In this document: positions 1-64,000 of the stretch, piece after piece | Position numbering within the stretch: position 1 is the stretch's first letter | Layout of the letters: each line of letters starts with the position of its first letter | Assembly: GCA_020845575.1 (NCBI GenBank) | Contig: JADLFL010000023.1 | Coordinates: forward strand, 62,001 to 126,000 | Direction of reading: 5' to 3' | Length of the DNA: 64,000 nucleotides | Source of the DNA: Acidobacteriota bacterium | GTDB lineage: Bacteria > Acidobacteriota > Vicinamibacteria > Vicinamibacterales > Vicinamibacteraceae | Translations under genes and position numbers: made by a program | The notes under the pieces: model-generated | Seen by the model: the letters and a program-made list of their open reading frames with translations, nothing else | Database searches by the model: none | Told to the model about the DNA's origin: nothing

Positions 1-2
1 TC

Positions 3-722
3 ACACACCCTGATTTCGTGTTCACCGCGCGCATGGCGAGCATCCACGTCGGGCCGTCGCGCTTCTACTACTCGATCGATCGCGGCCGCACGTGGAAGGG
101 CCCATACGCACTGCCCGACTTCGGTACGCCCGGCATCGCCGCACGCACCGACTACATCGTCGACGGCCCGCAGACGATGACGATCTTCCTGACGGCGGCC
201 AAGTCCAACGAGAAGGAGGGACGCGTGATCGCGGCGCGCACGACCGACGGCGGCAAGACGTGGACGCGCCTCGCGTACGTGCACGACGAGGCGGCGGGCA
301 ACGAGTTCGGCATCATGCCGTCCACCGTGCGGCTCTCGCCCACGGCGCTCTACACGACGGTACGCTATCGGCGGTTCATCGAAGCGTTCAGGTCCGACGA
401 CAACGGCCTCACGTGGACGGGTGTGACACGCGCCGTGCCTGACACGGGCCGCGGGAATCCACCGAGCCTCGTGAAGCTCGCCGACGGGCGTCTCGTCGTC
501 ACGTTCGGCTATCGGGCGGAGCCTTATGGCATGCGTGCGCGCGTGAGCACCGACCAGGGACGCACGTGGAGCGACGACATCGTGCTGCGCTCCGACGGCG
601 GCACGTGGGACCTTGGCTACCCACGCACGGTCGTGCGTCCTGACGGCAAGCTCGTCACGGTCTACTACTACAACCAGGGCGACACCGAACGCTTCGTCGG
701 CGCCACCATCTGGGAACCATAG
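3..722 (+). CDS. sialidase-family (BNR/Asp-box) protein, 5' end outside window
   Basis: This is the C-terminal part of an exo-alpha-sialidase/neuraminidase-fold beta-propeller protein. The frame is open to the window edge, so the true start is missing. About 240 residues remain, with four Asp-box motifs of the S-x-D-x-G-x-T-W type: SIDRGRTW, TTDGGKTW, SDDNGLTW and STDQGRTW. The family hydrolyses terminal sialic acids or related glycans and is usually secreted, but the signal peptide would lie outside the window. It ends 9 bp before the next gene. Substrate is unknown because Asp-boxes also occur in non-sialidase propellers. Confidence 0.75.
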   Translation, partial: THPDFVFTARMASIHVGPSRFYYSIDRGRTWKGPYALPDFGTPGIAARTDYIVDGPQTMTIFLTAAKSNEKEGRVIAARTTDGGKTWTRLAYVHDEAAGNEFGIMPSTVRLSPTALYTTVRYRRFIEAFRSDDNGLTWTGVTRAVPDTGRGNPPSLVKLADGRLVVTFGYRAEPYGMRARVSTDQGRTWSDDIVLRSDGGTWDLGYPRTVVRPDGKLVTVYYYNQGDTERFVGATIWEP

Positions 723-731
723 AGCACTGTA

Positions 732-1697
732 ATGAAGAAGGCCCTCGGCTGTCTCGCGTATCTCGCCCTCGCGGCCGCTCTCACGTTCGTCATCGATCAC
801 GCGACGGGGGCCGACGTGGCACCGGTGCTGCGGCCGTGGGCGGCGCTCGCTGCCGCGGTGCTGCTCGTCCTCGGACTGTCCAGCATCGTCGAGTTGCTGA
901 TGGGATACGGGCGAGGCGAGCGCAGTCGCGGCACCATCCTCGCGCGGGCGCGCACGGGTGAGCCGCCCTCGGGCGGCGGACCGATGATCGTGACAGGCAA
1001 CGTGCACCTCCAGAGCGGCATGCCGCTGCGTGCACCGTTGTCGGGCGTCGAATGCGTCGCCTACGACTATCGCATCTACGAACGGGTACAGGACCACGAC
1101 GATGAGGACATGAGGCACCAGACCACGGTGCCCCACTGGTGGGGCATGGCGAGCCTGCCCTTCATCATCGATGCCGATCGGCGCGCGATTCGCGTGCTGG
1201 CCATGCCGAGGCTGCTCGACACGCCGACGACGCGCAAGACGGCTGACGTGGTCGAGCGCGCGCGCCGATACGTCAGGACGACGACGTTCGAGGACAAGTC
1301 ATATCTCGGCACGATGGCGTCCGCCGTGACGATGTTCGGTGAGCTCGTGAGCGAGCAGACGTCGGGTGTCCGCCACGACTGGCGACGGACGGGCACCACG
1401 GCAGATCCCGCGACCCTGCTGATCGAGGAGCACGCCCTGCCCGTTGGCGTCGAAGTGTCTGTGGCGGGGCCCTGGTCGCCGGAACACCAGGCCATCGTCC
1501 CCCAGGGACTCGGGGGCGCTACGGTCACGGCCGTCACCGGCGGCGCGCACCTGCTGCAGGCCGACGGCGGCGCAGTTCCGCATTCGGCCCTGACAGTCGG
1601 CGTGTTCGCAGTGATCCTGATCGCCCTCGGCACCGCGATCGCCTGGGCCGCCAGCGCCGGCTACCTCGCCGCGTCGGCCCTCGGCCTCGACCAGTAA
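732..1697 (+). CDS. GIDE-like membrane protein
   Basis: A 321-residue protein with two N-terminal hydrophobic segments (about residues 5-22 and 35-60), a long soluble domain and a C-terminal membrane segment (about 288-312). The start of the soluble domain has the layout of the GIDE/MULAN-type domain: a G-N-V stretch, then 'PLRAPLSGVECVAYDYRI' near residue 100. That domain occurs in bacterial membrane proteins of unknown role and in eukaryotic mitochondrial E3 ligases; no RING domain is present here. It follows the sialidase gene closely and may be co-transcribed. The topology is visible; the GIDE assignment comes from family memory. Confidence 0.6.
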   Translation: MKKALGCLAYLALAAALTFVIDHATGADVAPVLRPWAALAAAVLLVLGLSSIVELLMGYGRGERSRGTILARARTGEPPSGGGPMIVTGNVHLQSGMPLRAPLSGVECVAYDYRIYERVQDHDDEDMRHQTTVPHWWGMASLPFIIDADRRAIRVLAMPRLLDTPTTRKTADVVERARRYVRTTTFEDKSYLGTMASAVTMFGELVSEQTSGVRHDWRRTGTTADPATLLIEEHALPVGVEVSVAGPWSPEHQAIVPQGLGGATVTAVTGGAHLLQADGGAVPHSALTVGVFAVILIALGTAIAWAASAGYLAASALGLDQ

Positions 1698-1724
1698 GGG
1701 GCCGGGCTCGGCGGGATGGAGCGA

Positions 1725-1754
1725 CCGGTTGCCCGTTGCCGGTTGCCGGTTGCC
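1725..1754. repeat. heptanucleotide tandem repeat (CCGGTTG)4
   Basis: Four consecutive 7-bp units (CCGGTTG, CCCGTTG, CCGGTTG, CCGGTTG) lie in the 62-bp gap between two convergent genes. The same unit recurs at 3871, 4957, 11203 and 11286. Confidence 0.85.
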
Positions 1755-1759
1755 GACTC

Positions 1760-2806
1760 CTATCCCTCCAGCCAGGTGTCCAGGTGCTCGGCGACAAACG
1801 CGTCGTCGGACAGGTGGGGATACTCGCGATACACGCGATCGATCTCGTCGGCCTGGCCAGGACTCATGACTTCGTGTGCGTCGAGGCAGCGCGTCGTTTC
1901 CAGCAGGCCCTGGCGACGAAGAACTTCATGAATGCCGGCGATGCAGCCGGCGAATCCGTTGGCCGAATCGAAGAACGCGGCGTTCGAATCCGTCACTTCG
2001 ATGCCGCGCCGCAGCAGGGCCTGATCGACACGCCCCTGCTCCCACGTTCGGTGGCACTCGTCGAGCAGACTCACCGCCTTCGACGTCCACACGGCCCAAT
2101 GTCCGAGCAGTCCGCCGATGATCCGCCGCTGCCGGCCCTCGCCTGCCGGAAACGGCGTCACCAGGTCGGCCACGATCGCATCGTCGTTGCCCGTGTAGAG
2201 CGCGATGTCGTCGCGTCCGGCGTCCACCACCGCGCGCACGACGTCGAGCGTCTGATACCTGTTGAACGGCGCGATCTTGATCGCCACCACGCCGGAAATC
2301 TCCGCAAACCGCCGCCAGAACGCGTACGAGAGTCGCCGGCCGCCCACCGACGGCTGCAGATAGAAGCCCACGATGGGGATGCTCGCCGCCACTGCACGGC
2401 AATGCGCGATGAGCTCATCGTCTGTCGCGGTACGCAGCGCCGCGAGACTGAGCAGGCCGGCGTGATAGCCGAGGGTCGCAAGGAGCGTCGCCTCATCGCA
2501 TGCCTGCCGCGTGTCTCCGCACACGCCGCCGATGCGCACCAGCGGCGTCACGCGTCCGACGTCCGCGCGATCCATCTCCTCGCGCGCGAGCGACAACACG
2601 GGCTCGAACAACCCGATCTTCGGGTCGCGAATCGCGAACTGCGTGGTGTGCACGCCGACGGCGATGCCGCCGGCACCGGCAGCCGCGTAGTAACGCGTCA
2701 GCGCACGCTGACGTCTTTCGTCGAAGCGCCCCTCGACGTCGAGCGCGAGCGGGTGTGCGGGAATCACGAGGCCGCTGTCGAGCGCGGCACGAATGACTGC
2801 GTCCAT
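1760..2806 (-). CDS. dihydrodipicolinate synthase (DapA)-family protein
   Basis: A 348-residue TIM-barrel protein of the DHDPS/N-acetylneuraminate lyase superfamily (class I aldolases using a Schiff-base lysine). The probable lysine is in 'GVVAIKIAPFNRYQ', with a Y-x-x-P tyrosine upstream in 'FYLQPS'. It is longer than housekeeping DapA (about 290) and has an unusual C-terminus, so it is probably a catabolic aldolase/dehydratase rather than the lysine-pathway enzyme. Its ATG lies one base after the stop of the epimerase-like gene (TGA-C-ATG), so the two form an operon. The substrate is probably a sugar acid, by inference only. Confidence 0.75.
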   Translation of the reverse strand: MDAVIRAALDSGLVIPAHPLALDVEGRFDERRQRALTRYYAAAGAGGIAVGVHTTQFAIRDPKIGLFEPVLSLAREEMDRADVGRVTPLVRIGGVCGDTRQACDEATLLATLGYHAGLLSLAALRTATDDELIAHCRAVAASIPIVGFYLQPSVGGRRLSYAFWRRFAEISGVVAIKIAPFNRYQTLDVVRAVVDAGRDDIALYTGNDDAIVADLVTPFPAGEGRQRRIIGGLLGHWAVWTSKAVSLLDECHRTWEQGRVDQALLRRGIEVTDSNAAFFDSANGFAGCIAGIHEVLRRQGLLETTRCLDAHEVMSPGQADEIDRVYREYPHLSDDAFVAEHLDTWLEG

Positions 2807-2807
2807 G

Positions 2808-3863
2808 TCAGAACTTTCCGTCGCGCGACTCGAAGTGCGTCGGTTTGCCGAGGCTCGATCCGCCGCGCGACACCCAGTCGGCGGTCCAGTCGATCAGTTG
2901 CGAAAGCGCGACGTCCGGCCGGCCGAGATCGGTCCACCCGCGCGCGCCGTTGCTGAGAAGCGCGTCGCCGGCTTCGGTGCCGGTGAATCGCACCTCGCGT
3001 CCCATGCGCGCGCCGAGCGCGAGACAGACGTCACGTACCGAGAGTTCGTCGGGACCGGCGATGTTCACGACGTACGGCGGCGATGCCGCGTGCCGCAGCG
3101 CGGCGATGGACATCGCGTTGGCATCGCCCTGCCAGATGACGTTGGCGTAGCCCATCGCGAGATCGATGGGCGTCCCGGCGTGGACCTGACGCGCGAGATC
3201 GACGATCAATCCGTAACGCATCTCTGTCGCATAGTTCAGGCGCAGGATCGACACGGCCGTGCCGTTGGCGCGGCTGAAGTGCTCGAACATCCGCTCGCGT
3301 CCGAGACAGCTCATCGCGTACTCGCCGACAGGAGACGGGCGATCGGATTCCTGCGATCCGCCCCGGCCGGCTGGCGTGAGGCCGTAGACGTTGCCTGTCG
3401 AGAACGCGGCGATGCGGCTTCGCGCGTAGCGCCGGCAGACCACCGCCGGCAGCCACGCGTTCATCGCCCACGTGAGCGATTCGTCGCCCGTCGAACCGAA
3501 CTTGCGCCCGGCCATGTAGATGACGAGCGGCGCGTCGGGCAGTCGCTCGACGGCGGCCTCGTCGAGCAGATCGCAGCGGATCGTTTCGACGCCGTGCGCC
3601 TGGAGCGCCTGCTCGTGCCCGGGTTCGGAGAAGCGCGCCACGCCGATGACGCGCCGCGTCACGCCGGCGGCATCGGACGCGCGCCGCGCCATGCGCGCGA
3701 GCGTCGGCCCCATCTTCCCGGCCACGCCGAGCACGATGAGGTCGTCGGCGAGCGCGCGCATCGCATCGATGGCGGCCACGCTCGGCGTGCTGAGGCGATC
3801 GTCGAGTTGCGCCTCGTCGGCGATGGAGAGCGGCCACGGTGTGTCTGGCATCGGGGGGATCAT
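2808..3863 (-). CDS. NAD(P)-dependent epimerase/dehydratase-family protein
   Basis: An extended-SDR-like protein of about 351 residues. A helical N-terminal segment precedes the Rossmann motif 'VLGVAGKMGPTLARM' (residues 45-59). The usual Y-x-x-x-K catalytic pair reads Y182-A-M-S-C186, so the lysine is replaced by cysteine and classical SDR chemistry is doubtful. I chose the ATG at 3863 (3851 is also possible). Upstream codons in this frame are only translated heptad repeat (RLPVAG, PLPAV) and are unlikely to be native. It is translationally adjacent to the DapA-family gene, suggesting a joint sugar-acid or sugar-degradation role. Confidence 0.7.
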   Translation of the reverse strand: MIPPMPDTPWPLSIADEAQLDDRLSTPSVAAIDAMRALADDLIVLGVAGKMGPTLARMARRASDAAGVTRRVIGVARFSEPGHEQALQAHGVETIRCDLLDEAAVERLPDAPLVIYMAGRKFGSTGDESLTWAMNAWLPAVVCRRYARSRIAAFSTGNVYGLTPAGRGGSQESDRPSPVGEYAMSCLGRERMFEHFSRANGTAVSILRLNYATEMRYGLIVDLARQVHAGTPIDLAMGYANVIWQGDANAMSIAALRHAASPPYVVNIAGPDELSVRDVCLALGARMGREVRFTGTEAGDALLSNGARGWTDLGRPDVALSQLIDWTADWVSRGGSSLGKPTHFESRDGKF

Positions 3864-3870
3864 AACTGCC

Positions 3871-3900
3871 GGCAACGGGCAACCGGCAACAGGCAACCGG
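3871..3900. repeat. heptanucleotide tandem repeat, inverted orientation (GGCAACC)4
   Basis: Four 7-bp units (GGCAACG, GGCAACC, GGCAACA, GGCAACC) form the reverse complement of the CCGGTTG family. The tract lies in the divergent gap upstream of the epimerase-like gene. Degenerate continuation reaches about 3925. Confidence 0.8.
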
Positions 3901-3976
3901 ACATCTGCCGACAACGGGCACCGGCCCGCCTCCGCACCTCCGGTGCTTCGGTGCGGCAAGGCCTGGGCAGCGTCAG

Positions 3977-4945
3977 ATGGACGCTATGCTTTCCCTCATG
4001 TCCTTACCCGAGACTGCCGTGCTGCGGCCGATGCTCGAGTCGGACGTCGACGCGGGGCTGCGGCTCTGCCGACAGAGCGGGTGGAATCAGGTCGCGAGCG
4101 ACTGGCGGCAGTTCCTGACGCTCACGCCGGATGGCGCCACGGTGGCTGTCGCCGGTGGTGGGGTCGTCATCGGCACCGTGGCGACGATGAGGTATGCCGC
4201 GATGGATGCAGCCGCCACGCCTGACGCGGGGCGCGGTGGCGTGGCGTGGCTGGCGATGGTGCTGGTGGACGCCGATCGGCGCGGCGGCGGTATCGGCACG
4301 CGGTTGTTGCGACACGCGATCGCTACGGCCCACCTCGAAGACACGCTCGGTCTCGACGCCACACCGCTCGGGCAACCCATCTACGAGAAACTCGGCTTCG
4401 TTGCAGCCGGCACGCTGGTGCGGATGCAGCGACAACCTCTCACGGATGGAGGCCAGGGGGTTCACGACCGTTCGCTCCATCCCAACGTACGGCCGGCGAC
4501 GCCAGCCGACATCGACGCCATCGCGCGACTCGATGCGCACACGACGGGACTCGATCGCGCCGCCATGCTCGCGTGGCTGCGCGACGGTGCGCCGACAACA
4601 GCGTGGGTGTGCGAGTCGGCCGGCCACATGACCGGCGTCGTGCTGGGCCGCATCGGTCACGACGCGGTCCACATCGGCCCAATCATCGCGCCCGAGGTCG
4701 ACACCTCCGCCGCCCTGCTCGACGCCGCGATCACGTCGCACCCCGACGCCAGGCTCTACATCGACATCGACGATGCCAGTCCCGGCTGGCGCTCGCTCGT
4801 CGAAGCCTGCGGCTTCATCGCCCAGCGCCCCTTCACCCGCATGTACCGCGGCCCCTGGCGCCCCCCCGCGCCCCGTCCGCTACCGGCCTCGCCCTCCGTC
4901 CTCCATCCGCTGATGTTCGCCATCATCGGTCCCGAGTTCGGTTGA
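3977..4945 (+). CDS. GNAT N-acetyltransferase, tandem domain
   Basis: A 322-residue protein with an N-terminal GNAT domain whose acetyl-CoA motif A is 'RRGGGIGTRLLRHAI' (about residues 95-109). A second, degenerate GNAT-type domain covers about 170-305 and ends in 'GFIAQRPFTRMYRG', as in the YitH/HolE-like acetyltransferase domain. GNATs transfer acetyl from acetyl-CoA to an amine; the acceptor is unknown. Several in-frame ATGs occur near the 5' end (3977, 3986, 3998), and MSLPETAVLRP at 3998 begins right before conserved sequence, so the start is uncertain by up to seven codons. Confidence 0.75.
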   Translation: MDAMLSLMSLPETAVLRPMLESDVDAGLRLCRQSGWNQVASDWRQFLTLTPDGATVAVAGGGVVIGTVATMRYAAMDAAATPDAGRGGVAWLAMVLVDADRRGGGIGTRLLRHAIATAHLEDTLGLDATPLGQPIYEKLGFVAAGTLVRMQRQPLTDGGQGVHDRSLHPNVRPATPADIDAIARLDAHTTGLDRAAMLAWLRDGAPTTAWVCESAGHMTGVVLGRIGHDAVHIGPIIAPEVDTSAALLDAAITSHPDARLYIDIDDASPGWRSLVEACGFIAQRPFTRMYRGPWRPPAPRPLPASPSVLHPLMFAIIGPEFG

Positions 4946-4956
4946 ACTCCACCGTT

Positions 4957-4972
4957 CGGTTGCCGGTTGCCG
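4957..4972. repeat. short CCGGTTG heptad repeat
   Basis: Two units of the CCGGTTG family (CGGTTGCCGGTTGCC) sit between the GNAT gene and the racemase-family gene. Confidence 0.6.
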
Positions 4973-5009
4973 AGCGTGTCCATCCTCTCCGCTATGATGG
5001 TGGGCATCC

Positions 5010-6305
5010 GTGACCGACCTCTCGCAATGTCTGTCTGCCATAGCCGCGCCTGACGCGTCCGTGTCACGCGACGCGGTCGCCGATGTCGTCACGCGCTGTT
5101 GTCCGCTCGATGACTGGGGTGGCACGCGCGTGCTGGCCATCGTGCCAGACGGCACGCGGACGGCGCCCGTCGGCACCGTCTTCAGGCTCCTGCACGAGCA
5201 CCTGAGCGGACACGCCGCCGCGCTCGACGTGATGATCGCGCTCGGCACGCACCAGCCCATGTCCGAGGAGGCCATCTGCCGTCGTCTCGACATGACGATG
5301 GAGGAGCGGCAGGGACGGTATCGCGACGTCGCGTTCTTCAATCACGCGTGGGACGATCCCACCGCCCTGCAGCGCGTGGGCGTGCTGGAGGCCGATCGGA
5401 TCCAGGAACTGACAGGCGGCGCGTTCGCGATGGACGTGCCCGTCGAGATCAACAGGCGCGTGCTCGAGTACGACAGGATCGTCATCATCGGTCCTGTGTT
5501 CCCGCACGAAGTGGTGGGCTTCTCCGGCGGCAACAAGTACCTGTTCCCCGGCGTGAGCGGCCCGGCCATCCTGAACTTCTTCCACTGGCTCGGCGCGGTG
5601 GTGACCAACCCGATGATCATCGGGAACAAGTGGACGCCCGTGCGCAAGGTGGTCGACGCGGCGGGCGCGCTCGTGCCGGTGCCGAAGACGTGCTTCTGTC
5701 TCGTGGTCCGGCCAGACGGCGCGCTCGCGGGGATCGTCGCCGGGACACCCGAAGCCGCGTGGACCGACGCCAGCGAACTCTCGCGCCGTACCCACATCGT
5801 CTACAAGGAGCGGCCGTATCACACGGTGCTGTCGTGCGTGCCACGCATGTACGAGGACCTCTGGACGGGCGGCAAGGGGATGTACAAGCTCGAACCCGTC
5901 GTTGCCGACGGCGGCGAGTTGATCATCTACGCGCCGCACATCGCCGAGGTCTCGGTGACGCATGGCCACCTGCTGCTCGACATCGGCTACCACTGCCGCG
6001 ACTACTTCCGGGAACAATGGGATCGCTTCGGCCACCTGCCGTGGGGCGTGCTCGCGCACTCCACGCACGTCCGCGGCGTGGGCACGTACGAAGACGGCGT
6101 GGAACGCTGCCGCATCCAGGTGACCGTCGCCAGCCAGATCCCCGAAGGCATCTGCCGCCAGCTCAATCTCGGCTACCGCGACCCCGCGACGATCGACATC
6201 GAGTCCTTCGCCAACCGCGAGGCCGAAGGGGTGCTCCTGGTCCGCAAGGCCGGCGAGATGCTGTACCGGCTGGCCGACGCGCCCACGTGGGCAGCCGAAG
6301 CGTAG
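5010..6305 (+). CDS. LarA-family nickel-pincer racemase/epimerase (lactate racemase domain)
   Basis: A 431-residue protein of the LarA (DUF2088) family. These enzymes use a nickel-pincer nucleotide attached to a lysine to racemise or epimerise 2-hydroxyacids. The spacing of active-site residues known from Lactiplantibacillus LarA is kept: D47-x-x-R50, H81 in 'LGTHQP', H166, K176 ten residues later in 'GFSGGNK' (cofactor lysine), and H192 sixteen residues after that. All known cofactor and acid-base ligands are therefore present and the enzyme should be active if the cofactor is made. No larB, larC or larE cofactor genes occur in this window. The substrate is unknown; many LarA homologues do not act on lactate. 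Confidence 0.8.
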   Translation: MTDLSQCLSAIAAPDASVSRDAVADVVTRCCPLDDWGGTRVLAIVPDGTRTAPVGTVFRLLHEHLSGHAAALDVMIALGTHQPMSEEAICRRLDMTMEERQGRYRDVAFFNHAWDDPTALQRVGVLEADRIQELTGGAFAMDVPVEINRRVLEYDRIVIIGPVFPHEVVGFSGGNKYLFPGVSGPAILNFFHWLGAVVTNPMIIGNKWTPVRKVVDAAGALVPVPKTCFCLVVRPDGALAGIVAGTPEAAWTDASELSRRTHIVYKERPYHTVLSCVPRMYEDLWTGGKGMYKLEPVVADGGELIIYAPHIAEVSVTHGHLLLDIGYHCRDYFREQWDRFGHLPWGVLAHSTHVRGVGTYEDGVERCRIQVTVASQIPEGICRQLNLGYRDPATIDIESFANREAEGVLLVRKAGEMLYRLADAPTWAAEA

Positions 6306-6311
6306 GACATT

Positions 6312-7736
6312 TCAGATGAGCGGCCGGGCTCCAAGAGCCGGCGCTGCCTCTGATCCCCTGAGATTCTGCAATCGGGCGATGCCGAAATTGCGGGCGTCAG
6401 CAATGCATGCATTGATGGACACACCCCGATAGGCATTGCCGGCCAGGAAGAGCCCCGGGTGTCTGGCGAGGCGCGCTTCGGCGGTGGCGACGCGATCGCG
6501 GTGGCCGACGGTGTACTGCGGAATACCGGTCCGATGGCGAATCAGCCTGACGAACGACGGCGCGGAGTCGATGCCGAGTATCGTTCGTAGATCCTTACGC
6601 ACCACGGCCAGCACCCTGTCATCGTCCAGCGTCACCGCTGTGGGATCACTCGCGCCGCCCATCATCACCCGCATCAGGACGTGGCCCTTCGGGGCGCGGC
6701 CGGGGAACACGATCGAGTCCCATACGCAGCCCAGCGTGCGCAATCCCTCGATGCGCGGGATCAGGTAGCCGAAGCCGTCGAGCGGTCTCGGCAACTGCGA
6801 CTCGGAGAAGCCGAGACACGCAACGACCATGCTCGCCGTGGGCATCTCGTCGAGCACCGCGGCCAGCGGACGATCGAAGTCGCGGACGATGCGCGCCGTC
6901 TGCGCGGACCCGCCGGCCATCACGACGGCATCGGCAACCTCCGTGCGGCCGTCCTCGCAGAGCAGCCGATACGCGCCGGTCCCGGTGCGCACGACGGCCT
7001 CGACGCCCGCACTCGTGCGAACGACATGGCCCAGACGATCGGCCAGCGTGCGGACGAGCACGTCGAGACCGCCTGCGAACGACGTGAGCCGGCCCGTTGG
7101 CGCACCGATGCCGTTGGCCTTGTCGCGTGACCGCTTCCGACGTGCAACGAGCGCTCGCACGAGACCGCCATGATCGGTCTCCATCTGCCACATGGCCGGA
7201 AAGCACGCGCGCAGCGACAGCGCGTGCGCGTCGCCGCCGAACACGCCGGACACCATCGGATCGATCAGCATGTCGGCGGCCTCGCCGCCGATGCGGCGCG
7301 CGGCGAAGGCGTGGATGGTCTCGTCGCCGGCGGGGCGCGACGCCGCGAACGGTTCCCACGCCAGGCGCGCCTTGGCGGGCCACGACAGCAGACCGCTCCG
7401 CAGCAGGCTCACCGGGCCCGTCGGCACCTCGTGCAGACGCAGGCCCCTGACGATGTAGCGCCTGCGTGCGCTGTCGTCGCCCACCTGGAGACGATCGCCG
7501 AGCCCGAGTTCGCGCACGAGATCGAGCGTCGGCGGCGAGCTGTCGAGGAAGCCGTTCGGACCCCACTCGCACGTGTACCCGTCTCTGACCTCGGTGCGGA
7601 TGTTGCCGCCCGCGCGTGGGCTGCGCTCGAAGACCACGACGTCGACGTCGACGGACTTCAGGAGCGTGTGTGCCAGCGACAGTCCCGCGATCCCGCCACC
7701 GACGATGGCGACTCGCGGCCGGCCGTCGCCAGTCAT
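6312..7736 (-). CDS. hemY: protoporphyrinogen/coproporphyrinogen oxidase (FAD, HemY type)
   Basis: A 474-residue FAD amine-oxidase-fold enzyme that oxidises protoporphyrinogen IX (or coproporphyrinogen III) with O2. The N-terminal dinucleotide-binding motif is 'VAIVGGGIAGLSLAHTL' (residues 9-25), followed by 'ERSPRAGGNIRTE' and the family signature 'WGPNGFLDS'. The C-terminal FAD segment is 'GLFLAGNAYRGVSIN'. Its ATG overlaps the hemH stop (ATGA), so it is the third gene of hemN-hemH-hemY. The last codons (APALGARPL) are encoded by a dispersed palindromic repeat. With a protoporphyrin-type ferrochelatase beside it, protoporphyrinogen is the likelier substrate. Confidence 0.9.
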   Translation of the reverse strand: MTGDGRPRVAIVGGGIAGLSLAHTLLKSVDVDVVVFERSPRAGGNIRTEVRDGYTCEWGPNGFLDSSPPTLDLVRELGLGDRLQVGDDSARRRYIVRGLRLHEVPTGPVSLLRSGLLSWPAKARLAWEPFAASRPAGDETIHAFAARRIGGEAADMLIDPMVSGVFGGDAHALSLRACFPAMWQMETDHGGLVRALVARRKRSRDKANGIGAPTGRLTSFAGGLDVLVRTLADRLGHVVRTSAGVEAVVRTGTGAYRLLCEDGRTEVADAVVMAGGSAQTARIVRDFDRPLAAVLDEMPTASMVVACLGFSESQLPRPLDGFGYLIPRIEGLRTLGCVWDSIVFPGRAPKGHVLMRVMMGGASDPTAVTLDDDRVLAVVRKDLRTILGIDSAPSFVRLIRHRTGIPQYTVGHRDRVATAEARLARHPGLFLAGNAYRGVSINACIADARNFGIARLQNLRGSEAAPALGARPLI

Positions 7737-8785
7737 ACCGGCGCGAGCTGCCGTTGCACGAGATCCGCGAGCGTCTCGATGAAGAGCGGGTGCGTATTGA
7801 GCGCGTCACTCCGCCGGTAGTCCACGATCCCTGCGGCCATCGCATCGTCGCGGAACAACTGGTCCACCTCGTACAGCGTCTCGATGTGGTCGGAGACGAA
7901 CGACACGGGCACCATCAACACGTCGCGGACACCGCGTGCGCCGAGATCGCGCAGGACGTCCTCGGTGCCGGGGCCGATCCACGTGACGGGGCCCGTGCGC
8001 GACTGGAACGCGACCGTGTGAGGGTTCGGGATACGCAGGCGTTCGAGGATGCCGCGCACCGTGGCGTGCGTGTGATCGACGTACGGATCGCCCTCGTCCA
8101 CGAACTTCTGCGGGAGGCCGTGCGCGCTGAACAGGATGGTCACGCCATCGCGCCGCGCCTCGGGGAACGTCGCCAGCGCGCGGCCGACGGTATCGGCCAT
8201 GGCGTCGAGATACAGCGGATGATCCGGATAGGACTCCACGTAGCTCACGTCGAAGCGTCCCCGCCACCGCGGCAGCGCCAGCGTGCGCTCCAGTTCGCGG
8301 CGCGACGATCCGGTCGTGGCGCGCGAGTAGTGCGGATAGAGCGTCACCGCCACGATGCGCGAGACGCCGTGCGCCTGGAGGCGCTCCAGCGCGGCGCTGG
8401 TGTCCGGCTGCCAGTACCGCATCGCGATCGCCACCACGCACCGCCGGCCCTCGGCGCACAGCCGTTCCTCGAGCGCAACGGCCTGCTCGCGCGTGAGACG
8501 CAGCTGCGGCGACCCGCCTCCGATCGACGCGTAGTTGCGGCGCACCCCCTTGCGGCGCATGCGCGCGACGAGGCGCGCCATGAGCGGCTGCATCGCCGCG
8601 CCGAGCGGCAGTTCGATGATGTCGCGATCGGAGAAGAGCGTGACCAGGAACGGCTCCACGTCGTCAAGCGTGTCAGGCCCGCCCATGTTGAAGAGCAGGA
8701 CACCGACGGGGGGTCGCTCGAACGCGTAAGGCACGACACACGCGTCAGACTGGGTCGATGAGGGAAGCGTCGCAACGAGAGGCAC
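7733..8785 (-). CDS. hemH: ferrochelatase
   Basis: A 350-residue ferrochelatase that inserts Fe2+ into the porphyrin ring. It shows the start of the family fold 'VGVLLFNMGGPDTLDDVEPFL', the metal-site 'LFSAHGLPQ' with His222, and the acidic 'SDHIETLYEVD' with Glu302. I chose the GTG at 8785, two bases after the hemN stop and preceded by a GAGG ribosome site with about 10-nt spacing. A GTG at 8734 would give a more usual N-terminus. The gene sits between hemN and hemY with overlap at its 3' end, so it is translationally coupled. Confidence 0.92.
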   Translation of the reverse strand: MPLVATLPSSTQSDACVVPYAFERPPVGVLLFNMGGPDTLDDVEPFLVTLFSDRDIIELPLGAAMQPLMARLVARMRRKGVRRNYASIGGGSPQLRLTREQAVALEERLCAEGRRCVVAIAMRYWQPDTSAALERLQAHGVSRIVAVTLYPHYSRATTGSSRRELERTLALPRWRGRFDVSYVESYPDHPLYLDAMADTVGRALATFPEARRDGVTILFSAHGLPQKFVDEGDPYVDHTHATVRGILERLRIPNPHTVAFQSRTGPVTWIGPGTEDVLRDLGARGVRDVLMVPVSFVSDHIETLYEVDQLFRDDAMAAGIVDYRRSDALNTHPLFIETLADLVQRQLAPV

Positions 8786-8787
8786 GA

Positions 8788-10302
8788 TCAGACGGTCCTC
8801 GAGAACACCGGCGTGGCGGCGCGCGCCTCGCGCAGGTGGCGGTCGAAGGTCATGCAGATGTTGCGCACCAGCGCGCGGCCTCTCGGCGTCACGCGCAGCA
8901 CGCCGGCGTGCTCGCGCAGCAGGCCGTGGCGTACGGGACCATCGGCCAGTTCCTGCAGTTCGCGCGCGAAGTACGCGTCGAAGTCGATGCCGAACCGCCG
9001 CTCGACCTCGTGGACGTCGAGCACCATCGCGCACATCAACTGCGCGATGACGTGGCGCCGGATCTGGTCGTCGGGGTCGAGCGCGTAGCCGCGTTCCACT
9101 GGCAGGCGGCCCTCGTCGATCGCGCGGTAGTAGGCGCTGAGCTTCTTCGTGTTCTGCGTGAACGCGCCCGCCACGTCGCCGATCGCCGAGACACCGAGGC
9201 CGACGAGATCGGGCGCCGGACGCGTGGTGTAGCCCATGAAGTTGCGGTGCAGCGTCCCCGTCGCCGCGGCGCGGGCCAGGTCGTCTCCGGGCAGCGCGAA
9301 GTGGTCCATGCCGATGGCGACGTACCCGGCGTCGATCAGACGCTGCCGCGCGTCGACGAACAGACGCAGCTTCTGGTCCGCCGACGGCAGGTCCTCGACG
9401 CGCAGCAGTTTCTGGTGCGCGCGAATCCATGGCACGTGCGCGAAGGAGTACGCGGCGATGCGGTCTGGCCGCAGCGCGATGACCGTGTCGATGGTCCGCG
9501 CGAACGACGCGTCGGTCTGCTTCGGGAGGCCGTAGATCAGATCGACGTTGATGGAAGCGAACCCGAGCTGCCGCGCGTGGTGGATGAGCGCGCGCGTCGC
9601 CGCCACGCCCTGCACACGGTTGACCGCCTGCTGCACGTCATCGTCGAAGTCCTGCACGCCGAGCGAGAGGCGCGAGAAGCCGAGGGCACGCAGCACCTCG
9701 AGCTGTTCGAATGACGTCACGCGCGGATCGACTTCGATGGCCCGTTCGCCGGAGGCCTCGATGTCGAACGAGTCGCACACCGCGGCGTGGAGGCCGCGCA
9801 TCTGGTCGGGCGAGAGATAGCTCGGTGTGCCGCCGCCCCAGTGGTACTGCACCACGTGCCGGCGGCGACCGAGGCGCTCGGCGACCATGCGCAGTTCCCG
9901 AACGAGATACGTCAGGTATTCGGCGGCCACGTGGCGCTTGCGCGTGACGATGACCGAGCAGCCGCAAAAGGCGCAGCGCGACTCGCAGAAGGGCAGGTGG
10001 AGATACAGGGAGAGCGGCGCGTCGGCGTTGGTGGCGGCGCGAGACAGATGCGCGTCGTAGTCGGCGGCGCCGAACCCGGAGTGGAACTCGACGGCGGTCG
10101 GGTACGAGGTGTAGCGCGGCCCCGGCTTGTCGTACCGGTGCAGCAGATCGACCGTGACAGCAGGGTTGTCGAAATCCCCGGGTGCGACGGTCGCACCCGG
10201 GGCGGGCAGTGGGGAGGTCAGGTCCTGCGGGGAGGATGCCACTGCCACGAGCGTCCCCGGTGCAAGCATCGAGCCACGCATGAATCGCACGCCCGCCGGC
10301 AC
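8788..10302 (-). CDS. hemN: oxygen-independent coproporphyrinogen III oxidase (radical SAM)
   Basis: A 504-residue radical-SAM enzyme that decarboxylates coproporphyrinogen III to protoporphyrinogen IX without O2. The HemN cluster C-x3-C-x2-C-x-C is C106, C110, C113, C115 ('CESRCAFCGC'); the extra Cys and the upstream 'YDKPGPRYTSYPTA' separate HemN from HemW. 'HWGGGTPSYL' (about 155-164) is the SAM-binding GGGTP-type motif. The N-terminal 45 residues before 'TVDLLHRYDK' are variable, and ATGs at 10281 or 10269 are alternative starts. It is the first gene of the heme operon and pairs an anaerobic step with an O2-dependent HemY. Confidence 0.93.
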   Translation of the reverse strand: MPAGVRFMRGSMLAPGTLVAVASSPQDLTSPLPAPGATVAPGDFDNPAVTVDLLHRYDKPGPRYTSYPTAVEFHSGFGAADYDAHLSRAATNADAPLSLYLHLPFCESRCAFCGCSVIVTRKRHVAAEYLTYLVRELRMVAERLGRRRHVVQYHWGGGTPSYLSPDQMRGLHAAVCDSFDIEASGERAIEVDPRVTSFEQLEVLRALGFSRLSLGVQDFDDDVQQAVNRVQGVAATRALIHHARQLGFASINVDLIYGLPKQTDASFARTIDTVIALRPDRIAAYSFAHVPWIRAHQKLLRVEDLPSADQKLRLFVDARQRLIDAGYVAIGMDHFALPGDDLARAAATGTLHRNFMGYTTRPAPDLVGLGVSAIGDVAGAFTQNTKKLSAYYRAIDEGRLPVERGYALDPDDQIRRHVIAQLMCAMVLDVHEVERRFGIDFDAYFARELQELADGPVRHGLLREHAGVLRVTPRGRALVRNICMTFDRHLREARAATPVFSRTV

Positions 10303-10363
10303 TCAGCCGTGTGCGCAGGCAGCCCGTGCGGAATTCTCCGCCGATGCGGGGAATACTTGGAAT

Positions 10364-10414
10364 GCCGCGATGCCGAATGCCGAATGCGGGGCCGGGCTCG
10401 GAGAGCCCTACCTC
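10364..10414. repeat. GATGCCGAAT heptads plus dispersed palindromic repeat
   Basis: Period-7 units (GCCGAAT, GCCGAAT) at 10364-10387 run into the sequence GGGCCGGGCTCGGAGAGCCC and then TACCTCC at 10388-10414. The second part is nearly the reverse complement of 28487-28513. The tract lies in the divergent leader between hemN and the methyltransferase gene. Confidence 0.6.
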
Positions 10415-10425
10415 CTGAGCCGCCC

Positions 10426-11196
10426 ATGAACCCGTTCTCCGACCGTCACATGGCCATCGGCTACGCGCGGGCGCGGCCCGGGGTACACCCACATGTGATC
10501 GCGCTGCTCGACGACTGGCTCAGCGGGCGGCGGTTCGATCGGGTTCTTGACGTGGGGTGCGGGGCGGGGTTGTCGACGCGTCCGTTACTCGGGCTCGCCC
10601 GCGCGTGCGTCGCCATCGACCCGTCCGAGGCGATGGTGGCGGCTGCGCGACAAGTGGTGCCGGAGGCCGTGTCACTCGTGGCGGCAGCGGAAGCCATCCC
10701 GCTGCCCGATCGCGCCATCGGCCTCGCCACCGCAGCCGGCTCGCTCAATTTCGCGCGCGATCTCGACGCCTGCTGGCCAGAACTCGCCCGCGTCATCGAG
10801 CCAGACGGCGTGCTCGCCGTGTACGACTTCTCCGTCGCACGGACGTTCGCCAGCGGCGACACCACGGGGCTCGTTCGGGCGTTCGGCGCGTTCGCGGGGC
10901 GGTACCCGAGTCCGGTCAGTCAGGCGATTCCCCTGTCTCCGGCGATTCTGGCCGACAGGGCTCCGGCGTTCCGCCTGATGCGCGGCGAATCGTTCGCCCT
11001 GCCGCTGCCGCTCACCGCAGACACCTACGTGCGGTACCTCCTGACCGAGACGAACGTCCACGCCGCCATCCGCCGCGGCGTGCCCGTCGAGGACGTGGAA
11101 ACCTGGCTGACGACGCACGTCGCCCCGCTGTTCGAGGGCGTTCAGAGGGACCTCCTGTTCGAGGGCTACCTCGCGGTCCTGACACCACGAGCGTGA
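10426..11196 (+). CDS. class I SAM-dependent methyltransferase
   Basis: A 256-residue Rossmann-fold methyltransferase (Methyltransf_11-like). Motif I is 'VLDVGCGAGLSTRPL' (residues 40-54), with an acidic end of strand beta2 in 'ACVAIDPSEAMV', motif 'AAEAIPLPDRAIGLATAAGSLN' and 'VIEPDGVLAVYDFS'. The start ATG at 10426 is followed by a plausible N-terminus, while upstream in-frame codons translate repeat sequence. The acceptor substrate cannot be told from sequence. It is divergent from the heme operon. Confidence 0.8.
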   Translation: MNPFSDRHMAIGYARARPGVHPHVIALLDDWLSGRRFDRVLDVGCGAGLSTRPLLGLARACVAIDPSEAMVAAARQVVPEAVSLVAAAEAIPLPDRAIGLATAAGSLNFARDLDACWPELARVIEPDGVLAVYDFSVARTFASGDTTGLVRAFGAFAGRYPSPVSQAIPLSPAILADRAPAFRLMRGESFALPLPLTADTYVRYLLTETNVHAAIRRGVPVEDVETWLTTHVAPLFEGVQRDLLFEGYLAVLTPRA

Positions 11197-11202
11197 TCAC
11201 GA

Positions 11203-11330
11203 CCGGCAACCGGCAACCGGCAACCGGTTGACGGGCGTCGCTGCCGGACGGCCTGCCCCGCCGTAGTGCGCCAGCGCGGAGATGTCCGGTTGCCGGTTGC
11301 CCATTGCCGGTTGCCGGTTGCCGGTTGCCG
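11203..11330. repeat. inverted pair of heptad repeat tracts
   Basis: 11203-11230 holds CCGGCAA x3 plus CCGGTTG. 11286-11330 holds six units of CCGGTTG (one degenerate, CCCATTG). The tracts are in opposite orientation, so they could pair as a stem of roughly 25 bp around a 55-nt loop. They fill the gap between the methyltransferase and PAP2 genes. Confidence 0.75.
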
Positions 11331-11359
11331 ACTGTATCCCCACCTGAGGTACAGTTGTC

Positions 11360-12253
11360 GTGCTTCACCTCATGCGTCACTGGTCCGCTCTCACCGTCGC
11401 CACGGTGCTGTGGGTGGCCGTTCCTGCCGTACACGCCCAGGAAGGCCCGACAGCCACCTCGTCTCCGATCGCGTCGCCCACCGCCCTGCCGGAGGAACTC
11501 GATGCATCGCCTCCGGGGGTCCACGAGTCCGCGGCGACCACGCTGCGGCAGGCGCCCGAGATACGATTGCCCGGGGCGCTCGCGCCCAGACGACATGCGG
11601 CGCCCTCGGTGGGCTCCCTCATCAGCGAGCTCCCGTTCGACTTCCGCGCGGCGGCAAGTACCGACAACGCCATCATCATGCTGTCGGCGAGCGCGTCGGC
11701 GTCGCTGATGCACCCCTACGATCAGCGGATCACCGCGCGCCTGACGTCTTCCCCCTCGCTCGACACGTTCTTCGCGCCTGGCAAACTGGCGGGCGGATTC
11801 GCGGTGCAGTTCGGTGGTGCGTGGGCGGCGTACGGCCTCGGACGCGTCGTGGGCAACGAGCGCCTTGCCATGGTCGGCGCCGACCTCGTTCGCGCGCAGA
11901 TCGTCAACTCGGTGTTCACGCAGGGACTCAAACTGAGCGTCGGTCGCTCGCGTCCGGACGGCGACGCGTGGTCCTTCCCGTCGGGCCACACCTCCGGCAC
12001 CTTCGCCAACGCAGCCGTGCTGCACCGGCATTTCGGTTGGAAGGTCGGCGCGCCGATGTACGCGCTGGCCACGTACGTGGCCGCCTCGCGCATCCAGGAG
12101 CGCCGGCATTTCGCGAGCGACGTCCTCTTCGGCGCAGGCGTCGGGTTGATCTCGGGACGAGCCGTGACCGTCGGACGCGGCCGCGCGCGATTCGCCGCAG
12201 CCCCTATGGGCCTCCCCGGCGGCGCCGGCATCACCTTCACGCGCATCGATTGA
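11360..12253 (+). CDS. PAP2-superfamily phosphatase, exported
   Basis: A 297-residue protein with a signal peptide ('LTVATVLWVAVPAVHA', cleavage near residue 26) and a PAP2/vanadium-haloperoxidase-type phosphatase domain. All three catalytic motifs are intact: K-x6-R-P ('KLSVGRSRP', K191), P-S-G-H ('FPSGHTSG'), and S-R-x5-H-x3-D ('SRIQERRHFASD'). The family removes phosphate from lipid phosphates such as undecaprenyl-PP or phosphatidic acid. I chose the GTG at 11360 because a GAGGT site lies nine bases upstream; ATG at 11372 is the alternative. It probably acts in the periplasm on a lipid phosphate. Confidence 0.82.
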   Translation: MLHLMRHWSALTVATVLWVAVPAVHAQEGPTATSSPIASPTALPEELDASPPGVHESAATTLRQAPEIRLPGALAPRRHAAPSVGSLISELPFDFRAAASTDNAIIMLSASASASLMHPYDQRITARLTSSPSLDTFFAPGKLAGGFAVQFGGAWAAYGLGRVVGNERLAMVGADLVRAQIVNSVFTQGLKLSVGRSRPDGDAWSFPSGHTSGTFANAAVLHRHFGWKVGAPMYALATYVAASRIQERRHFASDVLFGAGVGLISGRAVTVGRGRARFAAAPMGLPGGAGITFTRID

Positions 12254-12348
12254 AGCGGGCCGCAATACCACGGTGTCACTGCGGGACTTCCCGCCTTCGC
12301 CGAGGGCGACGGCGCGGCAGGCCGCCCGGCGGACGGCGATCACGGACT

Positions 12349-12406
12349 GCCGGACGACTTGTCCGCCGTAGCCCGCAGGGCGAAGGTGGAAATCCGACGG
12401 CTACAC
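12349..12406. repeat. dispersed palindromic repeat (GTAGCC-type), copy 1
   Basis: The core TTGTCCGCCGTAGCCCG at 12359-12375 and the following AGGGCGAAGG agree with 55260-55287 at 27 of 28 positions. The element is roughly self-complementary, with an inner GCCCGCAGGGC hairpin. It occupies the gap between two convergent genes (PAP2 and kinase). Confidence 0.7.
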
Positions 12407-12448
12407 CTTGATGAGGGAACCGGCCCGCCGGATGGCCGGCCGTGCCGT

Positions 12449-14047
12449 TCAACGACGCAGGGCAGCGGCGAACGCGGCGGCGCTGGTGAGGCGCGCGGAG
12501 CGGCGAGGGTGCAGCGCACGCGACAGCACGTCGGCGACATCTGGCGGGATCCCCGGAGCGAGCGCGCGCACGTCGACACGGTCGCGGCACCGGATCTGCC
12601 GCAGCACGCCGGCAGGCGTCCGCGTCGCGAACGGATGCACGCCCGTCATCATCTCGACGGTCGTCACGGCCAGCGCCCAGACATCGTCGTGCTCCCCCGG
12701 TGGCGCGCCGTCGATGGCGTCGGGCGAGAGGTAACGCGGCGTCCCGGCAACCGACGTCTCCGTACGATCGGCCGTCCACCGGGTGAGACCGAAATCGAGC
12801 AGCTTCGGCAGGCCGTGACTGTCGAACGCGATGTTGGCCGGCTTGACGTCGCGGTGCAGCCAGCCGCGCGCGTGGAGTGCAGCGAGGACATCGGCGATCG
12901 ACGCGCCAAGCGCGATCGCATCAGGGACGGCGAGCGGTCCATGCGCCAGCCGCTCCGAGAGCGTGCCGCCGGGCAGATACTCCACGACGAGCACGGGCGT
13001 CTCCCGCCACTCCTCCAGTCCGTAGAGCACGGCCACCTGCGGATGGTCGATCGCCGCCATCGCGCGCGCCTCGGCGCGGATGCCGTCCAGGGCAGCAGGC
13101 GCGAGCCCGGGAGGCGTCTTCAGCACGACCAACCGATCGAGACGTCTGTCGCGCGCGAGATACGCCACGCCCATCCCGCCACGCCCGATACGACGTATCA
13201 CGTCGAATCCATGCAGCCGCACGGGCAACGCCGCGGCGACCAGACCCGTCCCGCGTGCGCATGTGCACGTGCCGGCATGCTCGCGAATCGCACCGCAGTC
13301 GCCGCACTCGAAGGCCACGTCGGCGGCGCCCTCGCCGCGCGCGTCACATGTACGCCCGCACGTCGCCAACGCCACCGCCGCCATGTTCGCCGCCACGCCA
13401 AGACACGCACGGTCGGCGCGCGTGTGAGGCCGCCCGTCATGCCGCCGTCCCACGAGCACGCCGGCGAGTGGACGCCCATGCGGCGACGCGATGGGCACGA
13501 GCGCCGCCACGCCGAACCGCGCAAGCCACTCGCGATCCGACACGGGCAGCAACGCGTAAGCCAGAGACGAGGTATCGACGCGAACCGTCGTGCCGCCGCA
13601 CAACAGCGCGCTGGTGGCCGACTGCGGGTCGAGTGCCGGCCCGTCTCCGGCCAGCGTCCGCCACGCGCGTCCGTCCAGCGTGAGTACGGCCACGACCGGA
13701 GCGCTGACGATCGACGGCAGGTGACGATGGAGAGCGGCGGCAATCTCGCGAGGCGAACGGGCACGATGCGTGTCGCTCGCGAGCACGGCAAGAGCATCGG
13801 TGACGCGACTGGCTCGAACACCCCCTCTCGCACGACCGAGGCGCATCGATGCGCGCAGATACACGGACACGCGCGTACACAAGCGATCGAACGTCGACGG
13901 CGTGCTGTCGGGCGATACGGCGATCCCTGCCAGCAGGCGCATCTGGCGCACGCGGGCGTCGGTCTCCACAGGCGCGTCTCCGGAGGGCGACGAACCGTCG
14001 ATGAAGGCCGTCACCGCACCGCGGAGTGCCAGACCGCCATCACGCAT
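12449..14047 (-). CDS. GAF-like / zinc-ribbon / serine-threonine protein kinase
   Basis: A 532-residue Hanks-type kinase with its catalytic domain at the C-terminus. Residues about 85-225 resemble a GAF sensor domain. A cysteine cluster follows (C248-x2-C251, C261-x-C263, possibly C230/C234), likely a small zinc ribbon. The kinase has the Gly loop 'GRGGMGVAYLA' (288-298), K310, 'HRDVKPAN' (398-405), 'DFG' (418-420) and S-P-D in place of A-P-E. There is no transmembrane segment, so it is cytoplasmic. I chose the ATG at 14047, which overlaps the end of the sigma-factor gene, implying translational coupling. The target is unknown. Confidence 0.85.
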   Translation of the reverse strand: MRDGGLALRGAVTAFIDGSSPSGDAPVETDARVRQMRLLAGIAVSPDSTPSTFDRLCTRVSVYLRASMRLGRARGGVRASRVTDALAVLASDTHRARSPREIAAALHRHLPSIVSAPVVAVLTLDGRAWRTLAGDGPALDPQSATSALLCGGTTVRVDTSSLAYALLPVSDREWLARFGVAALVPIASPHGRPLAGVLVGRRHDGRPHTRADRACLGVAANMAAVALATCGRTCDARGEGAADVAFECGDCGAIREHAGTCTCARGTGLVAAALPVRLHGFDVIRRIGRGGMGVAYLARDRRLDRLVVLKTPPGLAPAALDGIRAEARAMAAIDHPQVAVLYGLEEWRETPVLVVEYLPGGTLSERLAHGPLAVPDAIALGASIADVLAALHARGWLHRDVKPANIAFDSHGLPKLLDFGLTRWTADRTETSVAGTPRYLSPDAIDGAPPGEHDDVWALAVTTVEMMTGVHPFATRTPAGVLRQIRCRDRVDVRALAPGIPPDVADVLSRALHPRRSARLTSAAAFAAALRR

Positions 14048-14648
14048 GAGCCATCTCGCGCGCAAGGCGTTCGAGCGCTCGTCGCAGCGCAACCCGCGCC
14101 GTGTCCACGCGCGGACGATTGGTCATGAAGGCGAGCTGATCGAGCGAGTACCCGAGTTCGACGCGAGCCACCACGAGCCGCCTGTCCGTCGGACGCAGCC
14201 GAGCAAGCGCGTCCCTGTATCGGGACTCCGTCTGATGTGCCACCGCCTCGTCGAGCGGCGACGGCTGCCTGTCGGCATGACAGTCGTCGACGACCTCGGC
14301 AACGCCGCGACGCGCGATGCGGCGGAACTCGTCGTTGATGCGGTTGTCCACCGCGCGGCGCAGGTACGCCTGCAGCGCACGATGCCCCTGCGGCTCGAAC
14401 TCGTCGAGCCGGCGCAGCGTCTGCACCACGGCGTCCTGCACGAGATCGGCGGTGTCGGCCATGGTGCGCGCCCATCGCGGCAGTCGTCCTCGTGCCCATC
14501 GCTGCAACGGACCGACGTGCGGGGCGAACAGTCCGTGCAGCGCAGACGCGTCGCCGCCGCGCGCACGCTGCAACAGGTGCCGGAAGGCCTGTCCCGTGGC
14601 GGACGCGGTGACGGCGAAGGGATGATGATCTCGATTGACGACGCGCAC
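14040..14648 (-). CDS. ECF-type RNA polymerase sigma factor
   Basis: A 202-residue sigma-70-family ECF factor with region 2 ('MADTADLVQDAVVQTLRRLDEF') and region 4 ('LRPTDRRLVVARVELGYSLDQLA' then 'TARVALRRALERL'). The GTG at 14648 is chosen because a GGAG site lies eight bases upstream; the frame extends further but without a site. The stop overlaps the start of the kinase gene. ECF factors paired with a Ser/Thr kinase often form phosphorylation-controlled regulons in Acidobacteriota and Planctomycetota, and no anti-sigma gene is present. Its own target promoter is not identified. Confidence 0.85.
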   Translation of the reverse strand: MRVVNRDHHPFAVTASATGQAFRHLLQRARGGDASALHGLFAPHVGPLQRWARGRLPRWARTMADTADLVQDAVVQTLRRLDEFEPQGHRALQAYLRRAVDNRINDEFRRIARRGVAEVVDDCHADRQPSPLDEAVAHQTESRYRDALARLRPTDRRLVVARVELGYSLDQLAFMTNRPRVDTARVALRRALERLAREMAHA

Positions 14649-14824
14649 GATGGCAGCTCCGGTCGAGGACGCCTGGTGAGACCGACGACACCGCAACGTT
14701 TCGCAGACGCGACGCCACGCACCCGGCAGTGCGCACACTCCCGGCAGGCACGGGGCCCACGCGCGACTTGGCTGTGATCGAGAACAACGACGAGCGCGAG
14801 ACGAGCGAACGCGCGGCGCGCGCG

Positions 14825-15541
14825 TCAGTCGAGGAACGGCTCGACGAGCACGTTCCAGAGCGCGTATCCCTTCGCCGACAGATGCAGCCCATCAGCAATG
14901 AAGAGATCCGCGCGCGGCTTGCCGTCCCAGCCGATCATCGGACCATCCACGTCGACGAAACCGAGCCGACCGTCGGCATCGCAAAGCGTGCGGATCCGCG
15001 CGTTGGCGTCGCGCACCTTGTCGACGATGGCCCAGCGCGCGAGGCTCGGCTTGATGGCCACAAACGCGATGCGCGTGGCGGGCAGTGACCCGTGGATGGC
15101 CGCGACGAACGCCTGGAAGTCCGCGAACACCTGTGCGGGCGATCGCCCGGCGGCGAGATCGTTGTCGCCCGCGTAGAAGATGACCGTGCGAGGCGTGTGC
15201 CGCAGCACGAGCCGCTCGACGTGGCGAACCGAGTCTGGAATCTGCGAACCGCCGAATCCGCGATTGAGCACGGGCCGACCCGGAAACGCGGCGCCGAGAT
15301 CCCACAACCTGATGCTCGAACTGCCGACGAACACGAGGCCACCCGCCGCGAACGGCCGCGCCTCATCGTCGGCGGCGAAAGCCGCCATGTCCTTCGCCCA
15401 TCGATCCGCATCGGCGATCTGCGTCGCCGACGCACCCTGTGCCAGGACCGCGCGCGACGCCCCGCACGCCGCCACGATGCCGCACGCCATCGCCGTCATC
15501 ACGTCTCGTCGTGTCACGTCTCGCGTCTCCCCCGCCGGCAC
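14825..15541 (-). CDS. SGNH/GDSL-family hydrolase, Tat-exported
   Basis: A 238-residue SGNH hydrolase. The N-terminus has a twin-arginine-like signal ('TRRDVMTAMACGIVAACGASRAVLA'). Block I is 'FVGSSSIRLWD' (nucleophile Ser), block II the Gly in 'NRGFGGSQIPD', block III 'AGDNDLAAG' and block V 'DGLHLSAKGY' (Asp/His). The family cleaves esters, often acetyl groups on carbohydrates. It is divergent from the TIM-barrel isomerase gene, 14 bp apart, so the two share a promoter region. Confidence 0.82.
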   Translation of the reverse strand: MPAGETRDVTRRDVMTAMACGIVAACGASRAVLAQGASATQIADADRWAKDMAAFAADDEARPFAAGGLVFVGSSSIRLWDLGAAFPGRPVLNRGFGGSQIPDSVRHVERLVLRHTPRTVIFYAGDNDLAAGRSPAQVFADFQAFVAAIHGSLPATRIAFVAIKPSLARWAIVDKVRDANARIRTLCDADGRLGFVDVDGPMIGWDGKPRADLFIADGLHLSAKGYALWNVLVEPFLD

Positions 15542-15543
15542 AC

Positions 15544-15549
15544 TATACT
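15544..15549 (+). promoter_or_regulatory. possible -10 element between divergent genes
   Basis: TATACT matches five of six bases of the sigma-70 -10 consensus in the 14-bp gap upstream of 15556, but no clear -35 box is seen and a start site this close to the ATG would be nearly leaderless. Weak evidence. Confidence 0.3.
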
Positions 15550-15555
15550 GCGCGG

Positions 15556-16533
15556 ATGGTCATCACGCCGGAGGCCGCCCCCGCAAACGGGCACGGGTCC
15601 GGCACCTCCCGAACGCCGATGCCCACGCGACGCGAGTTCCTGGCGGCAGCAACGATCCCGGCGGTCCTGGGAACCCATGGCGTCGTGTCGACCGCGCCAG
15701 CGGCGCATGCCTCCGTCGTGCCCGGGCTGCCGAGCCGCATCAAGACGAGCTGCAACCTGTACTCGTTCAACGGCCCGCTCACGCGCGGCGAGATGACGCT
15801 CGAACAGGTGATCGAGTACTGCGCCGAAATCGGGTTCGACGCGGTGGACCCGACCGGCTACTACTTCACGGGCTATCCGTCAGTGCCGGCTGACGAATTG
15901 ATCCACCGCATCAAGCATCTCGCGTTCAGCATGGGCCTGGCCATCAGCGGCACCGGCGTGCGCAACGACTTCGCCGTGCCGGACGCCGTGAAGCGCGACG
16001 CCGACGTGGCGCACGTCAGTCGGTGGGTGGACGTGGCCGCCAGGCTCGGCGCGCCCGTGCTTCGCGTGTTCGACGGCCGCGTGATGCCCCCGGACGTGTC
16101 GAAGGCCACGGTGATGGACTGGATCGTCGATGGCATCCGGCGCTGCGTCGACGCCGCCCGGGCGCGCGGCGTGATCATCGTGCTGCAGAACCACAACGAT
16201 GCCCTGAAGGAGGCCGGCGATTACCTGACGATTCGGGAGCGCATCCCCTCGCCGTGGTTCGGGCTGAACGTGGACATCGGCAGCCTCAGGCTGACTGACG
16301 ACCCGTATGCCGAGATCGCGACACTCGCGCCGCACGCGTGCACGTGGCAGGTGAAGGAACTGGTGTACCGCCGCAACGTCGAAGAGCGCGTGGACCTGCG
16401 GCAGATCGCGCGCATCCTCCGCGACGCCCGCTATCGCGGATACGTGCCCATCGAGACGCTGGGGCCGGAAGATCCGAGAATCACGGTACGCGCCTTCCTC
16501 GACGAGTTCCGCGCGGCCGTCGGCGTCGCCTGA
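15556..16533 (+). CDS. sugar phosphate isomerase/epimerase (AP-endonuclease-2 TIM barrel), Tat signal
   Basis: A 325-residue xylose-isomerase-like TIM-barrel protein of the family with IolE/IolI and AP endonuclease 2. The N-terminus carries a Tat motif (TRREFLAAATIPAVLG, near residues 24-39), so it is probably periplasmic. Metal-ligand-type residues appear in 'IIVLQNHNDALKEAG', 'WFGLNVDIGS', 'TWQVKELV' and 'YVPIETLGPED'. Start at 15556 or 15619. Exported members are frequent in Acidobacteriota and Planctomycetota, often next to oxidoreductases. The sugar acted on is unknown. Confidence 0.78.
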   Translation: MVITPEAAPANGHGSGTSRTPMPTRREFLAAATIPAVLGTHGVVSTAPAAHASVVPGLPSRIKTSCNLYSFNGPLTRGEMTLEQVIEYCAEIGFDAVDPTGYYFTGYPSVPADELIHRIKHLAFSMGLAISGTGVRNDFAVPDAVKRDADVAHVSRWVDVAARLGAPVLRVFDGRVMPPDVSKATVMDWIVDGIRRCVDAARARGVIIVLQNHNDALKEAGDYLTIRERIPSPWFGLNVDIGSLRLTDDPYAEIATLAPHACTWQVKELVYRRNVEERVDLRQIARILRDARYRGYVPIETLGPEDPRITVRAFLDEFRAAVGVA

Positions 16534-16546
16534 TCGCTCGCCCCGC

Positions 16547-19500
16547 ATGCCTCGCACGCTCGCCGACACCCTGCGCCCCTTCGTCTCTGTCACCACACAG
16601 GCGCGCGGCGACGCGTACAGCCGTCAGGGGCGCGTCGCGATCGTCCACGCGAACCCCGCGAGCGTCTCGGCGCGCGTCAAGGGTTCCACGCTGTACGAGG
16701 TGTCGCTCGACATCGAGGACGGCTGGCTCGTCCCGTCGTGCGACTGCCCCTACTTCGACTCCGCGCTCGGCCCGTGCAAGCACCTCTGGGCGCTCGCGGT
16801 CACCGCAGACAGGCAGCGCATCGTCGTTGTCCCCCCCGATCTCGAACTCGACGTCTCGGGCGCTGTCGGGGACTGGCGGTCCTACGACGCCTCGCCGACA
16901 CCGCGGCACACCCGCGCGGCGCCCGCCGCGTGGGAGACGTTCCTCGCCGCGCTTCCACCACCACCAGGCGCGCCGGCCGCGTCAGGGGCATTGGCCGAGG
17001 GCGAACTGATCTACGTCTTCGATCCGCTGCGATCCACCGACACGCAGGGGCTGCACATCGAACTGCAGCGGCGGCAGCGCAAGAAGAACGGGGAGTGGGC
17101 CAAACCGCGCGACGCCACGCTGACGCGCAGTCAACTGCGGCATCTGCCCAACGAGGCCGACCGCGACATCCTCGAGCGTGTGTGCGGTGCCGATTCGGCG
17201 TGGGCCGCCGCATGGAACTACGGCGGCTCGCTGCCGCTGCAGTCGCCGTTCGTGCTCACGCCCGCGCTGCAGCGCGACCTCGCCGAGCGCCTGTGCGCCA
17301 CGGGACGGCTGATGCTTCGCCTGCCGCGCGAACACGGCCAGGTCTCGCTCGAGCCGATCCGCTGGCTCGACGATCCGGCCACCTTCCGCCTCGTCATCAC
17401 GGGGACGGCCGGCACCGGCTATCACGTGGACGGCGTCTTCGAGCAGTCCGCGCGCGAACGCCCGTTCGACGAGGCGTGGTTCGTGACGCTGGCGGTGGTG
17501 CTCTGGCGCGGTACTGCGACGGAGCCGCCCGCCATGTCGCTGTTCGACGCGGGAGGGTCCGAGCGCTGGCTGGCGAGCCTGCTCGCCACGGGAGCCGTGG
17601 ACGTGCCCGCCAAGGGCGCCCCGAAGCTCCTCGAAGCCATCGCAACGACACCCCGCGCGCGCATCACGAGCCCCGACGACCTGCACCTCGACGTCCACGA
17701 AGAACGGCCGCAGCCGATCGCACGGATCGCGCGGCCCGCGGCGCGCGCCGCGTGGACCGCGGCGCGGTTGTCGCTCACGGTGGCGTTCGCGTACGGCCCC
17801 GTGGAGGTCGCCGCGGGTGCGCCGGCACTCACGGTGTTCGACGCCGCGGCACGCGCCGTGTGGCAGCGCGACCCGGCGGCGGAACAGCGCGCGCTGGACG
17901 AACTGGTCAGCCTTGGCGTACGCGATCTCCAGGCCTCGCGCACGCTGCCGTGGGATGCGCGCATGCACCTGGCCAACGCCGGGGGCGGACGCCCGTTCGA
18001 CATGCCCGAGTCGGCCCTGCCGCTCGTGGTGCGTGAGCTCACCAGGCGAGGCTGGCGCGTCGAGGCCGATGGTCGGGTGTACCGTCGCCCCGGCACGTGG
18101 ACGCTCGGCATCAGCTCCGGCATCGACTGGTTCGAACTGCGCGGCGAGGTGGACTTCGGCGGCGAGCGTGCGCACCTGCCTGCCCTGCTGGCCGCCGCAC
18201 GCAGGGGCGACACGTTCGTGACGCTGGGCGACGGATCGTTCGGCCTGCTGCCCGATGAATGGCTCGCGCGGTCACTGCGCCTGGCCGCCGTCGGCGAGAT
18301 CGAGGGCGATCACATCCGCTTCCAGCCGTCGCAGGCCGCGCTCATCGACGCCTGGCTCGCCGAGCAGCCCGCCGTCACGTGGGACGAGCCGTTCGCCCGC
18401 CTGCGCGACGAGCTCGCGCACTTTGCGGGCATCGCACCACTGGACCCGCCACCGACGTTCACCGGCGCGCTGCGCGGCTATCAGCGCGACGCGCTCGGCT
18501 GGTTCGCGTTCCTGCGGCGCTTCGGCTTCGGTGGGTGCCTGGCCGACGAGATGGGCCTCGGCAAGACGGTGATGGTACTGGCGGCGCTCGAAGCCCGGCG
18601 GCTCGAACGACAGACGGACGGGACGCCCCATCGTCCCTCGCTCATCGTCGTACCGCGATCGCTGGTGTTCAACTGGCTGCAGGAGGCCGCGCGCTTCGCG
18701 CCGGGGCTGCGGATGCTCGACGCGACGGGTGGCAGGCGTGGCGAGGCGTTCGACACGCTGGGCGAGCACGACGTGGTGGTGGTCACGTACGGCACGCTGC
18801 GGCGCGACATCGGCCGGCTCAAGGACATCACGTTCGACTACGCGATCCTCGACGAGGCGCAGGCGATCAAGAACGCGCGCACGGCCGCCGCGCGATCGGC
18901 CCGTTTGCTGAAGGCCTCGCACCGACTCGCGCTGAGCGGCACACCCGTCGAGAATCACCTCGGCGAGTTGTGGAGCCTGTTCGAGTTCCTGAACCCGGGC
19001 ATGCTCGGATCGGCGACGGCGTTCACCGGCGCGCGCACGGTCGATGGCCTTGACGATGAGGAGATGCTGACGATCGTCGGACGTGGGCTGCGGCCGTTCA
19101 TCCTGCGGCGGACGAAGGAACAGGTGGCCTCCGAACTGCCGCCGCGCACCGAACAGACGCTGTTCTGCGATCTCGAACCGGCACAGCGCGCGTTGTACGA
19201 CGAGTTGCGCGCGCACTATCACACCAGGCTGCTCGGCAAGGGCGCAACCGGGGATGGCACACAGCAATCGGCCATTCACGTCCTCGAGGCGCTGCTGCGC
19301 CTCCGGCAGGCGGCGTGCCATCCGGGGCTGGTCGACGAGGCGCGTGCCAAGGATCCGTCGGCGAAGCTGGACATGCTGCTGCCGCGGCTGCAGGAACTGG
19401 TCGAGGATGGCCGCAAGGTGCTGGTCTTCTCGCAGTTCACGTCGCTGCTCGCCCTGCTCCGCGATCGACTCGACGCGTCAGGACTCACCTACGAATACCT

Positions 19501-19861
19501 CGACGGCCGCACGCGCAACCGCGCGGCGCGTGTCGAACGCTTCCAGCAGGGCCCTTGCCCGCTGTTCCTCATCAGCCTGAAGGCGGGCGGGCTCGGCCTG
19601 AACCTCACGGCCGCCGACTACGTGTTCCTGCTCGACCCGTGGTGGAACCCCGCCGTGGAGGCGCAGGCCATCGATCGCGCGCACCGCATCGGCCAGACGC
19701 GCGCCGTGTTCGCCTACCGCCTGATCGCGCGCGACACCGTCGAGGAGAAGGTGCTGCAACTCCAGGCCAGCAAGCGCCACCTCGCCGACGCCGTCGTCTC
19801 GGCCGACACCACACTGCTGCGCGATCTCAAGCGCGAGGATCTCGAGCTGTTGTTGTCGTGA
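16547..19861 (+). CDS. SWIM zinc-finger SNF2-family helicase
   Basis: A 1104-residue Swi2/Snf2 ATPase of the bacterial RapA/HepA-like group. The N-terminal SWIM finger C-x-C...C-x-H is C65, C67, C77, H79. The DEAD-like half has motif I 'DEMGLGKT' (667-674), 'DEAQ' (769-772) and '[22 protein letters not shown]' (motif III). The helicase C half has 'VFSQFT', '[20 protein letters not shown]' and '[12 protein letters not shown]'. Such proteins translocate on double-stranded DNA and remodel nucleoprotein or RNA polymerase complexes. It begins 13 bp after the isomerase stop, but a functional link is unlikely. Confidence 0.92.
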
Positions 19862-19990
19862 CGACCGCGTCGAGGTCGCTGAACGCGCGCCGCCAGACGA
19901 CCGGCGTCGTGCACAGGTTCTTGCTCCCAGGCCGCTCGTCCCGGGTGAACGACATCGGGCAGTTCTCGATGCCGATGCGCACGCCAAAAG
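19858..19990 (-). pseudogene. fragment of a sugar phosphate isomerase/epimerase
   Basis: On the minus strand, antiparallel to the helicase 3' end, about 40 codons read '[14 protein letters not shown]' then '[22 protein letters not shown]'. This is the conserved metal-ligand segment of TIM-barrel isomerases (typically IENCPM-F--DEWPGG-NL). Homology stops abruptly on both sides, with no start and no downstream barrel. It looks like a deletion remnant of a larger gene once convergent with the helicase. Confidence 0.6.
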
Positions 19991-20062
19991 TCGGTGACGT
20001 CGACGTGGGTGACGCCGGCGAACGTGCGTTGATGCAGCTTTCCTGCTTCCTGCCTTCCTGCT

Positions 20063-20518
20063 TCAGGGCAGCCTCGTGCTCTGCCACGCCACCATCTGCC
20101 AGCGGCCGTCGCGCAGCACCCAGACGTCGGTGAAGCGCAACTGGTTGTCCAGCGCCTGGCCGCGCGCGGTCACCTTGAATCGTCCGGCGCCGGTGATCAC
20201 GGCCGTCGTGCCGTACACCCGCACCTGCACGTCGCGCGACTCGATCGACTCGTACTTGACTTGGCCGCTGCGCATGCTCTCGATGTAGGTGGTCTTGGTG
20301 TCCACGGCCGCACTCGAGTGCGTGTAGGTGAGGTCGTCGCCGAGCAGCGCATCGAGCGCCTTGAAATCGTTGGTCGTCTGGGCCTTGAAGCGCGCCATCT
20401 CGGCGGCCTTCACCGCCTCGGCCGCGCCGCCCTGGGCTGCCGGTTGGACGTACGCCATGGTCACCGCCGCGAGAAGGGTCACGCCGGTCGCCGCAAGCAT
20501 CTTCAGCATGGCGCACAT
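20063..20518 (-). CDS. NTF2-like (DUF4440/SnoaL-type) exported protein
   Basis: A 151-residue protein with an N-terminal signal peptide ('[23 protein letters not shown]') and a cone-shaped NTF2-like domain: '[30 protein letters not shown]' and the C-terminal '[28 protein letters not shown]'. These domains bind small ligands or act as isomerases/dehydratases; no function can be named. ATG 20518 is preceded by AGGTAAG; ATG 20509 is an alternative. It is isolated between two pseudogene fragments. Confidence 0.8.
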
Positions 20519-20554
20519 CTTACCTGCTTGCGACCGACCTGTGGACAAGCGTTC

Positions 20555-20573
20555 GCATTCGGCGTTCGGCGTT
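20555..20573. repeat. GGCGTTC heptad repeat
   Basis: Units GCATTC, GGCGTTC, GGCGTTC make a short period-7 tract upstream of the NTF2-like gene. It is related in sequence to the GCCGAAT units at 10364 read on the other strand. Confidence 0.5.
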
Positions 20574-20817
20574 CTACAATCCGCCGCACATGGATCGCGG
20601 AACACGCGCGACGCCGGAGAACCGCGGCGCCGAGGCCGCCGCCCGCTTTCGGGGCGAGGGGTCGACGCCGTCTGGACAGCCCTTGGATCGACGGCCTCGC
20701 CGTGTCTTCGAACTCGAGGATTACCTGCTGGCCGGCTGGATCCTGCTCGTCGAGTTTGGCCTGCGGCGAATGGCCGGCAACGTCGATGGCACCCTGAACC
20801 CCTTGTCCTGCGCATGA

Positions 20818-20938
20818 TCCTCATGGACCGTGGAGACGCGGCTCCGCTGGCTGCGCGAGATGGGATTCGCCGATGTGGACTGCCACTGGAAGTGGCGGGA
20901 GTTCGCGCTGCTCGGGGGACAACGACAACGGCAGTGCT
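20818..20938 (+). pseudogene. 3' fragment of a class I methyltransferase
   Basis: About 35 codons after an in-frame TGA (20815) read '[31 protein letters not shown]', split here at natural points. This is the conserved C-terminal end of SAM methyltransferases (LREAGF-DVDC-WKW-NFA--GG). No SAM-binding motif precedes it. The 420-bp gap from 20519 to 20937 otherwise holds only the heptad tract and an unconvincing 75-codon frame (20590-20817) in the same phase. The remnant runs directly into the 3' end of the convergent regulator gene. Confidence 0.6.
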
Positions 20939-22446
20939 CACCCGAACTCGTACAGGGCGAGGCGGTGATACAGCTGCTTGCGTGACAGGCCGAGCAGCGT
21001 CGCGGCGCGTGACTTGTTCCCCCGGGTCTCGCGCAGCGCACGTTCGATCAACTGACGCTCCATCGCGTGCACGTTCGTCGTCGTGGCGATCGTGCGCGGC
21101 GCGTGCAGGTCGAGGCCGAGGTGCTCGGCGGCGATCAATCCCCCTTCGGCGACGATGGCGGCGCGTTCGAGGGCGTTGCGGAGCTCGCGCGCGTTGCCGC
21201 GCCAGGGATGCGCGAGGAGCGCGGCCTTCGCGTCGTGCGTGAGGCCCGCGGGTGCCCGCCCGAGCGACGCCGACAGGTCATCCAGGTACTGCGCGGTGAG
21301 CGCGAGGATGTCCTCGGGACGCTCGCGCAACGGCGGGATCCGGATCCCGAAGACGTGCAGCCGGTAGTAGAGATCGTCGCGGAAGTCGCCGCGCTCCATC
21401 GCGACGCGCAGGTCGCGGTTGGTCGCGGCGACGAGCCTGATGTCGGCCTTCACGGGGCGCGTGCCCCCGAGCCGGGTGAACTCCCGCTCCTGGAGCACGC
21501 GCAACAGCTTCACCTGCGCCGACGGCGTCATCTCCCCCACTTCGTCGAGCAGCAGCACGCCTCCCGCCGCCGCTTCGATCTGTCCCACGCGTCGCTGCTG
21601 TGCGCCGGTGAACGCGCCACGCTCGAAGCCGAACAGTTCCGATTCGAGCAATTGCTCCGGCAGCGCCGCGCAGTTGACGGCCACGAACGGACCGTGCCGG
21701 CGTCCTGACACGCGGTGGATGTACCGCGCAAGCACTGCCTTGCCTGTCCCTGACTCCCCCGTCAGCATGACGGTGGTCTCGGTCGCGGCCACCTGCGTCG
21801 CGGCGTTGACCACCTGCATCCACGCCTGCGACGTGCCGGCCATCCGTCCGAGCCCGCGGCTCGAGTCGAGCGCGTCCGACAGCGCACGCACGCGCCGCTC
21901 CAGCCGCTGCGCGCGCGCTCGTGCTTCCCTCGTCTGTTCGGCTGCCTCCGCAAGCTGCTCGTGCGACAGCCCCAGTGCCATGTGCAGCGCGATGTGCCGC
22001 GCCACGGGGACGTCGCGCTCCGAATAGGCCCCCGGCGTGCGCGACCAGAAGTGCAGCGCGCACCGCTGCTGTCCTGCGCGCACGACCACCGACATCACCG
22101 CGCGATACCCCGACTCGCGCAGGCGCTCGCCGTAGTCGGCCGGCTCGAGCGCGGCCCATGGCGCGTCGAGCGTGGTGATGTCGTCGACGATGCGGGACCA
22201 GCCGTCCTGGAGGGTGGCGATCTCCGCGCTGCTGATGCGGATGAGCGCCGGCCCATCCTCGTTCGAGAACGCGTGCGCCACCAGCGCGCGCGCATCGTCA
22301 TGGCGCGTCATCACCAGCCTGTCGTGCGGCAGGACGTCTCGCACCGTCTCGGACACCTGCGGGAACACCTCCCTGATGTCCAGCACCGAGCCGACGAGTT
22401 CGAGCAGGCGTTCGGAGACTTCGATGGGCAGCGCCATCTGATTCAT
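20938..22446 (-). CDS. sigma-54-dependent activator (GAF-AAA+-Fis)
   Basis: A 502-residue bacterial enhancer-binding protein. An N-terminal GAF-like sensor (about 25-160) and a short coiled coil (163-190) precede the sigma-54 AAA+ domain, with Walker A 'GESGTGKA' (230-237), the sigma-54-contacting 'GAFTGA' loop (277-282) and Walker B 'LLLDEVGEM' (298-306). A Fis-type HTH ('[22 protein letters not shown]') is at the C-terminus. The order resembles NorR/FhlA rather than response regulators, so a small ligand rather than phosphorylation probably controls it. It is divergent from the RND efflux operon, whose promoter has a sigma-54 -24/-12 signature. Confidence 0.92.
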
Positions 22447-22470
22447 CGGATTGTACCCACAGGCACATGT

Positions 22471-22486
22471 TGCGCCTATAGGCGCA
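22471..22486. promoter_or_regulatory. 16-bp perfect palindrome, candidate enhancer site (UAS)
   Basis: TGCGCCTATAGGCGCA is fully self-complementary, and the flanking ATG-t and CAT extend the symmetry imperfectly. It lies 24 bp before the regulator start and about 80-95 bp upstream of the -24 box at 22565, the usual distance for an enhancer-binding-protein site. Binding is inferred. Confidence 0.6.
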
Positions 22487-22562
22487 CATTAGGTTCATGA
22501 ATGAATGGCCATGCTGGTAGACACGTCTTTATTTTTCTGATGTTTACAAGGACTGACGGCCT

Positions 22563-22579
22563 CTGGCTGGAGAATTGCT
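22563..22579 (+). promoter_or_regulatory. sigma-54 (RpoN) -24/-12 promoter
   Basis: CTGGCTGGAGAATTGCT fits the YTGGCACGRNNNTTGCW consensus, with GG at 22565-22566 and GC at 22577-22578 at the required spacing; only the A and C of the CACG part differ. Predicted transcription start is about 22590, next to the adaptor start codon (GTG 22586 / ATG 22592). The neighbouring gene encodes a sigma-54 activator. Confidence 0.7.
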
Positions 22580-22585
22580 TCATAA

Positions 22586-23782
22586 GTGAACATGATCGTG
22601 CGTTCTCTCCTGCCCGGCCTCCTGCTGGCCCTTGCCCTGCCTGTCGCCTGCGCGCGCTCGGAAGCGCCGCCTCCGCCACAGGCGCCCCCACCGCCAACGG
22701 TTCCCGTCGTCGAGGTACAACCCGAAACCGTGGCCGTGGAACGCGAGTGGGTCGCGACGCTCGACGGCCACGTCAACGCGCAGATTCGACCGCAGGTGAG
22801 CGGCTATCTCGTGCGCCGGCTGTACACCGAAGGTGCGCCCGTGAAGAAGGGCGCCGTGCTGTTCGAGATCGACGCGCGGACGTTCACCGTGGCGTTCGCA
22901 CAGGCGGAGGCGCGGCTCGCGGAGGCACGCGCGCAACTGGGACGCGCGGATCGCGACGTGGCGCGCAACACGCCGCTCGCGCAGGAGCGCGCCATCGCGC
23001 AGAGCCAGCTCGACAACGACATCCAGGCCCAGCTCGCCGGACAGGCCGCCGTCAAGGCCGCCGAAGCCGCCGTCGACGCGGCCCGCCTGAACGTCGAGTT
23101 CACGCGCGTGCGTTCGCTCGTCGACGGCGTGGCCGCGATCGCGAACGCGCAGATCGGCGATCTCGTCGGTCCGCAGACGCTGCTCACCACCGTGTCGCAG
23201 GTCGATCCGATTCGCGCGTACTTCTCGCTCAGCGAACGCGAGTACCTGGAACTCGCCGACGCCATCAACTCGACGGCGGCGTCGCGGCTCTGGAGCACGG
23301 GCTCCGGCGTCCAGCTCACGCTCGCCGACGGCGTGACGTATCCGCAGCGCGGCCGCTTCCTCGCCGCCGATCGACAGATCGACGCGCGCACGGGCACGCT
23401 GCGCCTGAGCGCGACGTTCCCGAATCCCCGCGGTGTCCTGCGTCCCGGCCAGTACGGTCGCGTGCGCGTCGACGCACGAACGGTCACCGATGCGTTACTC
23501 GTCCCGCAGCGCGCGGTCACCGAGGTGCAGAGCGGCACGCAGGTGCGCATCGTTGCCGCAGACGGGAAGGTGGAAGTCCGCCACGTGCAGATGGGTGCGC
23601 GCGTGGGTTCGCGCTGGCTCGTCGAGCGCGGACTCGCCGCAGGCGACCGCGTCATCGTCGATGCCGGGCAACTCGCCGCAGGCACGGTGGTGAAGACGAC
23701 GCCCTATGTCGAGCCCCGAGCGACGGCAGCAGCGGCAGCGCCAGGTGCGGCCCCTTCGGCCGCGACGACGGGGGGGCGCTGA
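22586..23782 (+). CDS. RND efflux periplasmic adaptor (membrane fusion protein)
   Basis: A 398-residue HlyD/AcrA-type adaptor joining inner-membrane pump and outer-membrane channel. It has a lipoprotein-like signal ('LLPGLLLALALPVAC', Cys near residue 22, slightly atypical lipobox), a proline-rich linker, lipoyl half-motifs around 'NAQIRPQVSGYLVRRLYTEGAPVKKGAVLFEID', an Ala-rich alpha-hairpin (about 95-165) and beta-barrel/MP domains. Start is GTG 22586 or ATG 22592. No good ribosome site fits within the transcript predicted from the sigma-54 promoter, so initiation may be leaderless. First gene of the efflux operon. Confidence 0.92.
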   Translation: MNMIVRSLLPGLLLALALPVACARSEAPPPPQAPPPPTVPVVEVQPETVAVEREWVATLDGHVNAQIRPQVSGYLVRRLYTEGAPVKKGAVLFEIDARTFTVAFAQAEARLAEARAQLGRADRDVARNTPLAQERAIAQSQLDNDIQAQLAGQAAVKAAEAAVDAARLNVEFTRVRSLVDGVAAIANAQIGDLVGPQTLLTTVSQVDPIRAYFSLSEREYLELADAINSTAASRLWSTGSGVQLTLADGVTYPQRGRFLAADRQIDARTGTLRLSATFPNPRGVLRPGQYGRVRVDARTVTDALLVPQRAVTEVQSGTQVRIVAADGKVEVRHVQMGARVGSRWLVERGLAAGDRVIVDAGQLAAGTVVKTTPYVEPRATAAAAAPGAAPSAATTGGR

Positions 23783-23784
23783 TC

Positions 23785-26700
23785 ATGGCGGAGTTCTTCA
23801 TCCGCCGGCCGATCGTGGCGATCGTCATCGCGATCGTGACGGTCATCGCCGGCATCGTCTCGGTGCGATCGCTTCCCGTCGCGCAGTTCCCCGACATCGT
23901 GCCGCCGCAGATCATCGTCACCGGCACGTACACCGGCGCCGACGCCGAAACCATCGAGCAGTCGGTGGCCACGCCGCTCGAACAGCAGATGAACGGCGTG
24001 GACGACATGCTGTACATGCAGTCGACCAACGGCAACGACGGGTCGATGCAGCTCACCGTCACGTTCGACATCGAGACCGATCCGAACATCGATCAGGTCA
24101 ACGTGCAGAACCGCGTGTCGCAGGCGCAGCCGAACCTGCCGACGGAAGTGACGCAGTTCGGCTTCACCATGCGCAAGTCGACGGGCCTGCCGATGATGAT
24201 GGTGTCGCTGTACTCGCCGTCGAACGAGCACGACGCGCTGTACCTGGCCAACTACGCCAACATCAACATCATCGACGCGCTGTACCGCGTGAGCGGCGTG
24301 GGCGACGTGCGCGTGTTCGGCGCGGGCGAGTACGCAATGCGCATCTGGCTCCAGCCGGATCGCCTCGCGTCGATGGCACTGACGATCCCGGAGGTTGCGC
24401 GCGCCGTGCAGCAACAGAGCTCGGTGAACCCCGCGGGGCAGGTGGGCGGACGTCCGGGTCCGGCGGACCAGGAGTTCACGTACACGGTCAGGGCACGAGG
24501 CCGGCTTCAGGCGGCCGAGGAGTTCGGCGCGATCGTGCTGCGCACCAACGCCGACGGGTCGCTCGTCCACCTGCGCGACGTGGCGCGCGTCGAGCTCGGC
24601 GCGCTCAACTACCAGCAGATCGGCAGGTCCAACGGTCAGCCGGGCGTCGGCGTCGCGGTGTTCCAGGCGCCGGGCTCGAACGCGCTCGACGTCGCCGCCG
24701 GCGTGCGCGAGGTGATGACCGTCCTGCGCGAACGATTTCCGGAAGGCGTCGACTACCGCTACACGCTCGACACCACCGCGCCCGTCTCGGAAGGCATCAA
24801 GGAGATCACCAAGACGCTCGTCGAGGCGATGATCCTCGTCATCCTCGTCGTGTTCCTGTTCCTCCAGAACTGGCGCGCCACGCTGATCCCGATGCTTGCC
24901 GTGCCCGTGTCGCTCATCGGCACGTTCGCGGTCTTTCCCCTGCTCGGCTTCTCGGTCAACACGCTGTCGCTCTTCGGGCTCGTGCTCGCCATCGGCCTCG
25001 TCGTGGACGACGCGATCGTCGTGGTGGAGGCGGTGGAACAGCACATCGAGCACGGCATGAGTCCTCGCGAGGCCACGGTCAAGGCGATGAAGGAAGTCTC
25101 CGGCCCCGTCATCGGCATCGCGCTGATCCTCGCGTCGGTGTTCGTGCCCATCGGCCTGATGGGCGGCATCCAGGGACGCCTGAACCAGCAGTTCGCGATC
25201 ACGATCGCCGTCTCTGTGCTGATCTCGGCCTTCAACGCGCTGACACTGTCGCCCGCGCTCTCGGCGATGCTGCTGCGCCCGCGCCGCGAGTCGCGCGGAT
25301 GGCTCGGCCGGATCTTCGGCGCGATCAACCGCTGGCTCGAACGCATGACGCGCGGCTACGTGTCGCTGAGCCACGGCCTGATCCGCAAGCCCCTCATCGG
25401 TCTCGCCGTACTCCTGGCCTTCTTCGCGATGACGGCCGGCCTCGGACGCAGGCTCCCCACGAGCTTCCTTCCCGAAGAGGACTACGGTTACTTCCTGCTC
25501 AACATCCAGTTGCCACCCGCGGCATCGCTCGATCGTACCGACGCCGTCACGCGCAAGGTCGACGATCTGCTGGCGCGCACCGAGGGCGTCCGCAACTTCA
25601 ACACCATCGTCGGCTTCAGCCTGATCACGCGCGTGACGGCGCCCAACAACGCGTTCTATTTCGTGCAGCTCGCGCCATGGAGCGAACGCGAGGGACCGGG
25701 ACAGGACGCGCGATCGATCGTCAATCGCCTGAACGGCGCCCTGCGCACGACGGCGCCTGAAGCGGTGGCGTTCGCCATCATGCCGCCCGCGATTCCAGGG
25801 CTTGGATCCCAGGGCGGCTTCTCGCTCTGGCTGCAGGATCGCGGCGGCGCGTCGGTCGAGGACGTCAATCGCGAACTGCAGCAGTTCCTGACCGCCGCGC
25901 GTGCGCGTCCCGAACTGGCGGGCGTCACGTCGCCGTTCAGCGCCAACGTGCCGCAGGTGTACGCCAACGTCGATCGCGAGAAGGCGCTGCGACAGGGACT
26001 CGCACTCGGCGACGTCTACCAGACGATGCAGGCGTATCTGGGTGGGCTGTACATCAACCAGTTCAACGCGTTCGGACGTCAGTGGCGCGTCTTCCTCCAG
26101 GCCGAAGGCGACACGCGCTCGAGCCCGGATCAAATCGGCCAGTTCTACGTACGCAACGACTCGGGCGGCATGGTGCCGCTGTCGGCGGTGCAAACGCTCT
26201 CGCCGACGTTCGGGCCGCAGTTCACCAATCGCTTCAACGTCTATCGCGCCGTGCAGGTGAACGGCGCCGCGGCACCCGGCTACAGCTCCGGACAAGCGAT
26301 GACCGCGCTCGAAGAGGTGGCGCGCGCCACGCTGTCGCCGACGTTCAGCTACGACTGGGCCGACCTCTCCTTCCAGGAGAAACGCGCGGCAGGCTCCACG
26401 CAGACGACGTTCGCGCTGTCGCTCGTCTTCGTGTTCCTGATTCTCGCGGCGCTGTACGAGAGCTGGTCGTTGCCGTTCTCCGTGCTGCTCACCGTGCCCA
26501 TCGCCGTCTTCGGTGCGTTCGTAGGCCTGTTGATGCGCGGACTCGATCTCGACGTCTACGGACAGATCGGCGTCGTCATGCTGATCGGTCTCGCGGCCAA
26601 GAACGCGATCCTCATCGTGGAGTTCGCCAAGTATCGGCTGGAGGAAGGCAGGCCGCTCGTCGAGGCCGCGCTCGAAGGCGCGCGTACACGCCTGCGGCCG

Positions 26701-26931
26701 ATCCTGATGACGTCGTTCGCGTTCATTCTGGGTTGTGCTCCGCTGTGGGCCGCGCAGGGTTCCGGCGCCGCCGCGCGCCGCATCCTCGGCACCGTGGTGA
26801 TCACGGGCATGCTCGCCGCGACGCTCATCGCGATCTTCCTCATCCCTCTCTTGTTCGTGCTGTTCGAGCGACTGGCCGAGCGCCTCAGCGGCGCGCCCGT
26901 CGTGCACACGCCATCGGAGTTCTCGTCGTGA
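23785..26931 (+). CDS. RND multidrug efflux permease (HAE1 family)
   Basis: A 1048-residue inner-membrane proton-driven pump of the AcrB/MexB type, full length for the family. It starts 'MAEFFIRRPIVAIVIAIVTVIAG' (first membrane helix). The proton-relay Asp pair of TM4 is in 'GLVLAIGLVVDDAIVVVEAVEQH', and 'GLAAKNAILIVEFAK' is the TM10 lysine region. Large periplasmic loops follow TM1 and TM7. It begins two bases after the adaptor stop and ends inside the GTGA overlap with the outer-membrane factor. Substrates are unknown; the sigma-54 activator suggests induction by a specific signal. Confidence 0.95.
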   Translation: MAEFFIRRPIVAIVIAIVTVIAGIVSVRSLPVAQFPDIVPPQIIVTGTYTGADAETIEQSVATPLEQQMNGVDDMLYMQSTNGNDGSMQLTVTFDIETDPNIDQVNVQNRVSQAQPNLPTEVTQFGFTMRKSTGLPMMMVSLYSPSNEHDALYLANYANINIIDALYRVSGVGDVRVFGAGEYAMRIWLQPDRLASMALTIPEVARAVQQQSSVNPAGQVGGRPGPADQEFTYTVRARGRLQAAEEFGAIVLRTNADGSLVHLRDVARVELGALNYQQIGRSNGQPGVGVAVFQAPGSNALDVAAGVREVMTVLRERFPEGVDYRYTLDTTAPVSEGIKEITKTLVEAMILVILVVFLFLQNWRATLIPMLAVPVSLIGTFAVFPLLGFSVNTLSLFGLVLAIGLVVDDAIVVVEAVEQHIEHGMSPREATVKAMKEVSGPVIGIALILASVFVPIGLMGGIQGRLNQQFAITIAVSVLISAFNALTLSPALSAMLLRPRRESRGWLGRIFGAINRWLERMTRGYVSLSHGLIRKPLIGLAVLLAFFAMTAGLGRRLPTSFLPEEDYGYFLLNIQLPPAASLDRTDAVTRKVDDLLARTEGVRNFNTIVGFSLITRVTAPNNAFYFVQLAPWSEREGPGQDARSIVNRLNGALRTTAPEAVAFAIMPPAIPGLGSQGGFSLWLQDRGGASVEDVNRELQQFLTAARARPELAGVTSPFSANVPQVYANVDREKALRQGLALGDVYQTMQAYLGGLYINQFNAFGRQWRVFLQAEGDTRSSPDQIGQFYVRNDSGGMVPLSAVQTLSPTFGPQFTNRFNVYRAVQVNGAAAPGYSSGQAMTALEEVARATLSPTFSYDWADLSFQEKRAAGSTQTTFALSLVFVFLILAALYESWSLPFSVLLTVPIAVFGAFVGLLMRGLDLDVYGQIGVVMLIGLAAKNAILIVEFAKYRLEEGRPLVEAALEGARTRLRPILMTSFAFILGCAPLWAAQGSGAAARRILGTVVITGMLAATLIAIFLIPLLFVLFERLAERLSGAPVVHTPSEFSS

Positions 26932-28406
26932 TCACGTCATCTCTGTATCAGAGCGGGCACCGGGCACCGGGCATCGGGCACCGGACAGCCGGGGACCGAG
27001 CGTCAGGTCTGCTCACACCACGGCGTTCGTTGTCGGTCATCGCGTTGCTGCTCACGACGATGGTCGTGGGTGGATGCACGTTGGGTCCGGACTACGCGCG
27101 TCCACCTGTGACGACGCCAGACACGTTTCGTGGCGTCGACACCGCAGTGGACACGACGCGCTCGCTCGGCGAAGAGGCGTGGTCGACCGTCTTCACCGAC
27201 GAGACGCTGCGCGCGTTGATCACCGAAGCGCTCGCGGGCAACTACGGCGTGCGGATCGCCGCCACGCGCGTGCTGCAGTCGGCCGCGCAACTCGGCATCA
27301 CGAGCGCCGATCAGCGTCCGACCATCACGGGGCAGGTCACCACATCCGGCCAGCACGGCACGATCTTCGCCGGCCAGTCGGTCCCCACCATCGGCATCGT
27401 CCAGGCCAACGCCGGCATGGCGTGGGAGCTCGATTTCTGGGGCCGGTATCGACGCGCCAGCGAAGCCGCGCGCGCCGAGCTCGAAGCCAGTGAGTGGGGC
27501 CAGCGCGCCATCGTCATGAGCCTCGTGAGCGAGGTGGCGTCGCAGTACTACGTGCTGCGCGCGCTCGATCTCGAGCTGGAGACGTCGACGCGCACGCTCG
27601 CCGTGCGCGAGGAATCGCTGCGCATCACGCAGACGCGCGAGCGCGGCGGCGTGGCGCCACTGGTCGACGTGCGACAGGCCGAACAGCTCGTCGCGGGTTC
27701 GCGTGCGCAGATCGCCGACGTGCAGCGGCGCATCGCGCAGGTGGAGCATGCGCTGAGCCTCCTGCTCGGGCGCGCGCCCGGTCCCATCGCGCGCGGTGCG
27801 GCACTCATCGATCAGACTCATGAACCCGACGTCCCCGCGGGACTTCCCTCGTCGCTGCTGGAGCGGCGGCCCGACGTCCGTCAGGCGGAATTGCGCCTTG
27901 CCGCAGCAACCGCACGCATCGGCGTGGCCGAGGCGCTGAAGTTCCCGCAGATCGGCCTGACGGCATCGGGCGGCGTGGCGAGCACGTCGCTCGGGCGCCT
28001 GCTCTCGTCGGGCACGTGGGCCGTCGCCGGCAACCTCGCGCAGCCGATCTTCGACTCGGGCCGCAACCGATCGCGTGTCGCGCTGGCCGAGGCGCAGGCG
28101 CAGGAAGCGACGCTCGCGTGGCAGAGCACCGTGCTGCAGTCGTTCAGGGAGGTGTCCGACGCGCTCGTGGCCTACCAGCGCACGCGCGAGGTGCGCGCGG
28201 CGCAGGAAGACCTCGTCACCGCCGCGACAGACGCGCGGCGACTCGCCGACCTGCGCTATCGCGGCGGCGTGACGAGCTACCTGGAAGTGCTCGACAGCGA
28301 GACGCGCCTCTTCGCGGCGCAGCTCGCACTCGTGCAGGCCCAGCTCGGCGAACTCACGTCGTACGTCGCCGTCTACCGCGCGCTGGGCGGAGGATGGGAA
28401 GGATAG
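26928..28406 (+). CDS. RND efflux outer-membrane lipoprotein (NodT/OprM family)
   Basis: A 492-residue TolC-like channel. The lipobox 'MVVGGC' is followed by 'TLGPDYARPPV', typical for the OprM group. Two OEP repeats cover about 75-270 and 285-480, with 'WELDFWGRYRRASEAARAEL' and 'LLERRPDVRQAELRLAAATARIG' as family signatures. The GTG at 26928 overlaps the permease stop (GTGA). The first 33 residues before the hydrophobic segment translate a GGGCACC heptad tract, so the N-terminus is lengthened, or translation starts downstream (TTG near 27030). Third gene of the efflux operon. Confidence 0.9.
   Translation: MITSSLYQSGHRAPGIGHRTAGDRASGLLTPRRSLSVIALLLTTMVVGGCTLGPDYARPPVTTPDTFRGVDTAVDTTRSLGEEAWSTVFTDETLRALITEALAGNYGVRIAATRVLQSAAQLGITSADQRPTITGQVTTSGQHGTIFAGQSVPTIGIVQANAGMAWELDFWGRYRRASEAARAELEASEWGQRAIVMSLVSEVASQYYVLRALDLELETSTRTLAVREESLRITQTRERGGVAPLVDVRQAEQLVAGSRAQIADVQRRIAQVEHALSLLLGRAPGPIARGAALIDQTHEPDVPAGLPSSLLERRPDVRQAELRLAAATARIGVAEALKFPQIGLTASGGVASTSLGRLLSSGTWAVAGNLAQPIFDSGRNRSRVALAEAQAQEATLAWQSTVLQSFREVSDALVAYQRTREVRAAQEDLVTAATDARRLADLRYRGGVTSYLEVLDSETRLFAAQLALVQAQLGELTSYVAVYRALGGGWEG
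26955..26984. repeat. heptanucleotide repeat (GGGCACC)4
   Basis: Units GGGCACC, GGGCACC, GGGCATC, GGGCACC lie within the translated N-terminus of the outer-membrane factor. The same family recurs at 61747-61802. Confidence 0.75.
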
Positions 28407-28410
28407 TGGC

Positions 28411-28478
28411 GGCTTAGGGCTCACGGCTCAGGGCTTAAAGGCTCAGGGCTTAAAGGCTTAGAGGCACAAAGGCACAAA
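28411..28478. repeat. GGCTCAG/GGCTTAAA 7-8-bp tandem repeat
   Basis: About nine consecutive 7- or 8-bp units (GGCTTAG, GGCTCAC, GGCTCAG, GGCTTAAA and variants drifting to GGCACAAA) directly follow the efflux operon. Confidence 0.75.
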
Positions 28479-28480
28479 AG

Positions 28481-28513
28481 CTCGGAGGTAGGGCCGGCTC
28501 TCCGAGCCCGGCC
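28481..28513. repeat. dispersed palindromic repeat (GTAGGGCCGGCTC type)
   Basis: CTCGGAG at 28481-28487 pairs with CTCCGAG at 28500-28506. The whole stretch closely matches, in inverted orientation, 10388-10414. A related sequence lies at 51569-51625. It could terminate the efflux transcript, but no T-run follows. Confidence 0.55.
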
Positions 28514-28539
28514 GCGCACACGGAAGGGAGGCTCGCGCA

Positions 28540-28770
28540 ATGAGTCAACGCAACGTCGAATGTCTGCTGGGGCGGCTGCTCACGGACGAAGATCTGCGGA
28601 CGGCGTTCGTCCGTGATCCCGCCGACACGCTGACGATGTTGCAGCGGCAGGGCTGGGACCTCACCGCAACGGAGGTCGACGCGCTGATCTCGGGCGACCC
28701 CGCCATGTGGCGCGACATCGCTCGACGCATTCCGCCGCGGCTGCAGCGATCGAGTCTCAGGACAGGATGA
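28540..28770 (+). CDS. Os1348/NHLP-clan RiPP-precursor-like peptide
   Basis: A 76-residue acidic-then-basic peptide with no signal sequence and a strong ribosome site (GGGAGG, eight bases before ATG). The sequence 'MSQRNVECLLGRLLTDEDLR' followed by 'FVRDPADTLTML', a Trp-containing hydrophobic turn, and 'ALISGDPAMWRDIARRIPPRL' matches the layout I recall for the Os1348-type NHLP/Nif11-related leader-like proteins, which include RiPP precursor leaders. There is little core region after the leader (QRSSLRTG), so it may be a leader-like orphan. No lanthipeptide, radical-SAM or YcaO enzyme is nearby; the RND efflux operon ends 134 bp upstream. Confidence 0.6.
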   Translation: MSQRNVECLLGRLLTDEDLRTAFVRDPADTLTMLQRQGWDLTATEVDALISGDPAMWRDIARRIPPRLQRSSLRTG

Positions 28771-28790
28771 AGATACTCCTTTCGGTGTAG

Positions 28791-28810
28791 CCGCCGGATT
28801 CATCCGGCGG
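28791..28810. terminator. hairpin after the peptide gene
   Basis: CCGCCGGAT / ATCCGGCGG form a perfect 9-bp stem with a 2-nt centre, 20 bp after the peptide stop. There is no T-run. The preceding GTGTAGCCGCCGGAT matches the start of the dispersed repeat at 55246-55260, so it is also a short member of that family. Confidence 0.45.
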
Positions 28811-28854
28811 TCAGTGTTCGCGAACAGCCCTGGCAATTTCGGAGGGAACACACC

Positions 28855-29397
28855 ATGGCAGCCCGCAAAGGCGCGACCCGCGCCGCCGACATCCACGCAG
28901 AGGTGCGTCACGCCTTGTCGCGCGGCGAGATGCAGAGTGCCACGCTGGCCGAGTGCCTGGCGGTCAATCAGGCGACCCTGGCACGAGCCGTGTTCCCCGA
29001 CCTGCCGGTACCGGCGCTCGGGGCCATCGATTCCGCCTGCGAGCGGGGCATTCTCAAACGCATGACTCGCATCGGTGCCGTGTTGCTGGACGAGGTGGGC
29101 GAGGCGGGCATCGCGCAATGTCGTTCGCACGGCGCGGACACGGAGCGCGGGTGGGCCTGCTCCATGGTCGGAGCACAGTCGCACCGGCCGACCCCACCCG
29201 CCGCATCTGTCAGCGCGCCCAGCGCAACCTCGCATAGCCTCTTCCGAAAGAAGGAGAAGGCGTCAAGGTCGAAAGCGACGAGGGCCCTACGGGACCCGCT
29301 ACAAATGCAGCCGTGCCTCCTGTCGCGCCCGCAACGAACAAGTCTCCGAACAGGACGCCTCTCGCCGCGCAACGCAACTGTAGAGCTATCTATCTGA
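28855..29397 (+). pseudogene. 5' fragment of a DNA-alkylation-repair-like (HEAT) gene
   Basis: The first 110 or so codons ('MAARKGATRAADI', 'SATLAECLAVNQATLARAVFP', 'TERGWACSMVGAQ') resemble the N-terminus of a HEAT-repeat DNA-alkylation-repair-like family found in Acidobacteriota. After about 29175 the frame continues as low-complexity, Ser/Arg-rich sequence without resemblance to the family and stops at 29397. A full-length relative would be clearly longer. The fragment ends where a 5'-truncated VWA gene begins, which points to a deletion that fused two genes out of frame. A functional short protein is not excluded. Confidence 0.5.
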
Positions 29398-30322
29398 AGA
29401 TTTCGAGGTACGCGACAACGGCGAGCCCCAGCCGATCGTGTCCTTCGAGTACGTCAGTCAGAACGATGCCGGGACGGACAGCGGCGGCGCCGATAACGGA
29501 CCCGACAATCGTCGATGGCGGGACTTCGTGCTCGTGCTCGACGACACGAGCATCTCCGCTTCGCTCACCAAGGCCACGATCGACCTGTCGAAGCGCCTCA
29601 TCGATGAACTGGGGCCGCTCGACAGACTCGCGATCATCAACACTAGCCGATTCGACGTGGTCCAGGATCTCGCCACGGATCGCGCAGCGGCACGAGCCGT
29701 TGTCGAGCGGATTCGCGGACAGCTTGGCCCCGAGCCGGTATCGGCGAACTACCGCAGTCGCGTGCTCTTGAAGATCGTGCGCAACGTCGCGCGCGGCCTC
29801 GCCGCGGAGACCCGTCCGAACCGGCGAACCGTGCTGATCCTGACCGAAGGCCGCGCGCTCGGCGCAACCGTCGTCCCTGGCATTGCCGGTGACGAGGACT
29901 ATCACGCCACGCTCGATGCATACCGCGAGATGCTCGCTGCCGCGGCGGCTGCCGATGTCGCGATCTACTCCGTGGACGTCCGTGGTCTGGAGGTGCGCCA
30001 GCCAACGATTGGCGGCCCGACCAGCCAGTCTGTCGCCGACCTGGCCTCGGTCGTCGGCAGCACCTATGTCGCGGCCACGGCCATCAGCCGTCGCGGCCTT
30101 CTGTGGCAGGTCAGCGACAGCACCGGCGGCACGCTCGTCGTCGAACGCAATCGCCTCGACGTCGACCTGAAGGCGATGATTCGCGACAGTCGCCAGCACT
30201 ATCGCCTCGCATACGCCCAGCCCGCCTCGGTGCAACCAGGCTCGCCCATGAGAACCATCGACGTCCGCGTCAAAGGCAAAGGCCTCACCGTCCGCGCCCG
30301 CCGCCACTACGTGCCGGGGTGA
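29384..30322 (+). pseudogene. 5'-truncated VWA-domain (VWFA-related) gene
   Basis: The frame opens right after an in-frame TAG (29381-29383) and immediately reads conserved family sequence 'EDFEVRDNGEPQPIVSFE', before any start codon; the first usable codon is GTG 29438. The following 290 residues are an intact VWA domain with MIDAS-like 'DFVLVLDDTSIS' and the tail 'HYRLAYAQP'. Compared with the paralogue at 30371, about 70 N-terminal residues including the signal peptide are missing. A cytoplasmic product from GTG 29438 is possible, but export is lost. Confidence 0.65.
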
Positions 30323-30370
30323 GGGAAAAAGGGACCAGAGCGACTATGGTGCGGCGACAGGATCGTCTCG

Positions 30371-31453
30371 ATGAGAGTTGCGCTCTTCGTGAGGTGCGCT
30401 GCGGTGGCGGCTGGCGCGCTGTTGTTCTGGGCTGGCGCCGCGCACGGACAGGTCGAGCCGACGTTTCGGACCGGCACGACACTGATCGAGGTGTCTGCGA
30501 TCGTCACGCGTGACGGCGAGCCGGTGCGCGGGCTGATGATCGACGAGGTCGAGGTGTACGAGGACGGGCGGCGGCAGCCGCTTGTGGCGTTCGAGTTCGT
30601 CGACCTGACCACCGTGGAGGGTCCGGAGCAGCGCCGTGACTTCGTGCTCGTCCTCGACGATCGGCACATCTCACCGCCACAGACCAGGGCGACGCGCGAC
30701 TTCGCGCGGACGTTCATCGACAGCCTCGGGCCGCACGATCGGCTCGCCGTCGTGAACACGGGCTCGAAAGAGTTCGTGCACCAGTTGTCCACGGATCGCG
30801 AGGAGTCCCGCGCGCTCGTCGGGCGTGTCCACGGCGAGTTGACGCGATTCAGGGAAGCGGCGGAGACGGAGTTCCACGCGCACGTGACGTTCGAGGTGCT
30901 GCGCCGAGTGGCGGCGGTGCTCCAGCGGCAGGGACCAAACGAGCGCCGCACCGTTGTTCTGGTCAGCGAAGGCCACTCGGTACTTCCGAACGATCCGCGC
31001 GATCGACAGGATGTGGCCGTGCGCCAGGCATACAGGGCCGTGCTCCGATACGCGTCCACCGCGAACGTGGCCGTCTACGCCGTCGACCCACGTGGACTCA
31101 TGGCCGATCAGCCGGTCCCCGTGAGTCGCGAACCCGTGACAGATGCACGGGCGGCATTCGCGACCTCGCGATCCGGACTGCCCACCTCGCTGGCGCAGGA
31201 GCTTGCCGACGCGATGGCCGCACGCCGATTCGGCAGTCTCGGCCAGATGGCGTACCAGACGGGCGGCCTCCTCACCGTCGACAGGAACGACCTGCAGAAG
31301 GACATCCCGCGCATCATCCAGGACAGCCGGCAGTACTACCGCCTCGTCTACGTCCAGCCGGACGCTGAAGGCGCCGAGCGTCGCACGCGACGGATCGACG
31401 TGAAGGTATCGCGCCCCGGCGTCGAGGTCCGCGCCAGGCGCGAGTATCATTAG
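30371..31453 (+). CDS. VWA-domain protein, acidobacterial VWFA-related family, exported
   Basis: A 360-residue protein with a signal peptide ('MRVALFVRCAAVAAGALLFWAGAAHG', cleavage near 26), an N-terminal beta-rich segment ('TLIEVSAIVTRDGEPVRGLMIDEVEVYEDG') and a VWA domain from about residue 85 with 'DFVLVLDDRHIS' in MIDAS position 1. This family is greatly expanded in Acidobacteriota and of unknown function; VWA domains mediate protein contacts via a metal site. It lies 48 bp downstream of a truncated tandem paralogue, so the pair arose by duplication. Confidence 0.85.
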   Translation: MRVALFVRCAAVAAGALLFWAGAAHGQVEPTFRTGTTLIEVSAIVTRDGEPVRGLMIDEVEVYEDGRRQPLVAFEFVDLTTVEGPEQRRDFVLVLDDRHISPPQTRATRDFARTFIDSLGPHDRLAVVNTGSKEFVHQLSTDREESRALVGRVHGELTRFREAAETEFHAHVTFEVLRRVAAVLQRQGPNERRTVVLVSEGHSVLPNDPRDRQDVAVRQAYRAVLRYASTANVAVYAVDPRGLMADQPVPVSREPVTDARAAFATSRSGLPTSLAQELADAMAARRFGSLGQMAYQTGGLLTVDRNDLQKDIPRIIQDSRQYYRLVYVQPDAEGAERRTRRIDVKVSRPGVEVRARREYH

Positions 31454-31489
31454 GCGCTTTCCATCCCCTCTTTCGCGGAGTTCTCCTTC

Positions 31490-32857
<1,368 letters not shown>

Positions 32858-32882
32858 GAGAAAAGGGAGAAAGAGAGAGAAA

Positions 32883-33038
32883 GGGTAAGGGGTAAAGACA
32901 GAGAAAAGGAGGGAAGCAACAAAAGCGCAAGGCAAGAGTCCGAAGGGGAAAGCCGGGCGGTCGCTTCGCGCTTTCGCCTCGGGCATTTCGCTTTCCTCTT
33001 GAAGCTTTCTCCTTTTTCGCTGTCTTTACCCATTACCC
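32883..33038 (-). repeat. 156-bp inverted-repeat element, copy 1
   Basis: The left arm 32883-32911 and right arm 33009-33038 are near-perfect reverse complements (two mismatches, one indel over 30 bp). Read on the minus strand, its interior shares a conserved block with copy 2, including CGCGAAGCGACCG and a preceding GAAATGC-CGAGGC. It fills the gap between the oxidoreductase and the alcohol dehydrogenase, ending 26 bp before the latter's ATG. It has no coding capacity. Confidence 0.8.
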
Positions 33039-33064
33039 TTTTTCTGCTTTACACTTTGTCCCCC

Positions 33065-34120
33065 ATGCCCCTCGCCTCCGCCTATGGTGCGGTCGACAGC
33101 TCGTCGCCGCTCGGTCCCATGACGATCACTCGACGCGATCCGCTGCCGGACGATGTCGAGATCGAGATTCTGTATTGCGGGGTGTGCCACTCCGATCTCC
33201 ACTTCGCGCGCAACGAGTGGGGGATGTCGACGTACCCGCTCGTGCCGGGGCATGAGATCCTCGGGCGCGTCTCGGCGGTCGGGAGTGCCGTGACGAAGTT
33301 CGTCGTGGGTGACACGGCGGCCGTGGGATGCCTCGTCGATTCGTGCCGCACGTGCGCGAGTTGCCGCGAAGGCCTGGAGCAGTACTGCAACGCGGGCGGC
33401 ATGGTCATGACCTACGGCTCGCCCGACGCCCACCTGCCGGGGCAGATGACGCACGGCGGCTACTCGACGAGCATCGTCGTCAGCGAGCGCTTCGTGCTGA
33501 AGGTGGCCGACTCGCTGGACAAGGCGGCCGCCGCGCCGCTGCTGTGCGCGGGCATCACCACGTACTCGCCGCTGAAGCACTGGGGAGCGGGTCCGGGCAA
33601 GAAGGTCGGCATCGTCGGCCTGGGTGGACTCGGGCACATGGGCGTGAAGTTCGCGCATGCGCTCGGTGCGCACACGGTGCTCTTCACCACGTCTCCGAGC
33701 AAGGTGGACGATGGCCGGCGGCTCGGGGCCGACGAGGTCGTGCTCTCGCGCGATGCCGAGGCGATGCAGCAGCACGCAGCGAGCTTCGACCTGATCCTGA
33801 ACACGGTCGCCGCGTCGCACCCGCTCGATCCGTTCGTCAGCCTGCTGAAGCGCGACGGCACCATGGTCCTCGTCGGCGTCCCCGAGCACGCACACCCCTC
33901 GCCGAGCGTGATGAACCTCGTGTTCGGCCGGCGCGCGATCGCCGGCTCCCTCATCGGCGGCCTGCCAGAAACGCAGGAGATGCTCGACTTCTGCGCCGCG
34001 CACGACATCACGTGCGACATCGAGCTGATCCGCATGCAGGACATCAACGACGCCTACGAACGCATGCTCGCCAGCGACGTCAGATACAGGTTTGTGATCG
34101 ACATGAAGTCCAAAGCGTAA
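33065..34120 (+). CDS. zinc-dependent alcohol dehydrogenase (CAD/YahK-like)
   Basis: A 351-residue MDR-family NADP(H) alcohol/aldehyde dehydrogenase. Catalytic Zn ligands lie in 'CGVCHSDLHFARNEWG' and 'VPGHEILGRV'. The structural Zn site has Cys in 'CRTCASCREGLEQYC'. The cofactor motif is 'VGIVGLGGLGHMGVKFAHALG'. This is the cinnamyl-alcohol-dehydrogenase-like subgroup with broad aldehyde reductase activity. No ribosome site is visible before ATG 33065. The gene is flanked by two copies of the 156-bp element in opposite orientation, suggesting it may have moved as a unit. Confidence 0.88.
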   Translation: MPLASAYGAVDSSSPLGPMTITRRDPLPDDVEIEILYCGVCHSDLHFARNEWGMSTYPLVPGHEILGRVSAVGSAVTKFVVGDTAAVGCLVDSCRTCASCREGLEQYCNAGGMVMTYGSPDAHLPGQMTHGGYSTSIVVSERFVLKVADSLDKAAAAPLLCAGITTYSPLKHWGAGPGKKVGIVGLGGLGHMGVKFAHALGAHTVLFTTSPSKVDDGRRLGADEVVLSRDAEAMQQHAASFDLILNTVAASHPLDPFVSLLKRDGTMVLVGVPEHAHPSPSVMNLVFGRRAIAGSLIGGLPETQEMLDFCAAHDITCDIELIRMQDINDAYERMLASDVRYRFVIDMKSKA

Positions 34121-34123
34121 GAA

Positions 34124-34279
34124 GGGTAACGGACAAGGGCAGCGAAAAAGGAGGAAGCCTCGAGGGCAAAGTGAAATGCACGAGGCAAAGGCGCGAAGCG
34201 ACCGGTTGCCTTCTGCCTTCAGACTTCCGCCTTGTCCCCTTGACCCTTTCTCCTTTGTCGCTGCCCTTGTCCGTTACCC
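34124..34279 (+). repeat. 156-bp inverted-repeat element, copy 2
   Basis: The arms 34124-34153 and 34250-34279 are reverse complements at 29 of 30 positions. The length equals that of copy 1. It is homologous to copy 1 read on the other strand, but its arm sequence differs at several positions on both sides in a compensating way. It lies between the convergent alcohol dehydrogenase and LacI genes. A CCGGTTGCC trace occurs at its centre (34203). Confidence 0.82.
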
Positions 34280-34309
34280 TTTTTCCTTTGGACTTTTCAG
34301 TCCTGTGTT

Positions 34310-35377
34310 CTACCCGGACGCCGGCTCCACCGGGGCACTGTCACCCCTGACGTAGCGACCGGCGCGCAACGGATATCCGCACGAGTCCCTGATGAGGAGT
34401 GACGTCCTCAGGACGACGGTCTTGTAGCCCCGTCGCTTCTTCTCGCCGTCCTTCGGCTCGAGCGCGTCGATGAGGAGTTCCGCGGCAGACTGCCCCAGTT
34501 CGTACTTCGGCAGGTTGATGGTGGTGAGCCGCGGTGCGAAGGCGTCGAGCCACGGGTGGTCGTCGCACGTGACGATGCCGATGTCTTCCGGACAGCGGAG
34601 CTGATACTGCCGGAGCGCGCCCATGAAGCCGACGGCGCTGATGTAGTTGGCGACGAAGACGGCATCGGGCTTGCGCTTGAGGAGCGTGATGCCGGTGGAG
34701 TATCCGTCTTCCACGCGGAAGTCCCCGGACACGACCAGGTCGGGATCGAACGGCAGGTTGCCGTCGGCGAGCGCCATCTTGTAGCCCTCGAACCGGCGAC
34801 GCGACGTGCTCACGTCAGGTCCGTTGAGCATGCCGATGCGGCGATATCCGAGCCGCACGAGGTGCGCCACGGCTTCGTAGGAGCCGTCCTCTTCGTCGAC
34901 GGTGACCACGTCGGAGCGAAGGCCGGTCCCGAAGCGCATGAGCTGCACGATCGGGATACCCGTGGTCTTGAGCCGCTCGACGATGTCGGGCGGCAGCTTG
35001 CCGCGCGCCTTGGTGAGGAGAATGCCGTCGACGCGCTTGGCAAGGAACAGGCGCAGGTGCTCCGCCTCCTTCTCCGGGTCATCATCGCTGTTGGCGAGCA
35101 GCAGCTCGTAGCGCCGGTGTCGCGCGGCGTCCTCGACGCCACGGATGACGGCCGGCCAGAACGGGTTGGCGATGTTGAGCGCGATCATGCCCAGCGTCTG
35201 CGTTCGCTGCCGGGCGAGGCTCCTGGCGACGAGGTTGGGTTGATAGCCCAGATCCTGGATGGCGGCGTTGACGCGCGCCTGGAGCGGTGGACTGACGTAC
35301 GCGGTCTTGTTCAGTACGGCGGACACCGTGGCTGTCGACACACGGGCACGCTTGGCAACATCGAAGATGGTGGCCAT
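34310..35377 (-). CDS. LacI-family transcriptional regulator
   Basis: A 355-residue repressor with an N-terminal HTH ('TIFDVAKRARVSTATVSAVLN', residues 3-23) and a hinge helix 'NLVARSLARQ' carrying the leucine that intercalates at a central CG step. The periplasmic-binding-like effector domain follows ('TLGMIALNIANPFWPAVIRGVEDAA'). It follows the TonB receptor gene on the same strand. Candidate operators with the CG-centred core AAGCGCTT occur upstream of the TonB, transaldolase and iolD/ABC genes, so it likely represses the inositol regulon and responds to an inositol intermediate. That target assignment is inference. Confidence 0.88.
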   Translation of the reverse strand: MATIFDVAKRARVSTATVSAVLNKTAYVSPPLQARVNAAIQDLGYQPNLVARSLARQRTQTLGMIALNIANPFWPAVIRGVEDAARHRRYELLLANSDDDPEKEAEHLRLFLAKRVDGILLTKARGKLPPDIVERLKTTGIPIVQLMRFGTGLRSDVVTVDEEDGSYEAVAHLVRLGYRRIGMLNGPDVSTSRRRFEGYKMALADGNLPFDPDLVVSGDFRVEDGYSTGITLLKRKPDAVFVANYISAVGFMGALRQYQLRCPEDIGIVTCDDHPWLDAFAPRLTTINLPKYELGQSAAELLIDALEPKDGEKKRRGYKTVVLRTSLLIRDSCGYPLRAGRYVRGDSAPVEPASG

Positions 35378-35419
35378 GACGGGGGTTTCCGGGGCGCGAT
35401 TCTAACAGCCCGCCTGACA

Positions 35420-35444
35420 GGGAGGGGCGATACGCGCCCCTCCC
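35420..35444 (-). terminator. hairpin after the TonB receptor gene
   Basis: GGGAGGGGCG (35420-35429) pairs perfectly with CGCCCCTCCC (35435-35444) around a 5-nt loop, 16 bp past the TonB stop. The T-run on the minus strand is weak, so it may be attenuating rather than fully terminating; it would also act on the plus strand. Confidence 0.5.
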
Positions 35445-35459
35445 CTTTGCCCTGTGCCG

Positions 35460-38400
35460 TCAGAAGCTGATTCGCGCGCCGAGCTGAATCTGACGCGGCG
35501 TGGTCGACAGCGATCGGATCGTGCCGAAGTCAGCCGACGAGCGGTTGCCGTTCGGCGCGCCGAAGTTGGCGCGGTTGAGGACGTTGAACGCCTCGATGCG
35601 CACCTCGAGCCGGCTCTGTCCCATGCCGAGACCGAAGCCCTTGTGCAGGCCGAGATCGAGCGACCAGATCTTCGGGCCGCGCGCGGCGTTGCGCGGCGCG
35701 TTGCCGAACGGCTGCGTGCGGTCGGTCGGGATGGTGATGTTGTCGCGGTTGAACCAGTTGTCGATCGTCGGATCCGAGGCGTAGATCTCGCCCGAGATGT
35801 TCGGCCTGTACGTCGGCGTGCCGCTCACCGAGAACTGCGCCGACGGCGAGTAGGTCAGGTTGACGGGCAAGCCGCTGCTGATCAGGTTGATCGCCGTGAT
35901 GCGCCAGCCGCCGACGATGGCGTCGGCGAGGGGATGCATGTCTGTGCCCCAGCGACGGCCGGCGCCGAACGGCAGTTCCCAGACCACCGACGTCGTGTTG
36001 TTGAGCGGCTGGTTGTAGCCCGAGGTGCCGAACTCGCCCGCGATGTTGGCGTAGTTGACGCGGCTGTTGTCGCCGTTGGCCGTCTCGAGGTGCCCAGACG
36101 CGTTGTCACGGGCGCGCGACCAGGTGAACGAGTTGAGGAGATAGAGGCCGTCCGACCAGCGACGCTCCACCTTCACCTGGAGCGCACGATAGTCGGCACG
36201 TCCGCCGTCGAACGCCGACTGGATGAACTGATAGCCCTGGATGGGCCGGCGCAACTGGAGCAGCGTGTTCTCGTCTGGACCGTTCGGTCGCGCCTGGTTC
36301 ATGTCGGCCAGGATCATCAGCTTGTCGCTCTTGTTGGCGATGTAGGCGATGTCGACCATGAGGTTCGAGAGCAGTTCACGCTGCAGCGTGACGTGCCAGC
36401 TCTGGACGTAGCCCGTGCGCAGATCCTTCGGGATGTGGTTCACGCGGCCGTTGAGCGGATTGAAGTTCCCCTCGTCGTTGATGCCTGCCGGGTAGCCCAT
36501 CTGCGTCGTCCGGAAGCAGGAGGTCGGCGCCTGATTGCCCGAGCAGAGGCCCTGCGACGGCTGCTGCGCGATCGACGCCGGCACCACGTGCGGGCCGTTG
36601 AACGACAGCAGGTTCTCGCCGCCGAGCCTGTTGAAGTGGATGTAGCTCACGCCGTACGCCGAGCGCAGCACCGTGCGCGGCGTGAGACTGTAAGCCATGC
36701 CCACGCGCGGGGCGAAGTTGTTGCGATCGGGGTTCACGAGCGAGCGGTCGTAGATCGAGCCGTCGCTGGCGCGCAGGATCGTCCGCGTGTCCGGATCGAA
36801 GTTGCTCAGGTAGTTGTTCTCTTCCCACTGCGGGGTGCCGAACTCGTAGCGGAGGCCCATGTTGATCGTCAGGTTGGGCGCGGCCTTCCAGTCGTCCTGG
36901 ATGTAGCCGAAGTGCATGCGCTGGCGCAACTGGAAGACGAACGGGTTGACCAGGTCATACGAGCTGCGCGCGCCGAACATGAAGTCGGCCAGGTTGTAGA
37001 TCGGTGCGTTGGCTGCGGCACCCGCCGGCCGGCTGAACTGCCCCGAGTACGAATCCGCCCCGTATTTCGGGTGCACGTCGTCCACGTCGGTGTTGATGCG
37101 CTGATACTCGTAGCCCGTCTTGAGCGTGTGCGCGCCCTTGATCCACGAGTAGTTCAGGCGCACGTCCCACACGAGCGGATTCTGGAACTGCGGGTTGCTG
37201 CTCTGCCGCCCCCATGCAGTCCAGCCGTTCACCGATTGCTGCGTGAGGCCGCCCGCGAAGTACGTGTCAGTGGGCAGGCCGGTGATGCCGTACGCCTGCA
37301 GCATGTTGGGACCGCCGGTGCCGAGCGCCGACTTGCCCGCCTCGGTCCGCGACACACCGACGCGCAGTTCGAGCAGCGAGTTGTTCGAGAGCGTGCGCGT
37401 GAGGCCGCCCGCGTACTGCTGGTTCAGCACCTCGACGAAGTTGTTGGCCGGCGACCCGATGTCGCCCGGGATCGACCCGGGTTCGAAGTTGTTCACCTTG
37501 CGGTGGCTGAAGCGGAAGAACGTCGTGGTCGCCGCGTTCAGTTTCTGGTCGAACTTGATGTCGAACTTGTCATTGAAGTCCTCGCGCCGCGGCATCGAGT
37601 CGATGTTGTTCGAGTTGCCGGCTCGCGTCGGTGCGGGCAGGCCCGCCAGGACCTGCTTGGCGAAATCGGTGATGGCCGACTGCGGGATCACGCCGTCGGC
37701 GTAGACCTCGCCGGTGATGGGATTGCGGATCGGCACGCCGAGGTTCCCCTGCCGCTGTGCCAGCGTCGGGATGCTCGCGAAGGTGAGCTGCTTGGAGACC
37801 TCGCGGAACCCCTCGTAGTTGAAGAAGAAGAACGCCCGATCGCGAAGGATCGGCCCGCCGAACACGCCGCCGAACTGGTTGCGGTTCATCTCGGGCTTCA
37901 CGCCCGACGAGGGCTTGAAGAAGCCTGTGGCGTTCAGCTTCGTGTTGCGGTTGAACTCCCACGCCGCGCCGCGGAACTGGTTGGTGCCGCTGCGGAACGT
38001 GGCGTTGATCACCGCGCCGCCCGCGCGGCCGAACTCCGCGCTGAAGTTGTTGGTCTGGACCTTGAACTCCTCCACCGCGTCGGGCGACACCTGGACGACC
38101 TGGTTCGAGAAGCCCTGGTTGCTGGTGCCGTACGAATTGTTGTCGACGCCGTCGAGGATGAAGTTGTTGAGCGCGCTGCGCAGGCCGTTGACGTTGAACG
38201 ACGCGTCGCGCGAGTTCGAGATGGACGACTTGCGGACGCCGGGGCTGAGGAGCGCCAGGTCGGCATACGCACGACCGTTGAGCGGCAGGTTGACGATCTG
38301 CTCGCGCGTGATGACCGTGCCGCGGTCGCTCGACTCGCTCTCGAGCAGGCGGGCCGCGCCGCTCACGTGCACCGTCTCACCGATGCCGCCCACGGTCATG

Positions 38401-38735
38401 GCCAGGTCCACGCGCTGGCGGGCGTTCACCGTGACGGTGAACGCGTCGGCCACGGCCGTGGTGAAGCCCTCGAGTTCGGCGCGCAGCGTGTAGGTGCCCA
38501 CGCGCACGTTGAGGAACTGGTACTGCCCGCGATCGTCCGTGACGGCCGTCGTCGTGATGCCCGTCGCCGGGTTGGCGAGCGTGACCGTGACGCCGGGCAT
38601 CGCCGCTCCGGACTGGTCGCTGATGAAACCGAGGACCGTCGCGCTGTCGAATTGCGCGAGCGCATGCGCCGGCACGAGCCAGCACAGCAGGAACACGTGC
38701 AGCAGGGCACGTTGGAGACGTATAGACATGGCCAT
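35460..38735 (-). CDS. TonB-dependent receptor, Oar-like, with carboxypeptidase-regulatory domain
   Basis: A 1091-residue outer-membrane receptor. A signal peptide ('[19 protein letters not shown]') is followed by a carboxypeptidase-regulatory-like beta-sandwich ('[30 protein letters not shown]', about 45-110), a plug with '[20 protein letters not shown]', and a large beta-barrel ending in an aromatic C-terminus (QLGARISF). It belongs to the Oar/SusC-like set typical of Acidobacteriota. ATG 38735 or 38729. A CTAAGCGCTTCA operator lies about 55 bp upstream, so it is probably the outer-membrane uptake component of the inositol regulon. The imported ligand is not proven. Confidence 0.9.
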
Positions 38736-38787
38736 TCCCTCTCTGTTGCCGCGGTGATGACGTCGACGTCCAGCACCGGCCTGCCAG

Positions 38788-38799
38788 CTAAGCGCTTCA
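38788..38799. promoter_or_regulatory. LacI-type operator upstream of the TonB receptor
   Basis: CTAAGCGCTTCA with the palindromic core AAGCGCTT at 38790-38797, 55 bp before the receptor start. Confidence 0.65.
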
Positions 38800-38902
38800 T
38801 CGGCAGGACCGACAGTGCGGCCGAGAGCCCTTATTCAAGGAAATTTCGGCGCGACGGCTTCAATGAAACATACAGCCATCTCGACTGTCAAGGCGCCGTG
38901 AT

Positions 38903-38914
38903 TGAAGCGCTTCA
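38903..38914. promoter_or_regulatory. LacI-type operator, perfect 12-bp palindrome
   Basis: TGAAGCGCTTCA is fully self-complementary and is the best match in the window. It lies midway in the 440-bp gap between the receptor and the transaldolase gene; a weaker AAGCGCTA is at 38963-38970. Confidence 0.65.
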
Positions 38915-38998
38915 CCGTCGGACCCGCCCGCATGGCATGCGCATCGCGGATGGTCACGGGCGAAGCGCTACAGCGACATGACGCGGGCGCCCCCTCCC

Positions 38999-39026
38999 GC
39001 CGGCAGCCACCGCGATGGCTGCCGGC
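38999..39026. other. 11-bp perfect inverted repeat in the divergent region
   Basis: GCCGGCAGCCA (38999-39009) and TGGCTGCCGGC (39016-39026) form a perfect stem with a 6-nt loop. It sits between the operators of the two divergent genes and just upstream of the 39048 promoter. Its role is unknown: insulating hairpin or protein site. Confidence 0.5.
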
Positions 39027-39047
39027 CCGACCCGCGCCGTCGCGTGC

Positions 39048-39077
39048 TTGACAAGGCGATTCGCGTGATCCCATACT
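39048..39077 (+). promoter_or_regulatory. sigma-70-type promoter for the transaldolase gene
   Basis: TTGACA (39048-39053), an 18-bp spacer and CATACT (39072-39077). Transcription would start near 39084, so the operator at 39154 lies about 70 bp inside the transcript, which would suit roadblock repression. Confidence 0.5.
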
Positions 39078-39153
39078 CCGGCGAACCTCAGGCCCGCGAG
39101 CGGACATCCCTGGGCGGCCATGGGCTGCGTGGCGTCTGCGGCGGCCTCGTGAA

Positions 39154-39165
39154 CTAAGCGCTTCG
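39154..39165. promoter_or_regulatory. LacI-type operator upstream of the transaldolase gene
   Basis: CTAAGCGCTTCG, core AAGCGCTT at 39156-39163, 12 bp before the ATG at 39177. Confidence 0.6.
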
Positions 39166-39176
39166 CCACCACGACC

Positions 39177-40298
39177 ATGCAGAGCCCAGTCAGTGCCCCC
39201 ACCGCCGGAGCGTCCGTCCCCGGCGCCGCCAGGAGCCCGTTGCAGCAGATGACCGACGCCGGTCCGACCTGCCTCTGGAACGACTCCTGCGGCGAAGCGG
39301 ACCTGCGGTACTCGATGGCCCACGGCGCCGTCGGCGCCACGTGCAACCCCGTCATCGTCCTCGAGGTGCTGAAGGCGGAGATCGACACGTGGACGCCGCG
39401 GATCGCCGCGCTGGCCGCGGAGATGCCGGCCGCCACGGAACAGGACATCGCGTGGCGGCTCGTCGAGGAGATCAGCGCGACGCGCGCCGCCCTCCTGCGT
39501 CCCGTGTTCGAGGCATACGGGGGCAGGAACGGCCGGCTGTCGATCCAGACCGACCCGCGCCTCTACCGCGACGCGCAGGCCCTCGTGGAGCAGGCGCTGC
39601 ACTTCGACACGCTCGCCCCGAACATGATCGTGAAGCTGCCGGCCACGCGCGCCGGCATCGAGGCCATGGAGGAAGTGACGGCCCGCGGCGTGAGCATCAA
39701 CGCCACCGTCTCCTTCGCGCTGCCGCAGGCCGTGGCGGTTGCCGAAGCGGTGGAGCGTGGTCTCGCCCGCCGCGAGCAGTCCGGCCACGACATCAGCACG
39801 ATGGGCCCGGTGTGCACGCTCATGGTCGGCCGCCTCGACGACTGGCTGAAGGCCGTGGCCGATGCGCGCGACGTGACCGTCGACCCCGGACACCTCGAGT
39901 GGGCCGGCGTGGCCGTGTTCAAGAAGGCCTATCGTCTCTACCGGGAGCGCGGCTATCGGCTGCGGCTGCTCTCGGCCGCGTTCCGGAACCACATGCACTG
40001 GAGCGAGTTCATCGGCGGCGACGTGGTCATCTCGCCGCCGGCGAAGTGGCAGCGCCGCTACAACGCGAGCGACGTGCCTGTCGTGCCGCGCATCGACACG
40101 CCCGTCGATCCCGCCATCATGCACACGCTCTACACGAAGTTCGAGGACTTCAGGCGCGCCTACGACGAGGACGGCCTCACCGCAGAGGAGTTCGACACGT
40201 TCGCGCCCACGCTGCGCACGCTCCGGCAGTTCATGGAGGCGTGCCATCAGCTCGAAGCGCAGGTGCGCGACGTGGTGACGCCCGCGCCGCGGCCCTGA
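39177..40298 (+). CDS. transaldolase-family protein
   Basis: A 373-residue TIM-barrel aldolase of the transaldolase family, similar in size to actinobacterial Tal. The N-terminal signature 'AVGATCNPVIVLEVLK' and the Schiff-base lysine in 'NMIVKLPATRAGIEAMEE' are present, as is 'SINATVSFALPQAVAVAEAVERGL'. Canonical transaldolase transfers dihydroxyacetone units in the pentose phosphate pathway. Here the gene sits under an inositol-type operator and next to iol genes, while the usual inositol aldolase IolJ is absent, so a catabolic aldolase role is possible but unproven. A strong hairpin follows its stop. Confidence 0.8.
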   Translation: MQSPVSAPTAGASVPGAARSPLQQMTDAGPTCLWNDSCGEADLRYSMAHGAVGATCNPVIVLEVLKAEIDTWTPRIAALAAEMPAATEQDIAWRLVEEISATRAALLRPVFEAYGGRNGRLSIQTDPRLYRDAQALVEQALHFDTLAPNMIVKLPATRAGIEAMEEVTARGVSINATVSFALPQAVAVAEAVERGLARREQSGHDISTMGPVCTLMVGRLDDWLKAVADARDVTVDPGHLEWAGVAVFKKAYRLYRERGYRLRLLSAAFRNHMHWSEFIGGDVVISPPAKWQRRYNASDVPVVPRIDTPVDPAIMHTLYTKFEDFRRAYDEDGLTAEEFDTFAPTLRTLRQFMEACHQLEAQVRDVVTPAPRP

Positions 40299-40317
40299 TC
40301 GTCAGACGATCAGGGCT
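40293..40317 (+). terminator. terminator hairpin between convergent transaldolase and iolG
   Basis: GCCCTGATCGT (40293-40303) and ACGATCAGGGC (40307-40317) form a perfect 11-bp stem with a CAG loop overlapping the stop codon, followed by TCTTC. It can serve both convergent transcripts; the T-run is short. Confidence 0.6.
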
Positions 40318-40346
40318 CTTCGCCGCGCACTCACGTCATCATCTGC

Positions 40347-41396
40347 TCACGAGGCGATGGTGCCATCGTTGGTGATGGCCGCCACGTCCACGCGCTGGCC
40401 GCGCTCGCGGGCCTTCGTGGCGGCGACAGCCACGCGCAACGCCTCGGTGCCGTCGGCCGCCGTGATCGGCGGCTCCCGATCGTCGAGCACGTTGTCGACG
40501 AAGTTCTCGAGTTGCGCGACGTAGGCGTGGCGGAAGCGCTCGAGGAAGCCCGGCACCGTATCGGTCGTGATCGCGCCCTTGGTCATCACCAGCAGCGGTG
40601 TCTCCTGCTGGTAGCCCACACGCAGCGTGCCCTTCGTGCAGAGCAGCTCGGTGACGATGTCGTAGCCGTAGACGCCGTGACGCGTGAGGTCGATCACGCC
40701 CAGCCGGCCGTTCCTGAACGTCATGGTGACCACGGCGTTGTCGATGTCGCCCACTTCGCCGAGCTCCGGATAGACCAGGACGCCGCCCCTGGTCTGCACC
40801 GTCGCCACGTCGCCCATGAACCAGCGCGCGAGGTCGAAGTCGTGGATGCCCATGTCGATGATCATCCCGCCGCTCATCGCCGGGTTGGCATACTCCACCG
40901 ACGGCCGCGACTGGTCGCGCGAGGAGGAACGGAAGACCACGGCGTCGCCCATGTCGCCGGACTCGAGCCGCGCCTTGGCCGCCGCATAGCCGGGATCGAA
41001 CCGCCGCATGAATCCGAGCTGGAAGAAGATGCCCGAGTCGGCGACCACCTGTTGCATCGCGACGGCGCTCGCCAGGTCGATGGCCGGCGGCTTCTCGCAG
41101 AAGGTCGGCTTGCCCGCGTGCGCGGCGATGCGCGTGATGTCGCCGTGCGTACTGGTGGGACTGGCGATGACCACCGCGTCCACTGACGGATCGTCGATCA
41201 GCGCGGCAGGGTCGGTGACCGCGAGCGGCACGTCGAACGCCCGCGCGACGGCGTCAACGGCACCGGCGTCGACGTCGGCCACCCCGACAAGGCGCGCGCT
41301 GTCAAGATGCGCGGCAAGGTACTTCGCGTAGGCGCGTCCCAGACGCCCCAATCCGACCAGCCCGACATTCAATCTCGCTGTGCTCGTCTTCGACAC
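40347..41396 (-). CDS. iolG: inositol 2-dehydrogenase (Gfo/Idh/MocA family)
   Basis: A 349-residue cytoplasmic NAD-dependent dehydrogenase oxidising myo-inositol to scyllo-inosose. It has Rossmann motif 'LNVGLVGLGRLGRAYAKYLAAH' (9-30), the catalytic E-K-P in 'FCEKPPAIDLASAVAMQQ', and 'GGMIIDMGIHDFDLARWFMG' with the His/Asp of the active site. It is last in the minus-strand order iolD-mmsA-iolE-iolG, 47 bp after iolE. Other sugar dehydrogenases share this fold; the iol context decides the call. Confidence 0.85.
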   Translation of the reverse strand: MSKTSTARLNVGLVGLGRLGRAYAKYLAAHLDSARLVGVADVDAGAVDAVARAFDVPLAVTDPAALIDDPSVDAVVIASPTSTHGDITRIAAHAGKPTFCEKPPAIDLASAVAMQQVVADSGIFFQLGFMRRFDPGYAAAKARLESGDMGDAVVFRSSSRDQSRPSVEYANPAMSGGMIIDMGIHDFDLARWFMGDVATVQTRGGVLVYPELGEVGDIDNAVVTMTFRNGRLGVIDLTRHGVYGYDIVTELLCTKGTLRVGYQQETPLLVMTKGAITTDTVPGFLERFRHAYVAQLENFVDNVLDDREPPITAADGTEALRVAVAATKARERGQRVDVAAITNDGTIAS

Positions 41397-41443
41397 CGGT
41401 GTCCTCGCTTCTCACTGACGCCTCGGCAAGGCATCCTCGCGCC

Positions 41444-42346
41444 TCAGAGCGCGATGCTTCTCAGGTACTCGCGGTTGCGGCGCGCGCTCTCGAGCGGCGC
41501 CCCCATGGACGGCAGGACGTCCTGCTCCACCACGATCCAGCCGTCGTAGCCGCCGGCGACGAGCGCCTGGAGCAGCGCGGCGAAGTCGACGGACCCGCGA
41601 CCGAGTTCGCAGAACAGTCCGTGACGGAGCGCGGTCTGGTAGTCCCACGCCTCATGGCGCGCCTGCGCCGCGACGGCAGGCTCGCAATCCTTGAAGTGCA
41701 CGTGCCACACGCGCGCCGCGTTGCGCGCCAGCAAATCCAGTGGCGAGCCACCGCCGTAGACGGCATGGCCCGAATCGAGGCACAGCCCCACGAGCGCCGG
41801 ATCTGTGCGATCGAGCAGCGTGGCGATCTCGTCGGGCGTCTCCACGTACGTGGCCGCGTGGTGGTGGAGCACGGTGCGCAGGCCCGTCTGCTCGCGCACG
41901 GCGCGCGCGATGCGCTCCACGCCGCTCGCCGCTGCGTCCCACTGCGCGTCGGACAGCCCGTCGCCGGCCTCGATCCGTCCCGCCTTGCGCGTGCGCTCCG
42001 GGCTCGCCGTCGGCTCGTCCGACAGGACGATCACCGGCCTTGCACCGGCATCGACGTCGGCGAGCAGCCGCGCCGTGCGCACGGCGTTCCGCTCGCTCTC
42101 GTCGAACGACGACGGATCGGCGAGCCTGGTCGTCACGAACGCACCAAGCATCGAGAGGTCGCGTCGCGCGAGCTCGTCGCGCAGCACGCCGGGGACCGTC
42201 GGCATGAAGCCCCAGTCGCCCAGCTCGGTGCCGACATAGCCGGACGCCGCGATCTCGTCCAGCACCTGCGTGTAGCCAGGGCTGGCCGCCTTCGACTCGA
42301 ACTCCAGGACTCCCCATGAACAGGGGGCGTTTGCGACACGGATCAT
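41444..42346 (-). CDS. iolE: inosose dehydratase-like TIM-barrel enzyme
   Basis: A 300-residue sugar-isomerase-fold protein beginning 'MIRVANAPCSWGVLEFE', the recognisable N-terminus of IolE-type 2-keto-myo-inositol dehydratases. Metal-ligand regions are 'TVLHHHAATYVETPDE', 'LCLDSGHAVYGGG', 'VWHVHFKDCEPA' and 'WIVVEQDVLP'. It would convert scyllo-inosose to the trihydroxycyclohexane-dione that IolD cleaves. ATG 42346 is chosen because homology begins there. IolH/IolI-type isomerases have the same fold, so dehydratase rather than isomerase is supported mainly by context. Confidence 0.78.
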   Translation of the reverse strand: MIRVANAPCSWGVLEFESKAASPGYTQVLDEIAASGYVGTELGDWGFMPTVPGVLRDELARRDLSMLGAFVTTRLADPSSFDESERNAVRTARLLADVDAGARPVIVLSDEPTASPERTRKAGRIEAGDGLSDAQWDAAASGVERIARAVREQTGLRTVLHHHAATYVETPDEIATLLDRTDPALVGLCLDSGHAVYGGGSPLDLLARNAARVWHVHFKDCEPAVAAQARHEAWDYQTALRHGLFCELGRGSVDFAALLQALVAGGYDGWIVVEQDVLPSMGAPLESARRNREYLRSIAL

Positions 42347-42378
42347 GACGGGCTCAGGGCTCGGGGAAAGGTCACAGG

Positions 42379-43857
42379 TCAGAACTTCCGGCTCCACGTC
42401 GAGGGCCAGCGCTCGACGACCACCTTCTTCTCCGTGAAGAAGTCGATCGCGTCGGCTCCCTGGGCGTGCAGGTCGCCGAAGAAGCTCTCCTTCCAGCCCG
42501 AGAACGGGAAGTAGGCCATCGGTGCGGCCACGCCGATGTTCACGCCGACGTTGCCGGCGCGCACCTCGTGACGGAACTGCCGTGCCGATGCGCCGCTCGT
42601 GGTGAACACGCACGCCATGTTGCCGTAGGCCGACTGGTTCACGAGACGGATGGCCTCGTCCACCGAATCGACGCGCGTGACGCTCAGCACGGGCCCGAAG
42701 ATCTCGGTGCGTGCGAGATCGCTTGCAGGGGCGACGCCGGCGAGCACCGTGGGTCGCAGGAAGTTGCCGTGTTCGCCGCCCGGCACCGCCGCGCCACGTC
42801 CGTCCACGACGGTGCGCGCGCCTTCGGCCACGCCGCGTGCGATGAGCGACTCGATGCGCGCGCGGCTCTCGGGCGAGATCACCGGCCCCATCTCCACGGC
42901 GCGGTCGAGGCCGTTACCGACCTTGCGCGACGCGGCCGCGTCGGCGATGCGCTCGGTGAACGCCTCGGCGGCCTCGCCCACCGTGATCGCCACCGATGCC
43001 GCGAGGCACCGCTGGCCCGCGCAGCCGAACGCCGAGTCCGCGGCGATGCGCGTGGTCGTGTCCATGTCGGCGTCGGGGAGGATCACGATCGGGTTCTTCG
43101 CGCCGCCCTGGCACTGCGCGCGCTTGCCGTTGGCCGCGGCGCGCGCATAGACATAGCGGGCGACGCCCGTCGATCCCACGAACGAGATCGCGCGCACGCT
43201 CGGATGATCCAGGATGCCGTCCACCGCGTCCTTGCCGCCGTGCACGAGGTTCGCCACGCCCGGCGGGAACCCGGCTGCCTCGATCAACTCGAACACGCGG
43301 GCCATCGTGCGGGGCGTCTTCTCCGAGGGCTTCAACACCAGGGTGTTGCCGCAGGCCACCGCGTACGGGAGGAACCACAGCGGAATCATGCCCGGGAAGT
43401 TGAACGGGGTGATGATGCCCACGACGCCGACAGGCTGGCGGATCATCATCGAGTCGATGCCGTGCGCGATGTCCTCGAGGTTGGAGCCGAGCATCATCGA
43501 CGGGATGCCCGACGCCACTTCCACGTTCTCGATCCCGCGCCGGAGTTCCCCCTCGGCTTCGGCCAGCGTCTTGCCGCACTCCTCGGTGACGAGACGGGCG
43601 ATCTCGCCGACGTGTTCGTCGAGCAGCGCCTTCAACCGGAAGAGCGGCTGGATGCGCTGGCCGGGCGGGGTGCGCCGCCACTCGTCCTGCGCGGCTTCCG
43701 CGGCGCTCACGGCCGCGGCCACGTCGGCGGCCGCACTGAGCGGCGCCGAGGCGAGCACTTCTCCCGTCGCCGGGTTGTGGACCGGCAGCGTGTCGGCGAC
43801 AGCGGCGCGCTGCCACTGCCCTCCCACGTAGTTCAACAACGTCCCCTGGGCGATCAT
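42379..43857 (-). CDS. mmsA: CoA-acylating (methyl)malonate-semialdehyde dehydrogenase
   Basis: A 492-residue ALDH-superfamily enzyme (IolA/MmsA) that turns malonate semialdehyde into acetyl-CoA and CO2 with NAD and CoA. Family features include the substrate entry region '[32 protein letters not shown]', '[14 protein letters not shown]', and the catalytic Cys in '[15 protein letters not shown]'. '[26 protein letters not shown]' is the typical C-terminus of this subfamily. It lies between iolD and iolE and supplies the last step of inositol breakdown. Confidence 0.92.
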
Positions 43858-43891
43858 GCAATCACTCTCCGTGTGCCACGCCTTGCGTCAT

Positions 43892-45775
43892 TCACAGGTA
43901 CCGGCGCTCGGCCACTTTCGCGCGCTCGTAGGCCTGGCGCGCGCGCTGCACCGCCTCGATGGTCGAGACCTCGGCCACCGGCACGTCCCACCACGACTCG
44001 TAACCACCGACTTGCGCATAGCGATCCACGGGAATGACGATGGCCGTCGTGCGATCGGCCTCACGAGCCGCAGCGAGAGCGTCGCGGATGGCGGCGGGCG
44101 TCGACGCGCGGATCACGTGCGCGCCAAGCGACTCGGCGTTGGCCGCGAGGTCCACCGGCAACACCGCGCCACCGAGTTGTCCCGTCTCCGCATCGCGGTA
44201 GCGATACTCGGTGCCGAAGCCCGCGCACCCGACAGATCGCGACAACCCGCCGATGCTCGCAAAGCCGTGGTTGTCGAGGATGAGCACCGTCAGCCGGATG
44301 CCTTCCTGGATGGCCGTGGCGATCTCCTGCGCCATCATCAGGTACGACCCGTCGCCCACGAGCACGTAGACCTCGCGATCGGGTGCGGCGATCTTCACGC
44401 CGAGACCCGCCGCGATCTCGTAGCCCATGCACGAATAGCCGTATTCGAGGTGGTACTGCTTCGGATCGCGTGCGCGCCAGAGCTTGTGCAGGTCGCCGGG
44501 AAGGCTGCCTGCCGCGTTCACGATGACGTCGCGCGGGCCGACCAGGTCGTCGAGGATGCCGATCACTTCGGCCTGGCTGATCGTCGGCTCGTGGGGCGTG
44601 CGATAGACGCGCTCGACCTCGGCGTCCCATGCCGCCTTCTCGCCTGTCACGCGCGCGTCGTACGCCGGCGAGGTGTGCCAGCCCTCCATGAGCGGCAGCC
44701 ACTCCTCGAGCACGGCCTTCGCGTCGCCCACGAGCGGCAGCGCCTGGTGCTTGCCGGCATCGAACTCGGTGATGTTCACCGCGATGAACCGCACGTCGGG
44801 ATGCTGGAACGCCGTCTTCGACGCGGTGGTGAAGTCGCTGAGACGCGATCCGACGACCACCACGACGTCTGCCTCGCGCGCCAGGCGATTCGCACCGGGC
44901 GTGCCCGTCACCCCCACGGCGCCGAGCGCCTGCGGATGATCGAACGACAGCGCACCCTTGCCGGCCATCGTCTCGACGACGGCGATGCCCGTGGCTTCGG
45001 CGAAGCGTTGCAGCGTGCCGGTGGCCTCGCTGTAGATCGCGCCGCCGCCGGCCACGATCACCGGCGTGCGCGCGGTGCGCAGCAGCGACGCGGCGTCGGC
45101 CAGGCGCGTCCGATCGGGGCGCGGCCGCGCGATCGTCCAGACGCGCCGGCGGAACAGCTCCTCCGGATAGTCGTACGCCTCGGCCTGCACGTCCTGCGGG
45201 AGGCACAGCGTGACGGCGCCCGTCTCCGACGGCGACGTGAGGACGCGCAGCGCTTCGGGCAGCGCCGTGATCAGTTGTTCGGGTCTGTTGATGCGGTCCC
45301 AGTAGCGCGAGACCGGCCTGAAGCAGTCGTTCACCGAGACGTCCTGCGACGCCGACGATTCGAGCTGTTGCAGGACGGGCGCCGGGCCGCGCGAGGCGAA
45401 GATGTCGCCGGGCAGCAGCAGCACCGGGAGCCTGTTGATCGTCGCCACCGCGGCGCCGGTCACCATGTTGGTCGCGCCGGGGCCGATGGATGTCGTACAT
45501 GCCAGCGCGCGCCGGCGGTTGGCCATCTTCGCGTAGCCGACCGCGGTGTGCACCATGGCCTGCTCGTTGCGCGGGACGAGGCACTGGATCCGATCCCCGG
45601 CCTGCAAGAGCGCCTGTCCGACGCCGGCCACGTTGCCGTGGCCGAAGATGGCGAAGACGCCGCCGAAGAACTGTTGTTCCTCGCCGTCGAGGCTGGTGTA
45701 TTGGTGCGCCAGGAACTCGACCAGCGCCTGGGCCATCGTGAGGCGTCTCGTGGTGTGCACTCGGCTGTCTCCCAT
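43892..45775 (-). CDS. iolD: 3D-(3,5/4)-trihydroxycyclohexane-1,2-dione acylhydrolase
   Basis: A 627-residue thiamine-diphosphate enzyme that hydrolytically opens the inositol-derived ring to 5-deoxy-glucuronate. It has the N-terminal 'TMAQALVEFLAHQYTSLDGEEQQFFGGVFAIFGHGNVAGVGQALLQ' start (read in parts), a central domain, and the C-terminal ThDP-binding 'LVGDGSYLMMAQEIATAIQEG' with Mg-binding G-D-G and 'NHGFASIGGLSRSVG'. It is the first gene of the minus-strand iol operon; a LacI-type operator lies 120 bp upstream in the shared divergent region. Confidence 0.93.
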   Translation of the reverse strand: MGDSRVHTTRRLTMAQALVEFLAHQYTSLDGEEQQFFGGVFAIFGHGNVAGVGQALLQAGDRIQCLVPRNEQAMVHTAVGYAKMANRRRALACTTSIGPGATNMVTGAAVATINRLPVLLLPGDIFASRGPAPVLQQLESSASQDVSVNDCFRPVSRYWDRINRPEQLITALPEALRVLTSPSETGAVTLCLPQDVQAEAYDYPEELFRRRVWTIARPRPDRTRLADAASLLRTARTPVIVAGGGAIYSEATGTLQRFAEATGIAVVETMAGKGALSFDHPQALGAVGVTGTPGANRLAREADVVVVVGSRLSDFTTASKTAFQHPDVRFIAVNITEFDAGKHQALPLVGDAKAVLEEWLPLMEGWHTSPAYDARVTGEKAAWDAEVERVYRTPHEPTISQAEVIGILDDLVGPRDVIVNAAGSLPGDLHKLWRARDPKQYHLEYGYSCMGYEIAAGLGVKIAAPDREVYVLVGDGSYLMMAQEIATAIQEGIRLTVLILDNHGFASIGGLSRSVGCAGFGTEYRYRDAETGQLGGAVLPVDLAANAESLGAHVIRASTPAAIRDALAAAREADRTTAIVIPVDRYAQVGGYESWWDVPVAEVSTIEAVQRARQAYERAKVAERRYL

Positions 45776-45891
45776 GAAGGAGCGGCGTGTCTACCGTTGT
45801 CGCAGCAGCTCCGATCGGCACATCGTAGCGTCGGCGGCCCCTCGATGGTCGATCACGCGCACGAGTGTAGCAGAGACGATGGGGCCGCTGG

Positions 45892-45905
45892 CAAAGCGCT
45901 TCGCC
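45892..45905. promoter_or_regulatory. LacI-type operator between iolD and the ABC operon
   Basis: Near-palindromic CAAAGCGCTTCG with core AAGCGCTT at 45894-45901. It is placed so that it could control both divergent operons. The remaining 404-bp gap holds a GACGCC/GGCGTC hairpin at 45911-45924, the -10 candidate and a small frame. Confidence 0.6.
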
Positions 45906-46018
45906 AGCCCGCTGACGCCAAGGCGTCGGGCCCTCCGCCGTCTCCGCTCTCACCGGTCTCCTGCGCGCCTCGGCCCGCGCCCATGGGGGTGCGCGCAGGT
46001 CCTCAGGGCGCGCCTTGC

Positions 46019-46024
46019 TATACT
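46019..46024 (+). promoter_or_regulatory. candidate -10 box for the ABC/iolB operon
   Basis: TATACT, preceded by TTGC, without a convincing -35 at 17 bp. It would give a leader of about 150 nt before the ATP-binding protein. Confidence 0.4.
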
Positions 46025-46068
46025 CTGGACCCGAAAACACACCACCAGACTTCGAGGTCGGGGATCCA

Positions 46069-46182
46069 ATGCCGCATTCGATGCCTCTCCGTTCAGTGCT
46101 CCGCCGCCTGGCTATCGTCACCCCCCACCGGGACGACGCGAACCTCCCGACTCGCGTCTCACTGATCGGGATGCAACGGTGA
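46069..46182 (+). CDS. possible 37-residue leader peptide (uORF) coupled to the ABC operon
   Basis: An ATG frame starting MPHSMPLRSVLRRLAIVT runs 37 codons and its TGA overlaps the GTG of the ATP-binding protein (GTGA). A GGGG run precedes the ATG by a few bases. It lies inside the predicted leader. The exact stop/start overlap favours translation and coupling, but length and composition prove nothing. No family recognised. Confidence 0.3.
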   Translation: MPHSMPLRSVLRRLAIVTPHRDDANLPTRVSLIGMQR

Positions 46183-47705
46183 GCGAGCGAAGCGATTTGT
46201 CAGAGGCCTCCCCCGGCCGGCCGCCGCTGCTGCAGATGCGCGGCATCGGCAAGCGATATCCGGGCGTGGTGGCGCTTGACGATGTGTCACTGGACCTGCG
46301 CGCCGGCGAGGTCCACGTCCTGCTCGGCGAGAACGGCGCCGGCAAGTCGACGCTCATGAAGGTGCTGAGCGGTGCGACCACGTGCGACACGGGTGAGGTC
46401 CTGCTGACGGGCACGGCCATCGACGTGAGCGACCCCATCAAGGCACAGCGTCACGGCATCCGCGCCATCTACCAGGAACTGAGCCTCGTCCCGCACCTGA
46501 GCGTGGCCGAGAACGTCTTCCTCGGTCACGCCCCGCGACGCGGGTTCGGCATGGTCGACTTCGAGCGCATGCGCGCCGATACGCGCCGCGTGCTCGAGAG
46601 CCTCGGCACGTCGATCGATCCCGACGCGCCCGCCGGCAGCCTGCGTCTCGCGCAACAGCAGATGGTGGAGATCGCCAGGGCCCTCGCCGCCTGCGCGCGC
46701 ATCGTCATCAGGGACGAACCGACGGCGGCGCTGAGCGACAGGGAGGTGAACAGCCTCTTCGACGCCATCGGCCGGCTGACGACGGACGGCGTGGCCGTGG
46801 TGTACATCTCGCACCGCATGGCCGAACTCTTCCGCATCGGGCACCGCGTCACTGTCATGCGTGATGGGCGTGTGGTGACCACGCGGCCCATCACCGACGT
46901 CACGGAACCTGAACTCGTGCGCCTGATGGCGAACCGCGACGTCAGCGCCCACTACCCCGCGCGGTCGCACGCGCGGGGCGCCGAACTCCTGCGGGTGGAC
47001 GACCTGCACGGCGGTGCGATCAAGCACGTCTCGTTCGGGCTGTACGCCGGAGAGATCCTGGGGATCGCAGGACTGGTCGGAGCCGGCCGCTCGCGGCTCG
47101 TGCGGGCGATCGCCGGTGCGGAACCCGTCGCCGGCGGCACCATCACCATCAGGGGCACCGAGACGAGGATGACCACGCCCCGCCACGGCGTCGACGCCGG
47201 GATCGGATTCCTGCCCGAGGATCGCAAGCGCCAGGGGCTGGTGCTGAAGCTGCCGGTCCAGCACAACATCGCGCTGTCGCACCTGCGGCAGTTGTCGCGT
47301 GCGGGTCTCCTCGACACGGGGCGTGAGCGCAACGAAGCCGACGACGCGATCGCGCGTCTGCGCATCAGGACGCCCGGACGCGACCAACTCGTGGTCAACC
47401 TCAGTGGCGGCAACCAGCAGAAGGTGGTGCTGGCGAAGTGGCTCGCGGCCGGTGCCGGCATCTTCATCTTCGATGAGCCGACGCGCGGCATCGACGTGGC
47501 TGCACGACAGGAGATCTATCTGCTGATGAACGGACTCGTGGAACAAGGCGCCGGCATCATCATGGTGTCGTCGGACATGTCGGAACTGCTCGGGATGAGT
47601 GATCGTGTGCTCGTGATGCGCGGCGGCGCGGTGCAGGCCGAACTGGAGGGCGCCGACGCCACTGAAGCGCGCGTGCTCGGCGCGGCGTTCGGGATGGCGT
47701 CGTGA
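46179..47705 (+). CDS. sugar ABC transporter ATP-binding protein (RbsA type)
   Basis: A 508-residue protein with two fused nucleotide-binding domains. Domain 1 has Walker A 'LLGENGAGKSTLMKVLSG', a signature region 'RLAQQQMVEIARALA' and Walker B 'VIRDEPTAALS'. Domain 2 has the degenerate P-loop 'GLVGAGRSRLVRAIAG' normal for RbsA/MglA and a full signature 'LSGGNQQKVVLAKWL'. The GTG at 46179 precedes the conserved 'LLQMRGIGKRYPGVVALDDV'. It is followed by permease, binding protein, iolB and a dehydrogenase with overlaps or gaps under 20 bp, so the substrate is probably myo-inositol. Confidence 0.92.
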   Translation: MSERSDLSEASPGRPPLLQMRGIGKRYPGVVALDDVSLDLRAGEVHVLLGENGAGKSTLMKVLSGATTCDTGEVLLTGTAIDVSDPIKAQRHGIRAIYQELSLVPHLSVAENVFLGHAPRRGFGMVDFERMRADTRRVLESLGTSIDPDAPAGSLRLAQQQMVEIARALAACARIVIRDEPTAALSDREVNSLFDAIGRLTTDGVAVVYISHRMAELFRIGHRVTVMRDGRVVTTRPITDVTEPELVRLMANRDVSAHYPARSHARGAELLRVDDLHGGAIKHVSFGLYAGEILGIAGLVGAGRSRLVRAIAGAEPVAGGTITIRGTETRMTTPRHGVDAGIGFLPEDRKRQGLVLKLPVQHNIALSHLRQLSRAGLLDTGRERNEADDAIARLRIRTPGRDQLVVNLSGGNQQKVVLAKWLAAGAGIFIFDEPTRGIDVAARQEIYLLMNGLVEQGAGIIMVSSDMSELLGMSDRVLVMRGGAVQAELEGADATEARVLGAAFGMAS

Positions 47706-48655
47706 CCGGGCGTTTCGCGGAACTGCTGCGGCATCGCGGGCGGCAGGTCGGTACGGTGGCGGGGCTTGTCGCGCTCTGCGTGGGCCTGTGGATCCTGACG
47801 CCGCACTTCCTCACCGTTTCCAACCTGCTCAACGTCCTCGATCAGACGGCCATCAACGCGATCGTCGCCGTCGGCATGACGTTCGTGATCGTATCGGGCG
47901 GCATCGACCTCTCCGTCGGATCGGTGCTCGCGCTCTCGGGCATCGTGCTCGGCAACGCCCTGGCCGCAGGCATGCCGATGCCCGCGGCGATCGCGCTGGG
48001 ACTCGTTGTCGGTACCGCCTGCGGCACGATCAACGGTGCGCTGGTGAGCTGGGGACGCCTGCCGCCCTTCATCGCCACGCTCGGCATGATGAGCGTGGCG
48101 CGCGGCGTCGCCCTGATGCTGGCCGAGGGCCGTCCGGTGTCGGGGTTCGACGAGGGGTTCCGCATGCTGGCGACCAGTCGCGTCGCGGGCGTGCCTGCGC
48201 CGGTGTTCGTCATGATCGCGATCTACGCCATCGCGCACGCGGTGCTGTCGCGCACCGTGTTCGGCCGTGCGACGTTCGCCATCGGCGGCAACGAGGAAGC
48301 CGCGCGCCTGTCGGGCGTCGCGGTGCGCTTCCACAAGACGTGCGCGTACGGCGTGGCCGGACTCATGAGCGGCGCGGCAGCCGTCCTGCTGACGGCGCGC
48401 CTCAACTCGGCGCAGCCCACGGCGGGCATCATGTACGAGCTCGATGCGATCGCGGCCGCGGTGATTGGCGGCGTGAGCCTCACCGGCGGCGAAGGCTCGG
48501 TGGTCGGGGTGCTCACCGGCGCGCTCATCATGGGCGTGCTGCGGAACGGCCTGAACCTGCTCAATGTGTCATCGTTCTTCCAGCAGGTCGTCATCGGTGC
48601 CGTGATCATCGGTGCCGTGTTCATGGATACGTGGTTCAAGCGGCGGCGCCAGTAG
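47702..48655 (+). CDS. sugar ABC transporter permease (RbsC type)
   Basis: A 317-residue inner-membrane permease of the branched-chain-like CUT2 family, about nine hydrophobic segments, with 'AINAIVAVGMTFVIVSGGIDLSVGSVLALSG' (divided here from the wider motif) and 'GGNEEAARLSGVAV', the cytoplasmic loop that contacts the ATPase. 'TGGEGSVVGVLTGALIMGVLRNGLNLLN' is the C-terminal signature. The GTG start overlaps the ATPase stop. It forms the membrane channel of the presumed inositol transporter. Confidence 0.92.
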   Translation: MTGRFAELLRHRGRQVGTVAGLVALCVGLWILTPHFLTVSNLLNVLDQTAINAIVAVGMTFVIVSGGIDLSVGSVLALSGIVLGNALAAGMPMPAAIALGLVVGTACGTINGALVSWGRLPPFIATLGMMSVARGVALMLAEGRPVSGFDEGFRMLATSRVAGVPAPVFVMIAIYAIAHAVLSRTVFGRATFAIGGNEEAARLSGVAVRFHKTCAYGVAGLMSGAAAVLLTARLNSAQPTAGIMYELDAIAAAVIGGVSLTGGEGSVVGVLTGALIMGVLRNGLNLLNVSSFFQQVVIGAVIIGAVFMDTWFKRRRQ

Positions 48656-48674
48656 GCCGGAGAGGATCGAGGTC

Positions 48675-49637
48675 ATGACACGCTTCACACACACGCTCGT
48701 CGTTGCGCTGGCGGTACTCGGCCTCGCGGCCGGGTGCAATCGCGAGAGCGGGAACGACGGTCAGGCGCCACGGGTGGCGTTCGTCATGAAGACGCTCAAC
48801 CACCCGTTCTTCCTCGACATGCAACGCGGCGCAGAGGAGGCGGCCACAGCGGCTGGCGTACGCGTGGTGGTGCAGGCGGCCGAGCGCGAGATTGACGTCG
48901 AAAAGCAGATGCAGATCATCGAGAACCTGCTGCAGACGGGCATCCGCGCGCTCATCGTCACGCCGAGCGGCTCGAAGGAGATCGCACCGGCCATCGCGAA
49001 GGCGAACGCGGCGGGCGTGCCGGTGATCGTCGTGGACACCCGCGTGGACGCCGCGATGGTGCAGAGCAGCAACCTGCGCCTCGAGTCGTTCATCGGATCC
49101 GACAACTACGAAGGCGGCAAGCTCGCCGGAGAGTTCCTCGTGCGGGAGACGGGCGGCACGGCCCGCGTCGCGATCCTCGAGGGGATTCCCGGACATGAGA
49201 CGGGCGACGCGCGCCTGCGCGGGTTCCGCGATGCCATCCAGCAGGCGTCGGGCATGACCGTCGTCGCCAGCCAGCCGGCCAACTGGGAGCGCGATCAGGG
49301 ATTCTCCGTCGCCCAGAACATGCTGCAGGCGCATCCGGGCATCGACGCCCTGTTTGCGTGCAACGACCTCATGGCCCTGGGCGCCGTCGAAGCCGTGGCC
49401 GCGGCCGGCCGCACGGGCCAGGTCCGCATCATCGGCTTCGACGCGCTGGACGATGCACGGAAGGCCATCGAGGCGGGCCGCATGGTGGCATCGGTGGCGC
49501 AATCACCACGCGACATGGGACGCGTGGCCGTCGAGAGCGCCGCCAGACTGCTGAAGGGCGAGACGCTGCCCGCCGAGCAACGCGTCGCGATCGCCCTGGT
49601 GACCAGGGATGCCGGCGCCGACGCGCCGAACCCGTAG
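48675..49637 (+). CDS. sugar ABC transporter substrate-binding lipoprotein
   Basis: A 320-residue periplasmic-binding protein of the RbsB/IbpA class with lipobox 'LGLAAGC' (Cys21) and the two-lobed fold: 'RVAFVMKTLNHPFFLDMQRGAEEAA', 'ALIVTPSGSKEIAPAIAKANAAGVPVIVVDT', 'IGSDNYEGGKLAGEFL', 'ALFACNDLMALGAVEA' and 'IIGFDALDDA'. Lipid anchoring is unusual for Gram-negative RbsB but common in this type of organism. A GAGG site precedes ATG 48675. It would deliver inositol or a related sugar to the permease. Confidence 0.9.
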   Translation: MTRFTHTLVVALAVLGLAAGCNRESGNDGQAPRVAFVMKTLNHPFFLDMQRGAEEAATAAGVRVVVQAAEREIDVEKQMQIIENLLQTGIRALIVTPSGSKEIAPAIAKANAAGVPVIVVDTRVDAAMVQSSNLRLESFIGSDNYEGGKLAGEFLVRETGGTARVAILEGIPGHETGDARLRGFRDAIQQASGMTVVASQPANWERDQGFSVAQNMLQAHPGIDALFACNDLMALGAVEAVAAAGRTGQVRIIGFDALDDARKAIEAGRMVASVAQSPRDMGRVAVESAARLLKGETLPAEQRVAIALVTRDAGADAPNP

Positions 49638-49650
49638 AGGAGCAGACCGA

Positions 49651-50526
49651 ATGACCGACACACGAATCCTGCTGCGTTCACGCGCGATCGCGAAGGACAC
49701 GTCCGGCACGCAGGTGTCCGTCACGCCGAAGCGCGCGGGCTGGGAGCGCGTGGGTTTCGCCGTCCATCAGATCGCCAGAGGCGAGGCGTTGCAGCGCCGG
49801 ACTGGCCGTCACGAGGTATGCCTGGTGCTGCTCTCCGGCCTGGCCTCCGTCACCTGGACAGGCCGAACGCGCGCCGTGCGACTCGGGCCGCGACGCGACG
49901 TCTTCAGCGACTACCCGCACGCGGTGTACCTGCCACCGGGGACGGCCTACGAGATCCGCGCGACGCGGAGCGTCGAGATCGCCGTGTGCCAGTCGCCTAC
50001 CACCGAGCAGTATCCGGCGCGCGTCATCAGGCCGGAAGACTGCGGCCTCGAGATCCGCGGTGGTGGCAACGCGACGCGCCAGATCATCGACATCCTTCCG
50101 CCGTCTGCGCCGGCCGATCGCCTGCTGGTGTGCGAGGTCTATACGCCGGCCGGCAACTGGTCCAGCTTCCCTCCGCACAAGCACGATGAGCACAATCCGC
50201 CGGTGGAGGCCGACCTCGAGGAGACCTACTACTACAGGTTCGCCGATCCAGACGCCTTCGGGATCCAGCGGCTCTACACGGCTGACGGCAGGCGCGACGA
50301 GGTGGTGACCGTCGCGAACGGCGACCTCGTGCTCGTGCGCGACGGCTACCATCCGTTCGTGGCCGCTTACGGGTACGACGCGTACTACCTGAACACGCTC
50401 GCGGGCAGCTTCCGGTCCATGGCCGCCCCCGACGATCCGCGGTACGCGCACCTGCGCAGTGCGTGGCCGGCGCCCGATCCCCGGGTGCCGCTGGTCCGGC
50501 GTCAGACGGCCGCACGATCCGCCTGA
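49651..50526 (+). CDS. iolB: 5-deoxy-glucuronate isomerase
   Basis: A 291-residue bicupin (KduI/IolB family) converting 5-deoxy-D-glucuronate, the IolD product, into 2-deoxy-5-keto-D-gluconate. The metal-binding cupin motif is 'WSSFPPHKHDEHNPPVEADLEETYYYRF' (His/His/Glu), with a distal His in 'RDGYHPFVAAYGYDAYYLN'. A GAGGAG site lies ten bases before ATG 49651. It is inside the ABC transporter operon, which is the strongest link between that transporter and inositol. Confidence 0.93.
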   Translation: MTDTRILLRSRAIAKDTSGTQVSVTPKRAGWERVGFAVHQIARGEALQRRTGRHEVCLVLLSGLASVTWTGRTRAVRLGPRRDVFSDYPHAVYLPPGTAYEIRATRSVEIAVCQSPTTEQYPARVIRPEDCGLEIRGGGNATRQIIDILPPSAPADRLLVCEVYTPAGNWSSFPPHKHDEHNPPVEADLEETYYYRFADPDAFGIQRLYTADGRRDEVVTVANGDLVLVRDGYHPFVAAYGYDAYYLNTLAGSFRSMAAPDDPRYAHLRSAWPAPDPRVPLVRRQTAARSA

Positions 50527-50539
50527 TCGCGTTCCGATC

Positions 50540-51532
50540 ATGGAGGGCCTGACCAAGCTCGCACCGGGCGCCGGACACGTGGGCCTCGCGGAGCGCGAGG
50601 AGCGCGAGCCCGCGGCCGGTGAGGTACTCATCGAGGTCCACGGTGCGGGCATCTGCGGCACCGACCTGCACATCGAGGCCGGCGAGTTCCCGACGCGGCC
50701 GCCGGTGACGATGGGACATGAAGTGGCGGGCACCGTGATCAGCGTCGGCGACGGAGTGGAGCCGGCGTGGCTCGGCGCGACGGTCGTCTCCGAGACGTAC
50801 TTCTCCACGTGCGGAACGTGCCGGTGGTGCCGCGACGGCCGAACCAACCTGTGTCCCGACAGACGTTCGATTGGATCGTTGGTCGACGGCGCGTTCGCGC
50901 CGCGGCTCGTCGTGCCGGCCATCAACCTGCACAGGATTCCCGAGTGGCTCGACCCGCACGCCGCGGTGCTCGTCGAGCCGCTCGCCTGCGTGTGCCATTG
51001 CCTCTGCGCCCCCCCTGTCGTGACGGCGGGCGACCGCGTGCTCGTCACGGGGCCAGGGCCCGTGGGCCTGCTTGCCGCGCAGGTGGCGCGGGCCCTCGGC
51101 GGCGACGTGCTCGTCGTTGGCCTGCCGCAGGATGACCAGCGGCTCGACGCGGCGCGCGCGCTCGGCCTGCGCACGGCGCACGCCACGGAGGCGGGGGCTG
51201 ACGTGGTCATCGAATGCTCCGGTGCGGCCGGCGGCGCGATCGCGTGCCTCGATGCCGCCGGCAGGCGCGCGCGGTACGTGCAGGTGGGCGTGTTCGGCAA
51301 AGACGTGTGCGTGCCGCTCGATCAGGTGTTCCGCAAGGAGCTCACCATGTCATCGGGCTTCGCGTCGACGCCCGCGTCGTGGCAGCGGGCGCTGCGCTTC
51401 GTCGAGACGCGCCGTGTCGTCCTCGAGCCGCTCGTGTCGTCGGTGGTGCCGCTGCGCGAGTGGGCGCGCGTGTTCGCGGAGTTGCGCCAGGCCCGCGGCA
51501 TCAAGGTGGTCTTCGACCCTCGACTCCCGTAG
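50540..51532 (+). CDS. zinc-dependent MDR dehydrogenase (sorbitol/threonine-dehydrogenase-like)
   Basis: A 330-residue medium-chain dehydrogenase. Catalytic Zn region: 'GAGICGTDLHIEAGEF' and 'MGHEVAGTVISVGD'. Structural Zn cysteines: 'CGTCRWCRDGRTNLC'. NAD motif: 'VLVTGPGPVGLLAAQVARALGG'. Start ATG 50540 is 13 bp after the iolB stop, making it the last gene of the operon. It may oxidise another polyol or an inositol isomer, or reduce a pathway intermediate; sequence does not decide. Confidence 0.85.
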   Translation: MEGLTKLAPGAGHVGLAEREEREPAAGEVLIEVHGAGICGTDLHIEAGEFPTRPPVTMGHEVAGTVISVGDGVEPAWLGATVVSETYFSTCGTCRWCRDGRTNLCPDRRSIGSLVDGAFAPRLVVPAINLHRIPEWLDPHAAVLVEPLACVCHCLCAPPVVTAGDRVLVTGPGPVGLLAAQVARALGGDVLVVGLPQDDQRLDAARALGLRTAHATEAGADVVIECSGAAGGAIACLDAAGRRARYVQVGVFGKDVCVPLDQVFRKELTMSSGFASTPASWQRALRFVETRRVVLEPLVSSVVPLREWARVFAELRQARGIKVVFDPRLP

Positions 51533-51568
51533 TCGTCGGACCTCCGCCATCACCTCTGTGTACAAGGG

Positions 51569-51625
51569 GCCTGGCTTGGGGAGCCGGCCCTACCCACTGC
51601 GGCAACAGGTAGCCGGGCCCGGCCA
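51569..51625. repeat. dispersed palindromic repeat (GCCGGCCCTACC type)
   Basis: Repeat related to those at 10388 and 28481, with GGAGCCGGCCCTACCC and GTAGCCGGGCCCGGCC in a partly self-complementary layout. It fills the convergent gap between the dehydrogenase and the mutarotase and may act as a bidirectional terminator. Confidence 0.5.
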
Positions 51626-51649
51626 TTGCCAGGCCCGCGACACGACGGT

Positions 51650-51982
51650 CTACAACGAATCGGTGAGACGGAAGACCTCCCGCAGCGGGAACGTCTGCGG
51701 CGACTGATCCGGGTTGGTGTCCATGATGTCGGCCATCATCGCCCACCACCGCTTCATGACGGGATGCTTCCGCACGTCGTCGAGCGTGTGATCGGTACGT
51801 CGTGTCATGACAGCGATGAGCGCGAGCGAGGACTCGTCGAGGAAGATCCGGTAGTCGATCACGCCGGCGGACCTCAGCTGCTCGACCAGCTCGGGCCAGA
51901 TCGCCTCGTGCCGGCGACGATATTCCTCCGCCTGGCCGGCGTGCAGTTGCATCCGGAACGACACGGTTTCAATGGGGCTCAT
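51650..51982 (-). CDS. rhaM: L-rhamnose mutarotase
   Basis: A 110-residue ferredoxin-like-fold enzyme that interconverts alpha- and beta-L-rhamnose. It starts 'IETVSFRMQLHAGQAEEYRRRHEAIWPELVEQLRSAGV', with the RhaM hallmark 'R-H-x-x-I-W-P-E' and 'YRIFLDESSLALIAVM', and a Trp pair in 'VMKRWWAMMADIM'. Size is normal for the family (about 104). No other rhamnose gene is in the window, so it may serve a different pyranose or a distant rha cluster. Confidence 0.88.
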   Translation of the reverse strand: MSPIETVSFRMQLHAGQAEEYRRRHEAIWPELVEQLRSAGVIDYRIFLDESSLALIAVMTRRTDHTLDDVRKHPVMKRWWAMMADIMDTNPDQSPQTFPLREVFRLTDSL

Positions 51983-51998
51983 GGCTCACGAGTGGGGC

Positions 51999-52391
51999 TC
52001 ACAGCATCGGAGTGGCGCGCTTGGCGAGCTGGATGGGCAGCCCCCACGGGTCGCGGAGCATGGTCAGGTGCGAGCCGTCGGGGTTGTGCAGGTGCTCGAT
52101 GAGCGTGGCGCCGGCGGCCACGAGCCTGTCGGTGTCGGCATCGGGGTCCGCCGACGTGAACGCCAGGTGCAGCTGCGCCGGGTGCAGATCGCGATAGATG
52201 TCCGTTGGCGCCGACGCGTTCGAATAGAGCTCGATCATCGCGCGGCGTCCGGCATCGGCGAGGAAGTGCATCGACACGGGGGGATCGCCGCGGCGGACGA
52301 TGGTCATGCCGAGGTGATCGACGTACCAGGCGGCAACCGCCGCGGGATCGGAGACGTTGACAGCGAGATGTTCGAACGCGAGACCGGCCAT
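51999..52391 (-). CDS. VOC-family (glyoxalase/bleomycin-resistance-like) protein
   Basis: A 130-residue vicinal-oxygen-chelate protein: 'FEHLAVNVSDPAAVAAWYVDHLGMTIV' (first beta-alpha-beta unit, with its His ligand), 'LHLAFTSADPDADTDRLVAAGA', and 'LRDPWGLPIQLAKRA', where a canonical glutamate is replaced. I place the start at ATG 52391; an ATG at 52430 would add 13 residues translated from a GGCTTGC heptad tract. The substrate is unknown. Confidence 0.78.
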   Translation of the reverse strand: MAGLAFEHLAVNVSDPAAVAAWYVDHLGMTIVRRGDPPVSMHFLADAGRRAMIELYSNASAPTDIYRDLHPAQLHLAFTSADPDADTDRLVAAGATLIEHLHNPDGSHLTMLRDPWGLPIQLAKRATPML

Positions 52392-52416
52392 GACGGGGAT
52401 GGTACCTGACGTGGGC

Positions 52417-52451
52417 GGCTTGCGGCTCATGGCTTGCGGCTTGCGGCTTGC
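52417..52451. repeat. heptanucleotide repeat (GGCTTGC)5
   Basis: Five exact-register 7-bp units (GGCTTGC, GGCTCAT, then GGCTTGC x3) in the divergent gap before the lactonase gene. Related GGCTCAT/GGCTCAC units are at 51976-52001. Confidence 0.85.
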
Positions 52452-52511
52452 GGGAAAGGGAAACCACGGTTCCGAGCCGGTGTTACAGTTTCACCACTCC
52501 CAGGAGGCTTC

Positions 52512-53534
52512 GTGAACCGTCGTGCGTTTCTGTCGTTGTCCGTTGCGGCGGGTGTCGTGAGTGGTCGGTCTGCGTCGGCACGGACGACGTCCGCGTCGCA
52601 GGCGCCGGCCATCGTGCGGTATCCCGATCCCGCCGTGCGATCACTCGACCCGCGATTCGACAAGTATCGCGCCGGCAACGCGGCCATCGAACGACTGTAC
52701 ACGGGCTGTCGCTGGGCGGAGGGGCCCGTGTGGTTCGGCGACATGCGCTGCCTGCTGTGGAGCGACATCCCGAACGACCGCATCATGCGCTGGACGGAGG
52801 AGACAGGCGAGGTGAGCGTGTTCCGTCAGCCGGCCAACAACTGCAACGGACACACGCGCGACACGCAGGGGCGGCTCGTCACCTGCGAGCGGCGTCGCGT
52901 GACGCGCACGGAGCTCGACGGCAGCATCACCACGCTCGTCGAGCGCGTGGATGGACAGCCCCTCAACTCCCCCAACGACATCGTCTCGCACCCGGACGGA
53001 TCGCTGTGTTTCACCGATCCCGGCTACGGCATCCTCTCCTTGTACGAAGGATTGAAGGAAGAGCAGAAGCTGCCGACGCGGGTGTACCGGTTGGATCCGG
53101 CCACCAGGGCGGTGACGCGCGTGACCGACGCTCTGCGGCGGCCCAACGGCCTCTGCTTCTCGCCCGACTACTCGAAGCTGTACGTCGCAGACACCGAGAA
53201 TCCCGCGCCGGGTCGTCCCCGTGGCATCCACGTGTTCGACGTCGTGGGCGGGACGACGCTGGGAGCGGGCCGGCTGTTCCACGACATGGGGAAGGGCGGC
53301 GCCGACGGCATCCGCTGCGACATGGATGGCAACGTGTGGGCCGCCGCCGGCTGGGCGGGCGCGGGCTACGACGGCGTGCGCGTGATCGCGCCGGACGGCA
53401 CGGCGATCGGACAGATCGATCTGCCCGAGATCTGCGGCAACCTGTGCTTCGGCGGCCGGAAGGGTAACCGATTGTTCATGGTCGCCTCGCAGTCGGTGTA
53501 CAGCCTCTACGTCGAAGCAACGGCGCCCCGCTGA
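52512..53534 (+). CDS. SMP-30/gluconolactonase-family protein, exported
   Basis: A 340-residue six-bladed beta-propeller lactonase. The N-terminus has a Tat-like signal ('NRRAFLSLSVAAGVVSG'). Calcium/metal residues appear in 'RWAEGPVWFGD' (Glu), 'NSPNDIVSHPDGSLCFTDPGYG' (Asn, Asp) and 'KGGADGIRCDMDGNVWAA' (Asp). The family hydrolyses sugar lactones such as gluconolactone. GTG 52512 is preceded by AGGAGG; the upstream in-frame ATG codons only translate repeat sequence. It is transcribed divergently from the VOC gene. Confidence 0.88.
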   Translation: MNRRAFLSLSVAAGVVSGRSASARTTSASQAPAIVRYPDPAVRSLDPRFDKYRAGNAAIERLYTGCRWAEGPVWFGDMRCLLWSDIPNDRIMRWTEETGEVSVFRQPANNCNGHTRDTQGRLVTCERRRVTRTELDGSITTLVERVDGQPLNSPNDIVSHPDGSLCFTDPGYGILSLYEGLKEEQKLPTRVYRLDPATRAVTRVTDALRRPNGLCFSPDYSKLYVADTENPAPGRPRGIHVFDVVGGTTLGAGRLFHDMGKGGADGIRCDMDGNVWAAAGWAGAGYDGVRVIAPDGTAIGQIDLPEICGNLCFGGRKGNRLFMVASQSVYSLYVEATAPR

Positions 53535-53562
53535 CGACCACGACCGTCAGCAGGGCGATTCC

Positions 53563-54216
53563 CTACTTTCCGATCTCGATGGGTGCGGTGGCCACCGTGT
53601 GATCCCACTCCATCCGGAGCAGCACGCTCGACGCACTCACGGGAACGAAGCCGATGGTGAACTGTTCGACAGGAGGCTTCGACGCACTCGCGACGTCGAG
53701 CACCATCCTGACGCGCGCCACATCGAACTTCGCGTCGTAGTTGTACGTGCCGTACAGGTTGACCTTGTCGTTCGGGTCGTACTTCGGCTGGCGCGGCTGG
53801 TTGTTGACAATCAGCGTCCACTCGCCCGCCTTCAGATCGACGAACACGTTGTAGACGCCAGGGCCGAGTGCCTTGCCGCCGACGACGATCGGGGTCTGCG
53901 TCGTGAGCGTGGTCGTCGCGTTCGCACCGGCACGCCATATCGGCGATCCGTCGCGCACCGCTTCACCGTAGGTGGCGCCACTGCCGAAGATGTCCTTGCG
54001 CCCCCGCAGCAGCGGACGACTGTAGTCGACGACCATCCACTTGCCGCCCTCGTAGCGCGGCCCGTTGTCTGTCTTCGTCCACGTCCCACCCACCTGGATG
54101 GCCGCCTGGCCCGCCGGCGACGGCGGTAGTTTCACGTCGGGTACCGATTGCGCCATCAGCGGGCCGGCGGCGCCAAGACAGGCGGCGGTCATCACGATCG
54201 TTCGCAGTATCGACAT
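53563..54216 (-). CDS. DUF2911-family exported protein
   Basis: A 217-residue secreted protein with signal peptide 'MSILRTIVMTAACLGAAGPLMAQ' and a DUF2911 domain: 'VVDYSRPLLRGRKDIFG', 'GSPIWRAGANATTTLTT', 'GVYNVFVDLKAGEWTLIVNNQPRQ'. The family is frequent in Acidobacteriota and Bacteroidota and has no known function; the beta-rich domain is presumed periplasmic. GAGGAG precedes ATG 54216. It is convergent with the lactonase gene. Confidence 0.85.
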   Translation of the reverse strand: MSILRTIVMTAACLGAAGPLMAQSVPDVKLPPSPAGQAAIQVGGTWTKTDNGPRYEGGKWMVVDYSRPLLRGRKDIFGSGATYGEAVRDGSPIWRAGANATTTLTTQTPIVVGGKALGPGVYNVFVDLKAGEWTLIVNNQPRQPKYDPNDKVNLYGTYNYDAKFDVARVRMVLDVASASKPPVEQFTIGFVPVSASSVLLRMEWDHTVATAPIEIGK

Positions 54217-54396
54217 ATCGATCTCCTCGATCCGGTTCTCATCGGGTACACCGGGCCGCGCGCGATCACGCGTGCCGCGATGAAGAACGAGACATGGAGG
54301 ACATTCAATCACATGCGGCTCCACATCCTCCGCCCTTCATCCCCTGTCCTGTGTCCGCCATCCTGTCGTCCTGCATCTGCGGATACGCTTGTATGG

Positions 54397-55227
54397 ATGA
54401 GCGGGCGCGTACAGGTGCTGCTGGCGGCGATGTTGTTCTCGACCGCCGGCGTGGTGGTCAAGACGACGACATTGTCGTCGTGGCAGGTGGCGGGTTTCAG
54501 GTCCGCCGTGGCGGCGTTGTTCCTGCTGCTCGTGGTGCGCGCGCCACTGCGGGCCTCGTGGCGGACGCTCGGTGTCGGCCTGGTCATCGCCGTCACGTTC
54601 ATCAGCTTCATCGTGGCCAACAAGCTCACGACGTCGGCGCACGCGGTGTTCCTGCAGGCGGCGGCACCGCTCTATCTCGTGCTGCTCGGTCCCTGGCTGC
54701 TGAAAGAGTCGGTGCACGCGCGCGACATCCCGTTCCTCGGCGTCGTGTTCGTGGGACTCGTGCTGCTGTTTGCCGGCACCGTCACGCCATCGTCGACGGC
54801 CCCGAATCCCGTGCTCGGGAACATCATCGGGGCGGCGAGCGGCGTCACGTGGGCGATCGTGCTCGCCAGCGTGCGACACCTCACGCGCGAGTATGGAGTG
54901 GACGGCGCGATGACCGCCACGTTCTACGGCAACGTCTTTGCGTTCCTCTTGTGCGCCCCGCTCGCCTTCCCTGTCGTTGGTGCGACAGCCGTCGACTGGA
55001 CGGTGATTGCGTACCTTGGCTGCTTCCAGCTCGCGCTGGCTTACGTCCTGCTGACGCGCGGCGTGCGGACGCTGTCCGCGCTCGAAGCGTCGCTCCTGCT
55101 CCTCCTGGAACCCGCGCTCAATCCGCTGTGGACGTTTCTCGTCCATGGCGAAACGCCTGGCATCCTCGGCAGCATTGGCGGCGCCCTCGTCCTCGCCGCC
55201 ACCACGGCTCGCGCGATACGGAACTGA
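54397..55227 (+). CDS. DMT-superfamily (EamA) transporter
   Basis: A 276-residue inner-membrane protein with about ten hydrophobic helices in two EamA repeats (about 5-130 and 145-272). The second repeat ends 'LSALEASLLLLLEPALNPLWTFLVHGE', the typical EamA helix with conserved E-P. Members export amino acids, nucleotides or drugs; the substrate is unknown. The frame is open upstream, but membrane sequence starts right after ATG 54397. Confidence 0.85.
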   Translation: MSGRVQVLLAAMLFSTAGVVVKTTTLSSWQVAGFRSAVAALFLLLVVRAPLRASWRTLGVGLVIAVTFISFIVANKLTTSAHAVFLQAAAPLYLVLLGPWLLKESVHARDIPFLGVVFVGLVLLFAGTVTPSSTAPNPVLGNIIGAASGVTWAIVLASVRHLTREYGVDGAMTATFYGNVFAFLLCAPLAFPVVGATAVDWTVIAYLGCFQLALAYVLLTRGVRTLSALEASLLLLLEPALNPLWTFLVHGETPGILGSIGGALVLAATTARAIRN

Positions 55228-55245
55228 TGACAGGAGCTCTCCGAG

Positions 55246-55306
55246 GTGTAGCCGCCGGATTGTCCGCCGTAGCCCGAAGGGCGAAGGCGCAAGTGCGGCA
55301 GCTCAC
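55246..55306. repeat. dispersed palindromic repeat (GTAGCC type), copy 2
   Basis: Outer arm GTGTAGCCGCCGGAT (55246-55260) and core TTGTCCGCCGTAGCCCG (55260-55276), followed by AAGGGCGAAGG, match the element at 12349-12406. It lies between convergent EamA and alr genes. Confidence 0.7.
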
Positions 55307-55322
55307 ATTGGGAGGGCGGCCC

Positions 55323-56456
55323 CTACGCCTGCTGGAACTCGCGGTCGATTCTCGCGCCGAGGCGGCAGAGGATCTCCCACGGGATCGCGCCGATCGTGGC
55401 GGCGACTTCCCGCGCGTCGAGGCGCTCGTCGCCCTGGCGGCCGAGCAGAACGACCTCGTCGCCAGGCGACACGTCCATGCCCGTCACGTCGATCGACAGC
55501 ATGTCCATCGACACCCTGCCGACGATCGGCACGCGTCGCCCGCGAACGAGAACAACGCCACGGCCGCCGAGACGCCAGTCGACGCCATCGGCATAGCCCG
55601 CCGGCACCACGGCCACCGTGCGAGGTCCCTCGGCGTAATACGCCTGTCCGTACCCCGCCGACTCCCCGTCACGCACGCCCTTCACGGCAACGATGCGACT
55701 GTGCAGCGAGAGGACGGGTTCGAGCGCGAGCGTGGACATGAGCGGCGGCGGCACCACGCCGTAGAGCAGCAGCCCCGGACGCACGGCGTCGAGCCACACG
55801 CGCTCGTCGCGCAGGAGCGCCGCGCTGTTGGCGGCATGAGCCTGCGTGGTGCGCAGGCCGAGCGCCGCTGCCGTCTCACGCGCCTCGCTGAAGTGTTGCT
55901 GCTGACGCGCGAGGTGATCGTTCTCGGGTTCGTCCGCCGTCGCGAAGTGCGTGTACAGGGCGTCGACGCGCAGGGACGATGCCCCGAGGATCGCCGGAAG
56001 CGTGCGCCGCAGGTTGTCGTGCCGCAGGCCGAGACGATTCATGCCCGTGTCGATCTTCACGTGACAGCCGAGCACGCTGTCGCGCGCCGCTGCCGCGTCG
56101 GCCAACGCCCGCCCGGCCCGCGGCGACGAGATGGTCGGCGTGAGGCGGTGCGTGAAAATGCCGTCCAGATCGGAGACGCCGAGTGCGCCGAAGATCAGGA
56201 TCGGTGTGCGCACACCGCCTTCGCGCAGCGTGATGCCCTCGTCGACGTCGGCGCACGCGAGCATCGCCACGCCCTCGTCCTCGAGCGCACGCGCCACGGG
56301 CACGGCACCGTGCCCGTAGGCGTTGGCCTTGACCACGCCGATGATGCCAGGCGCAGTGCGCCCCGAGGCGAGCGCACCGTCTTCCAGGATGCCGCGGATC
56401 GCGCGCACGTTGCCGCGCAGGGCACCGAGGTCGACGCGCGCCACCGTATGCCGCAC
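55323..56456 (-). CDS. alr: alanine racemase
   Basis: A 377-residue PLP enzyme that makes D-alanine for peptidoglycan. The PLP lysine is K43 in 'VVKANAYGHG'. The second catalytic Tyr is in 'SAGYGQAYYAEGPRTVAVVPAGYADG', and the C-terminal domain has 'PIVGRVSMDMLSIDVT'. Start is GTG 56456, one base after the dnaB stop (TGA-C-GTG), so alr is translated from the dnaB transcript. Confidence 0.95.
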   Translation of the reverse strand: MRHTVARVDLGALRGNVRAIRGILEDGALASGRTAPGIIGVVKANAYGHGAVPVARALEDEGVAMLACADVDEGITLREGGVRTPILIFGALGVSDLDGIFTHRLTPTISSPRAGRALADAAAARDSVLGCHVKIDTGMNRLGLRHDNLRRTLPAILGASSLRVDALYTHFATADEPENDHLARQQQHFSEARETAAALGLRTTQAHAANSAALLRDERVWLDAVRPGLLLYGVVPPPLMSTLALEPVLSLHSRIVAVKGVRDGESAGYGQAYYAEGPRTVAVVPAGYADGVDWRLGGRGVVLVRGRRVPIVGRVSMDMLSIDVTGMDVSPGDEVVLLGRQGDERLDAREVAATIGAIPWEILCRLGARIDREFQQA

Positions 56457-56457
56457 G

Positions 56458-57795
56458 TCAGTAGTCGCTGCCGCCGCGTTCGAGGTTCTCGAAGCGCGTG
56501 TATTCGTTGAGGAACGCGAGCTTGACCGTCCCCACGGGGCCGTTGCGCTGCTTGGCGATGATGATCTCGGCCTCGCCGGTCTCCTCGGCCTCGGGCTCCT
56601 TGTAGCGATCCTCGCGGTAGATGAACATCACCACGTCGGCGTCCTGTTCGAGGGCGCCCGATTCGCGCAGGTCCGAGAGCTGCGGCCTGTGGTCCGACCG
56701 TGAGTCCGGCGCGCGCGAGAGCTGCGACAGGATCACGACGGGTACTCCCAGTTCCTTGGCGAGCGCCTTGAGGGAACGCGAGATACTCGTCAGCTCCTGC
56801 TGACGGTTCTCGAAGCGGCCACGTCCCTGCATCAGCTGTACGTAGTCGATGATCAGCATGTCGAGGCGGCCGTGCTCGGCCTTGAGCCGCCTCGCCTTGG
56901 CGCGCATCTCGAGCACGCCGATCGACGCACTGTCGTCGATGTAGATCGGCGCGACCTGCAGCTTCTCCGCCGCCTGGGCGATCGCGGGCAGATCACGTTC
57001 GAGGAGCATGCCCTGCCTGATGCGCTGGGCGTCCACGCGCGCCTCGCCCGTGAGCATGCGCATGAACAGCTGCTCCTTGGACATCTCGAGGCTGAACACG
57101 CCGACGACCTTGCCGTGCTCCAGGGCCGCGTTCTGCGCGATGTTGATCACGAACGACGTCTTGCCCATCGACGGGCGCGCCGCGATGATCACGAGGTCGC
57201 CCGCCTGCATGCCCGACGTCTTGTGGTCCAGGTCGTAGAAGCCCGTGGGCACGCCCGTGACGAGACTCTTGAACTGCTGCAGCTTCTCGACGCGGTCGAG
57301 CGTCTCGTCGACGAGTGCCGACAGCGGCGTGAACCCCTGGCTCAGTCGCGCGTCGGCGATGCTGAAGATCCCTGCCTCGGCCGCGTCGAGGATCTCGCCG
57401 GCGTCTCGCTCGGCATCGTAGGCCTCCGCCGCGATGCGGGTCGCCTCCTCGATGAGGCGACGCAGCGTGGCCTTCTCCTTGACGATCTGCGCGTAGTGCT
57501 CGACGTTGGTCGTGCGCGGGACGCCGTCGACGAGCCGCGTGATGTAGGCGGGGCCGCCTACCGTCTCGAGCGCGGTGGCGCGCGCGAGCGATTCGGTCAG
57601 CGTCACGAGGTCGATGGCGACGTTGCGCTCGCTCAGCTGGATCATGTGCTCCAGCAGGAGCTTGTGCGCCTCGCGATAGAAGTCTTCGGGCTTGACGACC
57701 TCCACGGCCGCGTTGATCGCGTCGTTGCGCAGCAGGATGGCGCCGAGCACCGAACGCTCGGCGTCGAGGTTGTGCGGGAGCGTGCGATCGGACAT
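56458..57795 (-). CDS. dnaB: replicative DNA helicase
   Basis: A 445-residue hexameric helicase that unwinds DNA at the replication fork. The N-terminal DnaG-interaction domain starts 'LPHNLDAERSVLGAILL', and the RecA-like domain has Walker A in 'IIAARPSMGKTSFVINIAQNAA', Walker B 'MLIIDYVQLMQG' and 'LSQLSRAPDSRSDHRPQLSDLRESGALEQDADVVMFIYR' (quoted in part as the conserved H-R-P/S-D-L-R-E-S-G run). There is no intein. ATG 57795 gives the family N-terminus. Confidence 0.96.
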   Translation of the reverse strand: MSDRTLPHNLDAERSVLGAILLRNDAINAAVEVVKPEDFYREAHKLLLEHMIQLSERNVAIDLVTLTESLARATALETVGGPAYITRLVDGVPRTTNVEHYAQIVKEKATLRRLIEEATRIAAEAYDAERDAGEILDAAEAGIFSIADARLSQGFTPLSALVDETLDRVEKLQQFKSLVTGVPTGFYDLDHKTSGMQAGDLVIIAARPSMGKTSFVINIAQNAALEHGKVVGVFSLEMSKEQLFMRMLTGEARVDAQRIRQGMLLERDLPAIAQAAEKLQVAPIYIDDSASIGVLEMRAKARRLKAEHGRLDMLIIDYVQLMQGRGRFENRQQELTSISRSLKALAKELGVPVVILSQLSRAPDSRSDHRPQLSDLRESGALEQDADVVMFIYREDRYKEPEAEETGEAEIIIAKQRNGPVGTVKLAFLNEYTRFENLERGGSDY

Positions 57796-57846
57796 GGGGG
57801 GGTACAAGACTACCCGATCGACGGCGACTGTTTCAGGCGCACGTCG

Positions 57847-57884
57847 TGAAAACAGAAAGCCCGCCACAGACAGCGTGGCGGGCT
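57847..57884 (-). terminator. rho-independent terminator after rplI
   Basis: On the minus strand a perfect 10-bp stem AGCCCGCCAC / GTGGCGGGCT (57858-57867 with 57875-57884, 7-nt loop) is followed by TTCTGTTTT. It separates the ribosomal protein operon from dnaB-alr. Confidence 0.85.
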
Positions 57885-57933
57885 CTCGTGTGCACTCGGC
57901 TCGACTGCGTGACCGCGCTCGATGGGGAATCGA

Positions 57934-58413
57934 CTACGCCTCTGCGGGCGCGTCGGCAGCGGCCGCGCCTTCGGCGGCCACCACGACCTTCACCTGCGCC
58001 GTCACCTCGCGGTGCAGGCGCACCGGCACGGTGTACTCGCCAACCGCCTTGATCGCCTCGGCGAGCTGGATGCGGCGGCGGTCCACTTCGAACCCTTGCG
58101 CGGCCAGTGCTTCGGCGATGTCGGCCGACGTCACCGAGCCGAACAGGTGCTCGTTGTCGCCTGCACGACGGGTGAACGACAGCTCGGTCTGCGCAAAGCG
58201 CGTCGCGATCGCCTGGGCCACCGCGCGCTCCTCGGCCGCCTTGAGCGCCGCCACCTTCTTCTCGTGCTCGATCTGCTTCTTGTTGCCTGCCGTGACAGCC
58301 AGGGCGAGCTTGCGCGGCAACAGGTAGTTGCGCGCGTAGCCCGGCGCCACCTTCACCACGTCGCCACGCTCACCGAGGTGCTCGACGTGTTCCTTCAGGA
58401 TCACTTCGATCAT
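57934..58413 (-). CDS. rplI: 50S ribosomal protein L9
   Basis: A 159-residue L9, with the classical N-terminal domain 'MIEVILKEHVEHLGERGDVVKVAPGYARNYLLPRKLA' (cited as the known signature of L9), a long central helix and a C-terminal domain ending in an Ala-rich tail. It binds 23S rRNA at the L1 stalk side. Last gene of rpsF-rpsR-rplI, followed by a strong terminator. Confidence 0.97.
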   Translation of the reverse strand: MIEVILKEHVEHLGERGDVVKVAPGYARNYLLPRKLALAVTAGNKKQIEHEKKVAALKAAEERAVAQAIATRFAQTELSFTRRAGDNEHLFGSVTSADIAEALAAQGFEVDRRRIQLAEAIKAVGEYTVPVRLHREVTAQVKVVVAAEGAAAADAPAEA

Positions 58414-58427
58414 CGCACTCGTCCTTC

Positions 58428-58742
58428 CTAGTCAGTGGCGTACGGGAGCAACGCCAGGAAGCGCGCCCGCTTGATGGCAACCTGCAGCTTGCGCTGGTAC
58501 TTCGCGCTGGTGCCCGTCAGTCGGCGCGGCTGGATCTTGCCGCGCTCGGGCACGAACTGCGAGAGGAGACGCACGTCCTTGTAGTCGACGTAGTCGATCT
58601 TCTCGGTGCGGAACTTGCAGACGCGCTTGCGGCGGAACCCGCCGCGCCGTCCACCACCGCCGCCACCGCTGCGCTCGCCGCGCCCGCCGCCGCGGCCACC
58701 GCGGCCGCCGCGCTCTTCCTGCATCGGGTTGTCGCTACTCAT
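58428..58742 (-). CDS. rpsR: 30S ribosomal protein S18 with Gly/Arg-rich N-terminal extension
   Basis: A 104-residue S18. The conserved part begins at '[25 protein letters not shown]' and includes '[35 protein letters not shown]'. It is preceded by about 38 residues of RGG-like Gly/Arg/Ser sequence, so the protein is longer than typical S18 (75-80 residues). It binds the platform together with S6, encoded immediately upstream. Confidence 0.96.
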
Positions 58743-58745
58743 GAC

Positions 58746-59189
58746 TCAGATCTCCCCGTCGTCCTGGTTGTCGAGCGCCGCCTGCTTGGCCATCAGTTCC
58801 TCGGGCGTGGGCTCCGGCGGCAATCCGCGGGCCACGCGGCGACGGCGGGTCTCCTCGTCGCGACGGGCCTTGGCGCGCGCGGCCTTCTGGAGTTCCTCGT
58901 CCACGCGAACGATGAGGTGGCGGATGATCGCGTCGTTCACCTTCAGGCGGCGATCGAGCTCCTTCACGAGCTCGCCCTCGCTGCTGAAGAGCAGGACGAC
59001 GTAGTGGCCTTCCTTGTGGCGACCGATCTGATACGCGAGGCGCCGGCGGCCCCACACGTCTGCCTTGTCGATCGTGCCGTTCGCCTTCGTGATGATGCCC
59101 TCGACGAGCGCCTGCAGCTCGGTGAGCTGCTCCTCTGTCGCGTCGGGCGAGGCGATGTAAACGAGTTCGTACTGCTTCACTGCTGCCAT
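58746..59189 (-). CDS. rpsF: 30S ribosomal protein S6
   Basis: A 147-residue S6: 'YELVYIASPDATEEQLTELQALVEGII', 'VWGRRRLAYQIGRHKEGHYVVLLF' and 'VNDAIIRHLIVRVDEE', followed by a charged C-terminal tail (about 45 residues) longer than usual. AAGGAGG precedes ATG 59189. It heads the S6-S18-L9 operon; no ssb or priB lies between rpsF and rpsR. Confidence 0.96.
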   Translation of the reverse strand: MAAVKQYELVYIASPDATEEQLTELQALVEGIITKANGTIDKADVWGRRRLAYQIGRHKEGHYVVLLFSSEGELVKELDRRLKVNDAIIRHLIVRVDEELQKAARAKARRDEETRRRRVARGLPPEPTPEELMAKQAALDNQDDGEI

Positions 59190-59241
59190 TCGGCCTCCTT
59201 CTGGCCTGAACGTCCCCTCGACTCGGGGCAAGGAGGACGCG

Positions 59242-59814
59242 TCACCCCTTTGGTGGCGCGTTGAAGACCTGCATGGTCTTCTCGATCCCGTCGCGTGCGA
59301 AGCACTCGACGGCATCAGCGGCCGTCACGACCGCATCGTCCACGACAGCCCGGACGTCGGGCGGTATCGCGGACAGGACGTGATCGGCGAGATCGCGGCG
59401 CGGATCCCCGCGCCCGACCCCGATCCGGAGCCGGGCGAACTGCTCCGTCCCGAGCACGCCGATGATCGACTTCAGGCCGTTGTGGCCTCCCGCCGATCCG
59501 GCTGGCCGTGCCCGCAACTGTCCGGCGGGCAGGGCCACCTCGTCGAGCACCACCAGCAGGTCCTCGACGGGGATCTTGTAATACCGCAGCAGGTCGCCCA
59601 CGGCGCCGCCACTGAGGTTCATGTACGTGAGCGGCTTGACGAGCAGCAGTCCGCCGTCCGTGCCTCTCGCCCGTGCCATCACCGCATCGGCCGGCGCGGC
59701 TTCGAACCGCACGCCATGCCGTGCCGCCAACACGTCCATCGCCATGAAGCCGACGTTGTGAAGCGTGTCCCTGTACCTCGGGCCGGGATTGCCGAGCCCC
59801 ACGATCAGCTTCAC
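59242..59814 (-). CDS. pth: peptidyl-tRNA hydrolase
   Basis: A 190-residue enzyme that releases tRNA from prematurely dropped peptidyl-tRNA. It has 'MKLIVGLGNPGPRYRDTLHNVGF' (catalytic His19), 'KPLTYMNLSGGAV', 'VVLDEVALP' and 'GSAGGHNGLKSI'. GTG 59814 is chosen because it gives the family N-terminus; TTG 59820 would add two residues. It lies between rplY and rpsF, all same strand. Confidence 0.95.
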   Translation of the reverse strand: MKLIVGLGNPGPRYRDTLHNVGFMAMDVLAARHGVRFEAAPADAVMARARGTDGGLLLVKPLTYMNLSGGAVGDLLRYYKIPVEDLLVVLDEVALPAGQLRARPAGSAGGHNGLKSIIGVLGTEQFARLRIGVGRGDPRRDLADHVLSAIPPDVRAVVDDAVVTAADAVECFARDGIEKTMQVFNAPPKG

Positions 59815-59835
59815 GCGCAACGCCCCACGGGTGCC

Positions 59836-60468
59836 CTACTTGTCCTTGGCCTCCGGCTTGCCCTTCTTGGCGACCTCGGGCTCGGCCGGTGCGGCGGCGG
59901 CATCGTCGGTGGACGTGCGTGCGGCCACCACGTGCACGAGCAGCATGTCGGCCGGGCTCACCGGCGTCCACGACTGATCCTTCGCCACGTCGCGCACGTA
60001 CACGCCGTCGCCGATCATCATGCCCGCCACGTCGATGTCGATGTGCTCCGGGATCTCGGCCGGCAGGGTCTCGACCACCACGTCGCGGTGGACGAAGTCG
60101 AGCACGCCGCCCTGCACCTTCACGCCGCGCGGCTCACCGTGCAGGCGGACGGCGACCTTCACGTGCACCTTGCGCGTGAGGTCGACGCGATAGAAGTCCG
60201 CGTGCAGCAACTGGTGCGTGACCGGCTGCAGCAGGTACTCCTTCACGATGACCTTGGTCGCCGCGCCGGCGATCGTGAGATCGATGAGCGTGTTCAGGCC
60301 TGCTTCCGAGTGCAGCAGCTTGGACAGGGTCCTGGGATCGACGGCGACCGCCTGCGGCTCCTTGCCGCCACCGTACACCACTGCGGGAATCCGGCCTGCC
60401 ACGCGCAGACGACGGGCTTCGTTCTTGCCGCGCGACTCGCGGACAACGGCATCGAGGGTTGTATCCAC
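59836..60468 (-). CDS. rplY: 50S ribosomal protein L25/general stress protein Ctc
   Basis: A 210-residue two-domain L25 (TL5/Ctc type). The 5S-rRNA-binding N-terminal domain includes 'RGKNEARRLRVAGRIPAVVYGGGKEPQAVAVD', and the C-terminal domain 'DFVHRDVVVETLPAEIPEHIDIDVAGM'. The C-terminus is Ala/Glu/Lys-rich. It is between prs and pth, the usual order in many phyla. Confidence 0.95.
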   Translation of the reverse strand: MDTTLDAVVRESRGKNEARRLRVAGRIPAVVYGGGKEPQAVAVDPRTLSKLLHSEAGLNTLIDLTIAGAATKVIVKEYLLQPVTHQLLHADFYRVDLTRKVHVKVAVRLHGEPRGVKVQGGVLDFVHRDVVVETLPAEIPEHIDIDVAGMMIGDGVYVRDVAKDQSWTPVSPADMLLVHVVAARTSTDDAAAAPAEPEVAKKGKPEAKDK

Positions 60469-60537
60469 ACTCAGCTCCTACTCTCAGTCGAGCCGACGCC
60501 AGGGGGCGACGGCAGACCTACCATGGGGTTCACGCGC

Positions 60538-61485
60538 CTATACGAACAGCGAAGAAACCGACGTTTCTTCATGAATGCTGCGGATGGCCTGGCCCAGGAG
60601 CCGCGCCACAGACAGGCATTCGATTTTCGACGAGCCCCGCAGCGCCTCGCCCTGCGGGATCGTGTTGGTCACCACCAGCTTCTCGATGGGCGACTGCTCG
60701 ATCCGCTCGATGGCCGGACCGGACAGGACGCCGTGTACCGCACAGGCGATGATGCGTTCGGCGCCGTTGGCCTGCAGCGCCTGCGCCGCCTTCACGATCG
60801 TGCCTGCCGTGTCGATGATGTCGTCCTGCAGCACGCACGTGCGCCCGCGGACGTCACCGATCACGTTCATCACCTCGGCCGCTCCCGTCTCAGAGCTGCG
60901 ACGCTTGTCGATGATCGCCAGGTCTGCGCCGATCCGCTTGGCGTAGGCCCTGGCGCGTTCCGCACCTCCCGCGTCAGGCGACACCACCGTGACATTCGGG
61001 AACCGCTGGCGCGTCAGGTAATCGATGATCACCGGCGCCGCGAACAGGTGGTCCACCGGGATGTCGAAGAACCCCTGAATCTGGGCCTTGTGCAGGTCCA
61101 TCGTCAGGATGCGGTGGGCACCCGCCGCACTCAGCAGGTTGGCCACCAGCTTGGCCGAGATCGGCACGCGCGGCTTGTCCTTGCGGTCCTGCCGGGCGTA
61201 GCCGTAGTACGGCATCACCGCCGTGATGCGCGATGCCGACGAGCGCCGGAACGCGTCGATCATCACGCACAGTTCCATGATGTTGGCGTCCACCGGCCGC
61301 GACGTCGGCTGCACGATGAACACGTCGGTCCCGCGAATGTTCTCGTCGATCTGGAACGAGACCTCGGTGTCCGGAAACCGCATCAGGCGCGCCTGCCCGG
61401 GCGCCACGCACAGGAACTCGGAGATTTCCTGCGCCAGTTCCGGGTGGGCACTGCCCGAGAACACCTTCAAGTTCGATCGCGCCAT
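60538..61485 (-). CDS. prs: ribose-phosphate pyrophosphokinase
   Basis: A 315-residue PRPP synthase, supplying PRPP for nucleotide, His and Trp synthesis. Features: 'LMRFPDTEVSFQIDENIRGTDVFIVQP', the ATP loop 'MPYYGYARQDRKDKPRVPISAK', 'TMDLHKAQIQGFFDIPVDHL' and the PRPP loop 'VLQDDIIDTAGT', where the usual DDMIDTGGT is slightly changed. ATG 61485 gives the family N-terminus ('LKVFSGSAHPELAQEI'). It lies 89 bp after tRNA-Gln. Confidence 0.96.
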   Translation of the reverse strand: MARSNLKVFSGSAHPELAQEISEFLCVAPGQARLMRFPDTEVSFQIDENIRGTDVFIVQPTSRPVDANIMELCVMIDAFRRSSASRITAVMPYYGYARQDRKDKPRVPISAKLVANLLSAAGAHRILTMDLHKAQIQGFFDIPVDHLFAAPVIIDYLTRQRFPNVTVVSPDAGGAERARAYAKRIGADLAIIDKRRSSETGAAEVMNVIGDVRGRTCVLQDDIIDTAGTIVKAAQALQANGAERIIACAVHGVLSGPAIERIEQSPIEKLVVTNTIPQGEALRGSSKIECLSVARLLGQAIRSIHEETSVSSLFV

Positions 61486-61574
61486 CGCCGTCCGTGGAAA
61501 CGCACTACATCCATCGCCGCTTCCGCGGCCAGCCTGCCCGGAAGCCTTCCGGACCGGCCCATCCCGAAAGGGAT

Positions 61575-61649
61575 TGGCTGGGGCGGAAGGATTCGAACCT
61601 TCGAATGCGGGATTCAAAGTCCCGTGCCTTACCGCTTGGCGACGCCCCA
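61575..61649 (-). tRNA. tRNA-Gln (anticodon TTG), CCA encoded
   Basis: On the minus strand the acceptor stem TGGGGCG (61649-61643) pairs with CGCCCCA (61585-61579), a weak U1-A72 start typical of tRNA-Gln. The anticodon loop CTTTGAA lies between CGGGA and TCCCG arms, giving TTG. The T arm contains GGTTCGAATCC. Discriminator G and CCA are encoded (61578-61575). It lies between ispE and prs. Confidence 0.96.
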
Positions 61650-61746
61650 ATCGGGTGATCCGTCGCGCCTGAGACGAGCCCACGCGGGACAGGCGACCGT
61701 TGATCCTACCTCATGACGGGGATGTGTCGTCAACTCACCGACAACC

Positions 61747-61802
61747 GGGCAGCGGGCACCGGGCAGCGGGCACCGGGCGCCGGGCGCCGGGCGCCGGGCG
61801 CC
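61747..61802. repeat. heptanucleotide repeat (GGGCACC/GGGCGCC)8
   Basis: Eight consecutive 7-bp units: GGGCAGC, GGGCACC, GGGCAGC, GGGCACC, then GGGCGCC x4. It lies directly after ispE and before the tRNA. Adjacent 61808-61844 repeats GCATTCCCG with period 9 and extends into the ispE 3' end. Confidence 0.88.
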
Positions 61803-61813
61803 GGACGGCATTC

Positions 61814-62656
61814 TCAGCATTCCCGGCATTCCCGGCATTTCCCGTATTCAGCCCGGCCGAGGAGTGGCGTCTGCCACACGCGCGTACCGGCGGGCCAACC
61901 GGCCAGGAGAGCCGAGACGTCCATCGCAGGGTCGAACAGACCGAAGCACGCCGATCCGCTGCCAGACATGGCGGCGAGGCGAGCGCCGGCGTCCCGCAGG
62001 CGAGTGACGATGGTCGTGATGGAGGGATGGTGGGCGGCGACAGGTGCCTGCAGGTCGTTGCCATAGCTGGCCACGTCCTCTTCGGCGACACCCGCTCCCG
62101 AATCGAACCATCCGTATGCGTCGCGTGTCGACACCCCGAACGGCGGACGCACGAGGACGACAGTCGCGGGCGGTTCGTCAGGCATGGGGGTCAACTCGTC
62201 GCCGATGCCTTCGCCGCGCATCGTGCCGCCATGCGCGAAGTACGCGACGTCCGCACCGAGCGGGCGCACGATGGCGGCCAGGTCCGCGTCGGGCATCGCG
62301 TGCCCGGCCCATGCGGCCACGAGACGCGCCGCGGCGCACGCGTCCGCGCTACCGCCGCCAAGCCCCGCTTCAGCGGGTACGTGCTTCTCGAGATGCAACT
62401 GCAGGCCGTCGATGTCGCGCCCGAGCGCGCGAGCCATGGCCAGCGCGCCCCTCCACGCCAGGTTCGTGTCGTCGGTCGGCACGCCAGGCGTGTCGCACGT
62501 CAGCATGAACGGCCCTTCGCTCACGTCAAGCGTGAGGCGATCGGCGATCGCGATCGACTGCAGGACCGTGTGGACGAGGTGATACCCGTCGCTCCGCAGG
62601 CCGCGCATGCGCAGGTCGAGATTGACTTTGGCCGGGGCGAGTGTGGTCCACGCCAT
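61814..62656 (-). CDS. ispE: 4-diphosphocytidyl-2-C-methyl-D-erythritol kinase
   Basis: A 280-residue GHMP kinase phosphorylating CDP-ME in the MEP isoprenoid pathway. It has 'LAPAKVNLDLRMRGLRSDGYHLV', the ATP motif 'HVPAEAGLGGGSADACAAARLVAAW' and 'MSGSGSACFGLF'. The last residues YGKCRECREC are a translated 9-bp intergenic repeat, so the natural C-terminus was probably extended by repeat growth. It precedes tRNA-Gln in transcription. Confidence 0.94.
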   Translation of the reverse strand: MAWTTLAPAKVNLDLRMRGLRSDGYHLVHTVLQSIAIADRLTLDVSEGPFMLTCDTPGVPTDDTNLAWRGALAMARALGRDIDGLQLHLEKHVPAEAGLGGGSADACAAARLVAAWAGHAMPDADLAAIVRPLGADVAYFAHGGTMRGEGIGDELTPMPDEPPATVVLVRPPFGVSTRDAYGWFDSGAGVAEEDVASYGNDLQAPVAAHHPSITTIVTRLRDAGARLAAMSGSGSACFGLFDPAMDVSALLAGWPAGTRVWQTPLLGRAEYGKCRECREC

Positions 62657-62658
62657 GT

Positions 62659-63444
62659 TCAGCGCTCCACGAGCGTGCGGCGCGTGCGGAGTTCGCTGGC
62701 CGCCACTTCGCGCGTGCCTTCCGGTACCTCGACGTGCAGCGCGCCTTCGGGCAACTCCGGCAGCGCGTCAGGCGCATCGAGCACCAAACGCGCATCGGTC
62801 CGTCTGGCCGCGGCGCCAACGCCCTGCAGCCGAATCGCCGTCGGCCACGTGAGTCCCGTGCGCGTGTACTCGATCCGCCAGTGCGCGTCGGTGGCAGCCA
62901 TCACCACCGGCACGCCGTCGGTGCCGCGCCTCAGCCAGAGCGCGCGGCCGGCATCGAGATCGAGACGCGCCCACACCTCGCCGAACGTCGCCCCGCCGCG
63001 CACCTGCCAGTCGGCGACTCCACACCCGGTCACGATGGCCAGAAGATCGGCGGGCGTGAGTGCAACGCCCACCACCGCATCGAGCAGTTCCGACGCCGAC
63101 GTCCCCCGCACGACAGCCGACTCACGAGGCAGGAACAACAGCGCGCGCTCGGGCCGTGCCGCGAGTACGAACACGGGTGCCCCGAACGGCGCAAGCCCTT
63201 CGAGTCGCATGGCCTCACGTGCGACGCCAACCTGCAGCGTGCCACGCACCCTGTCGCCATCGATGCGTCCAGACAGCCGGAGGTCCGCGGTGACGGCCGC
63301 GTGCGGCAGGCACGATCGACGGGCGTCGGCTTCGATGGCCGGCAGGTCGACCAGCGGCGTGCCGGGGCCATCGGGCAGTGCGAGGCGCACGGCGGGGGCA
63401 CACCCCACGCCAATGAGGAGCGCGATGGCTGCCACGCCCCGCAT
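62659..63444 (-). CDS. lipoprotein, LolB/DUF4292-like, function unknown
   Basis: A 261-residue outer-envelope lipoprotein: 'MRGVAAIALLIGVGC' places the lipidated Cys at 15. The body is beta-rich with 'VTADLRLSGRIDGDRVRGTLQVGVAREAMRLEGLAPFGAPVFVLA', resembling the LolB/LppX-like half-barrel fold found before ispE in several phyla. Lipoprotein carriage is thus a reasonable guess, not shown. It ends two bases before the ispE ATG and starts 17 bp after the TPR gene. Confidence 0.7.
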   Translation of the reverse strand: MRGVAAIALLIGVGCAPAVRLALPDGPGTPLVDLPAIEADARRSCLPHAAVTADLRLSGRIDGDRVRGTLQVGVAREAMRLEGLAPFGAPVFVLAARPERALLFLPRESAVVRGTSASELLDAVVGVALTPADLLAIVTGCGVADWQVRGGATFGEVWARLDLDAGRALWLRRGTDGVPVVMAATDAHWRIEYTRTGLTWPTAIRLQGVGAAARRTDARLVLDAPDALPELPEGALHVEVPEGTREVAASELRTRRTLVER

Positions 63445-63460
63445 CACGCATGCGCGACAA

Positions 63461-64000
63461 CTAACGCCCACGTGCGCGCTCGATCTTGCTCCTGATGGCG
63501 GTGGCGTCGGTCGACTCGTTGTCGCCGGCCAGCGCGCGCTCCCACGCCGCCACGGCGCCGCGTTTGTCGCCAAGCGCCAGCAGCACATCGCCAAGATGGT
63601 CCTGGATGACCGAGTTGGTCGTCTCGATCGCCGCGGCCCGCTGGAGCGGTTGGCGCGCGTCCTTGATCCTGCCCTGCTTGAAGTAGGCCCACCCGAGGCT
63701 GTCGAGATAGGAGCCATTGTCGGGATCGGCCTCGAGGGCCTTCCGGATCATCGTCACGGCCTCGTCGAACGAGACGCCGTCTTCGACCAGCATGTAGCCC
63801 AGGTAGTTGAGCGACGGCGCGTGATCGGGTTGGACGGCCAGTCCCTTCCTGAACGCGATCTTCGCTTCGGCACGTCGCCCGAGCCGTTCGAGGATCGCCC
63901 CACGCTGGAACCAGTAGCCCACCTGACTGCCGAAGGCCTGCTCGGTGTCGTCGAGCAGCTTCAACGCCTGCGGCTCACGGCCGGCATCGGCGAGCGTGCT
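63461..64000 (-). CDS. tetratricopeptide-repeat protein, N-terminal part outside window
   Basis: The last 179 residues of a TPR protein; the frame is open to the window edge. At least four helical hairpins are seen, with consensus-like 'GYWFQRGAILERLGRRAEAKIAFRKGLAVQP', 'PSLNYLGYMLVEDGVSFDEAVTMIRKALEADP', 'GSYLDSLGWAYFKQGRIKDARQPLQRA' and 'VIQDHLGDVLLALGDKRGAVAAWERAL'. The order TPR - lipoprotein - ispE points to an envelope-related operon. Partner proteins are unknown. Confidence 0.85.
   Translation of the reverse strand, partial: STLADAGREPQALKLLDDTEQAFGSQVGYWFQRGAILERLGRRAEAKIAFRKGLAVQPDHAPSLNYLGYMLVEDGVSFDEAVTMIRKALEADPDNGSYLDSLGWAYFKQGRIKDARQPLQRAAAIETTNSVIQDHLGDVLLALGDKRGAVAAWERALAGDNESTDATAIRSKIERARGR

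Follow-up and report, generated by a model that had tools for sequence, protein, structure and literature searches.

An Os1348-family leader-like small protein encoded with a sigma-54 activator and an efflux operon in Acidobacteriota

The one studied member of the Os1348 family is Os1348 of Pseudomonas sp. Os17 (PDB 6LK7), described as a six-helix protein. Its gene is clustered with others for putative modifying functions, and antibiotic activity falls when it is lost. The cluster adjoins the emhABC RND genes, and Os1348 was reported to build up inside cells of an emhB mutant, which the authors take as suggesting transport (PMC7726476, in the part of that study consulted here). Os1348 is also the closest described relative of the protein reported here, which is likewise a member of the NF038399 family, is predicted to have six helices and adjoins an RND operon. 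The two differ in their surroundings, since Os1348 is GacA-controlled and encoded with a GNAT protein, an HEXXH protein and a SagB-type dehydrogenase (consulted part of PMC7726476), none of which is found at our locus, where there is instead a sigma-54 activator (enhancer-binding protein, EBP) and a -24/-12-like site. A leader-like domain is what our protein shares with the NHLP and Nif11 RiPP precursors (Haft 2010, PMC2887384, consulted part), and a protein/protein docking model has been reported for NHLPs (PMC12455567, consulted part).

The locus lies in a stretch of 64,000 nucleotides, hereafter the window, from an Acidobacteriota bacterium of the Vicinamibacteraceae (assembly GCA_020845575.1, contig JADLFL010000023.1, positions 62,001 to 126,000); its features are collected in Table 1. 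Another kind of precedent is provided by the pairs PspA-PspF and HrpV-HrpS, in which small proteins regulate sigma-54 activators. By analogy, these may be compared to the window in that a regulatory protein is made from an EBP-controlled promoter and has the EBP as its constant neighbour. They differ in their fold, which as far as we are aware is unrelated, and in that the pairing in the window is known from the genes.

Table 1. Features of the locus, in window coordinates.
Feature	Position	Strand	Basis
Sigma-54 activator (EBP), divergent from the pump operon	20938..22446	-	Pfam, alignment, fold
Overlapping dyads GGCACA-N3-TGCGCC and TGCGCCTATAGGCGCA, possible activator binding site (tentative)	22462..22486		Sequence
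Sigma-54-type -24/-12 promoter-like site TGGCTGGAGAATTGCT, 5' of the pump operon	22564..22579	+	Pattern match
Membrane fusion protein (MFP)	22586..23782	+	HlyD_3 / HlyD_D23 / CusB_dom_1
RND pump, AcrB family	23785..26931	+	ACR_tran 1108.6 bits
Outer-membrane factor (OMF)	26919..28406	+	OEP 153.6 bits
Ribosome-binding region, purine-rich, GGAAGGGAGG	28522..28531	+	Sequence
Os1348-family leader-like small protein, 76 aa	28540..28770	+	NF038399 50.6 bits; six predicted helices; best fold match 6lk7
Inverted repeat CCGCCGGATTCATCCGGCGG, possible operon end, without T-run	28791..28810		Sequence; starts 20 bp past the small-protein stop

The small protein and the RiPP-precursor question

The open reading frame of 76 codons runs from an ATG at 28540 to a stop codon at 28768-28770 and has a GGGAGG at 28526-28531, shortly 5' of the ATG, in keeping with the strong ribosome site claimed for it in the original prediction, which was made from the sequence and had placed its product by its leader-like architecture in the Os1348/NHLP clan. 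This placement is borne out by the HMM search, in which the NCBIfam model NF038399 ("Os1348 family NHLP clan protein") aligns along its whole length (1-63 of 63) with residues 4-69 at 50.6 bits, for a cut-off of 40. Other models of the same kind stayed below their cut-offs, namely TIGR04509 (NHLP-related, 24.7 bits against 34) and the Nif11 model TIGR03798 (16.9 against 32.3) in NCBIfam, and PF14407 (29.3 against 48) and the Nif11 family PF07862 (17.2 against 23.8) in Pfam, so that by these models the protein is not a Nif11 member. The structural model of the small protein (mean pLDDT 73.8) has six helices, and its first match is 6lk7 both with Foldseek (probability 0.94, TM 0.53/0.59, but E 0.35) and with VIA-align (Z 4.7, rmsd 4.2 Å over 64 residues). 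DesB/LigA-type domains and the SonA borosin leader come close behind it. Because of the Foldseek E-value, the match to 6lk7 is weak when taken alone, and with a fold this small and helical, scores as modest as these are not proof.

Two of the four further genomes of the genus have an orthologue at the same position (77 and 69% identity), and in both the gene order is divergent activator, MFP, RND, OMF, small protein. Thus a family match and conservation outside the strain, the lack of either of which was to have counted against the prediction, were both found. The substitution pattern indicates that the gene is under purifying selection, with a dN of 0.17 against a dS of 1.0 in the comparison with locus L011 and dN well under dS in all seven gene pairs compared. 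A chance open reading frame is ruled out by the family match, the orthologues and the dN/dS. The gap between the OMF and the small-protein genes is ca. 10 bp in L011 and L012 and 133 bp in the window, where it is lengthened by a short repeat-rich stretch with degenerate GGCTCAGGGCTTAAA-type repeats (28404-28500) that are absent from both relatives. Downstream of the gene, the inverted repeat of Table 1 was not among the sites listed by the terminator scan, and a 180-aa open reading frame (28855-29397) gave no convincing Pfam or NCBIfam match and is possibly a decayed gene.

Unlike the NHLP and Nif11 precursors, the protein has no core and no double glycine (there is no GG in it), no maturase was found for it, and it scores under the Nif11 and TIGR04509 cut-offs. 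All of 38 relatives share a C-terminal R-L/I-x-K/R motif (defined permissively); among them, a GG occurs beyond residue 40 in three, and a cysteine is present within the last 18 residues in 18 and missing there in 20. As judged from these sequences, the small protein has no variable core, which agrees with the scant core remarked on at the outset. The lack of a maturation enzyme within reach was also correctly seen, as none is found among the genes called near the peptide, where the neighbours are the EBP, the pump and unrelated genes. The proposal that a distantly encoded system modifies the peptide fared worse. The genome of the window (G000, completeness 95.84%) gave no match to YcaO (PF02624) or to LanC-like/LanM proteins (PF05147), and its only SPASM radical SAM protein is encoded on another contig, scores under every listed NCBIfam cut-off and is nearest to cofactor maturases.

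Paralogues do occur in the genus, namely a second peptide clade (L013-L015, see below) and the peptide of L059 (G001:C1:2005000-2024900), the third Os1348-like gene of G001. At positions 7958-10052 of L059 there are YcaO, TfuA and a 71-aa Os1348-family peptide ending in ...SRSIPTESMFW, with no EBP alongside. This is likely a real RiPP-type cassette in the same genus as the window, and since it has YcaO and TfuA and lacks an EBP, the RiPP-type and the EBP-linked kinds can be told apart. At another locus, L062 (3779-5116, minus strand), the encoded protein of 445 residues is Os1348-like at its N-terminus, contains the cysteine motif CSVGCWFCG and has no Pfam match at E<=1e-4.

The activator, the efflux operon and their conservation

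The efflux operon 5' of the small-protein gene is complete, as had been said, with an HlyD/CusB-type MFP, an ACR_tran RND pump and an OEP outer-membrane factor, while the divergent sigma-54 activator had been overlooked and belongs to the conserved neighbourhood as well. The activator has the AAA+ domain (PF00158, 228 bits), AAA_lid and a Fis-type HTH (HTH_8), and the alignment shows the GAFTGA loop in the AAA+ domain. Pfam detected no sensor domain in it, and the predicted structure of its N-terminus (mean pLDDT 83.6) resembles GAF domains, the best Foldseek match (E 7.7e-8) being 3k2n, a GAF sensor domain from a different sigma-54 regulator. The promoter-like site has its -12 element at 22578, which puts +1 near 22590, and the MFP therefore probably starts at the GTG at 22598 rather than at 22586. 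Dyads similar to those between the activator and this site were present in only 5/40 upstream regions versus 12/301 controls; a shared activator-binding dyad was accordingly rejected, and we regard the site as no more than tentative in the window and in the loci closest to it.

NF038399 was over its cut-off in 16 of 162 genomes of the order, and a profile (A2) of 15 small proteins found members in 22 of 396 genomes of the phylum. From the order search we took all 21 loci over the cut-off and three below it (L060, L061, L062), leaving out the weaker rows (<=30.5 bits). Profile A2 contains 15 of the 22 peptides of A1, without L051, L056, L059, L060 and the ABC-pump clade, so that the phylum search leans toward pump-linked peptides. 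Using phmmer seeds, we annotated the surroundings of 42 loci and counted 39 of these, i.e., without the L059 cassette and without L060 and L062, which are below the cut-off (L060 does have an EBP). An EBP was found within 7 kb in 29/39 loci, an efflux part in 34/39, both in 26/39 and either one in 37/39, as against 2/40, 1/40 and 0/40 (EBP, efflux part and both) for random 20-kb regions drawn from two complete genomes of the genus only (G001, G004). In many of the 13 loci that do not have both partners, a contig end cuts the neighbourhood short; this is not so for L045, L056 and L085. The EBP is just beyond the limit in L045 (8.1 kb) and L048 (7.3 kb), L085 has a pump and no EBP within ca. 10 kb on either side, and in the flanks of L056 neither partner was found. 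As the genes were called with a home-made codon model, small ones may be missed.

The co-occurrence of peptide and efflux genes that was to be checked is therefore real (34/39 loci), but the EBP is the more constant partner and the pump can be exchanged: the same kind of EBP and small protein is found with several types of RND pump or with ABC-type pumps. The second clade of the genus (L013, L014, L015), for example, has an activator, the peptide, an OMF, an MFP, ABC proteins and an ABC-2 permease, with the peptide stop overlapping the OMF start in L013 and L014. Across the seven genomes of the family there are six sensor-covering (full-length) homologues of the window EBP, each adjoining one of the six EBP-linked peptides, and the three peptide-free genomes of the family (G003, G005, G006) have only AAA-domain matches to it. 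At the level of the order, a profile of the EBP sensor matched (E<=1e-10) in 16/16 genomes with an over-cut-off peptide; of all 43 genomes with such a match, 27 have no over-cut-off peptide and hold mostly a distant EBP group of one family (97-124 bits), for which the short flanks of the loci examined contained no peptide. Sensor scores above 150 bits, a line picked after the scores were known, occur in 15 of the 162 genomes, 14 of which are among the 16 with the peptide (Fisher p 3e-17).

The distances between peptides also follow those of the activator. Over the 19 loci that have EBP, RND and MFP, the correlation of the peptide distances was 0.90 with the EBP sensor, 0.87 with its AAA+ domain, 0.51 with the MFP and 0.47 with the RND pump, a pattern that linkage and species descent can explain in part, although it is not seen for the pump genes of these loci. 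Partial correlations in the same loci were 0.87 for peptide and sensor given RND, and 0.03 for peptide and RND given the sensor. The bootstrapped difference between AAA+ and RND (21 loci) was 0.39, with a 95% range of 0.18 to 0.58, and an earlier run with 20 loci had given 0.91 for EBP, 0.49 for RND and 0.55 for MFP. The peptide tracks the EBP much better than the pump, and so pumps are exchanged while peptide and activator are kept together.

Sigma-54-type promoter elements are common upstream of these genes. With a first pattern in which both GG and GC were required, they were found within 150 bp of 19/40 peptides versus 25/302 genes. A looser pattern, TGGC-N8-TG, adopted after inspection of the sequences (other classes show TTGG or TTGA at -12), was present within 130 bp upstream in 39/48 loci versus 22/303 of the remaining genes in these loci and, on average, 2.56/48 in Markov shuffles. 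At 22-60 bp upstream it was present in 33/38 loci, a count without L059, L100 and eight Desulfobacterota loci, versus 9/303 control genes. In the window, L011, L012 and L053, where the peptide comes last, it was the region 5' of the first pump gene that was scored, and a -24/-12-like element precedes the MFP gene in the latter three too. In L048, L050 and L051 the peptide is transcribed away from the pump and has a -24/-12-like site of its own, and L056 has a promoter-like site without a nearby EBP. The loose pattern also occurs, at 52 bp, in the YcaO-linked L059, presumably a chance match.

Relatives in Desulfobacterota

A Geobacteraceae contig (L113) prompted a search of the Desulfobacterota, in which 16 of 395 genomes had a match at E<=1e-7, six of them over the cut-off. 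We examined 20 loci (including L113), comprising eight free-standing small proteins, seven C-terminal domains of formate dehydrogenase-like proteins (L220 so identified by NCBIfam, the rest by a near-identical tail), two tails of proteins with a receiver domain (identified by Pfam in L224 and from the matching tail in L227) and three other things (L223, L226, L229). Five of the eight free-standing relatives have an intact EBP directly upstream on the same strand, 167-216 bp away, which is an NtrC-type response regulator in L215, L217, L218 and L225 and a PAS activator in L113. In L213 the gene just upstream is an EBP fragment, in L216 the opposite strand has an EBP-like match that lacks GAFTGA, and phmmer found no EBP match in the flanks of L214. 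No efflux gene adjoins any of the eight, and none was found within 3.9 kb (phmmer); farther away, beyond other genes, there is an OMF at 4.8 kb in L213, and there are ABC, OMF and weak MFP matches at 4.0-7.4 kb in L215. The strict promoter pattern was found in only 3/8, with near-matches that have GG and GC elements in L113, L213, L214 and L217.

Several of these loci deserve mention on their own account. L213, L214 and L217 are three Os1348 paralogues of one genome (G861) with a common promoter-like element, TGGCAYRGATTTCGCT, 90 bp upstream, one of them after an intact EBP, one after an EBP fragment and one after neither. The C-terminal domains on formate dehydrogenase alpha-like proteins (L219-L222, L228, L230, L231) score 34-41 bits to NF038399, and several of them adjoin NuoE/NuoF-like genes and a response regulator. 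In L224 (6092-7087, minus strand) and L227 (7486-7953, minus strand) the domain stands behind a receiver domain, and the next gene looks like a histidine kinase. L226 (279-3067 in reverse-complement coordinates, length 3705) has a leader-like peptide with a Gly/Cys-rich tail that adjoins a radical-SAM-like gene and looks like a separate RiPP cassette.

Possible roles and their significance

A gene module made of the small protein, an EBP and usually an efflux pump is strongly supported by these data. As to its function, the reading that we prefer, with a probability of about one half, is that a leader-like fold has been reused in a sigma-54 module as the partner of the activator, probably in feedback and mostly at efflux operons, and is not a RiPP precursor. 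The GAF-type EBP would sense a signal and switch on the -24/-12 promoter, and pump and small protein would be made together from it, steps suggested by the anatomy of the locus and by established EBP biology. The small protein, left unmodified, would then most likely bind the EBP directly and tune it, along the lines of PspA and PspF, a step that we infer from the co-variation and the constant linkage. Counting against this reading are the loci with no EBP nearby (L056, L085, L214), the order genomes with a sensor match and no over-cut-off peptide, the few strict promoter matches in Desulfobacterota, and the setting of Os1348 among putative modifying genes with its effect on antibiotic activity. 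A wider version of the proposal is that, in two phyla or more, sigma-54 activators generally have an Os1348-type protein as partner, each activator inducing a protein that docks on it, with varied outputs downstream (RND pumps, ABC pumps and chemoreceptor-type genes); taken as one claim, we consider this tentative and somewhat short of an even chance.

One other explanation is that of a RiPP precursor or a secreted peptide, which a distantly encoded enzyme would modify and the adjoining pump would export. NF038399 is a RiPP-clan family, the Os1348 cluster adjoins emhABC and the emhB mutant retains Os1348 in the cell (PMC7726476, consulted part), and L059 puts a relative from the same genus next to YcaO and TfuA. 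The lack of YcaO and LanC-like matches in the genome of the window, the short and conserved tail with its rare GG and inconstant cysteine, and the retention of the EBP as partner across pump types and phyla make it distinctly unlikely. Thus, of the orphan RiPP beside an efflux operon that had been proposed, the observation and the family stand and the RiPP reading is probably wrong, while we favour the other option offered there, reuse of a leader-like domain in a different role, over that of a substrate of a modification system.

An accessory part of the pump, e.g., an assembly or substrate-loading factor, would account for the 24/40 loci in which the small-protein gene is on the same strand as a pump gene and within 200 bp of it. 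Yet the class of pump varies while peptide and EBP stay paired, the partial correlation with RND vanishes once the sensor is given, several peptides run away from the pump under a promoter-like site of their own, and the free-standing Desulfobacterota proteins have their nearest efflux-type genes kilobases away, if any; we regard this role as very unlikely. Finally, the small protein could be one more target of the EBP with an independent role in the cell (such as a stress protein that binds a metabolic or signalling enzyme) and no action on the EBP itself. That the domain can serve other partners is indicated by Desulfobacterota, where it is fused to receiver domains and to the C-terminus of formate dehydrogenase, and L056 has the promoter-like site with no EBP nearby, but the tight co-variation with the EBP sensor and the one-to-one presence in the family speak against such independence, and we think it unlikely.

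We found no report of the pairing of such a small protein with a sigma-54 activator in the open-licence literature, including that on NHLP proteins with efflux systems. The NCBI family model labels these genes as RiPP-clan, so that genome mining may end up pursuing nonexistent products. If the proposed partnership of small protein and activator is true, the leader fold would be a reusable protein-binding module, consistent with the docking model for NHLPs (PMC12455567, consulted part), and there would be an undescribed layer of control over the efflux pumps of Acidobacteriota. It would also give a fresh angle on Os1348 and the adjoining emhABC pump in Pseudomonas.

Follow-up and report, generated by a model that had tools for sequence, protein, structure and literature searches.

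Oversized palindromes at gene ends in an acidobacterial genome and its congeners, with arms that differ by species

In the stretch of DNA analysed here (64,000 nucleotides, referred to as the window), one alcohol dehydrogenase (ADH) gene is bracketed by two inverted-repeat elements in opposite orientation, which raises the question of what these elements are: the ends of a composite element, members of a new MITE/REP-like family or a structured RNA. The original prediction described two elements of 156 bp with a common central block in opposite orientation, complementary arms of about 30 bp and an alcohol dehydrogenase between them. All of these are found in the sequence. The elements are slightly larger (32876-33045 and 34119-34285), the block GCGCGAAGCGACCG is present in inverted form, the best-pairing 30 nt of the arms are complementary at 27/30 positions in copy 1 and at 29/30 in copy 2, and the enclosed gene encodes a zinc ADH (33065-34120). 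The features of the locus are listed below.

32876..33045, no strand: element 1, full palindrome, in the tandem gap between the Gfo/Idh/MocA gene (3' end) and ADH (5' end); recognised by repeat search, fold and family match
32876..32925, plus strand: left arm of element 1, purine-rich, degenerate 7-nt units, AAGGGTAAGGGGTAAAGACAG; arm-model match E 0.0016
32996..33045, minus strand: right arm of element 1, pyrimidine-rich; arm-model match E 2e-8
34119..34285, no strand: element 2, full palindrome, in the ADH–LacI convergent gap, overlapping the stop codon of ADH at its left end
34119..34166, plus strand: left arm of element 2, purine-rich, AAGGGTAACGGACAAGGGCAGCGAAAAAGGAGGAAG; arm-model match E 4e-10
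34237..34284, minus strand: right arm of element 2, pyrimidine-rich; arm-model match E 7.5e-12
31490..32857, plus strand: Gfo/Idh/MocA oxidoreductase, upstream neighbour; stop codon 18 nt ahead of element 1
33065..34120, plus strand: zinc alcohol dehydrogenase (ADH), between both elements
34310..35377, minus strand: LacI-family regulator, convergent with ADH; 3' end 24 nt from element 2

The arms are complementary at 80% of positions in element 1 (50-nt arms) and at 88% in element 2 (48-nt arms), and the two elements are mutual reverse complements (73% over 180 nt). The RNA fold of element 1 has an energy of -93.2 kcal/mol (z -8.5) and that of element 2 of -100.3 kcal/mol (z -10.8); in both cases none of 200 shuffles was as good. 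A tract scan located long purine/pyrimidine tracts in the window solely at these two elements. The Rfam search of the window returned only tRNA, neither element matching a curated family, and a simple terminator scan found no short-loop terminator inside either of them.

To find the family in this genome (G000), we used blast with each element, together with an arm model that relies on sequence only and was derived from 34 arms. The profile search of the contigs with the arm model gave 40 arm matches at about 29 intergenic places, comprising 11 full palindromes (135-236 nt) and 18 single arms; the two window elements are not, then, the only copies genome-wide. Some of the single arms are halves of one split element: on contig C54, a gene for a Mutator/IS256-type transposase (L091:4475-5299) separates two arms that face each other. 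Since several arms are located at contig ends (C37:17; C20:116157 of 116291), the draft assembly probably undercounts the family. The architecture has three parts: a purine-rich arm about 50 nt long, built from degenerate 7-9-nt units; an apex that is specific to each copy and frequently forms a GC-rich hairpin; and a pyrimidine-rich arm complementary to the first. The G000 arms have the consensus AAAGGGTAACGGACAAGGACAGCGAAAAAGGCGGAAGG and a period of 7, and their outer tips often read GTCAAAG...CTTTGAC, as they do in the congener G004. At one further place (L092:4460-4560, contig C44) the apex is enlarged by tandem repetition of CGTCCTTCCG-type units.

Concerning the distribution across relatives, the G000 arm model has no matches in 39 genomes of the same order, four congeners among them (about 144 candidates scored per genome), and this rules out one sequence family common to the genus. 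A 20-mer core gave only two matches, both unrelated, in a set of 85k genomes from which records of G000 itself are possibly absent. At least three congeners nevertheless bear palindromes or arms of like architecture with other sequences, each a dispersed family of its own. At the orthologous ADH 3' end, palindromes with different arms are found in both G004 and G002 (fold z -10.9 each), the apex of the G004 element containing a GC-rich stem of about 16 bp, and G003 has a short palindrome at this site. There are 44 arms in G002 (consensus AGAAGAGTAGAAGGGTAGAAGGGAAGAAGGCAGGGCGGGAAGG, autocorrelation period 8) and 29 in G004 (consensus TCAAAAGGGCGAAAAGGGCAAACAGGGCAAAACGACACAACCGAAGG, autocorrelation lags 8-9), and G001 holds a further family; blast gives 63 alignments in G002, 39 in G004 and 33 for the G001 arm upstream of AspRS. 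Based on arm autocorrelations of 7, 8 and 8-9 in G000, G002 and G004, respectively, the class is not strictly heptameric.

The elements are distributed unevenly over the types of intergenic gap. Both neighbouring genes are called for 34 full elements of G000, G002 and G004; of these, 18 are in convergent gaps, 16 in tandem gaps and none in divergent ones, compared with 13/55/32% convergent/tandem/divergent for background gaps of at least 100 nt (divergent zero, P=1.6e-6; convergent excess, P=2e-8). The median distance of the outer arm ends is 0-12 nt for stop codons and 20-38 nt for start codons, and full elements start no more than about 10 nt away from a stop codon. Arms facing 3' ends outnumber those facing 5' ends overall (79 vs 28); this bias is due to gap type, as the ratio in tandem gaps is 24:22, an equality that arises because full palindromes span the gap. 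The statement that all arms are at 3' ends is weakened by the same ratio. In the full elements of the three genomes the purine-rich side is always on the left. The same polarity is seen in a sequence-blind scan for 30-nt palindromes in samples that cover about 1.9 Mb from 12 genomes of the order: 16 purine-left/pyrimidine-right palindromes were found and none of the opposite polarity. Those from outside the genus are built from unrelated short units, such as AAGGCAG-type units in G030 and CAACGGAG-type units in G029, and most of them come after a stop codon. At L248 and L261 (G002 and G004) a single arm is present between the stop codon and a conserved terminator (GC stem plus T-tract). Several of the flanking genes belong to central metabolism (PGK/TIM, aconitase, acetyl-CoA synthetase and malic enzyme).

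There is also a difference between genomes in how the two arms of one copy relate to each other. For G000, two 31-nt arm cores per full copy were aligned without gaps; in the 11 full copies 88.9% of the arm-core cells pair, 13/31 pairs carry changes in both arms, and covariation scores 0.220 vs 0.122 (sd 0.017) in shuffles (0/500), a signal that collapses when the alignment is slid. Own left-right partners match at 26.6 of 31 positions vs 24.3 across copies (permutation p=0.0014). The result for G002 is opposite, with 500/500 shuffles scoring at least as high in 11/14 full copies; L234, L246 and L251 were left out of this count (gapless core out of register), while the permutation test took all 14. 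The excess of own partners is absent from both G002 (p=0.999) and G004 (p=0.96) in the permutation test. The covarying arms of the original prediction are thus real in G000, whose additional copies keep their pairing, and lacking in G002, which has no within-copy covariation, so that covariation does not characterise the class as a whole; correction of one arm against the other within a copy is ruled out as a general rule by the G002 and G004 tests. In the full G002 elements (L232-L256) own arms match at 32.0 of 43 positions vs 33.7 across elements, as if perfect pairing were avoided. Many arms outside G000 are solitary as well. For the single arms tested in G002 and G004 no pairing partner was found, apart from one or two weak exceptions, which indicates that pairing is not always needed. 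Pairing is widespread, and arm-to-arm correction is visible only in G000.

Matching of the flanking proteins shows that G002 and G004 have 11 sites that are orthologous on both flanks and one more that is orthologous on one flank, where 0.1-0.4 would be expected at random (P below 1e-14); when restricted to convergent gaps, P is still about 1e-5 to 1e-7. Five or six G000 sites are common to G002/G004: 3' of ADH, 3' of an ATP-grasp gene, two at the thioesterase locus, 5' of 6PGD and 3' of MacB. Across ten orthologous G002/G004 sites, the element score between species is 29.3, compared with 23.5 for non-orthologous pairs (p=0.0018). Comparisons of elements between sites inside one species give 47.7 and 49.9, and the flanks reach about 116 per 200 nt. 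Likeness within a species is greater than likeness between orthologous copies, which is the signature of concerted evolution, and these comparisons indicate that concerted evolution within species is superimposed on shared ancestry of the sites. The spelling of the arms has apparently been rewritten genome-wide in each species, with place and shape kept.

With respect to the ADH locus itself, the original prediction also compared the pair to a composite element, and this part does not stand: ADH is an ordinary chromosomal gene, there is no transposase, the site of the right palindrome, 3' of the orthologous ADH, is occupied by palindromes of other sequence in two congeners (G002 and G004), and the gap of element 1, upstream of ADH, is empty in G004. 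What remains is a palindromic family of REP/MITE-like type, so far unnamed, whose fold is conserved and whose arms covary in G000. Element 2 is by far the closest relative of element 1 (blast E 3e-24; next best 6e-8). From this likeness and the empty upstream gap of G004, element 1 appears to be a lineage-specific, local inverted copy of element 2, probably a recent one. A second inverted pair around one gene is present at C37:8558-8736 and 10052-10229. Such bracketing of genes is most simply explained by local inverted copying, and a composite transposon is unnecessary.

Short tandem units are also found outside the palindromes. Autocorrelation of intergenic sequence at lags 7, 14, 21 and 28 is clear in G000 and G002 and not in G006 or G009. 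There are 45 arrays of 7-mers, of many different units, in 462 kb of G000 and 22 in 200 kb of G002, other periods being few; neighbouring G000 arrays that face opposite ways are purine-left in 7/7 cases. Within the window, intergenic (CCGGCAA)n/(TTGCCGG)n arrays are located at 1719-1759, 3865-3907, 11198-11240 and 11281-11340, the last two facing each other with the purine side left. The gap arrays (CGGGCAC)n/(CGGGCGC)n at 26948-26993 and 61736-61813 are G-rich, and G-quadruplexes are conceivable there. A 44-nt dispersed repeat, TTGTCCGCCGTAGCCCG(A)AGGGCGAAGG..., at 12359-12402 and 55260-55303 (84% identical) represents a separate repeat family, and a 37-nt inverted repeat at 6317-6353 and 28482-28518 (84% complementary, GC-rich palindromic GGCTCCAAGAGCCGGC) may be another dispersed element. 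In G001 (L117), adjacent arrays of (CCAGCCT)n, (GCAGGCA)n and (CGTCAAG)n are found downstream of CofD.

The features observed for the class are its fold, its sites, the proximity to stop codons, the convergent excess and divergent absence of full copies, the purine-left polarity, the species-specific arms at orthologous sites and concerted evolution within species. Our preferred reading, whose chances we judge to be about even, is that these oversized 3'-end palindromes are putative two-way terminators or 3'-end hairpins made of 7-9-nt units and homogenised within species. Transcription from either direction would emit the purine arm first, and the transcript would fold once the pyrimidine arm emerges; the RNA:DNA hybrid would be weak at that point and termination would follow. 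The element would then serve as a two-way terminator or insulator, as well as an mRNA-protecting 3'-end hairpin. Nonreciprocal recombination or template switching may recopy arms between sites, and from one arm to the other at a single site; such recopying would swap the arm sequence of the genome while the sites and the architecture stay. A bolder form, to which we assign only a minor share of belief, is a gene-end hairpin system with species dialects, in which an active, undescribed copying mechanism would periodically rewrite the arm letters simultaneously across many loci.

Of the competing explanations, MITE-like mobility and neutral slippage are the strongest, and we regard both as unlikely. 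As MITE-like non-autonomous elements, the palindromes would carry their arms as terminal inverted repeats moved in trans by a transposase, in species-specific bursts and with insertion favouring post-stop sites. Terminal inverted repeats and dispersed copies are indeed present, as are a variable interior, many copies, the recurrent outer tips of G000 and G004, and a lineage-specific gain (element 1, absent from G004). This reading has difficulty with at least 11 sites that are common to two congeners despite different arm families, and with the many solitary arms; moreover, no associated transposase was found at the elements, the only one met there (IS256-type) itself splitting an element, and no clear target-site duplication was seen by eye in the inspected flanks. 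The ends of the elements are fuzzy, and intact elements contain no gene. The elements could instead be a functionless by-product of replication slippage or template switching, with 7-9-nt arrays growing in spacers and hairpins copying arm into arm. The period-7 intergenic signal of G000 and G002 with its many unrelated units agrees with this, as do the unrelated short-unit palindromes in other genomes of the order and the over-representation of heptamers in bacteria, which has been ascribed to polymerase slippage (PMC4692102). Slippage leaves unexplained, however, the homogenisation of unlinked sites, the conserved sites and the absence from divergent gaps.

Single arms in 3' UTRs before a terminator, several similar units per arm and a number of central-metabolic neighbours would also suit arrays in 3' UTRs that bind a trans-acting RNA-binding protein or small RNA, with arms that co-evolve with the factor and hence differ by species. 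We consider this improbable: joint change of many sites is hard to achieve by point selection (flanking proteins of the congeners are 75-95% identical), and such arrays require neither pairing arms nor palindromes. Far less probable still are REPINs, i.e. REP doublets mobilised by a RAYT transposase; the elements are likewise extragenic inverted doublets with a variable spacer, but the arms are purine-rich and without the small self-palindrome of REPs. Searches for Y1_Tnp (PF01797) gave no match in G000 and G002 and a single partial match in either of G001 and G004, the E. coli control being positive; as no RAYT transposase was found, the elements are not taken to be REPINs.

Among known systems, REP/BIME/REPIN sequences are dispersed extragenic palindromes with proposed roles in termination and mRNA stability (PMC3116915, PMC3733652). 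They share intergenic inverted doublets, hairpin potential and a variable spacer with the present class, which differs in having purine-rich arms of about 50 nt without an inner palindrome (by inspection), no RAYT, and arms replaced at the shared sites of congeners; the short self-palindrome of REPs with its GTAG/CGTC-type tag is absent from the arm consensus, which is almost all purine. DUS are 10-12-mers present in very high copy. Those of Neisseriaceae have species dialects and frequent inverted pairs associated with terminators (PMC3630211). Both the species-specific spelling and the inverted pairs at terminators are similar here, whereas the arms are about 50 nt long and occur in tens of copies, not thousands. 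Heptamer-rich intergenic repeats that keep their sites and vary in sequence are described in cyanobacteria (STRRs) and in Xanthomonas/Nostoc (GGGAATC) (PMC4692102), and heptanucleotide intergenic elements in Geobacter (PMC2700814). These also consist of degenerate 7-nt tandem units in intergenic regions, with the same sites and between-species variation in Xanthomonas; the purine-left 3'-end palindrome, the arm homogenised species-wide and the units of 7, 8 or 9 nt set the present class apart. In the Nostoc tRNA-Leu intron, the two strands of the P6b stem consist of degenerate heptanucleotide repeats that pair with each other (PMC3488679), but at a single intron locus, in contrast to a dispersed spacer family. 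Bidirectional intrinsic terminators resemble the elements in their convergent gaps, A/G-rich left and T/C-rich right sides and, in some copies, a GC-rich stem; the elements differ in their size (about 95-240 nt), arms of about 50 nt, long apex and multi-copy shared sequence. A literature search that covered few subscription papers returned nothing on such repeats in the genus of the congeners or on concerted evolution of REPs.

Dispersed bacterial palindromes are usually read as mobile elements whose sequence is common to relatives. Here, position and shape persist and the sequence is replaced genome-wide, so that concerted evolution of short dispersed bacterial DNA becomes directly testable, with the congeners offering replicate turnovers at identified orthologous sites. 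The finding also suggests an unrecognised large 3'-end structure beside several central metabolic genes in this order.
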